DNA from: Thereva unica
Taxonomy: Eukaryota; Arthropoda; Insecta; Diptera; Therevidae
Direction: 5' to 3'
Assembly: GCA_949987705.1 (NCBI GenBank)
Contig: OX465281.1
Location: forward strand, 191,443,112 to 191,507,111
DNA length: 64,000 nt
Position 1 is the first letter of the stretch; every line of letters starts with the position of its first letter. This document shows positions 1 to 64,000 of the stretch, one piece after another. The translations under genes and the position numbers were made by a program. Below the pieces are notes generated by a model that was given only the letters and a program-made list of their open reading frames with translations, searched no databases and was not told where the DNA came from.

Positions 1-59
1 TGGAACGATTTTCCTCTGGAGCCAAAATTATAAACATATACTAAATTTTTAATCGACGA

Positions 60-135
60 TTTCTTGAAAATTAATAAATTGTGCTATAGGTATCGTAACG
101 GTTTAGCCGCTAGGGCGTTTTGAAATTTGTTTGGC
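60..135. repeat. Scrap of a dispersed element related to the 5.2-kb MITE interior
   Basis: The stretch around 91-125 (ATCGTAACGGTTTAGCCGC followed by TAGGGCGTTTTGA) matches, in reverse complement, the interior of the TA-flanked MITE at 5,180-5,445, and part of it recurs at about 1,606-1,640. It is probably a fragment of the same family. The first 353 bases contain no coding region that I can support. Confidence 0.4.
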
Positions 136-353
136 CTATTAGATATTTTCATGAATAAAGGCAGCAATCTACGCAGAATACTCCCACCTACCTGGTGAAT
201 ATACCTGCGTCCTGCTCTAAGTCGTTCTTGTCAATGTCCTATTATTAAATATTCGTTCAAACTCTTTTTATTTCTTTTCCACAAGGGTAATTTATGTACG
301 GAATCTGTTAACCACTGTTTCATATATTGAGATGTGATCGTTAAGTTTGGACT

Positions 354-600
354 TCAACTTTGAGAGGTGCTCAGGTTATCAATATCCTCGGATTGGTTGG
401 CAGTTATTTCACCTCCATCTTCTTGGTTATTTGTTTCGAATAAATTGATTTCGCTTATATCCGAGTCTATGCGACTTAAAAAGTCCGCCACTTTGTTTTC
501 CTTGCCTTTAATGTACCCTATGGTTATATCATACTCACCCAGCTGAATTAACCATCGCTGAAGACGAGGATTAATGTCCTTGCCGGCCGGCATATTTTTA
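354..600 (-). pseudogene. Ty3/gypsy LTR retrotransposon, RNase H C-terminal remnant
   Basis: On the minus strand residues about 61-97 of the 134-residue frame carry the run [13 protein letters not shown] followed by [13 protein letters not shown]. This is the typical end of the gypsy-class RNase H domain just before the integrase spacer. Upstream of residue 45 the frame runs into Rep-G repeat sequence, so the open frame is chimeric and not a real protein. No protease, integrase or LTR is visible beside it. Family recognition is from motif reading and the clade within Ty3/gypsy is not resolved. Confidence 0.75.
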
Positions 601-1640
601 TTGGAGCCAACCAATAGATGGCCGTTTTTGTAAATCAAATGCTTTACCAAACTAGTTGGGATGTGGGTTTGCGTTTGACTCCTTCGCTCCACACAATCAA
701 CTTCCCAGTAGTAAACGGAATAAACTGTCTTCTTACAAAATAGTAATCTGTTTAGCACTAGTAGGAAATAGATTGGCGACAGTCACGTAAATGGTGACAA
801 AGTAATCCTGAGAGAAGCTAATTCAAATAACTATAATAGTGGTTAATCTAAAAGATTGGTTTGTGGTTTGTTTTCTAACGTTCGGCACAACCAAATTCTC
901 TATGGTTTTCCCGAACATTAGAAAACATACATTTCCTTCGTATCTACTTCGTTTGCTACACTATAGCGAATTCGTATTGAGCGTGTTGAAGCGCCGCTGA
1001 CAAACTGGGAAGAGAATGACTTCATTTGAAAACTCCAAAGCTTACCGGAGACAGTATACTTGTCAGACTTGACCAAAAAGAACAAATTTTTCGGTAACTA
1101 CTGCAAATCCCGGGATGAGCCGGAATTTCTTGAAACTGTATCACGCGTAGAAAACAGTTTCCCGTCAAGAAAGTGCTGATCCAAGGTTTGAAAAATTCGC
1201 GCTGTTTGTAAAGGGTAACGAAATTTTTGCACGATTTTGAAAGGTTGTCAGATTTTGATAAGTGATATTTTGTTTTAAGGTTATCGCTGAGCAGAACCCA
1301 AAAAAGATCACTTCGTTTAGAACGGGTTTTATTCCATCGAGTTTATTAGATATTAGCAAAACTTGTCAATTTAAGGTCTTTCTGCCCCTATCCGAAGTTT
1401 TTCTATTTAAATAAAAAAAAGGCCCGACCGAATGCTATGAAATTTTCGGCACCTCAAAGTTGTCGATATAGTTTTTGGTTCGCGCGATATCGTGTAGTTA
1501 CAAAAAACACTTATTTCGTTAAAACCAAAAAACCGCTCGACCGAATATTATAAAAATCTTTTCAAATTATATTGTCGTTAATACGCTTCGCAAAGCACCT
1601 CAACTTCAGCCGTTAGGGCGTTTTGAAATTTTTTTGGTAG
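601..1640 (-). repeat. Dispersed family Rep-G, copy 1
   Basis: This stretch matches 23,775-24,720 in reverse complement over most of its length. Shared landmarks are CTAACGTTCGG, GATTACTTTGTCACC, ACTAGTTGGGATGTGGG and AACTTCCCAGTA. It includes one 147-bp unit (1,447-1,593) of the kind that is tandemly repeated at 2,276-2,918. No transposase-like frame is visible, so it is probably non-autonomous; its superfamily is unknown. Confidence 0.65.
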
Positions 1641-2009
1641 AAGTTTACATATTACCCTATATTTTCGAAACCATATTTGATATTCAGCAGCAAAATTCGG
1701 TTCTTTTTACTAAAATTTCTACTTCAACCACCGTTTTCTCCAAAAAATACGTAGTTAACCAATATCTTTTTTACAAAATTGGAAAGCTTGGACGATTTCC
1801 TCGACCACTTCTTTCTTCTCCGCCCAGGCCGAAAGCCAACTTTACGTCCCTGGAGGTAGCGGTGCTGGATGAACAAAAAAGTTTATAAAATATATCAAAA
1901 TTAAGGGCTCAATATGGGCTTATTAAATGCCATAATATTGAATTTTAGGCTGTTTTGATTTTTTTTAAAACAAAAGATCCGCTAGCTAAAGCTTTACTTA
2001 GCGGTGTCT

Positions 2010-3073
2010 CATACCAATGTTCATGTAAAACTAGTTGGGATGTGGGTTCGACCCTTTCGGTCCACACGATCAACTTCCCAGTATGATGGATGTTGAATAT
2101 TATGATTGGATATTTTAATAATAAATGAACAATAGGCAATATAGAATATATGCATAATACTGAGAATTTGTCACAATTGTTTATCAATATTTTCGCTAAA
2201 ATGTCAAACTTAATGTGCGCACTTACAAGATTAGGATGACGAAAATGTATATAAAATTGATGTATGAATGTTTTTCGGCACCTCAATGAAGTCGATATAG
2301 TTTTTAGTGCGCTCGGTATCGTGCAGGTACAAAAATCACTTAAGTCAGTTAAACCAAAAACCCGCTGGACCGAATATTATAAAAATATTTTCAGATTATA
2401 TTGTCGCTAATACGCTTCGAACGGCACCTCAAGTAAGTCAACATCTTTTGTGGTTCGGGCCATATCGTGCAGGTACAAAAATCACTTACGCCGCTTAAAC
2501 AAAAAAACGGCTCCACCGAATTTTATGAAAATCTTTTCAGATCATATTTTGGTTAATACTCTTCGAACGGCACGTCAACTAAGCCGATATCTTTTATAGT
2601 TCGCGCGATATCGTGCAGGTACAAAAATCACTTAAGTCATTTAAACCAAAAAACCGCTGGACCGAATATTATAAAAATCTTTTCAGATAATATTGTCGCT
2701 AATACGCTTCGAACGGCACCTCAAGTAAGTCAATATCTTTCGTGGTTCGGGCGATATCGTGCAGGTACAAAAATCACTTACGTTGCTCAAACAAAAAAAC
2801 GGCGGGACCGATTTTCATGAAAATCTTTTCCGATCATATTTCGGTTAATACGCTTCGAACAACACCTCAACGAAGCCGATATCAGTTTTGGTTCGCGCGA
2901 TATCGTGCAGGAAAAAATGACCACATCCGTACGCACATACACACACACACACATACTTCCTCCCAATTTTTTGCTTAAAATGCTCCTGGGACCTTGAAAG
3001 ATGAAAATGCGTTGAAATTTTCGATTTCGATTTTCGGACCGATTACAATAACTTCCTATACTGGGAAGTTAAA
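2010..3073. repeat. Rep-G, copy 3, holding the tandem array
   Basis: It begins with the Rep-G landmark ACTAGTTGGGATGTGGG and AACTTCCCAGTAT (about 2,074), carries the 146-bp tandem units, then an (AC)n tract near 2,935-2,952, and ends with ATACTGGGAAGTT (3,060-3,072). The last motif is the reverse complement of the one at 2,074, so the copy may be bracketed by short inverted ends. The (AC)n-to-CTGGGAAGTT end recurs at 41,357-41,455, and an array unit followed by an AC-rich tract recurs at 62,700-62,790. Confidence 0.6.
2276..2918. repeat. Tandem array of 146-bp units with alternating A/B types
   Basis: Four successive units of exactly 146 bp start at 2,276, 2,422, 2,568 and 2,714, each opening with CGGCAC and closing with CTTCGAA. 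A partial fifth starts at 2,860. Units 1 and 3 share one variant (CCGCTGGACCGAATATTATA, ATATTGTCGCTAATACG), and units 2 and 4 share another (AAACAAAAAAACGG, GGTTAATAC). The repeat is therefore better described as two 292-bp dimers. Every unit carries GATATCGTGCAGGTAC or a close variant. No conserved reading frame runs through it. Confidence 0.9.
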
Positions 3074-3259
3074 AATGTATTTCGTACTAAATGCACTTCA
3101 AAAATTATAGGCTAATTAATCTATCTTTTAGCATGTGCTGTTGGTCCGTGTACATGTACATCTCTGAACTGGTCATCTACCAGCAACACCTTCTTATTCA
3201 ATTCCATTCCAAATACAATTTTCAGTTTGATATTTTAGTAGTACGTTACTTCCACTCAC

Positions 3260-3450
3260 GGTATACAGAAACAAGGTAATGTAAAAGGCTGTATATCGTA
3301 AACGGTATTTTAGTGCTGGCGTCACGTGGGGACACTTCCCATATAAAATCTGTTGTTGTTTCTGCATTAGGGCTGACGTCACCAGGCGCCCAGTTTTAAC
3401 GGTGTTCGAACCTGTCGTCCCTTTTACATTACCTTCTGTTCCTGTATACC
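3260..3450. mobile_element. Short inverted-repeat element (MITE-like, 191 bp)
   Basis: GGTATACAGAAACAAGGTAA followed by TGTAAAAGG (3,260-3,288) is mirrored by the arm at 3,420-3,450 with only small differences. The spacer is about 130 bp and non-coding. No clear target duplication was found. The element truncates the acidic reading frame that lies just to its right on the minus strand. Confidence 0.6.
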
Positions 3451-3701
3451 ATGACTTCCACCTTCGTCTTCAGAGCTCTCGTAGGTTCGTTTGGAATATT
3501 TTCGTAATCCGTGTCGCTTGACTGATCTATATTGTCTTTATCAGGAATTTCCTCATCATTACTCTCGATAATAGCACTGTTATATTCACTGCCTTGTGGA
3601 CCAGTTTGTCTCTTCAATAATTCGCCGTCACTATCACATAATTCATCACTTTCTACATCTGAACATTCCAGAGGTATGCAGGCTGCATTTTGCAAATACA
3701 T
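3429..3701 (-). pseudogene. Acidic reading frame, unidentified, cut by a MITE
   Basis: A 90-codon minus-strand frame is rich in Asp, Glu and Ser (for example SDVESDELCDSDGELL and NDEEIPDKDNIDQSSDTDYE). The composition looks like genuine protein rather than a random frame. The last five codons lie inside the 3,260-3,450 inverted-repeat element, so the frame is broken there. Acidic N-termini of this kind occur in piggyBac-type transposases and in many nuclear proteins, but no catalytic domain is visible and I cannot assign it. A host exon is the alternative. Confidence 0.35.
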
Positions 3702-3715
3702 ATGTAGAAACTTTT

Positions 3716-4610
3716 ATTCGTTTTGCCATCAGTATTTGAGCTTCTCACTGAAAAATCTATTTTTGAATATTTCAACACCGCAACACCGCAACGCCGGGTC
3801 CATTTCCTAAATAAATACTGCGCATAATCGCCTTAACCAGCTCAATGCCGATAACGGTCTCATGATTCTTCTAAAATCATATTTCTGTGCCGATAAAACA
3901 TTGCAGTGCCCATCAATTGCTGTAGCTGCCCCCATGTAATTACATCACGGAAATTCTTCATAGAAACATGTACTAGTCATTTGACTGGTACTGCTATAAG
4001 TGTCAATAACAAAAAATATATTTGTTACGTATGTATATATAAAGTAACATTGTCGTTAGTGGACCTTATATTTACGACCCACAATCAGCGAATTTTGCTA
4101 TTGAATTTAGGTGATAAAATTATGAATGTCGATAGCATGAAGCAAAGTTCTGGGTTCATTGGTTGCATATGAGTAAGTAAATTAACGCAGCGCTGCAGTA
4201 TGACTGCAGTACTCACCTCATTTAGTGGCAAGGTCTCTTTAGTCGAGATTAGCTAGCCGGAATTTTTTTATGAGAAAGACTAGAGGTAAGCCCTTTTGTG
4301 CAGAAGAAAAATCCGATAAAGATATTCTTGTCACTGCCAATAAAAAGCTAAATTAATTCCGCTATACTTTCTACAAAAATTCAAATAGGACTTGAAATTG
4401 AGGTGAAAGTGACAATTTTGATAATTCAGTTGTCGAAAATATCCATAGAGTATAGATAGTCTATTGATGTTTTGGTGAAAACTATCGGTGACTATCAATG
4501 GCGCCGACTATCGATAGTTATCCACCTCTAACAAGTAAAGTACAAGAAAAAGCAAGAACAGAATTTTTAATTTTTATTCTTTTATTGTTTTGATAAGAAT
4601 ATTATTATAA
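3716..4610. other. Gene-free stretch with a SINE tail scrap
   Basis: No supportable gene. A reverse-oriented SINE-1 3' tail (poly-T, then ATGAGAAAGACTAGAGGTAA) lies at 4,263-4,300. At 4,500-4,526 ACTATCGATAGTTATCCACC followed by TCTA resembles the end of a DNA-transposon MITE, but no partner end was found. Confidence 0.4.
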
Positions 4611-5039
4611 CTAGCAAAAACCCGCGTGCGTCGCAACGCCTTTTAATAAAACATAATAATGTGTGCATAGTCCGGAATAAGAAAAGGGTATAATGAAACA
4701 AAGAACAAATCTGCAAGACATGATTTTGGATATAGAAAAAACTTTAGAGTTGACTATAAAAATATGTTACCTACAACTTTTATACTACATGCACAACAGA
4801 TTCCTAGCCAATTTTATTCAGAATATGTCTTGTGCGCGTAGATTTTGACGTTCTCAGATAATTGGCACCCTGAACTTGCCCCATGGCGAACATGGCTTGA
4901 GACGAACATTGCCAACATTTTAAGACGATACTACTGATTTGATCCTAAAAATGACAGTTACTGCTTCCCGTTTTCGAGTTTCGTCGTTTCCGGTCATACC
5001 GCCCGCACGGCACTGGTTAACAATCCACTGTATCGCTTG

Positions 5040-5085
5040 TTTTTTTTTTATGTGAAAGACTAGAGTCACAGGAAACGCCCTTTAT
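5040..5085 (-). repeat. SINE-1 tail scrap inside Helitron H1
   Basis: Poly-T followed by ATGTGAAAGACTAGAGTCAC and a CCCTTTATACT-like stretch matches the reverse complement of the SINE-1 3' end. Only the tail is present. Confidence 0.55.
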
Positions 5086-5179
5086 ACTTTATACCTTTCG
5101 AAATGTTAAAAAGCGTGGGACTTTACCTATATTCTTATTTTATTATTACTGCAACTTTTCGCTAGCGCCCCATATATTA

Positions 5180-5445
5180 TACAGGGTGTATCAGCTAAAG
5201 TGTCCAACCGCTTGGCTGTGGATAGGCCTTGGATAGACGAATAAAAAATCGTATATTTGGTGCTTATTTGGTACTTTTCGACAAAATCAGTTGAAAAAGT
5301 ACTAAAAAGTACTCAAAACGCCCTAGCGGGTAAACCGTTACGATTCACACACACCCCCCCCCCCCCGTCCATACGATTTTTTATTCATCTATCCAAGGTC
5401 TATCCACAGCCAAGCGGTTATACACTTTAGCTGATACACCCTGTA
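5180..5445. mobile_element. TA-flanked MITE (Tc1/mariner-type)
   Basis: Terminal inverted repeats of about 65 bp begin TACAGGGTGTATCAGCTAAA on both sides, flanked by TA duplications (5,178-5,179 and 5,446-5,447). Two related copies act as empty sites: CCATATACTGGCTATAGTAA at 44,026 lacks the insert, and the corresponding part at 32,525-32,550 is also uninterrupted. The interior has a poly-C tract at about 5,350. It lies inside Helitron H1 and so is younger than it. Confidence 0.85.
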
Positions 5446-5855
5446 TATACTGGCTTGAGCAAAAAAGTTTTCATTCAACATAATTTTTTACTTTTTAGTT
5501 CATTTTTAAACAAAAGCATATTTTTAAGTTTTTTAAACTATATTTTTAGTTTTCTACCTTTTAGTTTATTATATGCCTTCGGTTGTTTTGTGGTGACCGA
5601 CATATAAAATGAGGTCACCCAGCTTACTGTACTCTGCTCCTCATACACTTTTATTTTGTATCCACGCCGAGAGCGTTGTAAAAAAATGTATATCCTTTCA
5701 TTTGATACCCATACCGATCGCGGCCGAAATAAAAAAGTAATCCGCCATCTCTTTTGGCCGCCATTTCGTTCCGGCCGCCATTTGGAATGACACCAAATAG
5801 GTAATTATATTATACTTATCATTCCCTTTCATTTGATACCCATGTCGACGGTCAG

Positions 5856-6223
5856 TTTTTTTTTATGTGATAGACTAGAGGCGTAGGGAAAGCCCCTTTG
5901 TACTGTTCGACAATCTATTTTTTCGTATAGAATGTCGAACAGCAGCTATAGCCGGAAGATAGAGAGTAGAAAGAGATAGAATTAGGAAGGAGTTGCCACA
6001 ACCTAGCCGCGATATTTTATTCCACCTACTTCCAACCATTTCACGACTCTGGCATCGGGGTATTTGAGGAACAACTCGCTGGAGTGTTATGCCTCCTGAA
6101 ACGAGTTGAATCTCATCAGCCAACCGATGACATGCGCTTGGTGAAGCGGGGAAGGACTAGCGAAGGCTATGACAGGAGGAATCAGGAATGTAAAGAGGGA
6201 AGAAGAAAGAAGGAAAGTTATGT
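5856..6223 (-). mobile_element. SINE-1 copy, 5'-truncated, nested in Helitron H1
   Basis: Reverse orientation, beginning with the poly-T of its tail and reading ATGTGATAGACTAGAGGCGT. Body landmarks CTGTTCGACATT (here reversed as AATGTCGAACAG) and TCAGGAGGCATAACACTCCA (reversed) are shared with the full copies. The tRNA-like head is missing. It interrupts Helitron sequence exactly between CATGTCGACGGTCAG and GAGCACAATTGC, which is continuous at 14,281. Confidence 0.8.
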
Positions 6224-6322
6224 GAGCACAATTGCGAAATTCGGCCGCCATCTTGAAACGGCCATCTTGATTTTTTTATAATGGTCAGATTGCATTGTCA
6301 CTTGAACTGTACATGTGTGCAA

Positions 6323-7676
6323 ATTTTTTTTTTTTTTTATGTGGCAGTGCTAAGCTCAGGAATCACCCTTTGTACTACTAGTCCGTCATGTCATTTGTCA
6401 CGTCATGGTGCAATGTCTAGCAGTAAGCTTAGAACGGGGGGGGGGGGGGTTGGAGGGGTTATAAAGGAACGGGAGGGAATTGAAGAAGGTGGTGATGAAC
6501 CCTGCGTTTGAACTCTTGGATGTTGTAGGAGCTCGGAAATACTGACTGCGAGAGATTATTCCACAGCCGAGTTGTTCTATTAACAAACGAATTCATATCT
6601 TGTTGAGTGCGTGAAAGGGGTAGTTGCAGGTGAAGGGAATGAGGCGAGTGGGCTAATCTGGTGTTGCGGGTATAAGAATGCCGTGGAGGCAGGAGAGCGT
6701 TTAACTCGGAGGAACAGTCACTATGATAGTAGCGATAAAATTTTGTCAGTGCTGCTACATTCCTACGGTGGCTGAGGGGGTCGATGGTGGAGCAAGCGGT
6801 ATCGTCGTCAATTAATTTAAGGGCCTTTTTTTGCACCTTATCTAACCATGCCACGGTGGTTATTGGGGCGCCGCCCCAAACGAGGGAGTTATATTCGAGA
6901 AGAGGCCGAATGTAGGATTTATAAATAACACCACGGGCCGATGGTTGGAGGAGGAACTTACACCTCTTAAGAAATCCCAAGCACTGAGATCCTTGTTTGG
7001 CGATTTGGAGTATGTGATCATTCCATCGCAAGTCCTTGGCTAATGTCACGCCTAAGATATGTAAGGATGGTTCGGCCATTAGTTGAACTTCATTCACTTT
7101 CAAGGGTGGAGGGGTGTTGAACTTCTTTTTGGAGATAAGACAATACTTGGTTTTGGCGGGGTTGAATTCAACACGATTCTTCTCTCCCCACTTTAGAATC
7201 AGTTCAATGTCATTATTAATAGAGTTGGACATACGTTCGCGATCATCAAGACAGGATCTGGCATGAGTCTGCCTTGTATCGAAGCTGTACGAGTACCGTA
7301 AAGTACCGTCGTCAGCGAAGCTGAGAAGTGGGTTGGAGGGGATTGAAAGAAGGTCATTTATAAAAGATTGACCCGTGGGGACCCCCGCCGAGATCGGGTG
7401 GGATGCGGATTTGACGCCATCCAATATTACTTTGATTGAACGGCCGAAAAGGAAATTCTTGATCCACTTCTGTAGAAGTGAGTCGACTCCAATAGCTTTG
7501 AGTTTAGCTAACAGGGCTGAGTGCCAAACTCTATCGAAAGCCTTGGAGATATCCAGAGCAACCAGACTAGACTCACCAGATCCATGCAGACTACGGCTGA
7601 GGTGTTCTGTAAGACAGACTAAAAGATCGCCAGTGGATCTTTTCTGGCGGAAGCCATATTGTCCATATTTGAAGCT
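6323..7676 (-). mobile_element. LINE-A copy 1, 5'-truncated non-LTR retrotransposon
   Basis: Minus-strand pol remnant. Reading from 7,676: a YGFRQKRSTGDLL block, then LVALDISKAFDRVW (the RT block with the first catalytic Asp), GVPTGQ followed by a deletion that removes the usual LSPxLF, then FADDGTLRYSYSF (catalytic DD) and the post-RT run LRWNDHILQIAKQ to IYKSYIRPLLEYNSLVWGG. The main uninterrupted frame is 6,459-7,424. The 3' UTR carries a poly-C tract (poly-G at 6,436 on the plus strand), and the end is TAGTACAAAGGGTG...CACATAAAA with a poly-A tail. It is inserted in Helitron H1 between GTGTGCAAATTT and GAAGCTGATCGG. Clade not resolved (CR1/jockey-like by motif style). Confidence 0.85.
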
Positions 7677-7761
7677 GATCGGTTATATGGAAGTGCGTCA
7701 AAAACAATTTTCAAGATTTGTCTACATACATACTTCCATACTTACATACTGGTAGATCTAA

Positions 7762-8023
7762 TATCGTACCTCCGGAAGAACAACGACGTAAATGCAAAAT
7801 ACTTATTCAGGAAATGCGATTGAAAAATAATATCTTCTACAAAGTAATATTACAATACGAGGATTCTTAACGCCTTGTGTGAAATTAAAAGACATCCTTC
7901 TGATTAAAACTGAATAACGCCGTTGTTTCCTTGGAAAGATAATGCTATTTCAAGCGTTTTGACGTGTTTAACTAAAAATTTAAAAAAAGGCATTTACGTC
8001 GTTGTTCTTCCGGAGGTACGATA
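7762..8023. mobile_element. Inverted-repeat element (MITE-like, 262 bp)
   Basis: TATCGTACCTCCGGAAGAAC and the following CAACGACGTAAATGC (7,762-7,795) are mirrored exactly at 7,990-8,023. The likely flanking duplication is TA. The interior is non-coding. It lies within Helitron H1. Confidence 0.7.
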
Positions 8024-8265
8024 TATAGTGCATATAAATAGCCTAAAACATGCCCGCCAAAATACTGAATTTTCCAGTGAAAGTCCCATCCCAATCGGAT
8101 TAGCCGTTTCCGAGATTATCCCGAACAAACAGACAGACATACAGACAGACAAAAAATTTAAAAATGTGTGATTTCGTTTTAAAATCATGTAAATGATCAT
8201 ATAAAATTAATAAAACACAATTATTTTGAAATCACAGACAGACACTCCAATTATATTTATATAGA

Positions 8266-9981
8266 TATCAATCTTTTTTTTATTTATATTTGTTTATATA
8301 GCAAAAATTACTTTTGTTTATTTCCATTTTCGCCATCTTGGTTTTAAAAGTTTCTGAAATCATTGGTTTTAAAATATTTCCCGCGTCTACACGGGATATT
8401 TTCCTTCGGCAAGGCAATGCTGCCATTGACGTTGCCGCAAAAATCACCGTGGAGACCCCGGGTAAGCACTTCAGCAGTCAGTCCACACACGATCCACATA
8501 GGGTGCTGCGATCCTTGATTCTAATAAATCTTAACGATCCGACCGACGGTCTCCCTGATGCATGAATGAATTTCAGAACGCAGACCCCCAATTCCAAGAG
8601 CCTACGCCCATTCATAATCTTCGCTCCCTTTCTTTTTCTGTCCAGTCTATACCCTTGCTGTGTTCGTCGACATGTCTAGGTACTAGCGCTAGCGCATACT
8701 CTTGCGCTTTGCCGTATTTAACTCGCATGGTTACCGGGAGAGGCCGCACGGCGACTGGGTTTGGAGCGCGCTGATCATAAAATTTTTGCATCAATTAAAT
8801 TTTCGTGCCCGTTCGATGTTTTTTGTCGATGAATGCTTAAAAGTGGGACTTTTTAATGGTGCCTGCAATTTCTGCAGTTATTAGCAGCTATAAATCCCGC
8901 TTACGGAAATTAATTAACAATATTTTTCCAGGACGACTCTTCTCGCCCTCATGTAGCTGCGAAAATGTGTTTCTTCGTGATTTTTTTTTGTGATGTAAAA
9001 AAAAATATTAAAATTAATACAAAAAAAAAATTTTTAAAAACTTGTTTCAAAATCATATTAATTAAAATTGGCTCATGTCAAACTATTTCTTAAAGAAATC
9101 ACAATTTTTCGATTATGTTTCTCCTAATCGAAAGGAAATTTTAGACGCACATCAATAGCCGTCGACGGCGTAAAAACAATGGGGAATAAAAAAAATAACA
9201 ATACAAACAAAAACACAAATTCGTATCGCTAGAGCCATTCGTAGTAATTATGAAGCTACTTTGATTCCAGTATATGCAAACAAAGAGCCCGAGAGCTCGG
9301 CGATACTAGCAGCGATAAGCGAAATAGAACAATAATAATAAATTTACCTGTGCGGTGAACACTGGAGAATTCCTCGGTAATGCAGCAATTGTGGCTGGGC
9401 ATTAAAAAGTCATTATTAAGAGCCTCTTATCAACAACGTAATTTTCAGTTACATTTCTTCAAGTTAATATTTGTGAATCATAGAAAACATTTTTTTTAAT
9501 TAAAATTTTTTATGGTGACACTTGCCGATGTAATATCATGAAGTAATCACAATTTTTTTTTTGTGCGATGAAGCGAATCCGGGGTTTGAGTGCAGGGGTT
9601 CTTGCTCGGTGAAGAATGCGTCAAATAAGGGCCTGTTATCGTTGGTTTATCTTTAGGTTTTTTGTTTAACCCCGCACTGTTGTGGAAGGTTACCAGAACA
9701 CGGCTTCTGGGAGCGGGGATATTGTGCGAAATGAATTTCATGTGAGTGACATGGCTTAGGGGGTTCAGGTCAGAAGCCAAAGTTGTCGAGGCCTAAACAT
9801 GACGTTCCAGGAGACTAGGGGCCGCAAACAACTTATGGGTGGACTTACAGTGATTTTGGCTAGTGACCTCGCGTGTTATGTGACGAGGGGTATGTCGTGA
9901 TAGAGTTGAAGCCTGCTTCAACTCATCCATCTTATCGTCGAAAGTTCTATTCTTGAGTGCCTACCTTCAACGAGTTTTCTA
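8266..9981. other. Gene-free, AT-rich stretch
   Basis: No gene, RNA or repeat that I can support. The region 8,380-8,770 is more GC-rich, with short open frames on both strands that look accidental. 9,547-9,780 has a minus-strand frame beginning with a poly-T/poly-K end that shows no recognisable domain. Confidence 0.4.
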
Positions 9982-10138
9982 AAGGCCCCCATACACGGTC
10001 AAATTGGATGTACATCGAAGGGCTGATGTGCAACCAAAACTATCGATTGTGGGCCGGTCGGCCGATCTAAACTCATTGCGCTTATGGGTTTGATGAAATT
10101 CTGGATGTACATCCAATTTGACCGTGTATGGTGGCCTT
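9982..10138. mobile_element. Small inverted-repeat MITE (157 bp)
   Basis: GGCCCCCATACACGGTCAAA and the following TTGGATGTACATC are mirrored at 10,102-10,136 with one mismatch. The spacer is about 85 bp. It abuts the GTC element that starts at 10,139. The target duplication is ambiguous (TAA-like bases on both sides). Confidence 0.7.
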
Positions 10139-10493
10139 AAGGGGTCGTCAGTAAATTTCATGAGGCCATTTTTACGATATTTCGACCCCTCCTCCCTCTT
10201 GGAAATGTCGTGAGATTTGGCTTTTTTGAATTCAAATTTACACTAAAAATACTTATTTACGGGCGTAACCAAAGCCAGTCGGGCCAGTCTTGTGCAATGT
10301 TATATTTGAGATAACTGATAATTTGGACTCCTTCTTGCCTCTCCTCTATTCCACTCGCTTTTCCCGCTTGTAGTCGGGCCCGTCAGAATTCAGAGTTTAG
10401 TGTCGTTTACATTCTAAACGCAATGTGGAAACGCATATTGGAATCGTTTTATCGCATAGAAGTTTCCATGGTTCGCTCTCTATCCACCAACAG

Positions 10494-10965
10494 GGGGCCT
10501 CGGTAGTCTAGGGGTAAGGCGCCTGACTACTATCCCCAGAGGTCCCGGGTTCGATTCCCGGCGGTGCCATGGTCCTAGCCTTTCCCAATTTCCCGCCTAC
10601 ATAACTTTCCTTCTTTCTTCTTCCCTCTTTGCATTCCTGATTCCTCCTGTCATAGCCTTCACTAGTTCTCTTCCCCGCTCCACCAAGCGCATGTCATCGG
10701 TTGGTTGATGAGATTCAACTCGTTTCAGGAGGCATAACACTCCAGCGAGTTGTTCTCGATGCCCCGATGTCAGAGTCGCGAAATGGTTGGGAGTAGGTGA
10801 AATAAAAATACCGCAGATAGGTTGTGACAGTTCTTTCCTTCACTTCTCTCTCTATCTTCCGACTAGAGCTGCTGTTCGACATTTCAAAAATAAAATAAAA
10901 ATACATGGTCGACAGTACAAAGGGGCCTTCCCTAAGTCTCTTCTAGTGTGTCACATAAAAAAAAA
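10494..10965 (+). mobile_element. SINE-1, full-length tRNA-derived copy
   Basis: The head resembles a tRNA, with an A-box-like TAGTCTAGGGGTAAGGC and a B box GGTTCGATTCC about 45 bases later. These are the internal RNA polymerase III promoter elements. Then come a pyrimidine-rich body, the conserved TCAGGAGGCATAACACTCCA and CTGTTCGACATT, and a tail AGTACAAAGGGGCCTTCCCT ending in CACATAAAAAAAAA. The tail resembles the 3' end of LINE-A (AGTACAAAGGGTG). It does not fold as a complete functional tRNA, so I call a SINE and not a tRNA gene. Confidence 0.88.
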
Positions 10966-11585
10966 CGTAAAATCCACGTTTTTGTAGCAAAGAGAAAAGC
11001 ATACACATTGCTGTGCGAAAAAAGAGCTCCAACTTGAGTTTCCACTTTTCCTTGGAATGTAGACTGGCCTTTCTAGGTTTGAATTTATATCCCATGTAAC
11101 TACATAAGTATTTGCAATCTGCCCCACGCGTAAATGGAGTAAGGCGGTGGTTGCTAACAATCGCTGGGCTACTATGCTACTTTGTGGAGTTCGCATAACC
11201 ACGGTAAACTTTTTGTGTAGAATTTAGCCATATCTTAAGGCCCCAATTTACACTCAGGTCGTCGGCAGACCGTTGTCTGAAAGGTTTTCGCCTTGAGGCC
11301 AAGTATCACTATACACTCACCGGCCGCTGTATGGGGCCTGCAGTCCAAGAAAACTGACAAAAATCTTTATGTGTGTGGGCTTTTATCAGGGCCGGCGCTT
11401 GGGGTTCTTGCGCCCGGTGCACTATGCCATATTGCGCCCCATAAGCTCTTGATTTTTGAACGCGGTAAAGAACAATGGAAAAAGACAGAAACACTCGCTG
11501 GATAGTAGCAATAATTCTCACATTTTGCGCAAAATTTAAGATTGTACCATAATAATGCGTACAACATAAAAAAAGATTACATAGG

Positions 11586-11943
11586 GAGTTTCATATGGGT
11601 CAACTTTCAACCAACAAAACCTGCTAAAAACGTCGTTGAAGAGAGTTGGAGGGGCAGATTTTTTGAACTTCTGATTTCCTTCAATAATTTTTGAACCAAC
11701 TTTTTGACAGCTGTGCTTTTGCTGTTGTTTTACGTCTCCCTTTTATTGAGGAAAAGAGAAGAAAAGGGATGGCAGAAGGGAGAATTAAGATTAAAAACAA
11801 CATACAAACAAGCTGAAGCATTCCAACGTAATAGAATAGAGTTGGCTCTCGAGAAAACCCATGCGACTCTTCATCGAATTTCAAACGGGAATGGACCATT
11901 ACAGCCAACCCTTGTTGGTTGGGTCCGTTGGCATATGAAACTC
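11586..11943. mobile_element. Inverted-repeat element (MITE-like, 358 bp)
   Basis: GAGTTTCATATGGGTCAACT at the left is mirrored at the right by GGTTGGGTCCGTTGGCATAT followed by GAAACTC, an imperfect match of about 30 bp. The interior shows no recognisable coding domain. It lies between the GTC element and the gypsy remnant. Confidence 0.55.
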
Positions 11944-11984
11944 AAGACCCCACATCACCGGGCACGGTGAAGGCCGTCTTCTCT

Positions 11985-12990
11985 CTGGACTTTTCCTCAA
12001 GGGGGATTTGCCAAGACCACGGGTGAGTTTCATGGACTGTTGGACTCTTCGAACCCACCTACCTTCAGCATGCGATCGACCTCCTCATACATGAGGGCCT
12101 GAATGGCAGGAGAGACAGGGTAATGCCTCTGCTTTATGGGCACCGTCTCGCCAGTTCAATCGCATCTTTTGGGACTCGCCCCGGCTGCGGGGACAGATTT
12201 AATTCTCCTATTAGGTGGGGGGGGAGGGGGTCAAACTAAAGGTCTTCCAAAAATCAATGCCAAGACAAAGGGGTTGCGACAAACTAGGGACGATGTATAG
12301 GTCCATGATGACGGCTCGCGAACCATATGTTACAGGGACTGCTATGAAGTCGAATATTGACTTCGAAGTCCCGTCCGCCATTTGGACTGAGGTGCGTAAG
12401 CGGTTTAGCTTTTCTCCGGGTAATTCTGGTGGAGCGAATCTGCCCCTCTTCCCAGGCAGCTAATACTGGCAAAGCTGTCCAATAAGCCCGTCATGTCTTC
12501 GTCCAAAAGGTATACCTTGGCGAACGGTCGTTCATCGCCGACCTCTGTAAGCAGAGCGGAGATGGCGGTTCGAGAATATTTTCGTTTTTCCCTCGCTATC
12601 TGGCGAATGCGTGGAGCAAAATCTGCCTGGTGGTGATTTGTCAGCTCCCTCAAAAATTCTCTTACGGACCTTATGGTAATTAGCCTATCGACGCATAAAG
12701 GAGGTTCTGCCCTGTTGAGAAGGGAAAGCCGGTAAGGGTTCCATTGTCGGCAGGTCAGAGGTGTCCCGCGAGCTGGTAGACATGTATGGGTTTACAATTG
12801 TATGGTGAGATATTCGGTCTTGTTTGGTATTGCATTCTATAATTTCGCCAGGGGTTAGGTCGGGTGCGAGTCGCCTTGCGGTGTATATATATATAAAATT
12901 TGGGCCGGTCACTACCGAAATGCTCGGGTCGCTAAGGGGGTCCAACCCATCCCTGGTTCGTGCCTGAAGATCTGAACTTCTATTCACTCT
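11985..12990 (-). pseudogene. Ty3/gypsy retrotransposon remnant: protease and start of RT
   Basis: Minus-strand fragments appear in the right order for gag-pol. At 12,460-12,650 a frame ends in VYLLDEDMTGLLDSFASISC, the retropepsin active-site region with DSFAS where the family has D(S/T)GAS. A different frame at 12,230-12,420 continues with VQMADGTSK and IVPSLSQPLCLGIDFW, the C-terminal half of the protease. At 12,010-12,170 another frame reads PIKQRHYPVSPAIQALMYEE followed by VDRMLK and EESNSPW, the entry to the RT domain. Frameshifts separate the pieces. No LTR or later pol is seen here. The element is inactive. Confidence 0.8.
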
Positions 12991-13263
12991 GAAGCCGTGA
13001 ATTTATGACAAGAATGGAAAACGGAAAGCGCGAAAACCATCTGCACTGGCATTCGCGGGACCTCACGGCGTGAGTCTGGAGCCACCTTGAAGTTTTTGTT
13101 GAGGCCATAAATATTTTTGAACTTTAAATAACAACCTGCTATGCTAAGCTGACGTCTACGCATGTGTGTCTGTAGGGAATCATGATTTTACCTGCAGTAT
13201 CATCCTTCAGTCAGACTAAGCAATCTGTGACCTTCTCGTAGTAATTAATGGACGACCCCTAAG

Positions 13264-13545
13264 TTGTTACTAGATATTGGTAATTTAAACATTTTGGAAG
13301 AGGAGGAAAGAATAAATATTCCGAATAACCTTTGAGATATTCTCGGAGATCTGATTAGCTTGATCGACAGAATATACCCAACACTCATCAGGCTGAAGTT
13401 TATTGCCCATCATGGCTGAAGGAAAGAACTATTCTCACTCCAACAAACGACTCAGCCGACAGCATCATCAACGTTCTGCTGGAGAAACGGCCCACTAAGC
13501 ATATGAAGTATGAATTTACTACCCTGTAGAATTCTTACACACTCA
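13264..13545 (+). pseudogene. Helitron helicase (Pif1-like) fragment
   Basis: The frame reads LLDIGNLNILEEEE, then a stop, then DLISLIDRIYPTL and, after a further frame break, LKERTILTPTNDSADSIINV followed by LLEKRP. This order (short L.IG.G-like segment, D.I..IYP, ERxILTPTNxxADxIN) is the region between helicase motifs in Helitron RepHel proteins. It starts directly after the right end of the GTC element. Two stops and a frameshift make it non-functional. Confidence 0.75.
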
Positions 13546-13769
13546 TCACAGAAAAAACCACCTCAATGACGCCTTGTCGCACCTAGTTGAATCAACAACA
13601 GCAATTGCAGGTTGTCTGGGGCTCTATCGATAGGTACCCGTGTATATCCCTCATGGCTTAATTTTGTCATGCAAACATTAATAATGACACAAAAGCAAAC
13701 CACAACCGCTGCGAATTATATTTCCAAGACTTGATTGAGTTTAGCAGCCAGCTCTGTTGACTAACTTAC

Positions 13770-13860
13770 AGGCTATTGGTATAGACTCAGTTATAAGGAA
13801 CTGGATTGAGAGGTTTCTTTCTGGCCGTGCAATCGAGGCAGTATTGGTCAGTGTCAAATC
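13770..13860 (+). pseudogene. LINE-A RT scrap
   Basis: GGCTATTGGTATAGACTCAG and GGAACTGGATTGAGAGGTTT match the LINE-A RT segment that follows the KAFDRVW block (compare 48,750-48,800). About 90 bp only. Confidence 0.6.
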
Positions 13861-13864
13861 TAAC

Positions 13865-14390
13865 CCCCAAATTGAAGCCCAGTACAACTAAATGTAGACG
13901 GAAGTAGAGTTAATTTACGGTCGACGGAGCTCGATTCAACTCTACAACTTGGGTTTAGTTGAAATTATGCATACAGGCGTAGGTTCAGTAGTTGAATTTA
14001 GTTGATAGTAGCATCTCTATGTTTTGTTAGTGCTTTTTGTAAGGTGTAATGCATTTTTATTTTCAACTCAACCTAAACCCAACTATTCAACTCATCGTGT
14101 ATACATACTAATTTTCACGCGAACTATGAATGTGTGCAAAATTTGAGATTCGGTTATATTTTTTACTTTTTAGTCTATTACAAGCCTTCCACAATTTTGT
14201 GCTGGTCGCCATTTTGAATTTGGAATGACGCCACACAGTCAATTGAATTCTCCTTGTCATATCCTTTCATTTGATACCCATGTCAGGAGCACAATTGCAA
14301 AAATCTGCCGACATTTTGGAACCGCCATCTGGATTTTTTTACAAAATGGTCGTTTTGCAGTGTCATTTAAACTAAATCATAAAAAATATA
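13865..14390 (-). repeat. Helitron-related repeat, internal part (copy H5)
   Basis: Matches 32,860-33,400 over its length: an AACTCAAC-rich part with AATTATGCATACAG, then GTGTGCAAAATTTGA, ACTTTTTAGTC, CATTTTGAATTTGGAATGAC, TTTGATACCCATGTC and GAGCACAATTGC. The second half is shared with Helitron H1 in the same orientation. Neither Helitron terminus is present. Confidence 0.6.
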
Positions 14391-14605
14391 AAAATGAACA
14401 GAATTCGATGGATAGGACACGTCCAACGTAACAGCGAAGATAGCATGACAAAAATCATTATGACAAAAAGACCAGACGAAGAGATACCGGGCGCCCAAAA
14501 AAAAACATACGTAGGTAGCGTAGAAGAACATCTTCAAACCCTAGGTATAAGAAATTGGAGACTTCAAGCCAGGTACCGACAGTTTAACAGGAGGATGTTG
14601 TGCTA
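14385..14605 (+). pseudogene. RTE-like non-LTR C-terminal fragment
   Basis: The 70-residue frame from 14,394 starts MNRIRWIGHVQRN and ends LGIRNWRLQARYRQF. This is the C-terminal tail seen after the RT in RTE-type elements (RWxGHVxRM ... LGIxNWRxxAxDR). No RT core is attached. A related complete tail lies at 46,370-46,600. Confidence 0.65.
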
Positions 14606-14699
14606 AAAACACTGATATTTTTATTGACATTAATAAGCATGCGATCAACAGGTTCGTACATGCCGTAAATCGTATTAGAGGAATTAACGTGTAACAGAG

Positions 14700-15770
14700 G
14701 TTCACCCCTCATTCGCTCTAAAGGATGCACGCAAGAAACCTGAGTCGACCTTACCATTTAGTAGCCGATGAACGAAAATAACGTCATAAACCTCGTGACG
14801 CTTATGGAGAGCGCTTAAGTTAATTAATTTAAGCCTGTTCTCGTAAGACGGAAGAATAAGAGGGTTATTCCAAAGCGCCTGAGTGCAAATCGGACAAATA
14901 TCCTTTGAACCGATTCGACTCTTCCAATTTGGGAGGCGTAGTGAGGAGACCTCACCTGGGAGGAGTAGGTACTCGAGTAAAGCCCTCATTAAAGATATGT
15001 ACAAGTGCTTAGTGATGAGGGGATTGCTGAATTCCTTAGACCATATTTTTATAAATCCCAGGAGTAAACTGCCCTTGGTAGAGATATAATTGATGTGAGT
15101 GGAAAAATCCAGCTTACAATCAAACCTAATCCCAAGATCAGTTACAGGGTTTACGCGAGAGATTATGTTGTGAAAAAAACTATAGTCATAAATTATTGAT
15201 CTACAAAACGTCATGACCTCGCACTTGCTAATATTAAGAACCAGGATGTTATTAGCACACCAAGAATAGAAGGTGTTAAGGTCAATTTGCAAAAATTTGC
15301 TATCCTCGTAAATAAGGATATTACGGCGTAAATAAGGATATTACAGTGCTTTAGTAAGGTGACATTGTCGGTAGATAAGATAAAAAGCAGAGGACCTAGA
15401 TGACTACCTTGCGGGACGCCAGAAGACGCTTCAATGTTTCTGGATTTGACTCCACGAAATAGAACTTGCTAGGTTCTGTCGGCTAATTATAGCTGGAACC
15501 ATACCACAAGGGCATGCAGAAAGCCTGATTCTACTTGCGAGCTATAATCGAGTGAGAGAGCTTGTCGAAAGCCTTACTGAAGTCAGTATAAACGCAATCA
15601 TTTTTGCAACAAGTGACGAATCCCCGAACAGTGTGAGAAGAGAACTCAAGTAGATTAGTAGTAGTGAAACGACCTGCAAGAAAACCGTGTTGATTTTCTG
15701 AGATACGTCTTTTACAGATAGGAGTTTTGGTATACATGATATCTTGGCAATCGGTCAATAATACGCCGAA
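14700..15770 (-). mobile_element. LINE-B copy 1, degenerate non-LTR retrotransposon
   Basis: Reading down the minus strand: ENQHGFLAGRFTTTNLLEF and VYTDFSKAFDKLSHSII (15,531-15,680), then SSGVPQGSHLGPLLF (about 15,360-15,420) in another frame. A long gap and rearrangement removes the YADD block. 14,702-15,292 then holds the post-RT part (NPVTDLGIRFDCKLDFSTHI). The family is the same as LINE-B at 39,335. A short tandem duplication (AAATAAGGATATTAC twice) at 15,309-15,341 interrupts it. Non-functional. The HLGPLLF-style motif fits CR1/jockey-type clades but the clade is not resolved. Confidence 0.8.
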
Positions 15771-15954
15771 AAATCAATCTCGTTCTATTCAAATGTAGCA
15801 ACCCTGATTATCACATTTCAATCGAAGCGGTCGACTATTGTCGTGATGATGGTATTGTCTACTTGTCACTACCAACAAGTTTGTCACAAATTGCAGCATT
15901 TGGATATGATCATTTTTAAACTCACAGGTGATGACTGGGAAAAAGCTGTAAAGA

Positions 15955-16082
15955 GGTAAAACAAAAGCGAAGCAATATTATGTAGGTGGAGAGAGAGGGA
16001 CGACGAAAAACCATGCTGCGGGGTGGTATCGAACCACTGGCTTCTAGAATGGTAATCGTACTCTCAACTCAACTGAGGTAAC
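15955..16082 (-). mobile_element. Second tRNA-headed SINE scrap
   Basis: On the minus strand the segment 16,082-16,016 has a tRNA-like layout ending in a B box (GGTTCGATACCACCCCGCAG), followed by a CTCTCTCTCCACCTACATAA body resembling SINE-1. The head sequence differs from SINE-1, so it may be a separate subfamily built on another tRNA. No 3' tail was found. Confidence 0.45.
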
Positions 16083-17490
16083 TCTAAAAACTCCCATGCT
16101 AGACTATTTTTTTGGCCATTAGGTTCTTTATATTTACGACTAATTTGGTACTTCTATCGTTTTACAAAATGCTTTCAAATACAATATTTTCTTTCTTCGG
16201 TTTTCCTAAAATCCTCAGCTCACTATCAAAACGTGATTAAATAAAGGTCCAGGGTTATTAACTATAATTCTTAAGTCTTAACGAAAATGTAAAGTGGTAA
16301 ACTACTTTTCTCCACTCAGCCGTGTTATTGAACAAATAGTTCAGATGTTGGCTAGTTTTATCAAAAAACATGCAAACTTCAACACTAATCACTTTCTATG
16401 CGGTATTAATATAAAAATTTTCTGCTAATAAAATATAGTCGCCATCGAAATAAACCAACACAAAAAAAATCTCGAAAAACCACAAAATTTTAAAAACGAA
16501 AAAATTTGTCAACGTCGCCCTTAATTCGAAGAAAATGGAAATTTATTTAAGATCGTGAATATCCTTCATAAGCTGATTTGCGTGTCGTATAATTCCCTTA
16601 AATTTTCTGAGAAATACTTGAAAAACACTGTCCTCTCAGGCCACAGGCCCGTATCCACCGCATAGAACACTAACACATACGCAAGAGCACCGGCTATGCT
16701 AAATCTCGGCTCGTTCAGGCAAATATTTTATTTTTGTTTTTCAGCCGGAGGTCATAAAAGTACCCGCAATTAGTTATACAGCCCTAATCCGGGTATCCTT
16801 ATATCCGAAGGCTGTTGAGGTCATACTGATCCTACAGTCTCTAGGAAGTCGAATAATGTCTGGCTTTTTGGGCATTTTTAAGGAGTCTGAAATTTGAATT
16901 TTGATCTCATACCAAGAAAAACTGCGCTCCTCGCACACAACGAATGCAATAATTTATGTCCTTTTTTCTCCAAGTGCTATTGTTGTTATTGCTGGCTTGC
17001 CTTGCAAGGACCTCGGATCTCTCTGCTCGAAACATTCACGAAGGCGAAGGCATGTGTTTATGTAATAGAGAGTCGTAAATTATAAAATAAATATTTTTAT
17101 GGTGGCGAGAGAAATCGACGTATCCTTGGAATGTTGTGAACATTTCGTAATAATTGTAATGACAACAGATTTGTGTCAAATGCTGTTTTTGGTTCTTTTG
17201 GTTCTGTATGCCTGGTTTTATGCGTTGTTGAAACTATAGTGGACTTTCTGTTTCTGATTTTCTAAGCCCAAATCGAGTGAAATTTATGTCACAGTTTATA
17301 TGATTTGAATAGAAAAATAAAATCCCAACAAAAAACATTAAAAATGTGAATTAGAAGTTCGTGGGCGCGGAAATTATTTATTGGGACAGTTTAAAACGCA
17401 CTTATAACAAAAAAGAGTGATATGGATTAGTCAAGATGAATCGTTAATAGCATTTACGAACGAATTTCGTGTTGCTCAGTCTATAGTGTT
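16083..17490. other. Gene-free, AT-rich stretch
   Basis: No gene or repeat recognised. Short frames on both strands lack domain features or splice-supported context. Confidence 0.4.
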
Positions 17491-17499
17491 TCTAATAAA

Positions 17500-20097
17500 A
17501 TTTGTTACATTTCGAAGGACAGCTAAGATTCATGCTATACAACGAACTCGCCAGCCAACTTTTTCGCGGTTCTTCTTCTTTAAACTCCTTTAATCCCTCA
17601 TGGGACATAGGGCGGAAACAGTTGCCCTCCAGCGGACTCTGTTTTGCGCGACAGCTCTTAGCTCCGACCAGGATCTCCCAGTTGTTGCGGCTTCTTCTAG
17701 TTGGGTTCTCCTCCACGTTGTTCTAGGTCTTCCTACTCGACGGGCACCTTGCGGATTCCAGTCAAGGGCCTGTTGGGCTAGATTTTCGTTTTCGCGTCGC
17801 AAGGTGTGGCCAACCCAATTCCATTTCCTTCGCCTGATTTGGTCGTCTATCCTTTCTTGGCCGGCACGGCGCCATAGTTCTTCGTTTGAAATTCTATCCT
17901 GCCAGCGGATTTTTAGGATACGACGAAGGCATCTGTTGATGAAGACTTGTAGGCGCCCTGTTATGAATTGGGTGACTTTCCATGTTTCGCAACCGTACAA
18001 AATTACTGCCTTCACGTTGGAGTTGAACAGCCGCAATTTGGTGTTAGTGGAAATCACCGTTGATCTCCATATGTGGGACAGGCATGCATATGCGCCTCGT
18101 GCTTTATTTATTCTGGAACTGACGTCTTCTTCTGCCCCACCATTTTCGGTAATAATGCTACCGAGGTAGCAGCATTTATTTACCAGTTCCACGTCACGGT
18201 TATTCAGCGCTGTTCGTTCAATGGTGTTTGCATTTATCCGCATTTCTTTAGTTTTAGTCGGATTTAGCCTTAAGCCTGCTGGACTACTTTCTGTTGCCAA
18301 ATTGTTCAACATGTTTTTGAGGTCCTGATGTCTGTGGGCCAGCAAACAGATATCATCTGCGTAGTCGAGGTCCTTAAGGCGGTCTACCAAACCCCATTGT
18401 ATGCCGCCTGTTCGATTATCTAGAGCGCCGACAAGGATGTCATTTATTACTATAAGAAATAGTAATGGCGAAAGTAGGCATCCCTGTCGTACTCCTGAGC
18501 TCACCTCAAAGCTGTCGGATAATTTTCCATTATGGAGAACTCTGCATTTGGAATTGTTATATAGGGCTTTTATCAATTCTATTATTTTATCAGGCAGTCC
18601 ACGTCGCCGTAGTGCCTGCCAAATGAAGCTCCTATTAACCGAGTCGAACGCTTTCTCATAGTCTACGAAAGCAAGGTAAAGGGGGGATCGGAATTCAGTA
18701 GACTGCTCCACTATTATTCTCAAGGTGTTAATATGATCAATACAGGAGCGGCCCTTCCTGAATCCGGCCTGCTGCCTCCTAAGCGTTCGATCAACTGCCT
18801 CACTTATCATAGATAGTAATATATGGGACAAAATTTTGCCCACAGTAGATAATAAACCGATACCTCTCCAGTTGTCGCATATTGTTAGGTCCCCCTTTTT
18901 TGGTATTTTGACTATGATACCTTCCGTCCAATCCTCCGGAAAGGTACAGGTGTTCCATGCTATTTCTTGGATTGGCTGAAGCGCATCTGCTATGAGGCTT
19001 GAGTCGGCTTTCAACAATTCTGGCGGGATGCCATCTTTTCCTGCTGCTTTACCATTGGCCATCGCATGAATTGCGGTTACTATTTCCGTCTTGGATGGGG
19101 CCCGAGTGGCGATCCTTATTGGCTGTGCATTGTTGTTGTTTTCCTGAGGTTCCTGTGTAAGTGTACCATTCAGGGCGGCGAAGAAGTAATCTCTTCATCT
19201 TTGGAGTTGCTCTTCGTCGCTGCACAGCAGCCTTCCATCCGCACTCTTAACGGCATGCTTTTTAGTAGAGTGCTTTCCCGAGAGCTGTTTAGTGATTTGG
19301 TACAGCACCTTACTGTTGCCTGTGTTTGCCGCGTTTTCCGCTTTTTCTGCGAGCTCATTTATCTGCTGCCTTTTATCACGCCGGACACTTCTCTTAACCT
19401 CCCGATGTCATTGGGAGTATTCCCGTTCTAATTGGTGACGTATTTCCGGGTCGTTTGTAGAGTTTACGTTATTTTTTAGGGCTCTCCTGCGTTCTATTTT
19501 TTGCCAGGTTGTGTCCGAGATCCAGTGTTGCTGGTTTCTTTGGACATAACCGATGCTCGTTTCCGCAGTCGTCAATATTGCGTCCTACTCCACAGCTCTT
19601 CAATATTTGTGTCGTCAGAAACGTTGTGCTGGTTTAATATTTGTTGTAGGTTTCCAGCAAATTCCCGCTTTTCAACGCTCTCCCGCAGAAGGTCTACGTT
19701 GAACCGTCTACGGCTTATAGCATCGCGTTGTACGTTTCTGATTGCGGCGATTTTAAGGCGAATAGCTGCTACTACCAAATGGTGGTCGCTTCCAGTGTCT
19801 GTTCCCCTGAAACTCCTGACATCCTCAAGGATAGTTCTCCAGCTGCGGCTGACGGCCACATGATCTATCTGATTTCTCGTTCTACCATCGGGCGATACCC
19901 AGGTCTCTTTGTGTATCTTCTTGTGACAAAAGTAAGTTCCACCTACCATGAGTTGGTGGGAGCTACAGAAGTCAACGAAAAGCTCACCATTGTTATTGGT
20001 AACTTGGCTTAGACCTTGATTTCCAATTGTTTGTTCAAGGCCGGTGTTGTCACGGCCGATCTGTGCGTTTAAGTCACCCATTGGGCGGGCACACATT
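17500..20097 (-). mobile_element. RTE-like non-LTR retrotransposon, copy 1 (best-preserved RT)
   Basis: Minus strand. 19,572-20,096 is the C-terminal half of an APE-like endonuclease: GDLNAQIGRDN, THKETW-like IHKETWVSPDGRTRNQIDHV and GTDTGSDHHLVVAAI. A frameshifted linker at 19,063-19,571 is followed by a 490-codon RT frame (17,590-19,062). It carries KAAGKDGIPPELLK, FVDYEKAFDSVNR (catalytic Asp), GVRQGCLLSPLLFLIVINDI and DLDYADDICLLAH (catalytic DD), then the long post-RT tail with LKIRWQDRISNEELWRRAGQ and RRRKWNWVGHTLRR. The organisation and tail are typical of the RTE clade. The 5' end is truncated within the endonuclease, and the N-terminal catalytic residues of that domain are absent. 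The RT frame itself has no stop. Confidence 0.88.
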
Positions 20098-21104
20098 GAT
20101 CAAAGTGGGATTGAGTAAATAGAGTCAGCAAACTTACTTTAGCGTCAACATGATAGATATAATCCCAAGGCATGGCTTTCGGACAGTTGATCAGGATTGA
20201 TGTCAGTAAAGTCACAAAAAGTATACGAACTAGCCGCGAAGGATATGAGAAGATAGAACCGAACGGAAAGGAATAATAGGTCATGATCCAGAAAGTTAGG
20301 AGGGGAAATTTGATTATGCTTTAACACTGCATCCATTTCCTGGGTAAGCTACACAAAATGGGAACAATTCAAACACACTATAAATCAATACTAGAAATTT
20401 CAGAAATAGCCCATTACATTCACTATTTGGTCATGAAATCTTACCGTTTTCAACTTAAAAGAATAAAATTTGTAACAAGGATCAACATAAACTCTTCCTG
20501 AGTCATTCGACGATTTATCTTTGAATTGCACACAAAATTCGCGAATCAAGTTTGAAAACGCATCCTGAACCAATGGAACAAACATTTAATAGGAAATTTC
20601 CACGCAAAAGGAAATTTTACGAGCGTGAAACTAGACTCTGCGCCACCAGAGATAATTTTTGGCGTGCCATCTGCTCTGCGCAGTGTTAAGCGGTTCTTGC
20701 GGCCTCTGCTGTGTGATGGCGTACTGGAAGCACTGGATTCGTTGTTTGGCCTAATGAAGTTTTAGATTTTATAAATTTGCTTTAGGGTGTTTTATTTTGT
20801 TGCAGCAGTCTTGCCTTATCAATGCTTTGGAGATTCTTAGAAATTAGAGTAAAAATAGTCTCAGCCGAATAATTTTTAGGATTCTTCGCAGATAGCAATA
20901 AACGAAATTTTGCAGTTGGATAAAGAATTTGGTGGGATGAACGACGACTTAGTGATGTACAAATATTTTACGACAGTATTTTGAGAGTTTTAGCTCAAAG
21001 TAATGTGAAATGATTTTTTTAAAAAGATCAAATTGATTTTTAAGCACAATGTATGAATTGTCAACGAATTATACAACATATTAAAGTTCGTTTATAACTA
21101 GTAC
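20098..21104. other. Gene-free stretch
   Basis: No supportable gene. Minus-strand frames at 20,069-20,336 and 20,400-20,585 have no recognisable domain. The segment 20,560-20,760 is more GC-rich but broken in all frames. Confidence 0.4.
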
Positions 21105-21310
21105 TATTTGGCTGTGGAATAATCTTCCACAATCAGTTTTTCCGATCCCGTACAACACCCAAGAGTTCAAACTTAAGGTGCGTCCCCTGTTCTATCGTAT
21201 TCTCTTCTATCTTTCAAACCAAGCTTGCCGCTAGACATTGCACCATGAACTGAATGACATGACAAATTGGTAGTATAAAGGGTGATTCCTAGGCTTGGCT
21301 TTTCAAAATA
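21105..21310 (+). mobile_element. LINE-A 3' end fragment
   Basis: Starts with the last coding block (GGCTGTGGAATAATCTTCCA, encoding LWNNLPQ-like residues) and continues through AAGCTTGCCGCTAGACATTG to TAGTATAAAGGGTGATTCCT. This is the 3' UTR and tail shared with the longer LINE-A copies. Strongly 5'-truncated. Confidence 0.75.
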
Positions 21311-21384
21311 AAATAAAATATTAATAAAATTGTGGTGTCTGTCTGAGATTTCAAAATATGTAATTGCCATTCATCTCGTTGCAC

Positions 21385-21800
21385 TCACCTTCAGAAGAAA
21401 AAAACAGAACAAGAAAAGGATAACTTCTATGAAATTCTGACTAACGGCTGAAAATCGTATTAGGCGACTTTAACGATAAAATGAGTAAGGAACCATATTA
21501 TTACCCCTACGCTGGCAAGCTCTCGTTAGACGAAGAATAAAACGATAACGGGAACAGAAAGACCGAATTCACTATCACAACAAATTGGACAACAGCTAAG
21601 TTAGCACCTGATTAAACCATAAGAATATATACAAAAGGATATGGACATCGCCAGATGGCAGGCACCATAACCAAATCTACCATGTTCTAGTTAACACTAG
21701 ACATGAAAGCAGCATCCTGGATGTAATGAGGCACTAGTTAGATGATCAAGAGAAGCATTGAAAAAACAGCCAAGCAAGACAGGTATACCTAAAGCAAGGA
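21385..21800 (+). pseudogene. RTE-like APE endonuclease fragment
   Basis: Frames around 21,395-21,780 read DNFYEILTN, GDFNDKMSKEPYYYP, DNGNRKTEF, then HKNIYKRIWTSPDGRHHNQI and HVLVNTRHESSILDVMR. These correspond to the GDFNAK, WTSPDG and NQIDH blocks of the endonuclease. The catalytic NQID is altered to NQIY, and several stops interrupt it. It lies just 5' of a LINE-A copy but belongs by sequence style to the RTE-like group. Confidence 0.65.
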
Positions 21801-21849
21801 AATCATAAAAAATATGTAGCAGCGCGAAGAGACGAAAAAGTTATTAAGG

Positions 21850-23771
21850 AAGAAAAATCTGACTACTTGGGAAGGCCAATTGGCTGGGGCTTATTAATTT
21901 TTTCCAAGTTACTGACTGGAACCAGTGTTTCCGAAACAAAAACGCCGACTCTGCCGCTATCCGTATAACTAGAATCATACTGACAGGAATGCATTTGTTC
22001 ATTCCTTATTCTACTAAATTTGTGAAGTCTAGGTCCAACAGATGGCACACTGCTCATTTAATGGACAGGGTATTCTTCAGGACTCGCGAGGTGTACAGGT
22101 GCCTCAAGGGGCTCGATGCCAACAAATCCACTGGGCCCGATAATATACCCCCTATCGGACTAAAACAATGCGCCTCACCTTTGGCTAAACCTCTGCGCAA
22201 ACTTTTTTCCCTATCATACTCCTCCGGAGTTTACCTCGACTCTTCTTAACTTGCCCATGTTCAGCCAACACCGAAAAAAGGTGACTCCAGCCTTCCCTCC
22301 AACTACCGCCCAATAGCAATTACTTCTATTCTATTCAAAACAATGGAGACGATAATTAACAAAAAGCTTATGGGATATCAGAATCCAAACAACTTATCAA
22401 CGACAAACAATACGGCGTCCGACAAAAACGATCCATTGGTGATCTTTTGGTTTGCCTTACAGAGCACCTCCATCAAAGTTTGCATGGATCTGGCGAATCT
22501 TGTTTGGTTGCTTTGGATATCTCCAAGGCTTTTGATAGAGTATGAAACTGAGCCTTATTAGCTAAACTCAAAGCTATTGGAATTGACTCGCTTCTGTATG
22601 AGTAGGTCGAGAGTTTATTTTCCGGCCGTTCTGATAGTATTGGATGGCGTCAAAACTGAATCTCCCCCCATCTCTGCGGGGGTCCCCCAGGGTTTAATTT
22701 TATCACCGGCCCTATTTCTCATCTTTATAAATGACCTACTTTCAATCCTCTCCAATCCACTTCTCGACTTCGCTGACGACGGTACTCTACGTTACTCGTA
22801 AAGCTTCGATACAAGACAGCCACATGCCAGATCCTGCCTTGATGATCGTGAACTAATGCCCAACTCTATTAATAACGACATTGAACTCATTCTAGAGTGG
22901 GGAAGCAAGAATCGTGTTGAATTCAACCCCACCAAAACCAAGTACTGTCTTATTTCAAAGAAAAAGACCAACAGCTCTCCATCGTTGAGAGTGGGTAAAG
23001 TTAAACTAACGGCCGATCCCTCCCTACACATCTTAGGCATGACATTAGCCAAAGACTTGCGTGAAATGACCACATATTCCAAATCGCCCAGGATCCCAGT
23101 GTTTGAGATTTCTTAAGAGGTGCAAGTTCCTACTCCAACCATCGGCCCGTGCTGTTATTTATAAATCCTACATTCGGCCTCTTCTCGAATACAACTCCCT
23201 CGTTTGGGGCGGCGCTCCAATAACCACCTTGGCATGGTTAGATAAGGTCCAAAAAGGGCCCTTGAATTATATGATGACGATACTGCCTGCTCCACCATCG
23301 ACCCCCTGAGCCACCGTAGGAATGTACCAGCAGTGACAAAATTTTATCGCTATTATCATAGTGACCTTTCCTCCGAGTTAAACGCTCTCTTGCCTCCACG
23401 GCCATCTTATACCCGCAACACCAGATTAGTCCACTCGTCTCATTCCCTCCACCTGCAACTCCTCTTTCACGCACTCAACAAGATATGAATTCGTTTATAA
23501 ATAGAACAACTCGACTGTGGAATAATTTCTCGCAGTCAGTATTTCCGAGCTCATACAACATCCAAGAGTGAATTGCAGGGTTTATCACCACCTTCTTCAA
23601 CACCCCCCCCCCCCCCCCCTTACCTCACGTACCTTTATAATCCTTAACCTATTCCCCCATCCTCCTCCGTACTAAGCTTACTGCTAGACCTTGCGCCATG
23701 ACATGACAAATGACATGACTGACTGGTAGTACAAAGGGTGAATCTTGAGCTTAGCACTGTCACAAAAAAAA
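21850..23771 (+). mobile_element. LINE-A copy 2, longest 5' extent, with stops
   Basis: Begins before the RT (SAAIRITRIILTGMHLFIPY), has a small deletion, then EVYRCLKGLDANKSTGPDNI, the GVPQG-LILSPALFLIFINDL block (22,577-22,801) and FADDGTLRYS followed by a stop at 22,799. The next frame (22,856-23,116) has ILEWGSKNRVEFNPTKTKYC, and 23,103-23,309 has the LKRCKFLLQPSARAVIYKSY tail. The KAF catalytic block is frame-disrupted near 22,520. The 3' UTR holds a poly-C run at 23,606-23,620 and the end TAGTACAAAGGGTGAATCTT with a poly-A tail. Inactive. Confidence 0.88.
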
Positions 23772-23774
23772 GAT

Positions 23775-24720
23775 AACGACTTCGCTTAGGTGTCGTTCGA
23801 AGTGTATTAACGGAAATATGATCTGAAAAGATTTTTATAAAATTCGGTTGAACCGTTGTTTTGTTTAAACGACGTTCGTGATTTTTGTACCTGCGCGAAC
23901 CAAAAACTATATCGCCTTCTTCGAAGCGCCGAAAGAAGAAATAATATTAAGGAAAAATGCTCTGAAAAAATCCATAACATTCGATCGAGCCTTTTTTTGT
24001 TTAAATTGAAAAACTTCGGCTATGCGTCAGAAAGACCTTAAATTGTTAAGTTTTGTTAATATCTAATAAACTCGATGGAATGAGACCCGTTCTAAACGAG
24101 GTCATCTTTTTTTGGATTCTGCACAGCGACAGCTTTCCATCAAAACATCACTTGTCAAAATTCGATTCTCTTTAAAAATCGTGCAAACTTTACGTTACCC
24201 TTTACAAACATCGCGAATTTTTCAAACCTCGGATCAGCACTTTTTTGACGCGGAATTTTTTTCTACGTCCTACAGTTTAAGGAAACTGCGTTTCATCCCG
24301 GAATTTCCAGCAGTTACCGAAAAAATTGTCTGAAAGTACTTAACATTGATTAGTTTTGCTAATATCTCCGGAAAGTTTCGGAATTTCTAAATGAAATCAT
24401 TCGCCTCCCAGTTTATCAGCGGCGCTTCAATACGCTCAATAAGAATTCAAACACCCGCTTTAGTGTAGCGAACGCAGTATGAAGGAACTGTGTGTTTGCT
24501 AACGTTCGGGAAAAACAAATACTCTAGAAAAATCTTTCACGATTACTTTGTCACCAGTTCTGATACCAGTCAATTTCACACTAGTAGTAGACGTATTACT
24601 ATTTTGTAAGAAGTCAGTTTATTCAGTCTACGTTCATCATACTGGGAGGTTGATCGTGTGGACCGAAGGGGTCCAAACCACATCCCAACTAGTTTTATTT
24701 TATGTCCACTTTTTTGAAAA
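23775..24720 (+). repeat. Rep-G, copy 2
   Basis: Reverse complement of copy 1 at 601-1,640. It starts with one 146-bp-type unit (about 23,790-23,936, reversed), then AACTCGATGGAATGAGACCC, CTAACGTTCGGG and GATTACTTTGTCACCAGTTC, and ends with TACTGGGAGGTTGATCGTGT and CACATCCCAACTAGTTTTA. It follows the LINE-A poly-A tail directly, so LINE-A may have inserted at its edge. Confidence 0.65.
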
Positions 24721-25047
24721 TCTGGAATCTGAAATCATGGAATTGGGAAGAGCTGATATGAGAAGCTTAATTTCCAATCTAGATGTGGATTTGGAATTAA
24801 GTTACACATCGATCTCCTAGTTTGTGCCAGTACATGCCTATCACAAGTTTTTTTAATCAAATTTAATCATATGTACCATACAAAGTAATTTTCCAAACGC
24901 CAGATTAGCTACAGTTTACCAAGATGTGAGTAGAACAGAAAACATAAATATAAAACTAGTGTAATTTGTTAGTTGAACAAGTAAAAATTTATAGTCTAAG
25001 TCTGTGCTCGCCTCTCACGCCTTGTTTAATTTAATTGTATTTTCCAG
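24721..25047. other. Gene-free stretch before a candidate exon
   Basis: AT-rich, no gene recognised. It ends in a polypyrimidine-like run and TTTTCCAG, a plausible splice acceptor at 25,046-25,047. Confidence 0.4.
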
Positions 25048-25145
25048 AAACAAATTTCCGCAAGAACATCTCGTAAAACTGCAACTAAGCAAAGTCCCTC
25101 GGCCGAGAACAGTGCCCAACACCAGAATCCGACAATGACATTGAT
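25048..25145 (+). CDS. Candidate upstream exon of retn
   Basis: Bounded by TTTTCCAG on the left and GAT|GTAAGC on the right, both good splice sites. Read in the frame that ends at the donor in phase 0, the last residues are PESDNDID. These join in frame to the first retn exon seen here (THDEHSDREDD), giving a continuous acidic stretch like the one at this position in Drosophila Retn. Against it: that frame has a TAA at 25,086-25,088, so either a later acceptor (for example AG at 25,093-25,094) is used, or the exon is partly untranslated, or the match is chance. No in-frame ATG lies after the stop. Confidence 0.35.
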
Positions 25146-26141
25146 GTAAGCCCCTCGATTTTATTGTGCATAATTCATTACGTATTTGCGGGAATGACAT
25201 TCGCAAAGTTGCCGCTTTCCGTGAATTTGTCAACGTGTAATGAAATTGTAAACAGTCCCAACTTAGTCCAATTATCGGTATTTTTGCAACTTCTCCGCCT
25301 CATAATTATATTGTACCTTCTACTTTGTAAGGCATGTGTCCGCTCGCTCACTCTTGGCCTCTCGGTATGGCGATATTAATTGCATTTTGAAATGTGATTC
25401 AGTGTGTTGGCTGGACTTGGCTTGTCAATAATATGTATAAATCGGACCCAGCATACCCCGAGGCGTGCGTCCGTCGACCGTACCCTGTTCGCCCGCACCA
25501 GTTAATTGGATCGATCGATTAAAAATGAGTAGAGCATATTCTAGGCTTCATCGAAGTCTTATTTTACAGCAGAAATTGTGTAAGAAATTTAATATTTCGC
25601 TTCAAAGTACGGTATTCGGTGTTGGTAGGGATTTAAATTGCAACAACCCACCCCCGCATCAAAGAGCACTAGAAGAGGGAATTGCCCATATCGCGGCATT
25701 TCGGCTTGACCGATCGTCTTGTGTTTTTCTTAAGCTAAAAACCCTGGGGGAATACGCCAGAGTGTGACGACGACGACAACAATATGACGAAGTCAAGACG
25801 ACTGAGCGCACTGACCAGCTCAACTTGAGCAAGTTCCACTTGATAGTGGTGTGAGATGATAGCAGTGTAGTGTGTATATAGACACTATTAAATGCGGCGA
25901 ACCATCTGGGGACAATATTTTCGTGTAATGTTTTTAGTCGTGTTCCCAATATGAAGTAATTCCCCAGCCTCAATCATATCACGTTTAATTAATGGAGTTA
26001 CATTTCGCCACAGCACGCGAACATGAGCTCTTGGTGTGTCTTCGGTGTTAGCTATAACGAACTGGTCGGAAATCCTTTAATTCTGCTAATCAATAATGTT
26101 TGTCCTGCAAAATTCCTCAATGGTGAAAATTAAACATATTT
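25146..26141. other. Low-repeat stretch, possible host intron or regulatory DNA
   Basis: Contains none of the repeat families recognised elsewhere in the window and is more GC-rich at 25,440-25,800. No gene can be supported. If the 25,048-25,145 exon is real, this is retn intron sequence. Confidence 0.35.
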
Positions 26142-26354
26142 TTGGTCGATAAAATAAATAAAATCCAAAAACGGGGCCCAGACATTTGTGGCTGTTGCAG
26201 GCACTTGGAACAACTGTTGTCGTCTGCGAGCGTACGGATTGAACAAGTGGAAAAAATTGTCGATCATTATGAGGAACAACAGAGGAGATTAAGGAAGAGA
26301 TGTGTTTGGTTAATAGAAAAATGTCATTGCAAATATTTGCGTCAAAATAAATAG
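26142..26354 (+). CDS. Small coiled-coil-like frame, unidentified
   Basis: A 70-codon frame with no ATG start (it would open at TTG) contains DICGCCRHLEQLLSSASVRI, then EQVEKIVDHYEEQQRRLRKR. The second part has the heptad-like spacing and charge pattern of a helix or coiled coil, with several Cys before and after. It could be an exon or a chance frame. No flanking splice sites of quality were identified and no family is recognised. Confidence 0.25.
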   Translation: MVDKINKIQKRGPDICGCCRHLEQLLSSASVRIEQVEKIVDHYEEQQRRLRKRCVWLIEKCHCKYLRQNK

Positions 26355-27149
26355 GTGTAAATGGAATGCATGATCCTCGATGACTATTCCGAGAGGACAG
26401 TCAAACTGATTTGACTCGATTTGGAGTGGTAGCGGACTCCGCAATACGAATAAGCTACTGATTTTTCTAACTTAAATGTAATTAGCTACAAAAATAGTTG
26501 CTTGTAAGGTTTTCAACCGTAGTCAACAATTCCCGAATTTCCGTAGTCTTTCTTGCATAGCTCGGATATCCTAGTAACGTTCACTCCTCACTTATGTGAA
26601 AATCCAAGGTCATCAGTCATTCTAGGCCTCAGTGGCCTAGGAACGGGGGGGGGGGTTGGGGACAAAACCCCCTCCGAAATGGCTTTTGTATGAAGAAAAT
26701 TCAACTTGAAGATTATTCTGTAATTTTGGTGGTGCATTCAGAGCGAAGAAAATACACTCACGTGATAGTTGTTAAAGTTTGAGTTATTTTAAATATCAGC
26801 AGAAAAATATAGAGCTCATTGTTTCTCGAACACGAATCGCAAGTGGCTGATAAATAGTGGTTAAAGGCAGAGAGGGATCTTTGATTTCACCCTAACTTTC
26901 CTGACCCTAGGATTGAAACGTCCACTATCTGATCCCCTCAAATTTCAAGACTCACAAATTATTTGAAATCTTTTCAAAGCTACCTGGAGCCCTCGTGACG
27001 AATAAACGGTTTTTATTTGGCGCTTTTCCAGGTACTCCGCGGATAATCCTAAAGTTCGACGAAATTTTCATGTAGACACGTTTCAACATGAAACGCCTGC
27101 GTCTGATATTTCTTAAAATAGTAAAAAAGCTGCGGTGAGAAGTTTGCAT
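26355..27149. other. Gene-free stretch with a poly-G run
   Basis: No supportable gene. A poly-G run at 26,645-26,655 is followed by GGGGACAAAACCCCCTCC, a short self-complementary patch. Confidence 0.4.
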
Positions 27150-28107
27150 GGAAGTTATTATCCATTCGGCAAACTTGTCCAAATCATCGTAAGTAGTTGA
27201 CGTTTTTGCATTTCTTCTTCGATCAGTGTCTGCTGATCGCATCTTCGTCTAACTGTCTCGTTTCTAGTGAGATTCCGAGAATCTTCCTCAAGCATAGCAC
27301 TTGGACGACCTCGAACTTGCTGACGTCTGGCTTGAGCAGTGTCCATGTTTCCGATCCATAAAGAAGAATCGGAAGGATCAACGTTCGGTAAATGCGTACT
27401 TTTGTTTTTATGGTAATAATTGTTCGCTTCCATATGCACCACTTGAGCGAGGCGAATGGTGCTGTCGATACGGTTGTGAACGTCGGCCGTCGATGCCACT
27501 TTCGTATCCTCAGCCAATGACCCCAAATATTTGAACATCGAAACTTATTCGATTTGAGTTCCATCAAGATGAACACTGGACCTCGATCCGTCCGTTGTGA
27601 GCACTTTGGTCTTTTCCGCATTGATTTTTAACCGGTGTTACTGGGCGAAGTGGGAAATGTCGTATAAGACGTCTTGCTTCGGCATCCGTGTCGGAGAAGA
27701 CGGCGCTATCGTCGGCGAAGATGAAGTTGGTTACGGAGTTTCTGCCGTCGTGTCGAACTCCGAGTCGTCCGTCAAATGCTTCACGCATAATGGCGTCGCG
27801 CATCGGAAACTCATTTGAATCTGGAACTCGTCGGATAAGTCGCTGCTGGTTGAGCCATCGTACGATGCTTGGAGAAGTTAGATGATTTTCAAAGGCCGTC
27901 CGGTCCGGTTTCCAAGACTCTCCACAAGCTGTTCCCATCGATGCAATAGAAAGCGGATTTGAAATCGATGAAAACGACGATATTTCGTTTGTTGCAACAA
28001 ATTCTTTCTTCAATTAGCTGACGTACAGGTAATATTTGATCAATGCATCCTCGATGGGGTCTAAATCCAGCTTGTCCTTTCCGCTCGCGGGAAAACATTA
28101 CCGTGGA
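27150..28107 (-). mobile_element. RTE-like non-LTR retrotransposon, copy 2, degenerate
   Basis: Minus-strand frames in order from the 5' side: KGQAGFRPHRGCIDQILPVR and VVFIDFKSAFYCIDGNSLWR (27,889-28,080), with the catalytic Asp kept. Then FADDSAVFSDTDAEARRL (about 27,650-27,720), FKYLGSLAEDTKVASTADVH (27,480-27,540), and the tail with KVRIYRTLILPILLYGSETW and LRKILGIS. These blocks fall in three frames, so several frameshifts have accumulated. The motif style matches the RTE/craniofacial-type group. Both ends are truncated. Confidence 0.8.
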
Positions 28108-28235
28108 GGCAGGAGTACATGAATTTCTGCAGAACAGTCGCTGTGGTAATAGGGACGCTTTGTAGCTACGGCGTGGCAAAATTCATATCGTGGTGCAATG
28201 TCTAGTAGTAAGCTTGATTTGAAAGACAGAAGGGA
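28108..28235 (-). pseudogene. LINE-A 3' coding and UTR scrap
   Basis: Minus-strand RPYYHSDCSAEIHVLLPPR matches the LINE-A tail (compare FYRYYHSDCSSELNALLPPR). AAGCTTACTACTAGACATTG (reversed here) matches its 3' UTR. Confidence 0.65.
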
Positions 28236-28394
28236 ATAGGAACGATTTTTAGATTTTTTTTTTAAATTCAATATTGCTTTTATGGCCAATGAAAATACAA
28301 CATCGCTTGTTGTTCCATGTGTAGTTGTAGATTCAGTTGGGTTATTATTAATTTTCAAATCAAAAATTTTGTTCAAGGAATATTCTCAAAAGTA

Positions 28395-28560
28395 TTGAAC
28401 CATTTGTTGCATATCCCTGCTAAAATCATCAGAAGTTCATCTAAATTATTTTCTAAAATCCTTGAACCTTCGCGATTATATATAAGTAATCCACTTTCTT
28501 TCCCATCATCAAGTTAAACATGAGAAGCACATATATCATCAATAGCTGCTTGGGTAACAT
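28395..28560 (-). pseudogene. Degenerate coding-like stretch, unidentified
   Basis: Minus strand reads VTQAAIDDICASHV, a stop, then LDDGKESGLLIYNREGSRIL and ENNLDELLMILAGICNKWFN before another stop. The composition looks protein-derived. No family is recognised; a decayed transposon ORF is likeliest. Confidence 0.3.
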
Positions 28561-28639
28561 TAAGTACACCTCAACGTAGTGATTCGGGGTAAAATTTTGT
28601 TTTGATATTTCGCAATTCTCGCAACTCTAAAATTTCAGG

Positions 28640-29045
28640 TTTAAATTTTACTATTTTACTTAACTCAGCACTTAATCCAATTCTAAACTCAAGTCTTAAA
28701 AATGGACTAAACTACACTGAACTCTACTCTTTACTGAATTTTAAACCTATATCTTTATTCAACGCAACTCAACTAAACTATTAACTTAAGTTTTAATCCA
28801 ACTCTTAACTCATCTTAAATTAACACTTAAGTCTACTTTTAACTCAACTCTAAAGTAAATTCTTAACCCAACTGTTAGCGTAACTCAAACCACATTTTAA
28901 CTCAACTCTACTATTTTAAACTCAATTTTAAATTCAAGCAATTACTTCTCTTAACTGAACTTAGCTCAACTCGACTTATCTAAATTCAACCCATAGCTCA
29001 ACTCATAAACCAACTCGATACTCATCTCATCTCAACTCAATTCAA
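28640..29045. repeat. Degenerate AACTC-type simple repeat
   Basis: About 400 bp dominated by variants of AACTCAACTC, AACTTAAC and TTTTAACTCAAC. The period is irregular (roughly 5-12 bp), so this is a decayed low-complexity array. Related AACTCAAC-rich patches sit inside the Helitron-related repeats at 13,865 and 32,860. Confidence 0.7.
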
Positions 29046-30882
29046 CTTAACTAATATTACGGCATGCCGTCACTGCGTCATACAATTTTCCGTCACGGCA
29101 TAATAGTCGGTTTTACCCCCTCACATGAAAAAACCAAATTTTAGAATTAGACGAATCTTACCTCTGGAATTTGTTAAGGCGGAACCATCCCTTTTACAAT
29201 TTTCGAATGGTGGGAGTTTTCTGCGTACATCGGTGCTACATATGTAAATCACTAGTAAAAAATATTTAACGGGCCTTGCAATTACGAAATCACACAAGAC
29301 TGTTTATGTGACAGTCGCCCACAGAGATGCTAGGAAGCTTTGGTGCAGGTCTAATTAGAAATTTATTTTGATGGCGTTGAATTGGGCACGATTATTACTT
29401 CTGCAGTCAACATTGAGTCGAGTTTCTATTTATTAGCAAGAAAAAGGGTGTTAAGCCCCCCACTGATCAAGTCGCTTCTGAGAAACAGACTGATAATTGC
29501 TAAGGTCCATGGCGAACTAATTACAATAGTAGATTGAAAAAAACTGGAGGCGCCATATCATCTTTCCTCCTGTTGTCAATCATAATTGAAGAACTGTTTG
29601 CCGAAACCAAACTCCTCTGCGTCACGTGGTATTGAAATACAATAAAAATATTATTGGATCCTCTAGCGGGGGCGCTGCTTCTACGGAGGCTTCCGTTTGA
29701 AGCCAGGAGACTTTGTGGATCACCTAGGGATTCTCATGGACATAAATCTGGGGTAATTGTTCTCATTATGTGATAACATTCCTGTCACTCCAGATTTCAT
29801 CAAACCATTTATGACGATTATCGCAAGATGGTCCGAATGGCAGCACCACAGACTCCTCTTTAGAGAAAGAACGACCTTTTAATGTAAACCAATAATGGGA
29901 TAGGCCGGGGCGTAATGGCCTACGAAGCAAAATATACTTGGCTCTTGCACACTCACTATTCAGGTGTGTGTCCAGGCTTGTATGAATAGAGCCATAAATA
30001 AGAGCAAGCCTAAGACTGAGAGAGCAAGTCCATTGTTGCTTATCACTAAATAAAAGCCTTAAGTTGTGAGCTCAAGGTCGATCTACACATACCCTGTGCA
30101 GCGGGAAAGATGCTATCGGTGCCAGTACCGCCTTTTCCGTGCTCATGCTCATTGGGATCTGTAATTACTTTTTAGTTTTGAAATTTGGACATTGGTCTCA
30201 AAAGCATTAAAGAATTTAGAGTGGACTAACTTGTTGCAATAGCATTGCTCTTAGACGTGGTGGAAAACTCCCTATATTTCTGTAGAATTTTTATAAAATT
30301 TTCCGTAGAAATTAAAAAAACATTCGTTTCACGTCCGAGATAAATTAAAAAAGTTTTTCACGGTCGCCTGAGAGGTACTGAGAACGTCAGTGCGCCACTG
30401 CGTCGGTAGTGTACGAAGATGTCGCGTCTTACCTAATTTGTTTCCATGGAATTACGTTGTGCCGATATTTTTTTTCACTGATGCTCCCGATACTTCACTG
30501 AAGTCGCTGTCATGTCACGGATGTGTGTGGGTCGACCTTTATCCTTCCTGGCTTTTGTTTCGGCTGCCAAAGCACGCTGGCCAGGCACGGCACTGCGAGG
30601 AGATGACTCATTCATTGACAATGCAGTGGTCCAAGTTCCGAGAGGTCGCTATATAATGACGGAGTGCTTTGTTGACTGAGAAATAAGAAACAAATCAAGG
30701 AGGTGTGTTCGCTCATCTGTTTCTTCATAATAAAATCATGAACCATTCAAAAATAGGAAATTGTAAAGTTGTTGTGAATTGTAAAATTGTAAATTGTCAT
30801 TTGGGAATTCCAATTAAATTGCAAATTTTTCTTGCACTTTCTTCAAATTTTTAAATGAATTTTGTTTCTTCTAAAATTTCAG
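29046..30882. other. Gene-free upstream intron or flank of retn
   Basis: No confident gene. The frame at 30,390-30,656 shows no domain. 30,030-30,047 (TTGTTGCTTATCACTA) resembles the end of the inverted-repeat element at 53,288-53,422. The stretch ends in a T-rich tract and AAAATTTCAG, the acceptor of the first confident retn exon. Confidence 0.45.
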
Positions 30883-31028
30883 ACACACGATGAACATTCC
30901 GATCGTGAGGACGATATGAGAGAATGTGACTCCAGCGACGATGGAACTAATGTCAACGTAAACGCAAATGGTGGTGGAATGGACTATGGCGTAAGAAGCC
31001 CTGACAGAAATCCAGATATTCCTTTGAA
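30883..31028 (+). CDS. retn: retn exon A
   Basis: Acceptor AAAATTTCAG, donor AA|GTATGC. 146 nt, read from phase 0, ending two bases into a codon. Encodes the acidic segment and RSPDRNPDIPL. In-frame ATG at the M of DDMRE is the only possible internal start. Confidence 0.88.
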
Positions 31029-31688
31029 GTATGCGACTACATTATTAATAATTGAAAAACGAATTTTAATAACAATTTCAATCTTCCAGTCATCATTCAC
31101 AGTTTCCCTCAAATCATCCCTTGGGCGTTCTTGGTAACTTCATGGGGGTCGGTCTTCACAATTTACCAAATGTGCAACACGGTGACGTTTTAGAAAAGTT
31201 AAAAATGCAAGTACGAGACATGAAAGTTGGATTAATGGTGAGATTGAATTGTGGTGTTTTTTTTTAATCGCAATTTGAATAAATTTGTTTATTTTAATCC
31301 AGGATCAGGACTACACAGCTCATTCAAATTTCAGTGGTGGCCCATTGTCGACGCCACCAAACACAGCATTCACATTACCCCCCACGTCAATAAACAGCTT
31401 CAATCATCAGCCACAAAATTTATCACAGTCCCAGTCGCCGCAGCAACCGACATCCCATTCACATTCAAATGGATTCCCCTTCACGCCCCCAAATGCTCCA
31501 AGTACAAAAGACGGTAAGGCTCCGCGCTTTCATCTTTCCCTTTATCGCAAGATAATCGCTGAAGGCTGATCTTAATTTCTTCCACAGCTAATCCAGGCTC
31601 CAACTCTTCTGCCTCAAGTGAAGCCTCAAACTCATCACAGCAGAACAACGGCTGGAGTTTCGAGGAGCAGTTCAAGCAAGTCCGGCAG
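30883..31688 (+). CDS. retn: retained/dead ringer (ARID3-family transcription factor), partial gene: four exons
   Basis: Four exons (30,883-31,028; 31,090-31,237; 31,303-31,513; 31,588-31,688) join with perfectly compatible phases into about 200 residues without a stop. Conserved landmarks are REDDMRECDSSDDG (acidic N-terminus), SNHPLGVLGNFMGVGLHNLP, HGDVLEKLKMQVRDMKVGLM, a Ser/Gln/Asn-rich linker, SEASNSSQQNNG, and WSFEEQFKQVRQ, the first residues of the ARID DNA-binding domain. This matches insect Retn, an AT-rich-DNA-binding nuclear regulator used in embryonic patterning and neural development. The ATG is not seen here, so upstream coding lies outside or in an unassigned exon. The ARID core and C-terminus are missing and would have to lie beyond a long downstream intron. 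Introns 1-3 are only 61-74 bp. Confidence 0.92.
31090..31237 (+). CDS. retn: retn exon B
   Basis: Acceptor ATCTTCCAG, donor ATG|GTGAGA. 148 nt. Encodes the most conserved pre-ARID block (NHPLGVLGNFMG, DVLEKLKMQVRDMKVGLM), recognised from Drosophila Retn. Confidence 0.92.
31303..31513 (+). CDS. retn: retn exon C
   Basis: Acceptor TTTTAATCCAG, donor ACG|GTAAGG. 211 nt. Starts DQDYTAHSNFSGG and then encodes a Ser/Pro/Gln-rich, probably disordered linker. Ends one base into a codon. Confidence 0.9.
31588..31688 (+). CDS. retn: retn exon D, start of the ARID domain
   Basis: Acceptor TTCTTCCACAG, donor CAG|GTAAGT. 101 nt. Encodes NSSASSEASNSSQQNNG and then WSFEEQFKQVRQ. Ends in phase 0 at the first helix of ARID. 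Confidence 0.93.
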
Positions 31689-32339
31689 GTAAGTGAGACC
31701 TGGATTCTTCTTCCTCCTGAGCAGCTGCGCCTTCGAGAAATCTTCTTGGATGCGCGCAGCTCTACTTTCGGTTGGGGTAGGGATGCGCAGACGAGACCTA
31801 ATTTTTAAAGATCTTCTATAAATAACGGCCACAATTGGAATTGGAAGGAATTGATCGGTGTAGAGCCTTGTTGTTGCGTGAGGTTTATTTTTAGTTGGTC
31901 GTAGAAGGAAGGCTTAGTGCATTTCGATGTCACCTAGTTTCCCCCAAAAACTTTTTGTTGCTGCGTTCGTTTGCCACGTGTTTTAGGGTATTCTTGTCTG
32001 AATGGGGAATTTGTTGATCGTTTGTTTTCTTTACGAGTTTTGTTAACCTTGAAACGCCTTCAAGTTGAGGAGGCATTCTATTTATTTATGTCCTAGATAT
32101 TGTGGGGCAAGAAAACTATGTCTATGAAATTCGAACATACGTGTAGGACACATTTTTTCTAAATATTGGTTCTTGTATAAAATTGTGGATTTGGTTTTTT
32201 ATTCTTTAAAATTAATGTTAATAGTTGGGTCAGCTAAAGTATCACTGGGGGTTAGTGTTAAGTCAGCTAAAGTATCGCTTTTTGAAACATTAAACCCCAT
32301 ATAACTACACATAACAGCATATATGTTTTTTTTTTTATT
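31689..32339. other. Start of the long retn intron
   Basis: No gene. At 32,226-32,276 GTCAGCTAAAGTATC occurs twice, about 37 bp apart. Confidence 0.5.
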
Positions 32340-33400
32340 TATAAGTAATGAAAATAAATTTAAAAATATAAATAGTTTAAAAAAACTAAAAAATTCGCTT
32401 TAATGTTAAAATGAACCAAAAGGTAAAAAATAATTTTGAATGTAAAGTTCTTATTGCTGCAGCCACTTATTTAAATGTTAAAAAGCGTGGAGCGCTCTTT
32501 ACCTCTATTCTTATTTTATTAATACTGGAACTAGTGCCCCACGCTGCAGCAATAAAAACACTACATTCAAAATTAATTTTTACTTTTTGGTTAATTTTAA
32601 CATTAAAGCGAATTTTTAAGTTTTTTTAAACTATTTATTTTTATTTTTGACTTTTTAGCCTATTATGTGTCTTCCGCCTTTTTTTGATTATAAAAATTAC
32701 GTCATACAGCTTACTGTATTCTACCTGATACCCATGTCATTTGATACCCATGTCGGGGGCTCGGGGGAACAGAATTGCAAAAATCTGCCGCCATCGTGGA
32801 AACGCCTTCTTGATTTTTTCACGAAATGGTTAGATTGCATTTAGTACTTATACATTATGAGTTGAAGTCAGGTTGAACCCGAGTCCAATTACATTTAAAC
32901 GGTAGCCGAGTTGAGCTAGGGTCGACTGAACTCGACTCAGCTCCGCTACCTGGGTTGAGTAGAAATTATGCATACAGACGTGAGCTCAGTAGTTGAGTAG
33001 TTGAATTTAGTTAACAGCAGCCTATCTGTGTTTTGTTTGTGATTTTTAACGTGTAGTGCTTTTTTTAATTTCAACTCAAATCGACTATTCAACATCATCA
33101 TGTATACATTCTAATTATCGTGCGAACTACTACGTGTGCAAAATTTGAAGTTGATCGGTTATATTTTTTACTTTTTAGTCCGTTATAAGTATTCCGCAAT
33201 TTTGTGTTGGCCGCCATTTTGAATTTGGAATGACACCACATAGGTAATTCTATTTTATCCGTCTTTCTTTCATTTTGATTGCCATGTCAGGTGGCCGCGG
33301 AGCACAATTGCTAAAAATCGGGTGCCAAATGGTCAGATTTCATCGTCATCCAAACGAAACGTGTATGCAAAATTTCAGCTTAATCGTAAACCGGGAAGTG
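32340..33400 (-). repeat. Helitron-related repeat, copy H4
   Basis: Shares with Helitron H1, in the same orientation, the order TTAAAAAGCGTGG, ATTCTTATTTTATTA, TTTTTAAGTTTTTTTAAACT, TTTGATACCCATGTC and CAAAAATCTGCCGCC. From 32,860 it continues as a second, AACTCAAC-rich part that matches 13,865-14,390. Neither the TC nor the CTAG end is present. It shows the uninterrupted form of the site where the 5.2-kb MITE inserted in H1. Confidence 0.6.
32360..32645. repeat. Inverted repeat with 100-bp arms
   Basis: Left arm 32,360-32,462 (TTCGCTTTAATGTTAAAAT, CTTATTGCTGCAG) is mirrored by 32,545-32,645 (CTGCAGCAATAAA, ATTTTAACATTAAAGCGAA). The spacer is about 83 bp. It lies in the Helitron-related repeat H4; the right arm is standard Helitron sequence, so the left arm may be an inverted local duplication. 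Confidence 0.7.
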
Positions 33401-33689
33401 ACTAACTAAAACCGGGAAGTAACTTCTAAAATTTTATTACATAGTTACAAGTGAAGCTAATAAAAGCGTATTAAAAAGGGTTTAAGAAAAATTAGAAGTT
33501 GAAAAATAAAATACAGCGAGTATCGTTTCCCTCTCTTTCTTTCCTCTTTTGGTGAGGTAATGGCTCCAAAATTATCGCGGCCACCCGTTTGAACTACACC
33601 CCTATACCTAATACATTTAGGCGAGAGCGCTTCGATAGGTTCAGCAATCTGCCTAATAGCTTAAACTTTACTTTTCGAGCAGAATAGCG
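33401..33689. other. Gene-free stretch
   Basis: Carries a direct duplication of AAACCGGGAAGT (33,390-33,425). Nothing else recognised. Confidence 0.4.
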
Positions 33690-33960
33690 TCGAACATGGA
33701 GCCCCTGCTTCTCGCTATGGCGGAGCACTCACCAAGGTTTTGACAGATAACGGCAACTGTATGGCTCTGTTGGCCAAACTCTTTATACCAACAGCTTATA
33801 AACTTAGTTCTAAAGAACAAGATTAAGAGCTCCTTTCCTGACCGTTCAATCAAGATAATATTGGACGGCGTCGAATCCAATCCCTTCACCTAATTCGGCC
33901 GGGGTTCCCTAGGGGTCAGTTCTATCACCGCCACTTTTCCTTTTTTCATTCGGCGTGTTT
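33690..33960 (+). pseudogene. LINE-A RT fragment
   Basis: GTTGGCCAAACTCTTTATAC, CCTGACCGTTCAATCAAGAT and ATTGGACGGCGTCGAATCCA match the LINE-A segment between the KAFDRVW and GVPQG blocks. It breaks off before FADD, with stops and frameshifts. Confidence 0.65.
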
Positions 33961-34489
33961 ATTCGCACCAGAAAAACGTGCCAAACGGGCTATGCGAGCT
34001 TGAGAATACCTTGACATGATTTTGTTTAGAAGTTTACATCCCGGAGAAATTCGTTGGCCACAAGAGAGCAAGAGAATGCTAGTTTGGTCGGTTTCCCATA
34101 AACTTTTCTACAAAAAGGTTTTATACACTTGGATCATTATTTAGGGAAATATGGAGGAGGGAATGGTATATTTAAAAAAAAAATTTTAACTGTTAAAAAC
34201 CAAGTTGCCTGACGATAGGATGGGTTCAGGTATGAATAGTGCGATTATGCGCATCCTTTGACGTAAAATCATTGAGTTGTTTACTCCCTCCTATTCAGGC
34301 AAAATGTATATCATCGCCATCTACACATCATTGGAGGAGTTCGCTGGAGTGGTTTTGCATGTGGGGATCAGCAGTTGATTCATTGGTATCACAGCGAAAG
34401 AGAGATTCACGAGATCGAGCTAAGATTAAAGAATGTCCCTTTTCTAAAGTCGAATTCGCCGATGTCGCTTTAGGCGCGCATCGTGGAAA
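33961..34489. other. Gene-free stretch
   Basis: No supportable gene. The frame at 34,239-34,496 lacks domain features, although its last codons touch the next pseudogene. Confidence 0.35.
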
Positions 34490-35215
34490 CCCCTAAAGTA
34501 AACTGTCACCAAGCCCTTGATATGGAACCACGCAAAGTTTCATTGACAGAAAATTTTGTTTCATGAAGCAGTCTAAGAAAAATCTGGTTTTGTCACTAGC
34601 CAGAATTACTAAGTAGTACCATTAAAATCAATGGTGAGGGAGTTACTGTGAACCCTCTGACAATTTTCCAAAGAACTGTCATAGCAAAAAAGAGTGACGA
34701 AGATGTTGTAGAAATATTGACATATAAATTAACTCCATTTCCCTTGGCTCTGTTCAGCGAGGCCGGAATGCGAAAAGGAAGTTATCCTTCTACGATGTTT
34801 CCCCAGTACACGACAACGCAACTCTCGATCTAACCCAAAAGCACCAATGTAGTAAACGCCGGTTTCCTGGGTGAACGGTGGGTTTTTATGGTTACAGTAA
34901 ACAGCACAAAACGAGTAGAACAGAACCAAAGAGGGCTTCGGTTGAAATCAACTTTGATAAAAAAAAAGCGCGATGATCACAGTTCAACAGGAGTATTTTC
35001 TTGCTAATGATGGGAACAAAACAACATTTATCCACTTGCTCAGCGAGAAAATGACAGCAGCAGGGATTGAAACAACTATTCCTACGGAGGATGCTGATGG
35101 CGCTATTTTGAGCTACCGTTTGAATAAAGCTGCTGTATATTCAACGGTAGTAATAGTTGGGGAAGATGTAGACTTAATAGTTCTTCTCATTGCATTGGCA
35201 CCACCATTTATCAAC
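34490..35215 (+). pseudogene. Decayed copy of a repeat-associated arthropod ORF with a GEDxDL motif
   Basis: Three frames in order read NPKVNCHQALDM, then VNPLTIFQRTVIAKKSDEDV and TPFPLALFSEAGMRKGSYPS (34,648-34,833), then KRVEQNQRGLRLKS, then TVQQEYFLANDGNKTTFIHL and VVIVGEDVDLIVLLIAL (34,973-35,215). I recognise the order (INCHxAL, NPLxxFQRI, ELxPFPLALF..GMRK, FLxNxxNKxxLI, VVGEDxDLLVLL) as a protein family that is abundant and repeated in arthropod genomes. Its biochemical role is not known to me. The acidic D..DL motif near the end recalls PIN-like nucleases, which is only an inference. Stops and frameshifts make it non-functional. The 3' part is replaced by a LINE-A tail. Confidence 0.6.
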
Positions 35216-35560
35216 ATGTACGCGAGACTATCCCGCTCCACTGACCTCCATACCCTCCACCCTCTTTCGCACACAACACGGTTCGGAAGTTAATTTTTGA
35301 ATAGAACAACACCTCGGGTGTGGAATAATCCTCCGCTATCAGTATTTCCGAACTTCGAGTTCAAAGTAAGGGCTTCGAGTTCAAAAGTACAGCTCATCGG
35401 AATATCCTCGAGCATCTCCCCAGACCCTCTCTTACCGTTCCTATTCTTTTATATTCTTCAAACTAAGCTTACTACTACATAGCGCACCATGACCTTAACA
35501 ACATGCCAGACTGGTAGTACAAAAGGTGACTCTTAAACTTGATGGTCAAACTAAAGGTTG
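35216..35560 (+). mobile_element. LINE-A 3' end fragment
   Basis: From the region before NRTTPRVWNNPPLSVFPN to AAGCTTACTACTACATAGCG and TGGTAGTACAAAAGGTGACT. 5'-truncated copy inserted into the preceding pseudogene. Confidence 0.75.
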
Positions 35561-35569
35561 TCAAGGATG

Positions 35570-36640
35570 ATCAATCTAAAGGATATGTCATGAATCAGAA
35601 GCAGAAGAACCCGCTTTAGACCATCGTATAGATCGCCATTCGATCTCGATCTCTCGCGATTTTTATACTTCAATATACAGCGGTAATCTATTTAGTAGAT
35701 TCTCCAACGCTGCCGTCGGCGATATACTAATAGTCTCGGGGATGGAAAGGCAGCACATTCTTATAATCAAACTTAATTTTGTAGCAAAGCGATTAACCTG
35801 AGCCATAAAACACCATAAGCTATCATGGATCTTATGATGGTGTTACAACTATGGTTTTTAGTTATCGCCCCATAAGGATCCACAAACTATGCGGTATGGC
35901 AACAGAGGTCTGCGAAACCTAATCAAGTTGTCTATTCTGTCTGTCTATTCTCTTTTCAGTGAAGGTTAGCATCTAATGTCGTCCCTTAGTATTTGGTGTG
36001 CTGTGACAATTTTGCTAGCATTAAGGCTACATCAGTCAATGGACTTTTCCCTCCCATTATGGGTTTCCTGGTGCATCGTACTGTTTTGTGCCAACTGGCA
36101 CTGAGTCATACACTAGGGTAGGTACCAGTTGTTAACCAATTTAAGTGCTTGCTGCTAACATTCTTTTGTTATGGTGCCGCATAAACCTCGTCTTTTTAGA
36201 GCCGCTCTATAATGTCGATGTGTTGTCATTGTCGAAGACTCTGTCGATATCGAGAAAAACCGCCATCGTTTATCTCTCATTTTTCCATTGTGCGGACCAG
36301 ATTGTGAAACACCGTCTTAGTGTACTTTCCCAACAGCACACAAGATAAATACCTTGGTCGACAATTTTCTACGTTGTCTTCAGGCGAAAGACGACAGGCT
36401 TCTCGGCCTGAAGGATTTAGCCTTTCTCGTATATAAAAACAATATTGACGTTCCCCCACATAACATGGGATGTACCCAAGAGCGAAGTAGGCTCTGAATA
36501 TTTTACAGAGTAAAGGAGTGATTAGGTCGCGGTAGCCTGCAACAGGATGGGAAAAATGTCGTCTGCTCCAGGGGACTTGAAAATTTAAATCACCGAACCG
36601 CTTCGCTGGCAGCTTCTTTAACTTCCTTCAGGCAGCTTTC
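35570..36640 (-). pseudogene. R1/jockey-like non-LTR RT, heavily decayed
   Basis: Minus strand 36,640-36,300 reads SPGADDIFPILLQ, then LLCKIFRAYFALGYIPCY, NPSGREA and a RYLSCVLL-like block. This is the N-terminal RT region of R1/jockey-type elements (SPGxDGIFPxLLQ ... ALGYIPxxWR). Farther down (35,680-35,760) LENLLNRLPLYIEV resembles the post-RT segment. Many stops and frame changes; the catalytic YADD is not identifiable. Confidence 0.55.
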
Positions 36641-37873
36641 GTCGCGTCACTAAGTGGGATTAATGGCACCCTGGCAGAAATAGCGTGCTTATAGTAGTAC
36701 AACCAAGGTCTCCTCCCTTATTTGTGTGAAATAGGCGGCGATTCTCTTTACAGATCAAAGATCTACCGACGTACCTTTCACTATAATTTTGTGGAGATTT
36801 GCCGAGTCTTGAACATCTTCCATGCTCTGACAAAAGAGCCTCCAACTATCCCTATTTTCATTTTTTAATTTCATGATTATTAAAATTGATTAAGTCCCAT
36901 TAAAATTTAATATTTAAAATTAATAAATATTAAAAAATATGAAAAGTTTATGTTTAAAATTGGCTACAACACTTGTAAAATAATTAACGAAACTACGTCC
37001 ACTCTCCAACAATAAGCGCCATCTCAAGACAAGGTTCCGGCTTTGTACCCGAAATCATACAACGACCAAGTGTAGCCCCTGTTAAGCGTCTTGATGGACT
37101 GCAAATATCCTCAGCAATTGACGTAACTAATAAAAGATGCTTTCATCGGATTGTCTTCATCTCAGCTCATCCCAAGCACTTAGGATACACAATTCCAGCA
37201 GCCGCGCAATGCCACGATGATTCACTATGCATTAAGATGTGTTAATAGTTCGGCAGAGACGTGAGCCTCAAAGTGAATAGTAGCCAGAGTCTGCGCAGAC
37301 TCGACAAGGCGCTAATTTCATTATGACCATCATCAGAGATTCCACCGTGATTGAATCCGTCTATTCTCCACCGCGCGATGGACTGAATTTATTGCATCTG
37401 ACCTACCACCAGAAGCCTAGGCCCCAATACCTGATTTATGGGAAACGTGGACGTACAGGCTCCTCTACGCCTCACATGAGGAAATAAAAATAACGAAGAA
37501 CTCTCTACAATACGAGAAGAGGAGAAAAAATCGAGGAATTAACACATGAGGGAAGGTTGCACTGCCAAGGCACATGTGGTACGCATTTCAAGTTTGAATA
37601 TCTGGGATGTCCTTATGGGGGATGAAAAGGACGTCGAAAGTCTAAAATTAGAATTGGCAGAAGGATATATTACCACCGACTGTGCAGGTTTTATATATCT
37701 AGTTAAGATATAATTTTAGGCACCCTACATGTGATCAGCAGTCGAATACGATAGCGATAATTAAGGAATGTTTTTTTCTGTTTCGACGCTGCCAGATGTA
37801 GTAAAAAATTAAGAAAGTTAATTAATAATATTTTTTTGTAACTTTCTTTTTGGAATGAAGTTTGTAATACATT
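36641..37873. other. Gene-free stretch
   Basis: No recognisable domain on either strand, although 37,000-37,700 is less AT-rich than its surroundings and could be old, unrecognised transposon sequence. Confidence 0.35.
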
Positions 37874-38420
37874 GGGTGTGTTTCTTTACTTATTCCATAA
37901 AAGGAATAGAATAAATAGAATACTTGATGGAATATTCGGAATACAATGAATAAAGAAACGCACCGGGAATGACAGTAAACAAACTGAAGAAAAATTGTGA
38001 TTTATTCAAAAGAGTTGTGTATTTTAAAAATATTGTGGGACCTATATGTAAACTATAATAAGATTAGACTTTTGATGTCTCCTGGGGTCCATTTGAAATT
38101 ATTATTATCCATATCTGAAATTATTATTATTATTAGAAATACTTTTAAAAATGATAACAAATAAATAAGGGCCATGGCTGCCGCTTTCTTGCCAAATGAC
38201 ACAATTATGACAGTAATATATTTATATTATGTTATATTAGTAAGGTTAATTCCCTTTATTCTAAAAGTGTTCCACCTCAAGAGGTAGTTTAAAAAGAATA
38301 CATTCCGAATATTCCGAATGAATAAAAAAACGCTTCATCTGTCAATTCGAAACTTGGGAATGAATAAAGAAACACATTTTCTGTCTATTCCTTCTACGGA
38401 ATGAATAAAGAAACACACCC
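37874..38420. mobile_element. DNA transposon (547 bp) with ATT target duplication and subterminal repeats
   Basis: Inverted ends GGGTGTGTTTCTTTACTTAT and GGGTGTGTTTCTTTATTCAT, each continuing for about 37 bp. Flanking ATT is present at 37,871-37,873 and 38,421-38,423. GAATGAATAAAGAAACRC-like blocks recur at 37,950, 38,318, 38,355 and 38,398. No coding frame, so it is non-autonomous. Subterminal repeats of this kind are usually transposase-binding sites. Confidence 0.75.
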
Positions 38421-38619
38421 ATTAATGCAATGAATTTTATTTTAACATTTTGTATTTGTGTATTTAAAGGCTCTTAGTGAATGCTATACCTATGTGCATG
38501 GACAGTACTTTTCCTTAATTCAGGGAGAAATTCTACAAAATTGAGAAAGACACGAGCTAGGGGAACTCGCTATCACCACTCATTGCGGAGGCTTTCATGG
38601 CTTTCTTTGAATAGAAATT
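38421..38619. other. Gene-free spacer
   Basis: Nothing recognised before the Penelope-like fragment. Confidence 0.4.
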
Positions 38620-38755
38620 TGGCTCCGCTATCTAGACGACGCATTTGCCATTGTCAATCGAAATAATGTAGACAATCTACTCACCACGTTAAATAGCCAA
38701 TATGGAGACATACAGTTTACAAATGAAGTTAAGGACAACAAGAATATTGTATGGT
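38620..38755 (+). pseudogene. Penelope-like element RT fragment
   Basis: One frame reads WLRYLDDAFAIVNRNNVDNL, then LTTLNSQYGDIQFTNEVKDN. This is the catalytic Y-x-DD block and the following segment of Penelope-like reverse transcriptases (WLRYVDDTF ... LN..+..I.FT.E.E). The expected FLD is changed (VWFCG), and stops follow. No GIY-YIG endonuclease is visible. Confidence 0.7.
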
Positions 38756-39334
38756 TTTGTGGTCAATCATCAACGAAATAGGGGGAATAACATGTAGCAT
38801 AACATGCACGTGCCGCAAACTAATTCGAACTGATGGAAGTGCGATCATAACCTCCTAGCCGTGGCTACTGGTAACTATCATATAAAAGAGGATAGGCTAA
38901 TATGATCAAGCTAGTCCCTTCCAAGTAAGGTTGGTGTGATGCTAATAACCTCACCTGGAAAAAAAGAACTATTACGGAGCGAGCAACATTTGTGTCGTTC
39001 AATGTAAAAGTTGTGTGGCTCGGTATTTCGCTGTGGGGCAAATTACAGTGCACTTTAGGAGTTGCTTTGGTGTTGTGGCGGGGGATGTGATGGAATCCGG
39101 CTCCAAACAGGTTAACCTGTAGTGTTTTGAAGTGTGGAGTTGCACCGCTTTTGCAGGGAACGACACATTTTTTGCGAGAGGTCAAAACCGGCTACCGGTT
39201 GTAGAGCTTTTAAAGAAGGCCTTTAAATAGAGAGGAGCTAAGAAAGTATTGGATTTAGAATCTCTCATAAACAAACAAGTAAACAAGTGCCCTCAAGTAA
39301 TTTTTAGACTGGTGTGCACACTAACACCCCCCCC
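38756..39334. other. Gene-free stretch ending in a poly-C run
   Basis: No gene supported. A 13-base poly-C run (about 39,328-39,340) directly precedes the LINE-B copy. Confidence 0.4.
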
Positions 39335-40930
39335 CCCCCCAATAAATGGAATCTCTTTCTGTTGACGAGATTTTGACAGGTCTGAATAATCTTGACATAA
39401 AAACCGGTGATGGTCCCAACAATCTCCCTACTATTTTCTTGCAGTGCTGCTCAAAAGATATCGCATTTCCTCTTTATCTCATCTTCAACAAATCTTTATC
39501 ATTAGGAAAGTTGCTTTGGAAGAAATCCTACCTAAGGCCAATCTATAAATCCAGTGATAAGCACTCGATGGACAACTATAGAGGCATTGCCATTTTATCA
39601 ATTTCTAAGCTTTTTGAAAAGCTAGTTTATGACAGGTTTGCCCCTCTTATCGACCCATACCTAAACGAACAACAACACGGTTTTCGAAAAGGGCATTCAA
39701 CAACTTCTAACCTTATGGTCTTAATCTCCGAAATGCTTTGCGGTGTGGATGGCTATCAATTGGATGCTGTGTACACTGATTTTAGCAAGGCCTTCGATCG
39801 AGTGGACCACGCCTTCCTAATTGCAAAATTATTAAAGTTTGGAATATCAGGCTCTGTCCTGGAATGGTTAAAATCATATCTGAACGTAAGAACACAGGTT
39901 ATCAGATTCCAAGGATTTCTATCTAATGAGATCGAAGTAACCTCTGGCGATACCCAGGGTAGCCATCTTGGTCCTCTTCTTTTCAATCTTTTCATCTCCG
40001 ATCTATCGGAAAAACTAATAAATACTCCACATATCTTTTACGCGGATGATCTCAAAATTTATTGTGCCATTGAAACCCAAACTGATCGTTTCCTTCATGC
40101 AGACCAAACTGAATTCCTGTACAAGATTGGTGCACCACGAACAAAGCATAATGTTGAATCAGGTAGATCATATCGTAGATCTAGGTGTCGTCCTAGAAAA
40201 AAACTCAATTTCAACCTACACTACGATAATATTACTGCCAGAGCCAAAAAACATCTTGGTTTCATAAAGAGGAGAGCCAAACAAGAGTTCGATAATGTAT
40301 GGGTCACGAAAACACTCTTCTGTTCTCTAGTCCGCCCTATATGCATGTCATATCTGGGATCCCATAATCCAAGTAAGTAGCAGGAGGATCGAATCCGTTC
40401 AAAAGAGATATCTCGTTTTCGCCCTGAGCCATCTACACAACCCCCATGACTACCAAACCCTACCACACAACTTGCACACTCACAAAGTGCTTGATCTCAT
40501 GCCGTTATCTAGCAGGGGAAAACTGCTCATATCTGGCCTTGCCTTTGATGACCTAAGTGGAAAGCTTCAAGTGCAGTTTCTGTCGGACAAGATCAAATTC
40601 AATGATGTAGTCCAACCCACACGGCACACTAAATTACTTAGGGAATATCCCCAGCGTACCGATTACGCTAGGAACGAGCCCATTAACAGATGCTATATGG
40701 TTTTCAATAGTCATAGTTCCTGTTTCTCCCCCTTCAATCAACAAGGCATCCTATAAGAAAATACTCAGATCGATACTAATCTAGGGGGAGTTATCTTGAC
40801 AATAGTTTCAGTAGTTGTTAATCAATTATTATTAAAAGACTGTTTTACTACTTTGTTTTTTTTTTAATTTAAGTGTCATTTTTGTTGTACTTATTTTAAG
40901 TGTGCCTTGTTTGGCGAATAAATAAATAAA
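39335..40930 (+). mobile_element. LINE-B copy 2, 5'-truncated non-LTR retrotransposon
   Basis: A 344-codon frame (39,346-40,380) holds LKKSYLRPIYKSSDKHSMDN-like entry residues, QQHGFRKGHSTTSNLMVLIS, AVYTDFSKAFDRVDHAFLIA (catalytic Asp), TSGDTQGSHLGPLLFNLFIS (with DTQG where most relatives have VPQG), and FYADDLKIYC (catalytic DD). A frameshift near 40,110 moves the rest into other frames. The post-RT tail ends at 40,472-40,756. The 3' UTR ends with GAATAAATAAATAAAC near 40,930. Same family as 14,700-15,770. The N-terminal endonuclease is absent. Confidence 0.87.
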
Positions 40931-41139
40931 CAAACACTTTACATTACATCGCAACTGACCCTTCCAACCAATAAAACATAAATTATGGCTGCTTTTAATT
41001 CGCTTGCACACAAACTAGTAATTCTCCAATTATCAACATTTACTACATGAGAAAATGATCAAAGCCGGAGGTGATGTCTCCTCAGAAGGCTCCATTCGGG
41101 TATTCGGAACACACATATGGCATTCGGATCGTGTCCCGC
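40931..41139. other. Short gene-free spacer
   Basis: Nothing recognised. Confidence 0.4.
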
Positions 41140-41335
41140 CGGAGTAGAAGAAAGCGATCGTTGTCCCAATTTTGAAAAAAGGCGACAGTCGGGAATGCAG
41201 GAATCATCGCGGTATTATCCTCCTTTCGATCGTCGGAAAAGTACGAAAATGATACGATAGAGGGTACAGAAACATCGAGAGCAAACGAGCCAGAAAGAAC
41301 AAGCGGGATTTAGACCACCACATCGAGGACGCATG
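41140..41335 (+). pseudogene. RTE-like RT fragment
   Basis: Frames read KAIVVPILKKGDSRECRNHR followed by GIILLSIVGKV, and then QKEQAGFRPPHRGRMH. The first is the RT entry block and the last matches the QAGFRPHRGCIDQ block of copy 2 at 28,050. Frameshifted. Confidence 0.7.
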
Positions 41336-41455
41336 CATTGAATGACCACCTATGTACGCAACGCACACACACACAAACATACTTCTTATGAAATTTATGC
41401 TTAAAATACTGTCGGACCGATTTCAATAACTTCCCTATAAACTGGGAAGTTATTA
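41336..41455 (+). repeat. Rep-G 3' end fragment
   Basis: An AC-rich tract, then ATACTTCTTATGAAATTTAT, GTCGGACCGATTTCAATAAC and AACTGGGAAGTT, as at 2,935-3,073. Confidence 0.6.
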
Positions 41456-43472
41456 GGTGCGTTTCATAGCATAGGAGTGATATAGGGCCATTGGATCTAT
41501 TGACGGCAATCTCTCTGGGTCGCCTGGACTCTTGGATCGTCATGTTTCCCAATATCATATTGCAAACTTACTTTTCAAAGGTAATTTCAGGCTCATATTT
41601 TGACTATTAGGGCACGTTCTACGTTCCAAAACCGTTATTATATATTTTATCGCTTAGGAGACTTCTCCTGCGATTCCGGGACAATTTTTTTCGAAGAAAT
41701 GCTTCAATCCCAACTCAGAGGGGTTCTGGCCATAAGAAAGGGGGACCATTTTAGACCGCATCTCATGCATGCACAGTATTTTTATAATCTATATAAAATG
41801 AACAAACCTCATTGAAAAGTGTACATCTGCTTAGATAACTGCTGTCGGAGTATCTCACATGACCAGCAACTTATTACCGCAAATTCCAGTAATTTTTCAA
41901 TCATGAAACTGAATTAGCCTTCGCAAAGAAAAAGTTTATAATTTTAGTATTTTAAACACCTCCGCAGAAAACCCTCCTTCCAGAAATGGCACAGAGCACA
42001 GCTAAAACTCTTCGCTTAATTCGTTTTCCGAGCAAGAAATTTAACACACAGCATTTACATTAGAATAAGTAGCAGAAACGCCAAATGCCGGGTTGTAAAA
42101 TTGTAGCCGGGGCGTAGGAAAGTTGTAAAATCCAGATGAGCATGGGAACTGCAACAGTCAGTTCCGATCGTAAACCGAGCGGGGAATCAAATGCACGCGA
42201 AACGGCACAATTGCGAGGGTGAATCCAGCAATTAAATTAATCGGGAGATAAAACGAGGTAGGAATTTTCGGGATCGTGCTGCCGCACATCTCAATCCTCC
42301 CGCAATTTTAATTACGTCCATTGTCTCTCCACCCCCAAGGCGCACGGAGCTATTTCGGGGATGATTGTCCGGAAGTGAGAAAATTCACACCGGTTTAGTA
42401 GTGTATGATACCAATTCGTCTCGAGCTCTCCAGGTTGGTGAAGAGATTTCTGATTTCATCGAGGATGCCGGGCAGCCAGAGGGCCTCGCTTCGAGCATCT
42501 ACTGAAATGGATAATTATGTAGTATGGAAAGTATTTAAGTAAAGAAGCGTCAAATTGAATAATTAATCACTGTCGGGCCAAAGCAGAGTCGCTTTCAACC
42601 GGGCTGTATTAGAAATAGACCGCTGCGAGTAAAATTTGGGCTAATCGTCTCATTTTATAATCGGCAACTTGCGAGACTCTTTCCAATTGAATACCAACGC
42701 CACGAAGCCAGTATGGAAAGGTGCTAAGAAGATCCTAAGTCGGCTAGCTGCACGTACCAGTACAATTAACAACAATGAAGCGCTGTGGTGGTGTCAAGGT
42801 TTGATCACTTTCCTGACAAATTACTGTAATTAATTAAAAAAAATAAAGTGTCTGAGGACAGTGGGAAGTACCCGAAGTGAGAAAAGCCCCAGCAATCGAT
42901 ATTCATATCACGTGCTGAAACCATGAAGTGGTGAGATGCTCACAGTCGCGCTAATAACAATGCCTCGTACAGGTGTTAAATTGTGACATTTGTTACTTGA
43001 ACCACCTTTGCCAGGTCGATGATGAGAAGAGGCTTACGAGTGTATACGAGAAATACCTTTGGGGGCCTGCATTGGGGAATCTCACTACAAAGACGCTTGA
43101 GGCTTTTATTTTTTACTTAAAGTGGATTTCGTTGACATTGCCATAGAATTCTGGATAAAGGTGAGAATCCGTGAGACAAGAAAGCTCTTTTTCGTTGGTC
43201 TCGTATGAAATGTAAGACGCTGGAAAAATGTAATAATATTGAGGAAGAAATTTTTCGGGAAGAGAAGATAATATATCACGGCATTAAAGTGTTGCCTTGT
43301 CATTTCGGGGACACTGTTTTGTCGTAAACATATATTGGAATGGTGTGATTAGGTGCTTATTGCTTTCTTCGTGTTTTGTGAAATTACTTAAGGGGTGTTC
43401 TTCTTCACCTTTAAAAATTTCGCTGATGTATCAAAATGTCCACCAAGTAGCATATATGTTGAGTCAATTTGA
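41456..43472. other. Low-repeat stretch within the presumed retn intron
   Basis: None of the window's repeat families occurs between about 41,900 and 43,450. Base composition at 42,060-42,530 is more GC-rich. Apart from the candidate exon at 42,412-42,501, no gene is supported. A conserved non-coding region is possible. Confidence 0.4.
42412..42501 (-). CDS. Candidate internal exon, unidentified
   Basis: On the minus strand an acceptor TATCCATTTCAG at 42,502-42,513 precedes 90 nt with no stop in one frame, reading DARSEALWLPGILDEIRNLF and then TNLESSRRI, up to a possible donor G|GTATCA. Codon composition is GC-rich in contrast to the AT-rich surroundings. The exon would be phase 1-1 and 90 nt, so it could be skipped without changing frame. 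The peptide is not one I recognise, and no neighbouring exon was found. Confidence 0.3.
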
Positions 43473-44401
43473 TCTCTGTATATAAAAATAATTGGAGGGT
43501 CTGTCTATGATTTCAAAATAATTGCGTTTTTTCTAAGTTCATATGGCTACATGATATTTAAACAAAATCAAATATGTTTAGAATTTTTGTCTGTCTGTAT
43601 GACTGTATGTCTGTTTGTCCGGGCTAATCTCGGAAACGGCTTATCCGATTGGATGTATGTATATATGTATGTAGACATATCTTGCAACTTGATTTTGACC
43701 CACTTCCATATAACCGATCAATTCCAAATTTTGCACATATGTAAATCTCGCGTGACAATACGATCTGATCATTTTGTAAATAAATCAAAATGGCGGTTGC
43801 AATATGGCGGCCGAATTTCGCAATTGTACTCCCGATCCCCGACATGGGTATCAAATGAAAGGGTATGGGTAGAATACAATTATTTGTCATTCAAAATTCA
43901 AAATGGCAGCCAACACAAAATGGCGGACTACTTTTTTATTTATAATACACTAGGTATGGGGTATCAAAAGAAAGAATATTTATATTTATATATTTTTTTA
44001 CATTTCGAGAGGTAGGTTGTTTCCATATACTGGCTATAGTAATAAAAACTTTACATTCAAAATTATTATTTAGTTTTTAGTTCATTTTAAGATAAAAGTA
44101 TTTTTAAGTTTTTTTTTAAACTATTTTTACTGGAATCCGATTATCGGAGCTGACTGTTATATCCGATTATCGGATTAGACCGAAAACTTGAACCCGTAGT
44201 CGAAAAAAGCGAGTGAACACTTTTTTATCATTCCAATTCCAGACTCAAAAGGCTCTTTCTAAATATTTAGGTTTGTCTTACTATATGGAGCATTTTCTTT
44301 CTTGGTCCGATTTTCGTGGTTGCCTATAGTCCGATCAGTATGTACGTAGACATCAATGGATATTTAAATATAGCTCTTTGAGATCTGCAATTGCAATGAA
44401 A

Positions 44402-44835
44402 TTATAGGGTACAGATTGACGACCTGCAACAGAGCACAGAGGTCACCATACTGAAAATGAAATCTCTGTGCTATTCTATGACTATCAAGTTCAAGACGCA
44501 ATCAATCAAAATGAAAATTCAGATAACTTAGGACGATTAGTAATTTTCCCATCCTCTTTTATCTCGCTATATGCACGAGGTCACCCAGGACGCATTCTTT
44601 CTGTAAGAAAGAACGGATGTCACGATATATTTATAACATTCACTACCAACCTTAAATGGGATAAAATTAGTCGAGCGCTAACTACTGGGCAATTACTTTC
44701 TGATCATCATGATATCGTTGCAAGAGTTTGTACACAAACACTCGAAAAAATGATGAATCTTCTGATACAAGAAAAACTTTTCGGTTCATTTTGTTGTAAT
44801 ATGTTTAGTGTAGAATGGCTAATCTCATATCGCTA
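44402..44835 (+). pseudogene. Helitron Rep N-terminal region fragment
   Basis: The frame contains DYQVQDAI, NLGRLVIFPSSFISLYARG, ILSVRKNGCHDIFITFTTNL followed by KWDKISRALTTGQ, DHHDIVARVCTQTLEKMMNL and LFGSFCCNMFSVEW. This is the Helitron-like N-terminal domain of RepHel, which precedes the HUH nuclease motif. The HUH residues themselves are not present. The frame fuses at its end into a Helitron 5'-end repeat, so it is truncated. Confidence 0.8.
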
Positions 44836-44996
44836 TTTAGATGATATTAAAACAAAATCAAGTGTTTTTTAAATTTTGTCATCACGTCTGTGTCTATCTG
44901 TCTGTCTGTTTGTCCGAGCTAATCTTAGAAACGTCTAATTCCATTTTAGCACTTTCACATCATGACACAGTATTTTCTTAGGCGTTTAAACTACTC

Positions 44997-45450
44997 TTTT
45001 TTTTATGTGAAAGACTAAAGTCTCAGGAAAGGCCTTTTATACTGTTGACAATCTATTTTCTTCATATAGAGTGCAATGTCGAACAGCAGCTCTAGTCGAA
45101 GACGAAGGAATTGCAACAATCTCCCCGCGATATTTTTAGTCCACCTACTCCCAACCATTACTATCGCGACTTTGACATCGGGGCATCGAGAGACAAATCG
45201 CTGGAGTATTATGCCTCCTGAAACGAGTTGAATCTCATCAACCCGCCCATGATATGCGCTTTGGTGGAGCAGGGAAGGGCTAAGGAAAGCTATGACAGGA
45301 GGAATCGGGAATGTAAAGAGGGAAGAAGAAAGAAGGAAAATTATGTAGGTGGGAAAGTGGAACAGACGAAGGACCGTGGGGCTGACCGGGACTCGAACCC
45401 GGGACCTCTGGGATGATAGCCAGACGCCTTACTCCCTAGGCTACCAAGAA
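44997..45450 (-). mobile_element. SINE-1, full-length copy, nested in Helitron H2
   Basis: Poly-T and ATGTGAAAGACTAAAGTCTC at the left, the body landmarks in reverse, and the tRNA-like head at the right (minus strand: GGTAGCCTAGGGAGTAAGGC, then GGTTCGAGTCC as B box). The head differs from the 10,494 copy at several positions. Confidence 0.87.
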
Positions 45451-45455
45451 AACGT

Positions 45456-45650
45456 GACTCAATAATCGAAGGAACGGGAATGAAATAATTTCATTGCGAG
45501 ATATTGTTTTTTCAATTGGCGAAAATACTGTGGATCATTATGCTTTTCCATCTCCACAAATAATCGATGGGTCTGAAGATAATTTAAGCAGAGAATATAA
45601 GGAGCACAATGAACCGAAGTTAACCAATGAACAAAAATAAGTCTATCATG
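45456..45650 (+). pseudogene. Helitron helicase N-terminal fragment
   Basis: One frame reads SLRDIVFSIGENTVDHYAFP, then SREYKEHNEPKLTNEQ and, past a stop, VYHGIINNV. This is the segment just before the Walker A motif in Helitron helicases (L.N.EQ..IY..I). The RTE-like element then takes over. Confidence 0.65.
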
Positions 45651-46604
45651 GCATCATCAACAATGTCAAACTGATGGAGTTCATCCCAGTCAAGCAAGGC
45701 TTAAAGCAGGGCGATGGGCTGGCACCCATGCTATTTAATCTCTGCCTAGAAGGAGTAATTCGCAAAGTAAACATTGATGCGAACGCAACCCTGCTTAACA
45801 AATCAAAACAGTTGGCAGGATATGTCGATGATATAAACTGCCTTGCTAGATCACTGTCGTACCTTAGAAAAATTTTCACGGAATTAGAAGAGGGAGCTAA
45901 AGATATAGTGTTGCAAATAAATGCAGAAAAAAGTAAAATTTTAATTCAGTCAAGGGTGGAAAGAAACCACAACACCACCTGGGGGGGAACATAACTTCGA
46001 ACGAGAAAACCAATTTAACTACCTGGAGTCCACAGTCAGCGAAGACAACGATGAAACGATAGACGTACAACAAAGAATAAACGCCGCATACTTCTCACTA
46101 CTGCCAGTCATGAAATCCAGAGATATCCACAGAAAAACCAAAATAAGAATCTACAAAACCATCATACGTACAGTAGCTACGTATGGATGAGAGTATTTCC
46201 CAGAAATCCGCCGACAAGATCGATATATTTAAGAGGAAGGTTCTCCGAAAGATATATGGCCCAATCAATGAAGACAATGCATGGAAAATACGCTACAATC
46301 ACGAATTGTACGATTTATACAAAGAGTGTAAACTCTCAACACATGATTAGCTACTGCGTTTACGTTGGGCTGGTCAAAGAATGGATGACTCAAGGATACC
46401 AAACAAAGCCCTGTACCTACTACCAGATGGCAGAAGACCAGTTGGCAAACCACGGTTAAGGTGGGATGATAATGTTAAGGCCGTTGCAGCAAAACTGTTC
46501 AGTATAAGAAATTGGAGACAAGCTGCAGAGCAGAGAAACGTCTGGAGGAAGAAGCTGATGGAGGCCAAGGCTCGAATTGCAAGATTTAAGAAGTTAAAAC
46601 CAAT
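45651..46604 (+). mobile_element. RTE-like non-LTR retrotransposon, copy 3, nested in Helitron H2
   Basis: FIPVKQGLKQGDGLAPMLFN and YVDDINCLARSLSYLRKIF (DD of the catalytic YxDD) lie in 45,674-45,994. Then come LESTVSEDNDETID, KIRIYKTIIRTVATYG and a stop, and the tail RPVGKPRLRWDDNVKAVAAK followed by SIRNWRQAAEQRNVWRKKLM (46,381-46,600). The N-terminal RT and endonuclease are absent. It splits the Helitron helicase. Confidence 0.8.
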
Positions 46605-46945
46605 CATTTTGGGAAGTAGCTGTTTTATTGGCATAGATTTCGGCCAAACGTTGCCAGTTGTCTCGACAGATACGCGGACCGATGAAATTAATGCACGTCT
46701 AAAATGGTCACTCATTTAGGGACAGATTGAAAAACGCCATTTAAAACAAAATACGAGAGCGCAATCGGAAAACTCAGAATTCAGTACTATTCTCCTCAAC
46801 TTAGGATATAGAAAATGTTCTGAGATTAATGATAATCATGACATTGAGCTGCTGGCTGCTCTTTAAAAGTTCGTAATAGACACGGAAATTTTGATGAGCA
46901 ACATTTATGACTATTTGCAAAATATCAACTCAACTAAGTCGACTT
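46605..46945 (+). pseudogene. Helitron helicase fragment with QTLPV motif
   Basis: The frame reads GIDFGQTLPVVSTDTRTDEI, then NARLKWSLI, a stop, GQIEKRHLKQNTRAQSENSE, FSTILLNLGYRK and DNHDIELLAAL. The first is the Pif1-type helicase motif with D-F-x-Q-T-L-P-V, followed by the L.xNxR.Q block. It is the downstream part of the helicase interrupted by the RTE-like element. Confidence 0.75.
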
Positions 46946-47370
46946 ACTCAGTAATGTCGCAAATGTTGAAAACTTACAAGGAAAACATCCAGCATCGTTT
47001 ATAAACAAGTGTTACAGGGAATTGCTAGCCTTGCGTTAATATGCCCTTTTTTATATTGCCAGTGCCGTGTGGGCGGTGTGACCAGACGCTAAAACATGAA
47101 ACGACGAAAACAGGAAACAGCAACGGCTCTTTTAGGAGCAAATGAGAAGTATCGTCTCATACTGTTGCCAATGTTCGTCTCAAGTCGAAATGTATTTACT
47201 CGATGTTTTTCGGGGCGCCAAATTGCGAATTTTTGCAAAGTTGATGATGTTTTTGAGCTTTTTTGGGAAAAAGATGTTGAGGTCGCGTAGGAGCAAGTTC
47301 TGCACAGGGTGTCAACTACCTGGGAACTTCAAAATCTACGCGCACGTGACGTATTCTGAATATGATTATG

Positions 47371-48299
47371 CTAAAGGCTCAAACAGAACCAATCCGTTCC
47401 GTCCGCACCGCAGTTTTTTCTTTATTATTTTTGACGTTCCGTCCGCGACGTCCTAAACGCAAATTGGAGCTCTTTTATTGAACAGAAATTTGTATTCTTT
47501 TCTATCTGTTGCACTAACGTGGATTCCAGACAGAGAAAAATCCATACTAATTTCTGTGCGATAAAAAAGGTTCCAATTTACGTTTGGGATGTAAACGGGG
47601 TTTTATAGATTTGAATTTTGATTCCATACCAAGTAAAAATAAGACTCGCCAGTTCTTAGCGTGCAACAGGCATGGACAGCATCGAAACGTTTGCATGGCA
47701 CCCGCAAAAAACACAGTACGCTGGAGTAAAACTCCACATCTTTCCAACTTCACTCGTCCGCATCTTTCCAACTTCATAAAAAACTTTTTTTATCCTTTTC
47801 TCAAAAAAACAAAACCAACTCTCCCATCAAAAAATCATTTTTTTTTTCATTTCCTTTTTTCTTATTTTGTTCATCCCCAAAAAACCTCAGCAATTTTAAT
47901 TCTTTTCAAAACAAAAAACGAGACTGGAAAGTGGCTATAAGCAGGGTGATATGGCCGCCATTCCAGTATACGCATAGGGCGACTCCTAAGCTTGGACTGC
48001 AACATAAAAAACACACCTGGGCACAATCAAAAAATGATGAATCTATAAATTAAAATGGGGAATGTTTAAATCAAAACCTAAAGCAGCCAACTATGAAAGC
48101 ACTAGTTAAGGTTGCAAAGAGGTAAAATTAAGAAAAATCTAGTTCAAATTTTTGTGGTGGGGCTTAAATAATTACATTGTTGTATATTTTAGTATAATTT
48201 TTTTCTCTTTAAATTTAAGTCAAGCCTATGATATTTTTGGTGATACTCCTGTATAATGTTTTTGCTTTAAATAATAAAGAGCCATCAAGTAAGTGCCAA
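47371..48299. other. Gene-free stretch with a LINE-A tail scrap
   Basis: GGCGACTCCTAAGCTTGGAC followed by CATAAAAAACAC at 47,976-48,015 resembles a LINE-A 3' tip. No other feature supported; poly-T-rich near 47,840. Confidence 0.4.
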
Positions 48300-49903
48300 C
48301 AAGTGCCTCAAGGAGCTCGATTCCAATAAATCCGCTGGCCCCGATAATATGCCCCCTATGGTTCTTTAAAAATGTGCTTCACCTTTGACTAAACCTCTGC
48401 GCAAACTCTACGCCCTTTCATACTTCTCCGGAGTTTTCCCTGCCCCTGCCTAGCCTATCGCGAAAATAGATGACTCCAGCGACCCCTCTAACTACCGCCC
48501 AATGGCAATCACTTCTATTCTCTCCAAAATCAAGAAGACAATAATAAACAGAAAGCTTATGAAATATCTTGAATGCAACCAAATATTGGATGACAAGCTA
48601 CGGCTTTAGATCTAAAAGATCTACTGGCGACCTCCTTGTGTGCCAATCTGAGCACCTCTACCAAAACCTTCGTTTTGGTGAATTCGTCCCGGTTACTCTC
48701 CAAGGCCTTTGATAGAGTATGGCTCCCCGCTCTATTGAGTAAATTACAAGCTATTGGTATAGACTTTATTCTAAAGAATTGGATTGAGAGTTTCCGTTCT
48801 GACCGTTCAATCAAGGTAGTATTGGACGGCGTCGAATCCAATCGCCACATCATTTATGCAGGCGTTCCCCAGGGATCAATTGTATCACCATCTCTCTTCG
48901 TAGTTTTTAGAAATAACCTGCTCTCAATCCCGTCCAACTCACTTCACAGCTTTGCTGATGACAGTAGTCTGCGTTACTCGTATAGCTTCGAAAAAGCAAG
49001 ACAAGCACGAGCCAGACCTTGTCTGCTTGGTCGTGAACTTATGTCCATTTCAGACAACAGGGATATAAATCTGATTCTAGATTGGGGCCACAAGAATCAT
49101 GCCGAATTCAACGCACGGAAAACAAAATACTGTCTCTTCTCTAAGAAAACGCGCTCCTCAATTCCTCCCGTTACAGTGGACACTCTAGAACTGATGGCAG
49201 AACCATCTCCCAATGTCCTTGGCATAACATTAACTGAAGATCTGCGTTGGAGTAATCACATCTTCCAAATCGCTAAACAAGCATCTCATGCTTGGGATTC
49301 CTTAAAAGATGCAATTTCCTGCTTCAACCGTTGGCCAGGGCTATAATCTACAAAGCTTACATTCAGCCCCGCCTCGAATTCAACTCGTATCTCTGGGCAG
49401 GGGTACCGAGTACCACCTTATCGTGGCTGGACAAGGTGCAAAACCGCGCCCTCCAACTCATGCAGGAATGTAGCGATGAAATTTTCTGGTGAAATTCTAC
49501 CGTATCTACCATAACGACTGTTCCACCGAAATATATAACCTCCTGCCTCCACGGCAATGTTTTTCCTCCAACAGAAGACTAGCCCTTTCGGCTCATCCTC
49601 ATTAACTACAGCCCTTATTTTCACGCACACTATTTCAGTTTAGAAATTCGTTCTTTTCGAGAAAAGCTCGACTGTGTAACAACCTCCTACAGTCAGTATT
49701 CCCGAACTCATACAACATCCAAGAGTTCAAACGTAAGGTTCATCTCCATCTCCTCAGGCAATCGCTAGACTCACTTTAATCTAGTTTATCCTTTCTCTAT
49801 CCTTCGAGCTGAGCTTGCTACCGGTCATCTGATCTTAACGTGTACGACATGACGGACTGGTAGTACAAAGGGTGACATCTGAGCTTAGACTTACATATAA
49901 AAA
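48300..49903 (+). mobile_element. LINE-A copy 3, 5'-truncated non-LTR retrotransposon
   Basis: Starts at KCLKELDSNKSAGPDN. The main frame (48,636-49,346) has LSKAFDRVWLPALLSKLQAI, GVPQGSIVSPSLFVVFRNNL and FADDSSLRYSYSFE, then ILDWGHKNHAEFNARKTKYC. After a frameshift, 49,292-49,492 holds GFLKRCNFLLQPLARAIIYK. The 3' end is TAGTACAAAGGGTGACATCT with ACATATAAAAACAAAA. It lacks the long poly-C tract seen in copies 1 and 2. Stops and frameshifts make it inactive, but the RT catalytic residues are all still visible. Confidence 0.88.
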
Positions 49904-52102
49904 CAAAACATATTCAGTATACCGGTTCTTGTTCAATTGCGTAGGTCAAGCAACATTGGATGTGGGGAGTACTTAGTTGGGGGACTACTTGGTAAAGCGA
50001 CATTCGCGTTTGGATTGGGCGATCACGAATACATTTTAAAAAATCTGTAAAGAGGCGTGCATACCTTGGCAGGCGCATTTTTAGAATTTCTTACCTCTAG
50101 CGGGAGCGTGCCTACCCGTGTGGCAGGCGTATTTGTCCACTATGCATGCTTTTACTCAAAATGTAAGCTACCTAAATATTTATAATCTGTCGCAGCCGAT
50201 AATCGAGTAATACATACGCTAACGTAGTTCGCAGAAATGTCAAAAAACTACTCAACGATTCTCAAGGAATCGAGTACTTTTGAACGAGTAAAAGTACTCA
50301 TTGAGAAATTTTCCTTCGATTCTACTCATGAATATTTAATTGAATACTCTCTACCGATTCCGTATTCCTCTGTTGAGACCTTCTGCTATAAAAATGTAAA
50401 TAAATTAAAGTTTTCTTTGAAATATCACGAATAATATTCTGCATTCAGAAATGTTTACCGAATCGATTTCAAAATTGCGCACGGATTGATCAAAACATCA
50501 ATACTCCGCAGAATTTTTTATTAGAAGGTCATTCTGGTTTTATTTATTAGTCTGCTTTATTGTAACAGCCACACATCAAGAAGCCGCCTCAGAAACGTTT
50601 CAAAAGAAAAAAAATCATGAGATCATTAATTTTTTAATACGCGCTGTATGAAGTTGCAGAATTCATCTTAATCATAATCCAAGCTATTCGACAAGATCAA
50701 AATGTTTTAGCAAATAGAAAGTCGCGATTTCACGCGAGATCTTACTGAATCACTATCGCATGTGAAAAGCTGCAAATTAACGCCGGCAAAATTGGTAAGT
50801 TTGCGATTATCAAGAAATTTCCATGACGATTAAATTATGCGAATCGATATAGATGCACGCAGGTGTGTCTATATATGTGTGTGTGCATCTCATAATCATC
50901 TCGCCCATTGGTTTTGTAGGGATGTGTGTGTATGGCTGATTGTATCTTTCTGATTTATCATTTATTTTTATCTTCTCGGGGATTAATCTCGAGGGCATTG
51001 AATCCGTATACCTGACAGACAAATCACATCAATCGTTTAGCCCTGCTTTTGATCTTCACTATAAAAACTTTAATAGATGATTTATGATCATCCAAAAGAG
51101 AAAATTAAAATTGCTTTTTTCTCTCTCCCTCTCTCTCTGTCTCCCCAGTCTGGATTTAACATTTTTTAATTACCATAGCCAGTGGCCTTGTAGCCTATAG
51201 TTTGGGCATGCATATATCTTGTTTATGAGCTAAAAAGCCATTTACAGATTGTCGGCGAATTGGAATGAAAATCGAGTATTAAAAAAAAAATATGCCTTCA
51301 GATAATTCGCTAAAAATGCGCGGCAATCCGACGCGATAAGTGTATGCGGACTCAGACACGCACTCGGAGATTGTCCCTAGTTCCTCGAATACTCGTAATT
51401 TCTCCAAGCGCTGGTAGACGTGGTTTATTGCCTATACTTAAGACGAATTTCTTTTGATCCCCGAAGGTACAAAGGGTCCGATGACTTACTTGCAAGGGAT
51501 GGCAATTATGCGGTGGCTGCTATGAGCAATTGTGATAAGTTTTAAGTGAATATTTTCTACCGTCATTCTTGTTTTCTATCCTGCCTGTACTCAGTCTGTC
51601 CTGCCTGTACTCAGAGTACACCTTCCATAATTGCGAAACAAAACTTAATGCTGACAAGGAATTACCTAATTTTGTGAATCGGGCTGTATATAAATCAGGC
51701 TTTGGATTACATTTGTCAAACATTGTACGATATCAATACCACACTATTAATGAGGGAATTAAAAAATACGTTTCTAGTAGATTACACTTCTCTACTCGAA
51801 ACTTTCGGCAAACTACAAAGCTTCAAGACGACAAAAGATCAATATAAATGTTTTCTCAATCTATCCGCAGTACAATTGTAGAAAACACATCAACCAGCAT
51901 TCGAATGTCTTAAAAATATTAAAAGAGCATTTACATATTCTTCTTAAGTCGTCTCACATATGACACTTAAAAATGCATGTCGATAAAAATAGTAATAGCG
52001 ATTATAGAAGTGAAATCATTTTTGTAGATGCAAATAAATGACATGAAAATGGTAATATGACATTTATGAATACTATTTAATATCTTAATAACTTATGTTG
52101 TA
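49904..52102. other. Gene-free stretch
   Basis: No supportable gene. Noted: an imperfect repeat of GTGCCTACCCGTGTGGCAGG-like sequence at 50,045-50,140, a CT-rich microsatellite at 51,115-51,145, and a 21-bp tandem duplication (TCCTGCCTGTACTCAG twice) at 51,579-51,616. The frame at 51,569-51,847 has no domain. Confidence 0.4.
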
Positions 52103-52475
52103 CTAGCAAAAGCCCGTGTGCGTTGCAAAGCCTTTTAATAAAAATAGCCTATGTATGTGTGCACAGTCCGGGATAGGTGAAATTTATAATGAAAAAACGA
52201 ACATGATTTTGGGTATTTGAAAAAATCTAGAGTTACTTGTGTTAAACCTTTTTATAAAATTCGATGTTGAGCGCCAACTATCTGAAAAATCGGTACTACT
52301 GTTTGTGCACACAAAAGACGCCTAGGCAATCATATTCAGAATACGTCTCGTGCGCGTAGATTTTGTCGTTTTCGGGGCATTTTGCACACCCTGTGCAGAG
52401 CTTGCCCCATAGCCTCCTCAACACTTTTATCCCCATTGTTCATTTTGTTCGATATATTCCAGTGGCGGATACAAG
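52103..52475 (-). mobile_element. Helitron 3' end (copy H3)
   Basis: On the minus strand this ends in AAAAGGCTTTGCAACGCACA, CGGGCTTTTG and CTAG, followed by T. It matches the 3' end of H1 for about 350 bp (AGTCCGGGATAGG, GTGCGCGTAGATTTTG in plus-strand reading). The 5' end was not found to the right, so it is truncated. Confidence 0.7.
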
Positions 52476-52936
52476 AAGGGAAAGTTTCCTCTCGCTGTTC
52501 TCCGACTATCGGATCAATTTTTCCGTCTGAACCGATAGTCGGGTCCGAGTGAAAAATTAGCCCAGAAAACATTGAATTATGTAAAGACCCAACCTCAGCG
52601 GACCTTTGCTACTCTATTATTAACCGGTTTAACCAGCTTGATGTCTTACTAGGACTACCTGTTTGATTAGGGCTACCTGTTCGGAATAATCTTTCGAAAG
52701 CCGGGCTCCGGTGTGCTTCGTGAGGAGCCAATTTCACTCCAGCCCTCCTTGCCTTGGCTCACTGACGGGTCAGAAACTTAGAGCAGAGCTTTCGAGGTCG
52801 GCTGCGAAAGAAGTTAACGAAAGCGGGGTCTGACTGTGATCCGTGGAGCTCCCCAGTTCCACTTTGGCCCTCCTGCCATTAGTCCTCTCTAGATTAAATG
52901 ATGAATGAAAGTCCCATGAGTGTGGTAGAAAGTGGG
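52476..52936. other. Gene-free stretch with a short palindromic patch
   Basis: CCGACTATCGGATCAA and CCGATAGTCGG at 52,502-52,548 form an imperfect hairpin similar to the CCGATTATCGG pair at 44,147-44,186. No gene supported. Confidence 0.4.
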
Positions 52937-53271
52937 TATCGGTAACCTAGGGAGTAAGGCGGCTGGCTATCATCGCAGAGGTTCCGGGTTCGCATCTCGA
53001 CAGCCCCACGGTCCTTCCCATTCCCCACCTTAATAGTTTTCCTTCTTTCTTCTTCCATCTTTACAATCCTGATTCCTCCAGTCATAGCCTTCCCTAGCAC
53101 TAGGAATAAAATGCCACATCTTGATTGTTGCAGTTCCTTCTCTCACTTCTCTATCTCTCTTCGTCACTATCTTCCGACTAGAGCTGCTGTTCGAAATTGC
53201 CCTCTATCAAAATAGATTGTCAACAGTACAAAGGGGCTTTCCCTGAGCCTCTAGACTTCCACATAAAAAAA
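52937..53271 (+). mobile_element. SINE-1 copy with internal deletion
   Basis: The tRNA-like head (GGTAACCTAGGGAGTAAGGC, B box GGTTCGCATCT altered) and tail (CAGTACAAAGGGGCTTTCCC, ACATAAAAAAA) are present. About 125 bp of the body around the CAGGAGGCATAACACTCC block is missing. Confidence 0.82.
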
Positions 53272-53287
53272 GGAAACTCCGTCCTGA

Positions 53288-53422
53288 TAGTGGTGTTGAG
53301 CAAGATTGGTCTTGCAGTCTTACCTGGTATTGCATATTTTGCAAGACCAAAGCAAAAATAAGACAAGACAGGACAAGATAAGACTGCAAGATTAAGATAG
53401 CAAGCCTTTTTGCTCATCACTA
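53288..53422. mobile_element. Small inverted-repeat MITE (135 bp)
   Basis: TAGTGGTGTTGAGCAAGATT at the left pairs imperfectly with TTTTTGCTCATCACTA at the right. Between them lie AGACAAGACAGGACAAGATA repeats. No clear target duplication. Confidence 0.45.
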
Positions 53423-54195
53423 AATGCCAAAAGTCTTGCAGTGAGCTACTTTACATATGCTTCGTGCTACTTCCCTTATCTCGCTAGCCATCATATTATA
53501 TTCCATCCTCCTTCCCCTCTCGTTGGGCTTATAATGAACCTGACAACTTTTCTCTTAAATCTGTTGATCGTTCCTCTATTCCTTAAGTCATAGTTCAAGT
53601 CCGCTATCATAGCACATTACTGGTTATATTACTGCTTTGTAGAGTGAAAAATTCGTTTTTCTATGCACAAATTTGGAAGGCAGTATTTGTTTTTGGACAT
53701 AGAAGGGTTTATGAGTCAGTAGTAATCGTCTAGTCATCTCTTCTTGCTTTCTTTTGTGATTGCAGATTCAAGGTGGACTCTTTTGACGACTTGTGTTCGT
53801 CGATAGTTATATCTTTTCCCATTCTAAATCTTCCAGAGCTTATCTATCTTTGCCGCCTCTTCTAGTTCGACATAAACTTCTTTTGTTACCAAAAAGGAAC
53901 TTCATACGATGCTCACGTCATATGCATGTCCAAGTAATTGTAGAGAGTGTGATTGACGTTTTCCTTATAACCCATTCTAGGTTGAGCCTAAAAACCATTG
54001 CGGTCAGTCCATCCCCTTGTCAAAGAGCTTATCGTAATTCGAACGCTTCGGTTACTGCATTGTGGATCTTTACTGTGACTCAGTGAGTTATTCATTATGC
54101 ATTTGTTCAATTCTACCAGCTTTGAGGTCACTCTGAATATTAATAAGGTATTGTGCAGTCTCTCTGTTTTATAGACTCATATGCCTGTTAGAGAT
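53423..54195. other. Gene-free stretch with a possible RT tail
   Basis: Minus-strand codons near 53,590-53,650 read YKAVI, then PVMCYDSGLEL, reminiscent of the LYKAVIRPVLCYGSE block after the RT of RTE-type elements. Too decayed to call firmly. Confidence 0.3.
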
Positions 54196-55130
54196 CTATA
54201 AATATTTGGCAGGTTCCTTCAGGATTTGCTTTAAGGTTGCTGTAGGCACCAGGCGCATAGTTAGAGGAAAACGCGATGAATTAATTTTTTTTTTGCCTGG
54301 AATTTTGTACATAATAATGCATAACACGATACGAGAACGTGAAAGCCAGAGAGTGTCGCTCGCTGTCGAAGAAAACGGGAACCAAGTAATGTTATTGGAA
54401 TTTGGCGAATTGTTCCGAATCGGCTTCATTGAAGCTGATTTTAGCCCGTCGGTCGAAATCGATTTGTTTGTGCCGTTTATATTGAAGTGTTTGCGTAATT
54501 GTTTCATTACCAGATACGGTTTGTATGGAGGTTCGAAAAGTTTTCACACGCGATAAATTCGTGCGAAAACGTTATCGGCGTCGTCATCCGACATCCGCTT
54601 GGCCTGGCTGTCGAGCCTGTGTTACCGTGAGGCTCTGCATATTATAGGTGTTAGACGCTTGAGAAATTCTGAGTGCACTATTGGATTTTCATCCAATGGG
54701 ATGGAAATTAAATTAAGGAGTCTCATGTTCTACCCGTAGACGAGCTCCGCTGGTGAACATTACAAGTCGGTTTCGAATGTTGTACGAATGCCTAAACCCT
54801 TGCCATTAAGGCGGCTTTGTGTTGCCGATGGAATCATTCGACCATACCGTTTGGCTGTGGTTGGTAGCTAATTGTCCTAAGTCAGTGAGTACCGATTAGT
54901 TTGGAAACTTTTAGATTTAAATTACGTACCTTGATCCGTTGTGGTTTCAAATGGTATACGAATCATGGGATGTATTCGGTGACAAAGCACTTTGCCACTC
55001 TTGATGGTGAAATATCACAAACAAAGGGAATCCCTTGTCTTTCGTGGCATGAGACCTGTTGAGAAAGCTGTTTCCAGCGTTCATTGATGGGTACCAACAT
55101 TTTAGCGAGATAGGAGATAAATCGGTCGGG
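54196..55130 (-). pseudogene. Ty3/gypsy integrase and pol C-terminal remnant
   Basis: Minus strand 55,060-54,700, across frame changes, reads VAKCFVT, FETTTDQGT (the integrase TDQGTQF-type catalytic block), YQPQPNGMVE (the P.NGMVE block with the last catalytic Glu) and SGAELVYG. Downstream, 54,507-54,400 ends with NINGTNKSISTDGLKSAS, like the final pol motif of gypsy-class elements (VSIDRLKPA). Multiple frameshifts and stops. No LTR identified. Confidence 0.7.
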
Positions 55131-56370
55131 TCACCATTGAAGCTGGTCCGCTATAGATTCAAATTTTTGTTTTATAAGAATTGTGAAGGTTTTGTGCTGG
55201 TGCTGCAATGTTAGCTTTGATGCCTTCATACGTAAGAAGCTGCAACAATCTTTGACGATGGGCTGCCAACATAGTTTCTGGTTGGAAAAATACAAAAACT
55301 AATACAAATATAGATTGAGAGGAAGGGTAAGAATTTATCTTATTTTATTTCAAAATTACCGCAGCCATCACTTGGCCTATTGCACTACAACCCTTGGCCT
55401 ATTGCACTACAATTGCACGGTAGGCGAGACTGCTTGAGTGCTTGAACAACTCCGTGCGCTCCAAGACAGCAAAACTTATCCCAATCACATGGAGTGTTGT
55501 ATGTATATTATTATTATTACGGTTGTACTGTACGTCATAGTTCGTTTTTTGCAAGACACAAGGATTGTGGTTATATCACATACTCGGGCAGTCCAGCTTG
55601 GAATCTGTACAGAATGTGAACGAGGCATAAGAAAATCCTTATAGTTTTCCTTCAATTGTCACCTTGTTGACAGTTTCTAGTTCATATGAATTTTTCCTAC
55701 GTTAGTTTATTGTTTAACACTAATTCCAAAGATGCATAGTGGATTTCTCTACTTTCTAGTACACCTACAGCTCTGATTAACATCGCACATTAGTCCAATT
55801 AAGAAAATTTATAAAGAAATCCTGTTTTCGACTGCCAATATAAGAAAGACGACATCCGGCAAGGCTAAGCCTGTGTTTAATTAAATGTTCTGCGGTCTAT
55901 AGTTAATGCAAGATAACCCCCGTTGTGCACTAAAGAAGATCACAACAAAACTAAAATTTTCAAAAACGAGAAGATTGCTCCAGCTGAGGTGCTTCAACAT
56001 GAGTTGGGGACTCTCTACTTTTATTACTAGTAAAGTGATGATAAAATGCATTTGCAGAATAAATAAAATAACAATATTGAAGATCAGATTTAATCTTGGA
56101 CATGTTATAGCCTCTAGCTATAACCTAATGTTTTTTATATTTGTTCTTCTGGCGGAAGCTAAGAAAAACCAACTTTTGAGATTTTTTGGAAATCTGTTTT
56201 TTCAGTTATAAATTTTCAAAAAACCGAAAATCGAAAAATTTGGATAAATTTTGAAATCTTTAAATTGCTCTAGTTCAAAAACTATTTGACATAGAATGCT
56301 GGAAGTAGAACCAATTTCTTCTGCTTTAATAAGGCTTTAATAGATGTAGATTCTCATATTCTCCTGAAGG
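55131..56370. other. Gene-free stretch
   Basis: A 20-bp tandem duplication (CTTGGCCTATTGCACTACAA twice) lies at 55,373-55,413. Frames at 55,438-55,644 and 55,906-56,211 show no domain. AT-rich. Confidence 0.4.
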
Positions 56371-57170
56371 TTAGTGATATTTTGTTTGACTTCTCGTCGT
56401 ACCATTTCCTGCATGTTCTGTCATCGCCATATCGTCGCTTATAAAGGCTTGAAAGTCTGGTAATACTGCTAACTTCATTTCCATGCCACTTAAAATACGA
56501 AAGGGCGTACTTCTTGTTGGGGTATTATTTATCATTGGTTTAACTCGATCAATGTTTAGAATCGGAATTAAGATAAGATTTATCATCTCTACCTTCCGTA
56601 GGTAGTGATTAACGAATGTGGTGTGCCTATGCGGCCATTTTGAAACAGTTTGGCTATAAATGCTGTTCTTCGGTTTCCCCGGTTTGCCTTCTGCCAGTAT
56701 GCATTCTATGCATCTTTTGACTAACTGGAATACCTTCACTTTGATTACCGCCTTCACTTCACTTTGATAAAAAATTGACTTGCCGGCCTCGTAATGAGGA
56801 TGGAGGACACCAAAATTGCTTATGGTATCTATGGTATCAGAAATTTCGGGAAATATAGCAGAGCAGTAGGCAGACCCAAGAGAACATCAGAGGCTTAACA
56901 TTCGAAACTGGAGACATGCTGCAAGGGACCATCAAAGTTTCAGAAATGTTCCTCTGGTTCAAATAACTTCAACACTGGTGCTTTTACCAATATTTCTTTT
57001 AATGCTTTCAAGGCATTTTGCTGATCGGTTTCTATTTTAAATATGGCCTACTTTGTTAGCAATTCGCTGAACAGCTTTGCTTCAACTGCACAGTCTGCTA
57101 TAAATCTTCTGAATTAGGGCGTTAGTCCCAGCAACCTTTGTAAAATTTTCCTATTATTTGGTATATTAAA
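56371..57170 (-). pseudogene. Ty3/gypsy pol remnant, RT end and integrase pieces
   Basis: Minus strand 57,170-57,000 reads PNNRKILQRLLGLTP, FRRFIADCAVEAKLFSELL and NALKALKEILVKAPVLKLF. These are the end of the RT and the start of the RNase H connection in gypsy elements. 56,757-56,371 then reads VKRCIECILAEGKPGKPKN (part of the integrase zinc-binding region) and MINNTPTRSTPFRILSGMEM (end of the integrase core). Most of RNase H and the integrase core are deleted. Confidence 0.65.
56880..56950 (+). pseudogene. RTE-like C-terminal scrap
   Basis: AVGRPKRTSE and then LNIRNWRHAARDHQSFRN, the GRPxxxW...LxIRNWRxxAxDR tail also present at 14,550 and 46,500. Confidence 0.5.
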
Positions 57171-57744
57171 GAGGAAACTGAATTATTACTTTTGTCCTCT
57201 TCTCTGAGGAGGCAGGACGGCCCTGGTGCAAATCAGCCTCAGTCAGAGTGTCATGTCTCAGCACTCCTTAAAAAGCTTGCAGCGCTACCGTTCCTTTACC
57301 AGTTCTATATACTTTTTAACATGCATGCATGTGTTTATGCTTCTCCAAAGCGTTCTACGAGTATTATAAAAAAAGCTTTTTAAAAAAGAAATATTAATGG
57401 ACGCCTGTGGATATGTAATCCGCTTTTATTTTGTTCATCCTTTGCCACTGCCTTTTACTTTCAAAGCGCGATTGTGGCTTTACCAAAGCAGTCCCCCAAC
57501 TAAATTTGAACCAATTCCAACGCTGCTTGTCCTCCGTATTGAACGAGAAGATAATTGCCGTTTTCTTTTTTTTAAATTAAATTTATGAAAACTCCAGTAA
57601 AGCTCCATCGAGATCATATTTACAGCGCCCAAAGTAATCTCCCCTGAGCAGCGCTCCCAATTTTTCCAACTGGGTATATATCATTCCATCATCCAACGCA
57701 CATATTCATCGATGCTTTAATCTTTAATCACACCTTTTCCGAAA
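57171..57744. other. Gene-free stretch, possibly old retroelement
   Basis: Minus-strand codons at 57,600-57,680 read LEKLGALLRGDYFGRCKYDL, coding-like but unassigned. Nothing else supported. Confidence 0.3.
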
Positions 57745-57861
57745 GCCGCTAGCGGTCTGAAGTTTGGAGCTACCTTAGCTGTGACAGTTATTGGTAGCAA
57801 CGAAAGAAGTTTTTCAATTTTAAGGCGTTTAAAGGATTGGCAAAGTAGTGCAACTGGAAAA
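57745..57861 (+). pseudogene. hAT transposase C-terminal dimerisation fragment
   Basis: One frame reads ATLAVTVIGSNERSFSILRR, then LKDWQSSATG. This resembles the conserved (S/C)ERSFSxLRRIKxxLR block of hAT transposases. No catalytic DDE region is attached. Confidence 0.65.
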
Positions 57862-59290
57862 TATTTCTTGCTACCGCACTGGTTCTGATACTAGTCAATT
57901 TCCCACTATAGTCCATTCAAAACGCGCGTTATGGTGTTCCAAAATAACACCGTTAAGAAAATCGAACCCTAAACGTTTTTGCGGTCGCTGATCACGAAAA
58001 TCGAGGTCCCGCGGTCCTAAAACATGGGCGTCACCCCTAAAAATGCAAAAAACACCCATTTTTAGGGTGTTTTCGCGATTATTTCAATAATAATGAAAAC
58101 TAATGCGATGAAATGCACTTTTTTTAATATTTATTTGCGAAGGTGGTTGATTTGTACTAAATTAAGGCGAACTTTATGATAAGGGGTAGTCCTAAAGGGT
58201 TGAAACTACCCCTAAATCGGCCAAAAATGGAAAAAATTGTAAATTTTTTTTTTCAAGTTTATGCTTCAAATTCGATTGTGGGCGTACTGTCAGGCAAAAA
58301 TAAATTATTTTCAACCCTTAAGGGGTTAAAACTACCCCTACTATAATAAAAACAACTTTATATAAAAAAAATTGCAAACATTTTTTTTTGCTTTTTGTTT
58401 GAAATTTGGTTCAAAAGGTATTATCAGCAAAAAAATTAATTTTTTCAACCCTTAAGGGGGTAAAACTACCCCTACATTAAAATTGTAATGAAATATTTCT
58501 CAATATATTTTTTATTTTTTTTTCTCTTTAGGGGTATTTTAACCTCTGTATAAAGGGGTTTATAGTGGAATTTTCCAAATGTTTTAATGATTAAAAATGG
58601 AAAAAAGAATTTAAAAGCAAAACAATAAATTTTAATTTGTTTCAATTAGATACAATTTTAATGTAGGGGTAGTTCTACCCCCTTAAGGGTTGAAAAAAAT
58701 ATTTTTTTTGCTGATAATACCTATTGAACCAAATTTAAAACAAAAAGCAAACAAAAATTTTTGCAATTTTTTAATATATAGTTGATTTTTATTATTGTAG
58801 GGGTAGTTTTAACCCCTTAAGGGTTGAAAATAATTTATTTTTGCCTGACAGCACGCCCACAATCGAATTTGAAGCATAAATTTGAAAAAAAAAATTACAA
58901 TTTTTTCCATTTTTGGCCGATTTAGGGGTAGTTTCAACCCTTTAGGACTACCCCTTATCATAAAGTTCGCCTTAATTTAGTACAAATCAACCACCTTCGC
59001 AAATAAATATTAAAAAAGTGCATTTCATCGCATTCGTTTTCATTATTATTGAAATAATCGCGAAAACACCCTAAAAAGGGGTGTTTTTTGCATTTTTAGG
59101 GGTGACGCCCATGTTTTAGGACCGCGGGACTCCGATTTTCGTGATCAGCGACCCCAAAAACGTTTAGGGTTTGATTTTCTTAACGGTGTTATTTTGGAAC
59201 ACCCCCCCCGCGTTTTGAATGGACTACTAGTGCTAAACGTATTACTAATTTCTAAAAAGACAGTTTATTCCGTTTACGTATCATACTGGT
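57862..59290. repeat. Rep-G terminal fragment split by the hairpin element
   Basis: 57,885-57,908 (CTGGTTCTGATACTAGTCAA, TTTCCCACTA) and 59,227-59,290 (CTAGTGCTAAACGTATTACT, CAGTTTATTCCGTTTACGT) are continuous in the other Rep-G copies at 757 (reversed) and 24,555. They act as a filled-site/empty-site comparison for the hairpin. Confidence 0.75.
57909..59226. mobile_element. Giant hairpin (foldback) element, 1,318 bp, CTA target duplication
   Basis: Two arms of about 575 bp (57,909-58,486 and 58,651-59,226) are near-perfect reverse complements, separated by a loop of about 165 bp. Ends are TAGTCCATTCAAAACG, and CTA is duplicated at 57,906-57,908 and 59,227-59,229, confirmed against empty sites in other Rep-G copies. 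Each arm carries three modules of the type CCTTAAGGGGTTAAAACTAC (58,311, 58,445 and an outer variant at 58,181, mirrored at 58,661, 58,797, 58,921). Near the ends AGGGGTGACGCCCATG and its mirror occur. No reading frame is visible. The superfamily is not assigned; a 3-bp duplication would fit PIF/Harbinger or CACTA-like elements among others. Confidence 0.92.
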
Positions 59291-59796
59291 TTTAACTTTG
59301 TTTTTGTCAAATATTTTACCCAATTACTGTTTTATTTGTGCGCTTATAAGAATGATGTTCTTTTCACAATGGCCAATAAATTATTATTATTAATTACATA
59401 CTAAAAAATGACGAAATATGAGGTTGTACTCTTACTTTCCATTCCATACCAACTTTAAATTTCTCTTATTTTACAGGAATTGCCATTTTAACATATCATC
59501 GATTGTGAGTAAGGTTAATCCTTAACTCTGGGTTAAAGATATTCTTCGATTATGTTTACAGTCTTAGCTTCCTTTGAGAAGGAAATGTTCCTTCACCGAC
59601 AACAGCTATGCACTGCACTATTCTAGAACCAAAACTAGTAGATCATAAAATCCAAAAGGGACCTTCTCGTAGTAGATACCTTGTGAAAAATGGTAGGAAA
59701 CTGCTGTTATTGAAGTTATAGAAATGGATTTATATAAGATACTACAATAGTAATAATATTTAAAAGCAGATAAACATTTTCAATACAAAAAAGTAA
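59291..59796. other. Gene-free, AT-rich stretch
   Basis: Nothing recognised; it would be the 3' flank of the minus-strand exon that follows. Confidence 0.4.
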
Positions 59797-60206
59797 TTAA
59801 ATCTTAAAACTTAAATCTTGCTTTAACGATTCTTCTACTAAATTCGTAACACATTTCCTTGACAAATATCCTGTCACAGAAAATAACGCAATTTTCATTA
59901 AATCGCATTTTACAGAGACGCTCTTATCTATCCACAAAATTCCAAAATTCAAAAAAAAAAACCTTGCCACAAAAATTGAATGGAATGGAGAAACAGCAGT
60001 AAACATTTTTCGATAAAGATATCTTAAAACCATTTGCTTCGATATCCACGATCCACCCTTGTGCAAGTGAGACACAAAATGCTCAAAATCTATTTCTGGA
60101 TTTGGCAGTTTCACCCTTATCCAGTCACTACCATCCACACAGCCACATAGAGCATATAATCCACATTCAACATGTGTACTTGCTGCATAAATGTCCTTGA
60201 GTGTAA
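59797..60206 (-). CDS. Candidate terminal exon of a minus-strand gene, unidentified
   Basis: A good acceptor (GTTTCCTTTTCAG) precedes an open frame of about 136 codons to a stop at 59,797. It starts (G)VTLKDIYAASTHVECGLYAL, continues CGCVDGSDWIRVKLPNPEID and HLHKGGSWISKQMVLRYLYR, and ends NLVEESLKQDLSFKI. Composition and lack of stops in an AT-rich region support coding. A T-rich run (GGTTTTTTTTTTTG on the minus strand) in the middle may mark an intron boundary. I do not recognise the family. No upstream exon was identified; it could start in the 60,430-60,600 region, close to the plus-strand exon at 60,677. Confidence 0.42.
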
Positions 60207-60676
60207 CTGAAAAGGAAACAAAAACCTAATTGAATTCAGAAATTTCCCAACTTGGCCCTCATAAATTAATGGCAGACATTGGATGAAGGCAATTCTAGGA
60301 AGGAGCGGAAGGGACAAATGATACCCAAATATACAATATATACATATTAAAATGGGAGGGGTGATTAAGGGTATGTATTTTATGGATAAATCCCTGCAAG
60401 GGATTGCCCCTCTCCAGTTTTTCTATTTTTAGTATATGTTCGACCCTTATAATGTCGATATGTGATCGAGCTAATCAATTGCTTTTGGATAAATTTTATA
60501 TCAGACGAATAACGACGCGATCTTATCGGGTTGAAGGCTTTTTGTTATAGTTAGAAAAAAAAATACAGTGAATTATTTAAGGAGATTATTTTGTGCTGTG
60601 ATAGTGAAGTGATCTTGTTAAAAAAAAATAAGTGTAAATATAGGTTTTAAATTTGGATTAACATAGCGAAGACAGA

Positions 60677-60706
60677 ATGCTGTTGTCGGAGGATCAGTTG
60701 CAAGAG
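60677..60706 (+). CDS. Candidate first coding exon of a plus-strand gene
   Basis: GACAGAATG opens a frame MLLSEDQLQE that ends exactly at GAG|GTATGA, a plausible splice donor in phase 0. Upstream 60,540-60,676 is AT-rich with stops in all frames, as expected of a 5' UTR. No second exon was located. Ten residues are too few to name a family. Confidence 0.35.
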
Positions 60707-60878
60707 GTATGATCGTTTCTTGATCAATATTTTGTTAAGGATTGTTTATGCCGCTTTATCAATGCATTAATTAGTGGTGCTATCGTATTAAATTATTTAT
60801 TTGTTTATTTGGAAATCAATTTGAAGTTACTCAGCGTGATCGTATATTTCTGATGTACCTGCTTGCGAACATATATTC

Positions 60879-61103
60879 CAACGGTGGGCAAATGCGGCTC
60901 TTAGAGCCGCATGCGGCTCTTCGTTGAATCAAGTTCGGCTCCAAACGTATCTCTTTAAATTATTGAATATTCCAGACGGGTGTGGAAATGCTCTTAATTT
61001 TTGATTTTTGAAATTACATAATACTATAACATATAATGCGGCTCTTTACAATTATGAAAAACCCACATGCGGCTCTCATTAACCTCATGCGTGCCCACCC
61101 CTG
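60879..61103. mobile_element. hAT-type MITE (225 bp)
   Basis: Left end CAACGGTGGGCAAATGCGGC, right end mirrored CAGGGGTGGGCACGCATG. Internal repeats of ATGCGGCTCT occur at 60,891, 60,909, 61,017 and 61,069. A flank of ATATTC is present on both sides, an imperfect 8-bp duplication. The CAG-GGTGGGCA type of end is common in hAT MITEs. Confidence 0.6.
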
Positions 61104-61670
61104 AATATTCTATTTAATAAAATATATTGAACAGAATTTGTTTCTATATAAAATTATCCAAGCTATGATATTTGTGGATGTGGATTTAATTATATTGATA
61201 TTTTTAATCTAAAGTGGTCTGCTAGTGTAAATGTCACATCTATTATTACATAGTGTCAAATTTTTAAAATATTTGTCATAAAATCCTACATTTTTCATTT
61301 GAATAAAAATCGTGTTTAATTACTATTCGATTGCTAGAAGAAAATATAAAATTTGCTTCTAAATTTTCAAGAAATATTAATGAAAGCATTTTTAAATGCT
61401 AAAGAGTGAATATGTATGAGATGCCATGATAGGCTGCGTACAATTCACTTTATCTTTTTATTTCTAAAAAACAAAATGAATTATAAACAGTAACGAATAA
61501 ATACAATTATATTTAGCAAATATCGGCTTAAACAAATGTATATGAACATTGAGTTTGTAAAATTATTAGGTACAAGTCCACACCGTAGTTGAGCAACCTA
61601 AACGCAAAACGTAGCATATCATCGTTGTCAAACCAATTTCTTTTATGTGCAAAAAGTATAACTTTGAGAT
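61104..61670. other. Gene-free, strongly AT-rich stretch
   Basis: Nothing recognised. Confidence 0.4.
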
Positions 61671-62647
61671 AGGGATCGTCCATAAATTACGTGAGGCGAA
61701 TTTTGCGATTTTTCGACCCCCCCTCCACCCTTGGTGAGATGTCGTGAGATTTGGCTCGACCCCATCTCCCTCCCCATAATCCCAAGTGAGATTTTTCAGA
61801 TTTTAAAAGATCTCGAGTATTTAACACTAAAAATACTTATTTACGGGTGTAATCACAAGCTTCAATTATAGATAACTGATATAATTCAAACTCCTTCGCT
61901 TTTTCCGCTTGTAGTGGACACGCAACTATCAAAACGTGAGCACTCATAATCAACAAGAATTTCACTTTGCTAAAATCCGGTGATAGCCCTTCCTGTAGTT
62001 CTATATTCTAATGGCCTTTACGCGGTTCAGTGTTAATTGGTTCGTACGCCGAACCATTCGACGAGTCCTGCGTTTCGCTAGCCGGATGGCTGCTAAACAA
62101 TCGAGGAGCTACTATGCCACTTTCTGGCGTTCGCATAAGAATTGTTGTGTATAATCTAGCCATATCTTAAGACCCTTTTTCACACACAGGTCAACGGCAG
62201 GCTGTGGCCTGAAAGTTTTTTCCTTGAAGTCAAGTGTGACCATACACCTCCCCGGCCGCCAATTGGATGGGGCCTGCAGTCCAATAAATCTGATAAAAAT
62301 CTTGTGTGGGCATTCAATCGTCGATAGTTTGTGCCTGCAGATCTGGGATGGTAGCACGTAAGTTGTTTCAATCGACCGGCCACGGCCTGTCAGGCAAATA
62401 CCTGGATTCCTCATCCCTCAGTCAGACTGAGTATTGTGTGGCTTTCATTGGGCCGTGCCTGCCGACCTAGCCTGCCGGTGGCCTGTAAGTCTTTAGTGGA
62501 GAAACATGTTTTTTTTAATCTAACACAGTTTTCTAGCAATTTTACACTGTTTCTTGAAAAAAAAAAATTACGTGATATTTTCCGATACCCCCCTCTCTCC
62601 ACGTGAGATTGGAATTAAACGTCTCGCGTAAATAATGGACAACCCTT
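61671..62647. mobile_element. GTC-type DNA element, copy B, intact (977 bp)
   Basis: The ends AGGGATCGTCCATAAATTAC and CGTAAATAATGGACAACCCT (plus T) form an imperfect inverted pair. Next to both lie CCCCCCTCC/GTGAGAT-type subterminal blocks in inverted order. The internal sequence matches copy A. Frames at 62,112-62,602 have no recognisable transposase domain, so it is probably non-autonomous. Target duplication is at most 2 bp (AT/TA). Confidence 0.7.
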
Positions 62648-62800
62648 ATTGAAAAAAAGGCTCTGCAACATCTCCTGCACATAGTATTTCATAAGGTTTT
62701 AAACTCAGCTCAGCCGAATTTTATGAAAATCTTTTCAGATCATATTTCCGTTAATACACATACACACGGTTATCCCCAAATTTTTGCTTGACATCTGCAA
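62648..62800. repeat. Rep-G array-unit fragment
   Basis: CCGAATTTTATGAAAATCTT and TTCAGATCATATTTCCGTTA match the type-B 146-bp unit, followed by ACACATACACAC and CAAATTTTTGCTTG as at 2,935-2,980. Confidence 0.65.
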
Positions 62801-62999
62801 ATCTTGTTCCCATATGATTTTTTGTAATTTTTCACCAAAGCACTTTTAAAATTTATTTTGTTTTCATAGAAAAAAACCCTAAAAAGTAAGATTTGCGCAA
62901 ATATGCTTGGGTCATGTGAGCAGGCAATTAGGGGTGCTAATTTTGAAATGTCGATAAAACAGTAAAGGAGGAAAGACGGGGACTAAAGTTAAACTATAC

Positions 63000-63370
63000 A
63001 CAGCCCTTATAAGGACCACTTTGCATTGATCCGAAACGTGAACATTAAAAAGTAACGAGGAACCTATGATGCTTCGGAAGAAAAATCCTTCTCACTTTAC
63101 ATATAGGGAAAAGTGAACGGAAGTGATGTTTTGGGCAAGCAGATACAATCATGAAATGTATCAGTTGTATAAAGATCCAAACATCAGAAAAGCTATAAAA
63201 TCAAATAGAATAGATGATAGTACTGCAAAAATTATTATGAACGAAAGATCAAATTAGTCCGAATAAAAGATATAAAGATAGCATGGAAGAAAACCTACGA
63301 ACCATAGAGGTATAAAATAATTGAAACCTCCAAGCTCGGTACCGACAGCTCTAGAGAGGTATGTTACAGG
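63000..63370 (+). pseudogene. RTE-like C-terminal fragment
   Basis: Codons read YTALIRTTLH, SETWTLKSNEEPMMLRKKN, RYNHEMYQLYKDPNIRKAIK and SNRIDDSTAKIIM. This follows the YxxLIRxxLxYGSETW, NxELYxLYxxPxIxxxIKxxRLxW and tail order after the RT. Stops and frameshifts throughout. Confidence 0.6.
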
Positions 63371-63499
63371 ACTCAAATACTAATAAAAGGTATGTGGAGC
63401 TGTTGATGATAAGACTATGATGGTACTTTTGTCATAGTATACAGTATATATCTGAGCATTTTTTTCGTTATTCAGAATACTTGATTCAATCGTTTAAAC
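63371..63499. other. Gene-free spacer
   Basis: Nothing recognised. Confidence 0.4.
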
Positions 63500-64000
63500 C
63501 AGTGGTCTCCGAACTTTTTTGACCGCCTACCCTTATGACGAAAATAATCATAAATTGTGCCACCAATTTTTTTTAATATATGTGATGTCCCTTGTAGTCC
63601 AGTGGATAGCGGTACAAATAGAGTATTATCTCCGAATTCTTTCCGCCAGCCCCGATTTTTATGAAAATGGGAACTAGGCTTTTCTTATTTTTAGGGCTTG
63701 AAAAGTATCACTTTTGGCAAAAAATTTAAAAACAATACTTATATTTAAACAACAACTTACAAACCACCCCCAAAGACCTGTTTTTAACAATTTAAAAAAT
63801 TTTAATGGCATTTATGATAAATTAAGATGCATTATTAAATTTCCGGTAAATGTTTAGAATTGAGGCTCCAGAGAAAAACGGCTAGTCTAGCTTTTTGGTG
63901 TGATTTTTGAGTGCCCCAATAGTAGTTTGATTACGGAAGAGGAATATTTTTGTTATTGATGGGTGCGGGTGAATTAGGGCTCCAAGCTAAAATAGTTTTA
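63500..64000. mobile_element. hAT-type element end, continuing past the window or truncated
   Basis: CAGTGGTCTCCGAACTTTTT (63,501-63,520) followed by GACCGCCTACCC is the common CAGTGGTYYCCAAACTTTTT-type hAT terminal repeat. No second end is visible before 64,000. The remaining sequence is non-coding as far as I can see. Confidence 0.5.

Follow-up and report, generated by a model that had tools for sequence, protein, structure and literature searches.

The hairpin at positions 57909-59226 of the window, the stretch of 64,000 nucleotides of Thereva unica DNA analysed here, was read directly as a real foldback of 1318 bp, and it is very probably a copy of a very abundant non-autonomous foldback-type DNA transposon family that is presumably moved in trans. 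The element has defined ends, a target-site duplication with an empty site, modular arms and no coding capacity, and its ends are present in large number in the genome. Two features of the foldback class were found: very long, internally repetitive inverted repeats extending over most of the element, and an insertion that left both a duplication and an empty site. The coordinates of the original prediction were exact, with CTA on both sides (Table 1).

Table 1. Features of the foldback element and of its empty sites in the window.
Feature	Position	Strand	Remarks
Whole foldback element	57909..59226	.	1318 bp
Left arm	57909..58487	+	579 nt
Right arm	58651..59226	-	576 nt; 95.3% identity to left arm on other strand
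Centre between arms	58488..58650	.	about 160 bp
Terminal end TAGTCCATTCAAAACG	57909..57924	+	16 bp
Opposite terminal end TAGTCCATTCAAAACG	59211..59226	-	
Target-site duplication CTA, left	57906..57908	.	
Target-site duplication CTA, right	59227..59229	.	
Subterminal small inverted repeat GGTGTT-CCAAAAT-AACACC	57933..57951	+	in minimum-energy and centroid DNA fold
Left-arm box 1	58191..58200	+	CCTAAAGGGT, 2 mismatches
Left-arm box 2	58316..58325	+	CCTTAAGGGG
Left-arm box 3	58450..58459	+	CCTTAAGGGG
Right-arm box 3	58679..58688	-	
Right-arm box 2	58813..58822	-	
Right-arm box 1	58937..58946	-	2 mismatches
Flanking-repeat relative without insertion (empty site)	24557..24645	+	85% identity to joined flanks
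Second flanking-repeat relative without insertion (empty site)	711..769	-	90% identity to joined flanks

The arms had been described as almost exact reverse complements. Long inverted arms were indeed present, and their identity was 95.3% with gaps counted in the alignment of 579 against 576 nt, about 5% of the positions differing; the inverted repeats I1-I4 were 92-97% complementary. Boxes of the CCTTAAGGGG type, a sequence nearly identical to its own reverse complement, were found as expected at three per arm, the outermost box of each arm containing two mismatches, and an additional weak match at 58525 lies within the centre. The spacing of the arm modules is 126-135 bp. The element was said to lack an open reading frame, and its longest stop-to-stop frame is one of 61 codons.

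The empty site and the 3-bp CTA duplication had both been anticipated; the duplication flanks the window element, and the empty site was seen in two sequences related to the flanking repeat that have no insertion. When the window flanks were joined with a single CTA, they aligned free of gaps across the junction to both relatives. In that at 711-769 a C-to-T difference produces the letters CTACTA by coincidence, yet no base has been added.

The exact 16-bp end TAGTCCATTCAAAACG gave 1686 forward and 1696 reverse matches, in all 3382 in the 910-Mb genome, while the reversed-sequence control of the same 16 bp gave none in that genome; the matches are therefore not due to chance. Same-ended copies, whose absence from the genome had been named in advance as speaking against the prediction, are thus numerous, although the genome-wide count includes ends lying within another repeat, as in 5 of 18 single-end regions. 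The ends that were read make up about 3% of the exact ends and form a local sample, nearly all from a single contig within its initial 40.4 Mb, where all 100 listed exact ends are located. Of these 100, 66 belong to 33 complete copies and the other 34 are single ends; 19 of the single ends were covered by 18 longer regions that were read, and one more (L044) was read with 1 kb on each side.

Together with the window copy and with L050, L065 and L054, in which the far end is inexact, the complete copies gave a set of 37 delimited copies. An exact 3-bp duplication was found in 33 of them, against 3.1% expected from mismatched pairing; it was missing in L011b, L033, L039 and L054, and duplications of 4-7 bp occurred in none of the 37. 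The duplicated triplets were varied, with 15 kinds when strands were merged (TAA/TTA in 6 of 33, ATA in 4), and their surroundings are weakly palindromic, with a weak preference for CY-TWA-RG. C was enriched at each of the two positions that precede the triplet, with G enriched after it (29/66 and 28/66, p 9e-6 and 3e-5), in a test with columns picked post hoc, strands folded together and a C frequency of 0.2 assumed. The duplication in 33/37 copies, the empty site and the 3382 ends bear out the prediction of a transposable foldback-type element with defined ends.

The structure was compared across a tiled set of 34 copies of 136-4357 bp, all selected through exact ends. Pieces of one arm, in either orientation and mostly rearranged, were present in all 34, an arm match in a single piece being restricted to three copies (L025, L011a and L028), and a unit of about 437 bp was frequently repeated. 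Of the 33 other tiled copies, 15 contain, in one orientation or the other, a match to the centre of the window element; the identities are 71-95%, and reach 88% or above in eight of these copies. A degenerate inner copy of the end was found at 17 joints, distributed over 14 of the 34 copies. The commonest form, TAGTTCATTGAAAACT, accounted for 7 of these 17 inner ends, and the intact 16-mer for none. Contrary to such decayed inner ends, L060, which is outside the tiled set, contains two intact ends 414 bp apart.

The similarity of the arms had been ascribed to youth of the copy or to gene conversion. Over the first 300 bp the median within-copy identity was 94.6% (27 copies, 7 of the 34 being left out as shorter than 640 bp), about equal to the between-copy identity of 93.9%. 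In a tree of 48 arms, from which ten of the 34 copies were left out as short or asymmetric, mate arms were sisters in none of 24 pairs; the tree is weakly resolved, with strong support on just 5 of 45 inner branches. The window right arm clusters with the left arms of L015 and L019 and the right arms of L031 and L040 (support 97). The left arm stands apart from it, its closest neighbour in the tree being the L019 right arm. This placement indicates that what was copied was a master whose two arms differed slightly. Since identity within copies is about that between copies and mates are not sisters, the likeness of the arms is chiefly explained by copies diverging from a near-palindromic master and not by repair inside each copy. 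Gene conversion or youth as a family-wide cause is unsupported by the identities and the tree. The earlier explanation was half right for the window copy itself, which is on the young side: within the first 300 bp its two arms are 96.3% identical, and no more than 3 of the 52 foreign arms come closer than its own mate.

These comparisons also bear on two other explanations of the hairpin. Palindromes are in general prone to mis-joins, and a mis-joined read could produce one in an assembly; for the window hairpin such an artefact is extremely improbable. It is hardly an assembly mirror because the arms differ by about 5%; moreover, 33/37 copies have a triplet duplication of their own, and two places lacking the insertion align with the flanks of the window copy once these are joined. 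The potential to fold as RNA, also part of the original prediction, was confirmed in silico: the sense strand is predicted to form one long hairpin with a minimum free energy of -921 kcal/mol (without a shuffle control at such length). This would suit a hairpin useful to the host as a source of double-stranded RNA and maintained for RNA interference. However, any such palindrome would give a comparable fold, the family copies are dispersed, diverged and rearranged, and arm identity is not maintained within copies, which makes a host function of this kind very unlikely. As single-stranded DNA, the outer 300 nt folded no better than shuffles (z -0.60).

As regards a helper for the transposon family, none of the 33 pairs of family ends checked for frame length was found to enclose a transposase. 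The frame scan near ends covered ten long frames, a part of all frames, at 11 other loci or fewer. Pfam assigned to these ten retroelement domains, piggyBac-type and Mutator-type transposase and a Plus-3 protein, one frame having no match, and none of the ten was placed between paired family ends. Several candidates for an autonomous partner were rejected. L020, the longest element (4357 bp), has a 510-codon frame that is a nested Gypsy pol fragment. The Gypsy-type fragment (L020:1223-3043) comprises both the zinc finger and the core of the integrase. A direct repeat of 67 bp borders it on either side, and some 5 bp of the arm are doubled, as after insertion of an LTR element. The interiors of L016 (2681 bp) and of other copies gave short frames only among the frames listed. 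A 6.9-kb pair at L066 with TTT on both sides was discarded, its left end lying inside an open frame and differing at 4 of 16 bases, and L051, considered as a short-TIR form, has an interior that belongs to a second foldback-like repeat. Apart from these rejected candidates, a Mutator-type transposase fragment is located at L062 about 4 kb from an end; no second end was found at this locus, so that the fragment is neither tied to the family nor rejected.

Other mobile sequences were noticed at these loci and in the window. A 950-aa frame in L051 is LINE-like by eye, and a tRNA-like stretch just inside the element end at L066:9190-9260, minus strand, is by eye perhaps a tRNA-derived SINE. The window contains reverse transcriptase fragments (Pfam RVT_1) at 17590-19062 (-), 39346-40380 (+) and 48636-49346 (+).

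The second foldback-like repeat was observed at L070:1086-2222, with arms of about 234 bp that are 99% alike and the end AGTCCATGGAAATGG, one such end being present also in L064. No clear duplication was found at the L070 repeat. Its TAGTCCAT start is, on one side, common to the family of the window element, and through this common start the two may share a helper. The stretch of L051 that matches the interior of the second repeat gave 42 matches including itself, with 40 scored among 1133 first-look candidates. Five single ends (L049, L055, L056, L059 and L064) lie within another repeat, which includes a piece of the foldback family with its end. This repeat begins TGGTGAATTTACACG after TTA or TAA and is young, the five being 97.6-99.4% alike over 0.5-1 kb, with one part of L059 at 92-95%. 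Beyond the foldback end L049, L055 and L056 share more than 200 bp, and L064 stops exactly at the end.

The 3-bp duplication distinguishes the family from the foldback systems with which it shares its architecture. FB/NOF of Drosophila has foldback arms built from short repeats, which resemble the arms found here in a comparison by description rather than by sequence, and it differs in producing 9-bp duplications. In the P superfamily the duplications are 7-8 bp, a length different from the 3 bp of the present family. The P-superfamily element Galileo of Drosophila has long foldback-like TIRs with internal repeats, as here, and these contain several footprinted transposase binding sites (PMC3688188). 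Tetris of Drosophila virilis, assigned to Mutator by its authors, is similar in being non-autonomous, in the long TIRs with internal tandem repeats, in the many rearranged forms and in that its transposase was not found; its duplications are 8-10 bp and not 3 bp (PMC4079207). Likewise Tm1, a Mutator/Foldback element of root-knot nematodes, is described with composite TIRs of variable length in several structural groups, and differs from the present family by its 9-bp duplications, associated with a Mutator-type (Phantom) transposase (PMC3169594). The 8-10 bp of Mutator foldbacks was not observed in our 37 copies, where a longer duplication would include the 3-bp and 4-7-bp counts given above. 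The 3-bp duplication thus fits neither Mutator nor P-type foldbacks.

The classic PIF/Harbinger duplication is 3 bp long and nearly always TWA. A PIF/Harbinger-type transposase of the PHIS group could be the helper, with the family as a relaxed-target derivative, a possibility which we regard as rather unlikely. It agrees with the length of the duplication, with the AT-rich centre of the triplets, their TWA tendency and weak palindromic context, and with the abundance of Harbinger DDE domains in the genome (150 scored among 5102 first-look candidates). The length fits, but TTA or TAA was found in just 6/33 duplications, so the TWA rule does not hold; none of the five listed Harbinger hits on C1 below 40.3 Mb was within 5 kb of the 100 listed exact ends (by eye), and the two Harbinger loci examined, L067 and L068 (3.5 kb each), gave weak end matches with 3-4 mismatches in 14. 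The Harbinger domains, 150 of them scored, are often encoded in uninterrupted frames of 200-486 codons. Duplications of 0-4 bp are reported for the PHIS group (PMC10045372), which agrees with such a helper.

A helper from another 3-bp superfamily, such as Zator, Academ or a CACTA-like lineage, or from one not yet described, is somewhat less likely than not, and is consistent with a 3-bp duplication of varied sequence. Academ transposase gives 3-4-bp duplications, and on length alone would fit. CACTA/EnSpm elements start with CACTR, which speaks against this lineage as the ends here read TAGTCC. Zator is reported to produce 3-bp duplications, the length found in the family (PMC10045372). Against Zator, Pfam PF07592 (ISAzo13, the bacterial counterpart) gave 0 matches, a result that says little since the control was silent in 14 of 14 genomes.

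For the foldback family as a transposon moved in trans, we infer a cut-and-paste mechanism in which a putative transposase encoded elsewhere would probably recognise the outer TAGTCCATTCAAAACG end. By analogy with Galileo, the repeated arm modules are perhaps extra binding sites for it. The element would be excised and then inserted at staggered cuts 3 bp apart, and this stagger would duplicate 3 bp, whose sequence is relaxed apart from the weak CY-TWA-RG preference. Length variants would arise via duplication or inversion of arm units at recurrent joints, where the decayed inner end would prevent the transposase from cutting within the element.

No foldback family with 3-bp duplications was found in the foldback literature searched, which is not proof of absence in print, and the letters of the end, sought as four 14-letter strings, were not found in the literature searched. 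With low confidence it may be proposed that the family belongs to a large foldback lineage whose transposase is outside Mutator and P, and perhaps undescribed, and in which decayed inner ends at recurrent joints let the arm units multiply while sparing the element internal cuts. In a foldback family of high copy number with 3-bp duplications, one would see the same architecture built around another kind of transposase, and its series of arm lengths together with the decayed inner ends offers a way to test how foldback arms grow.
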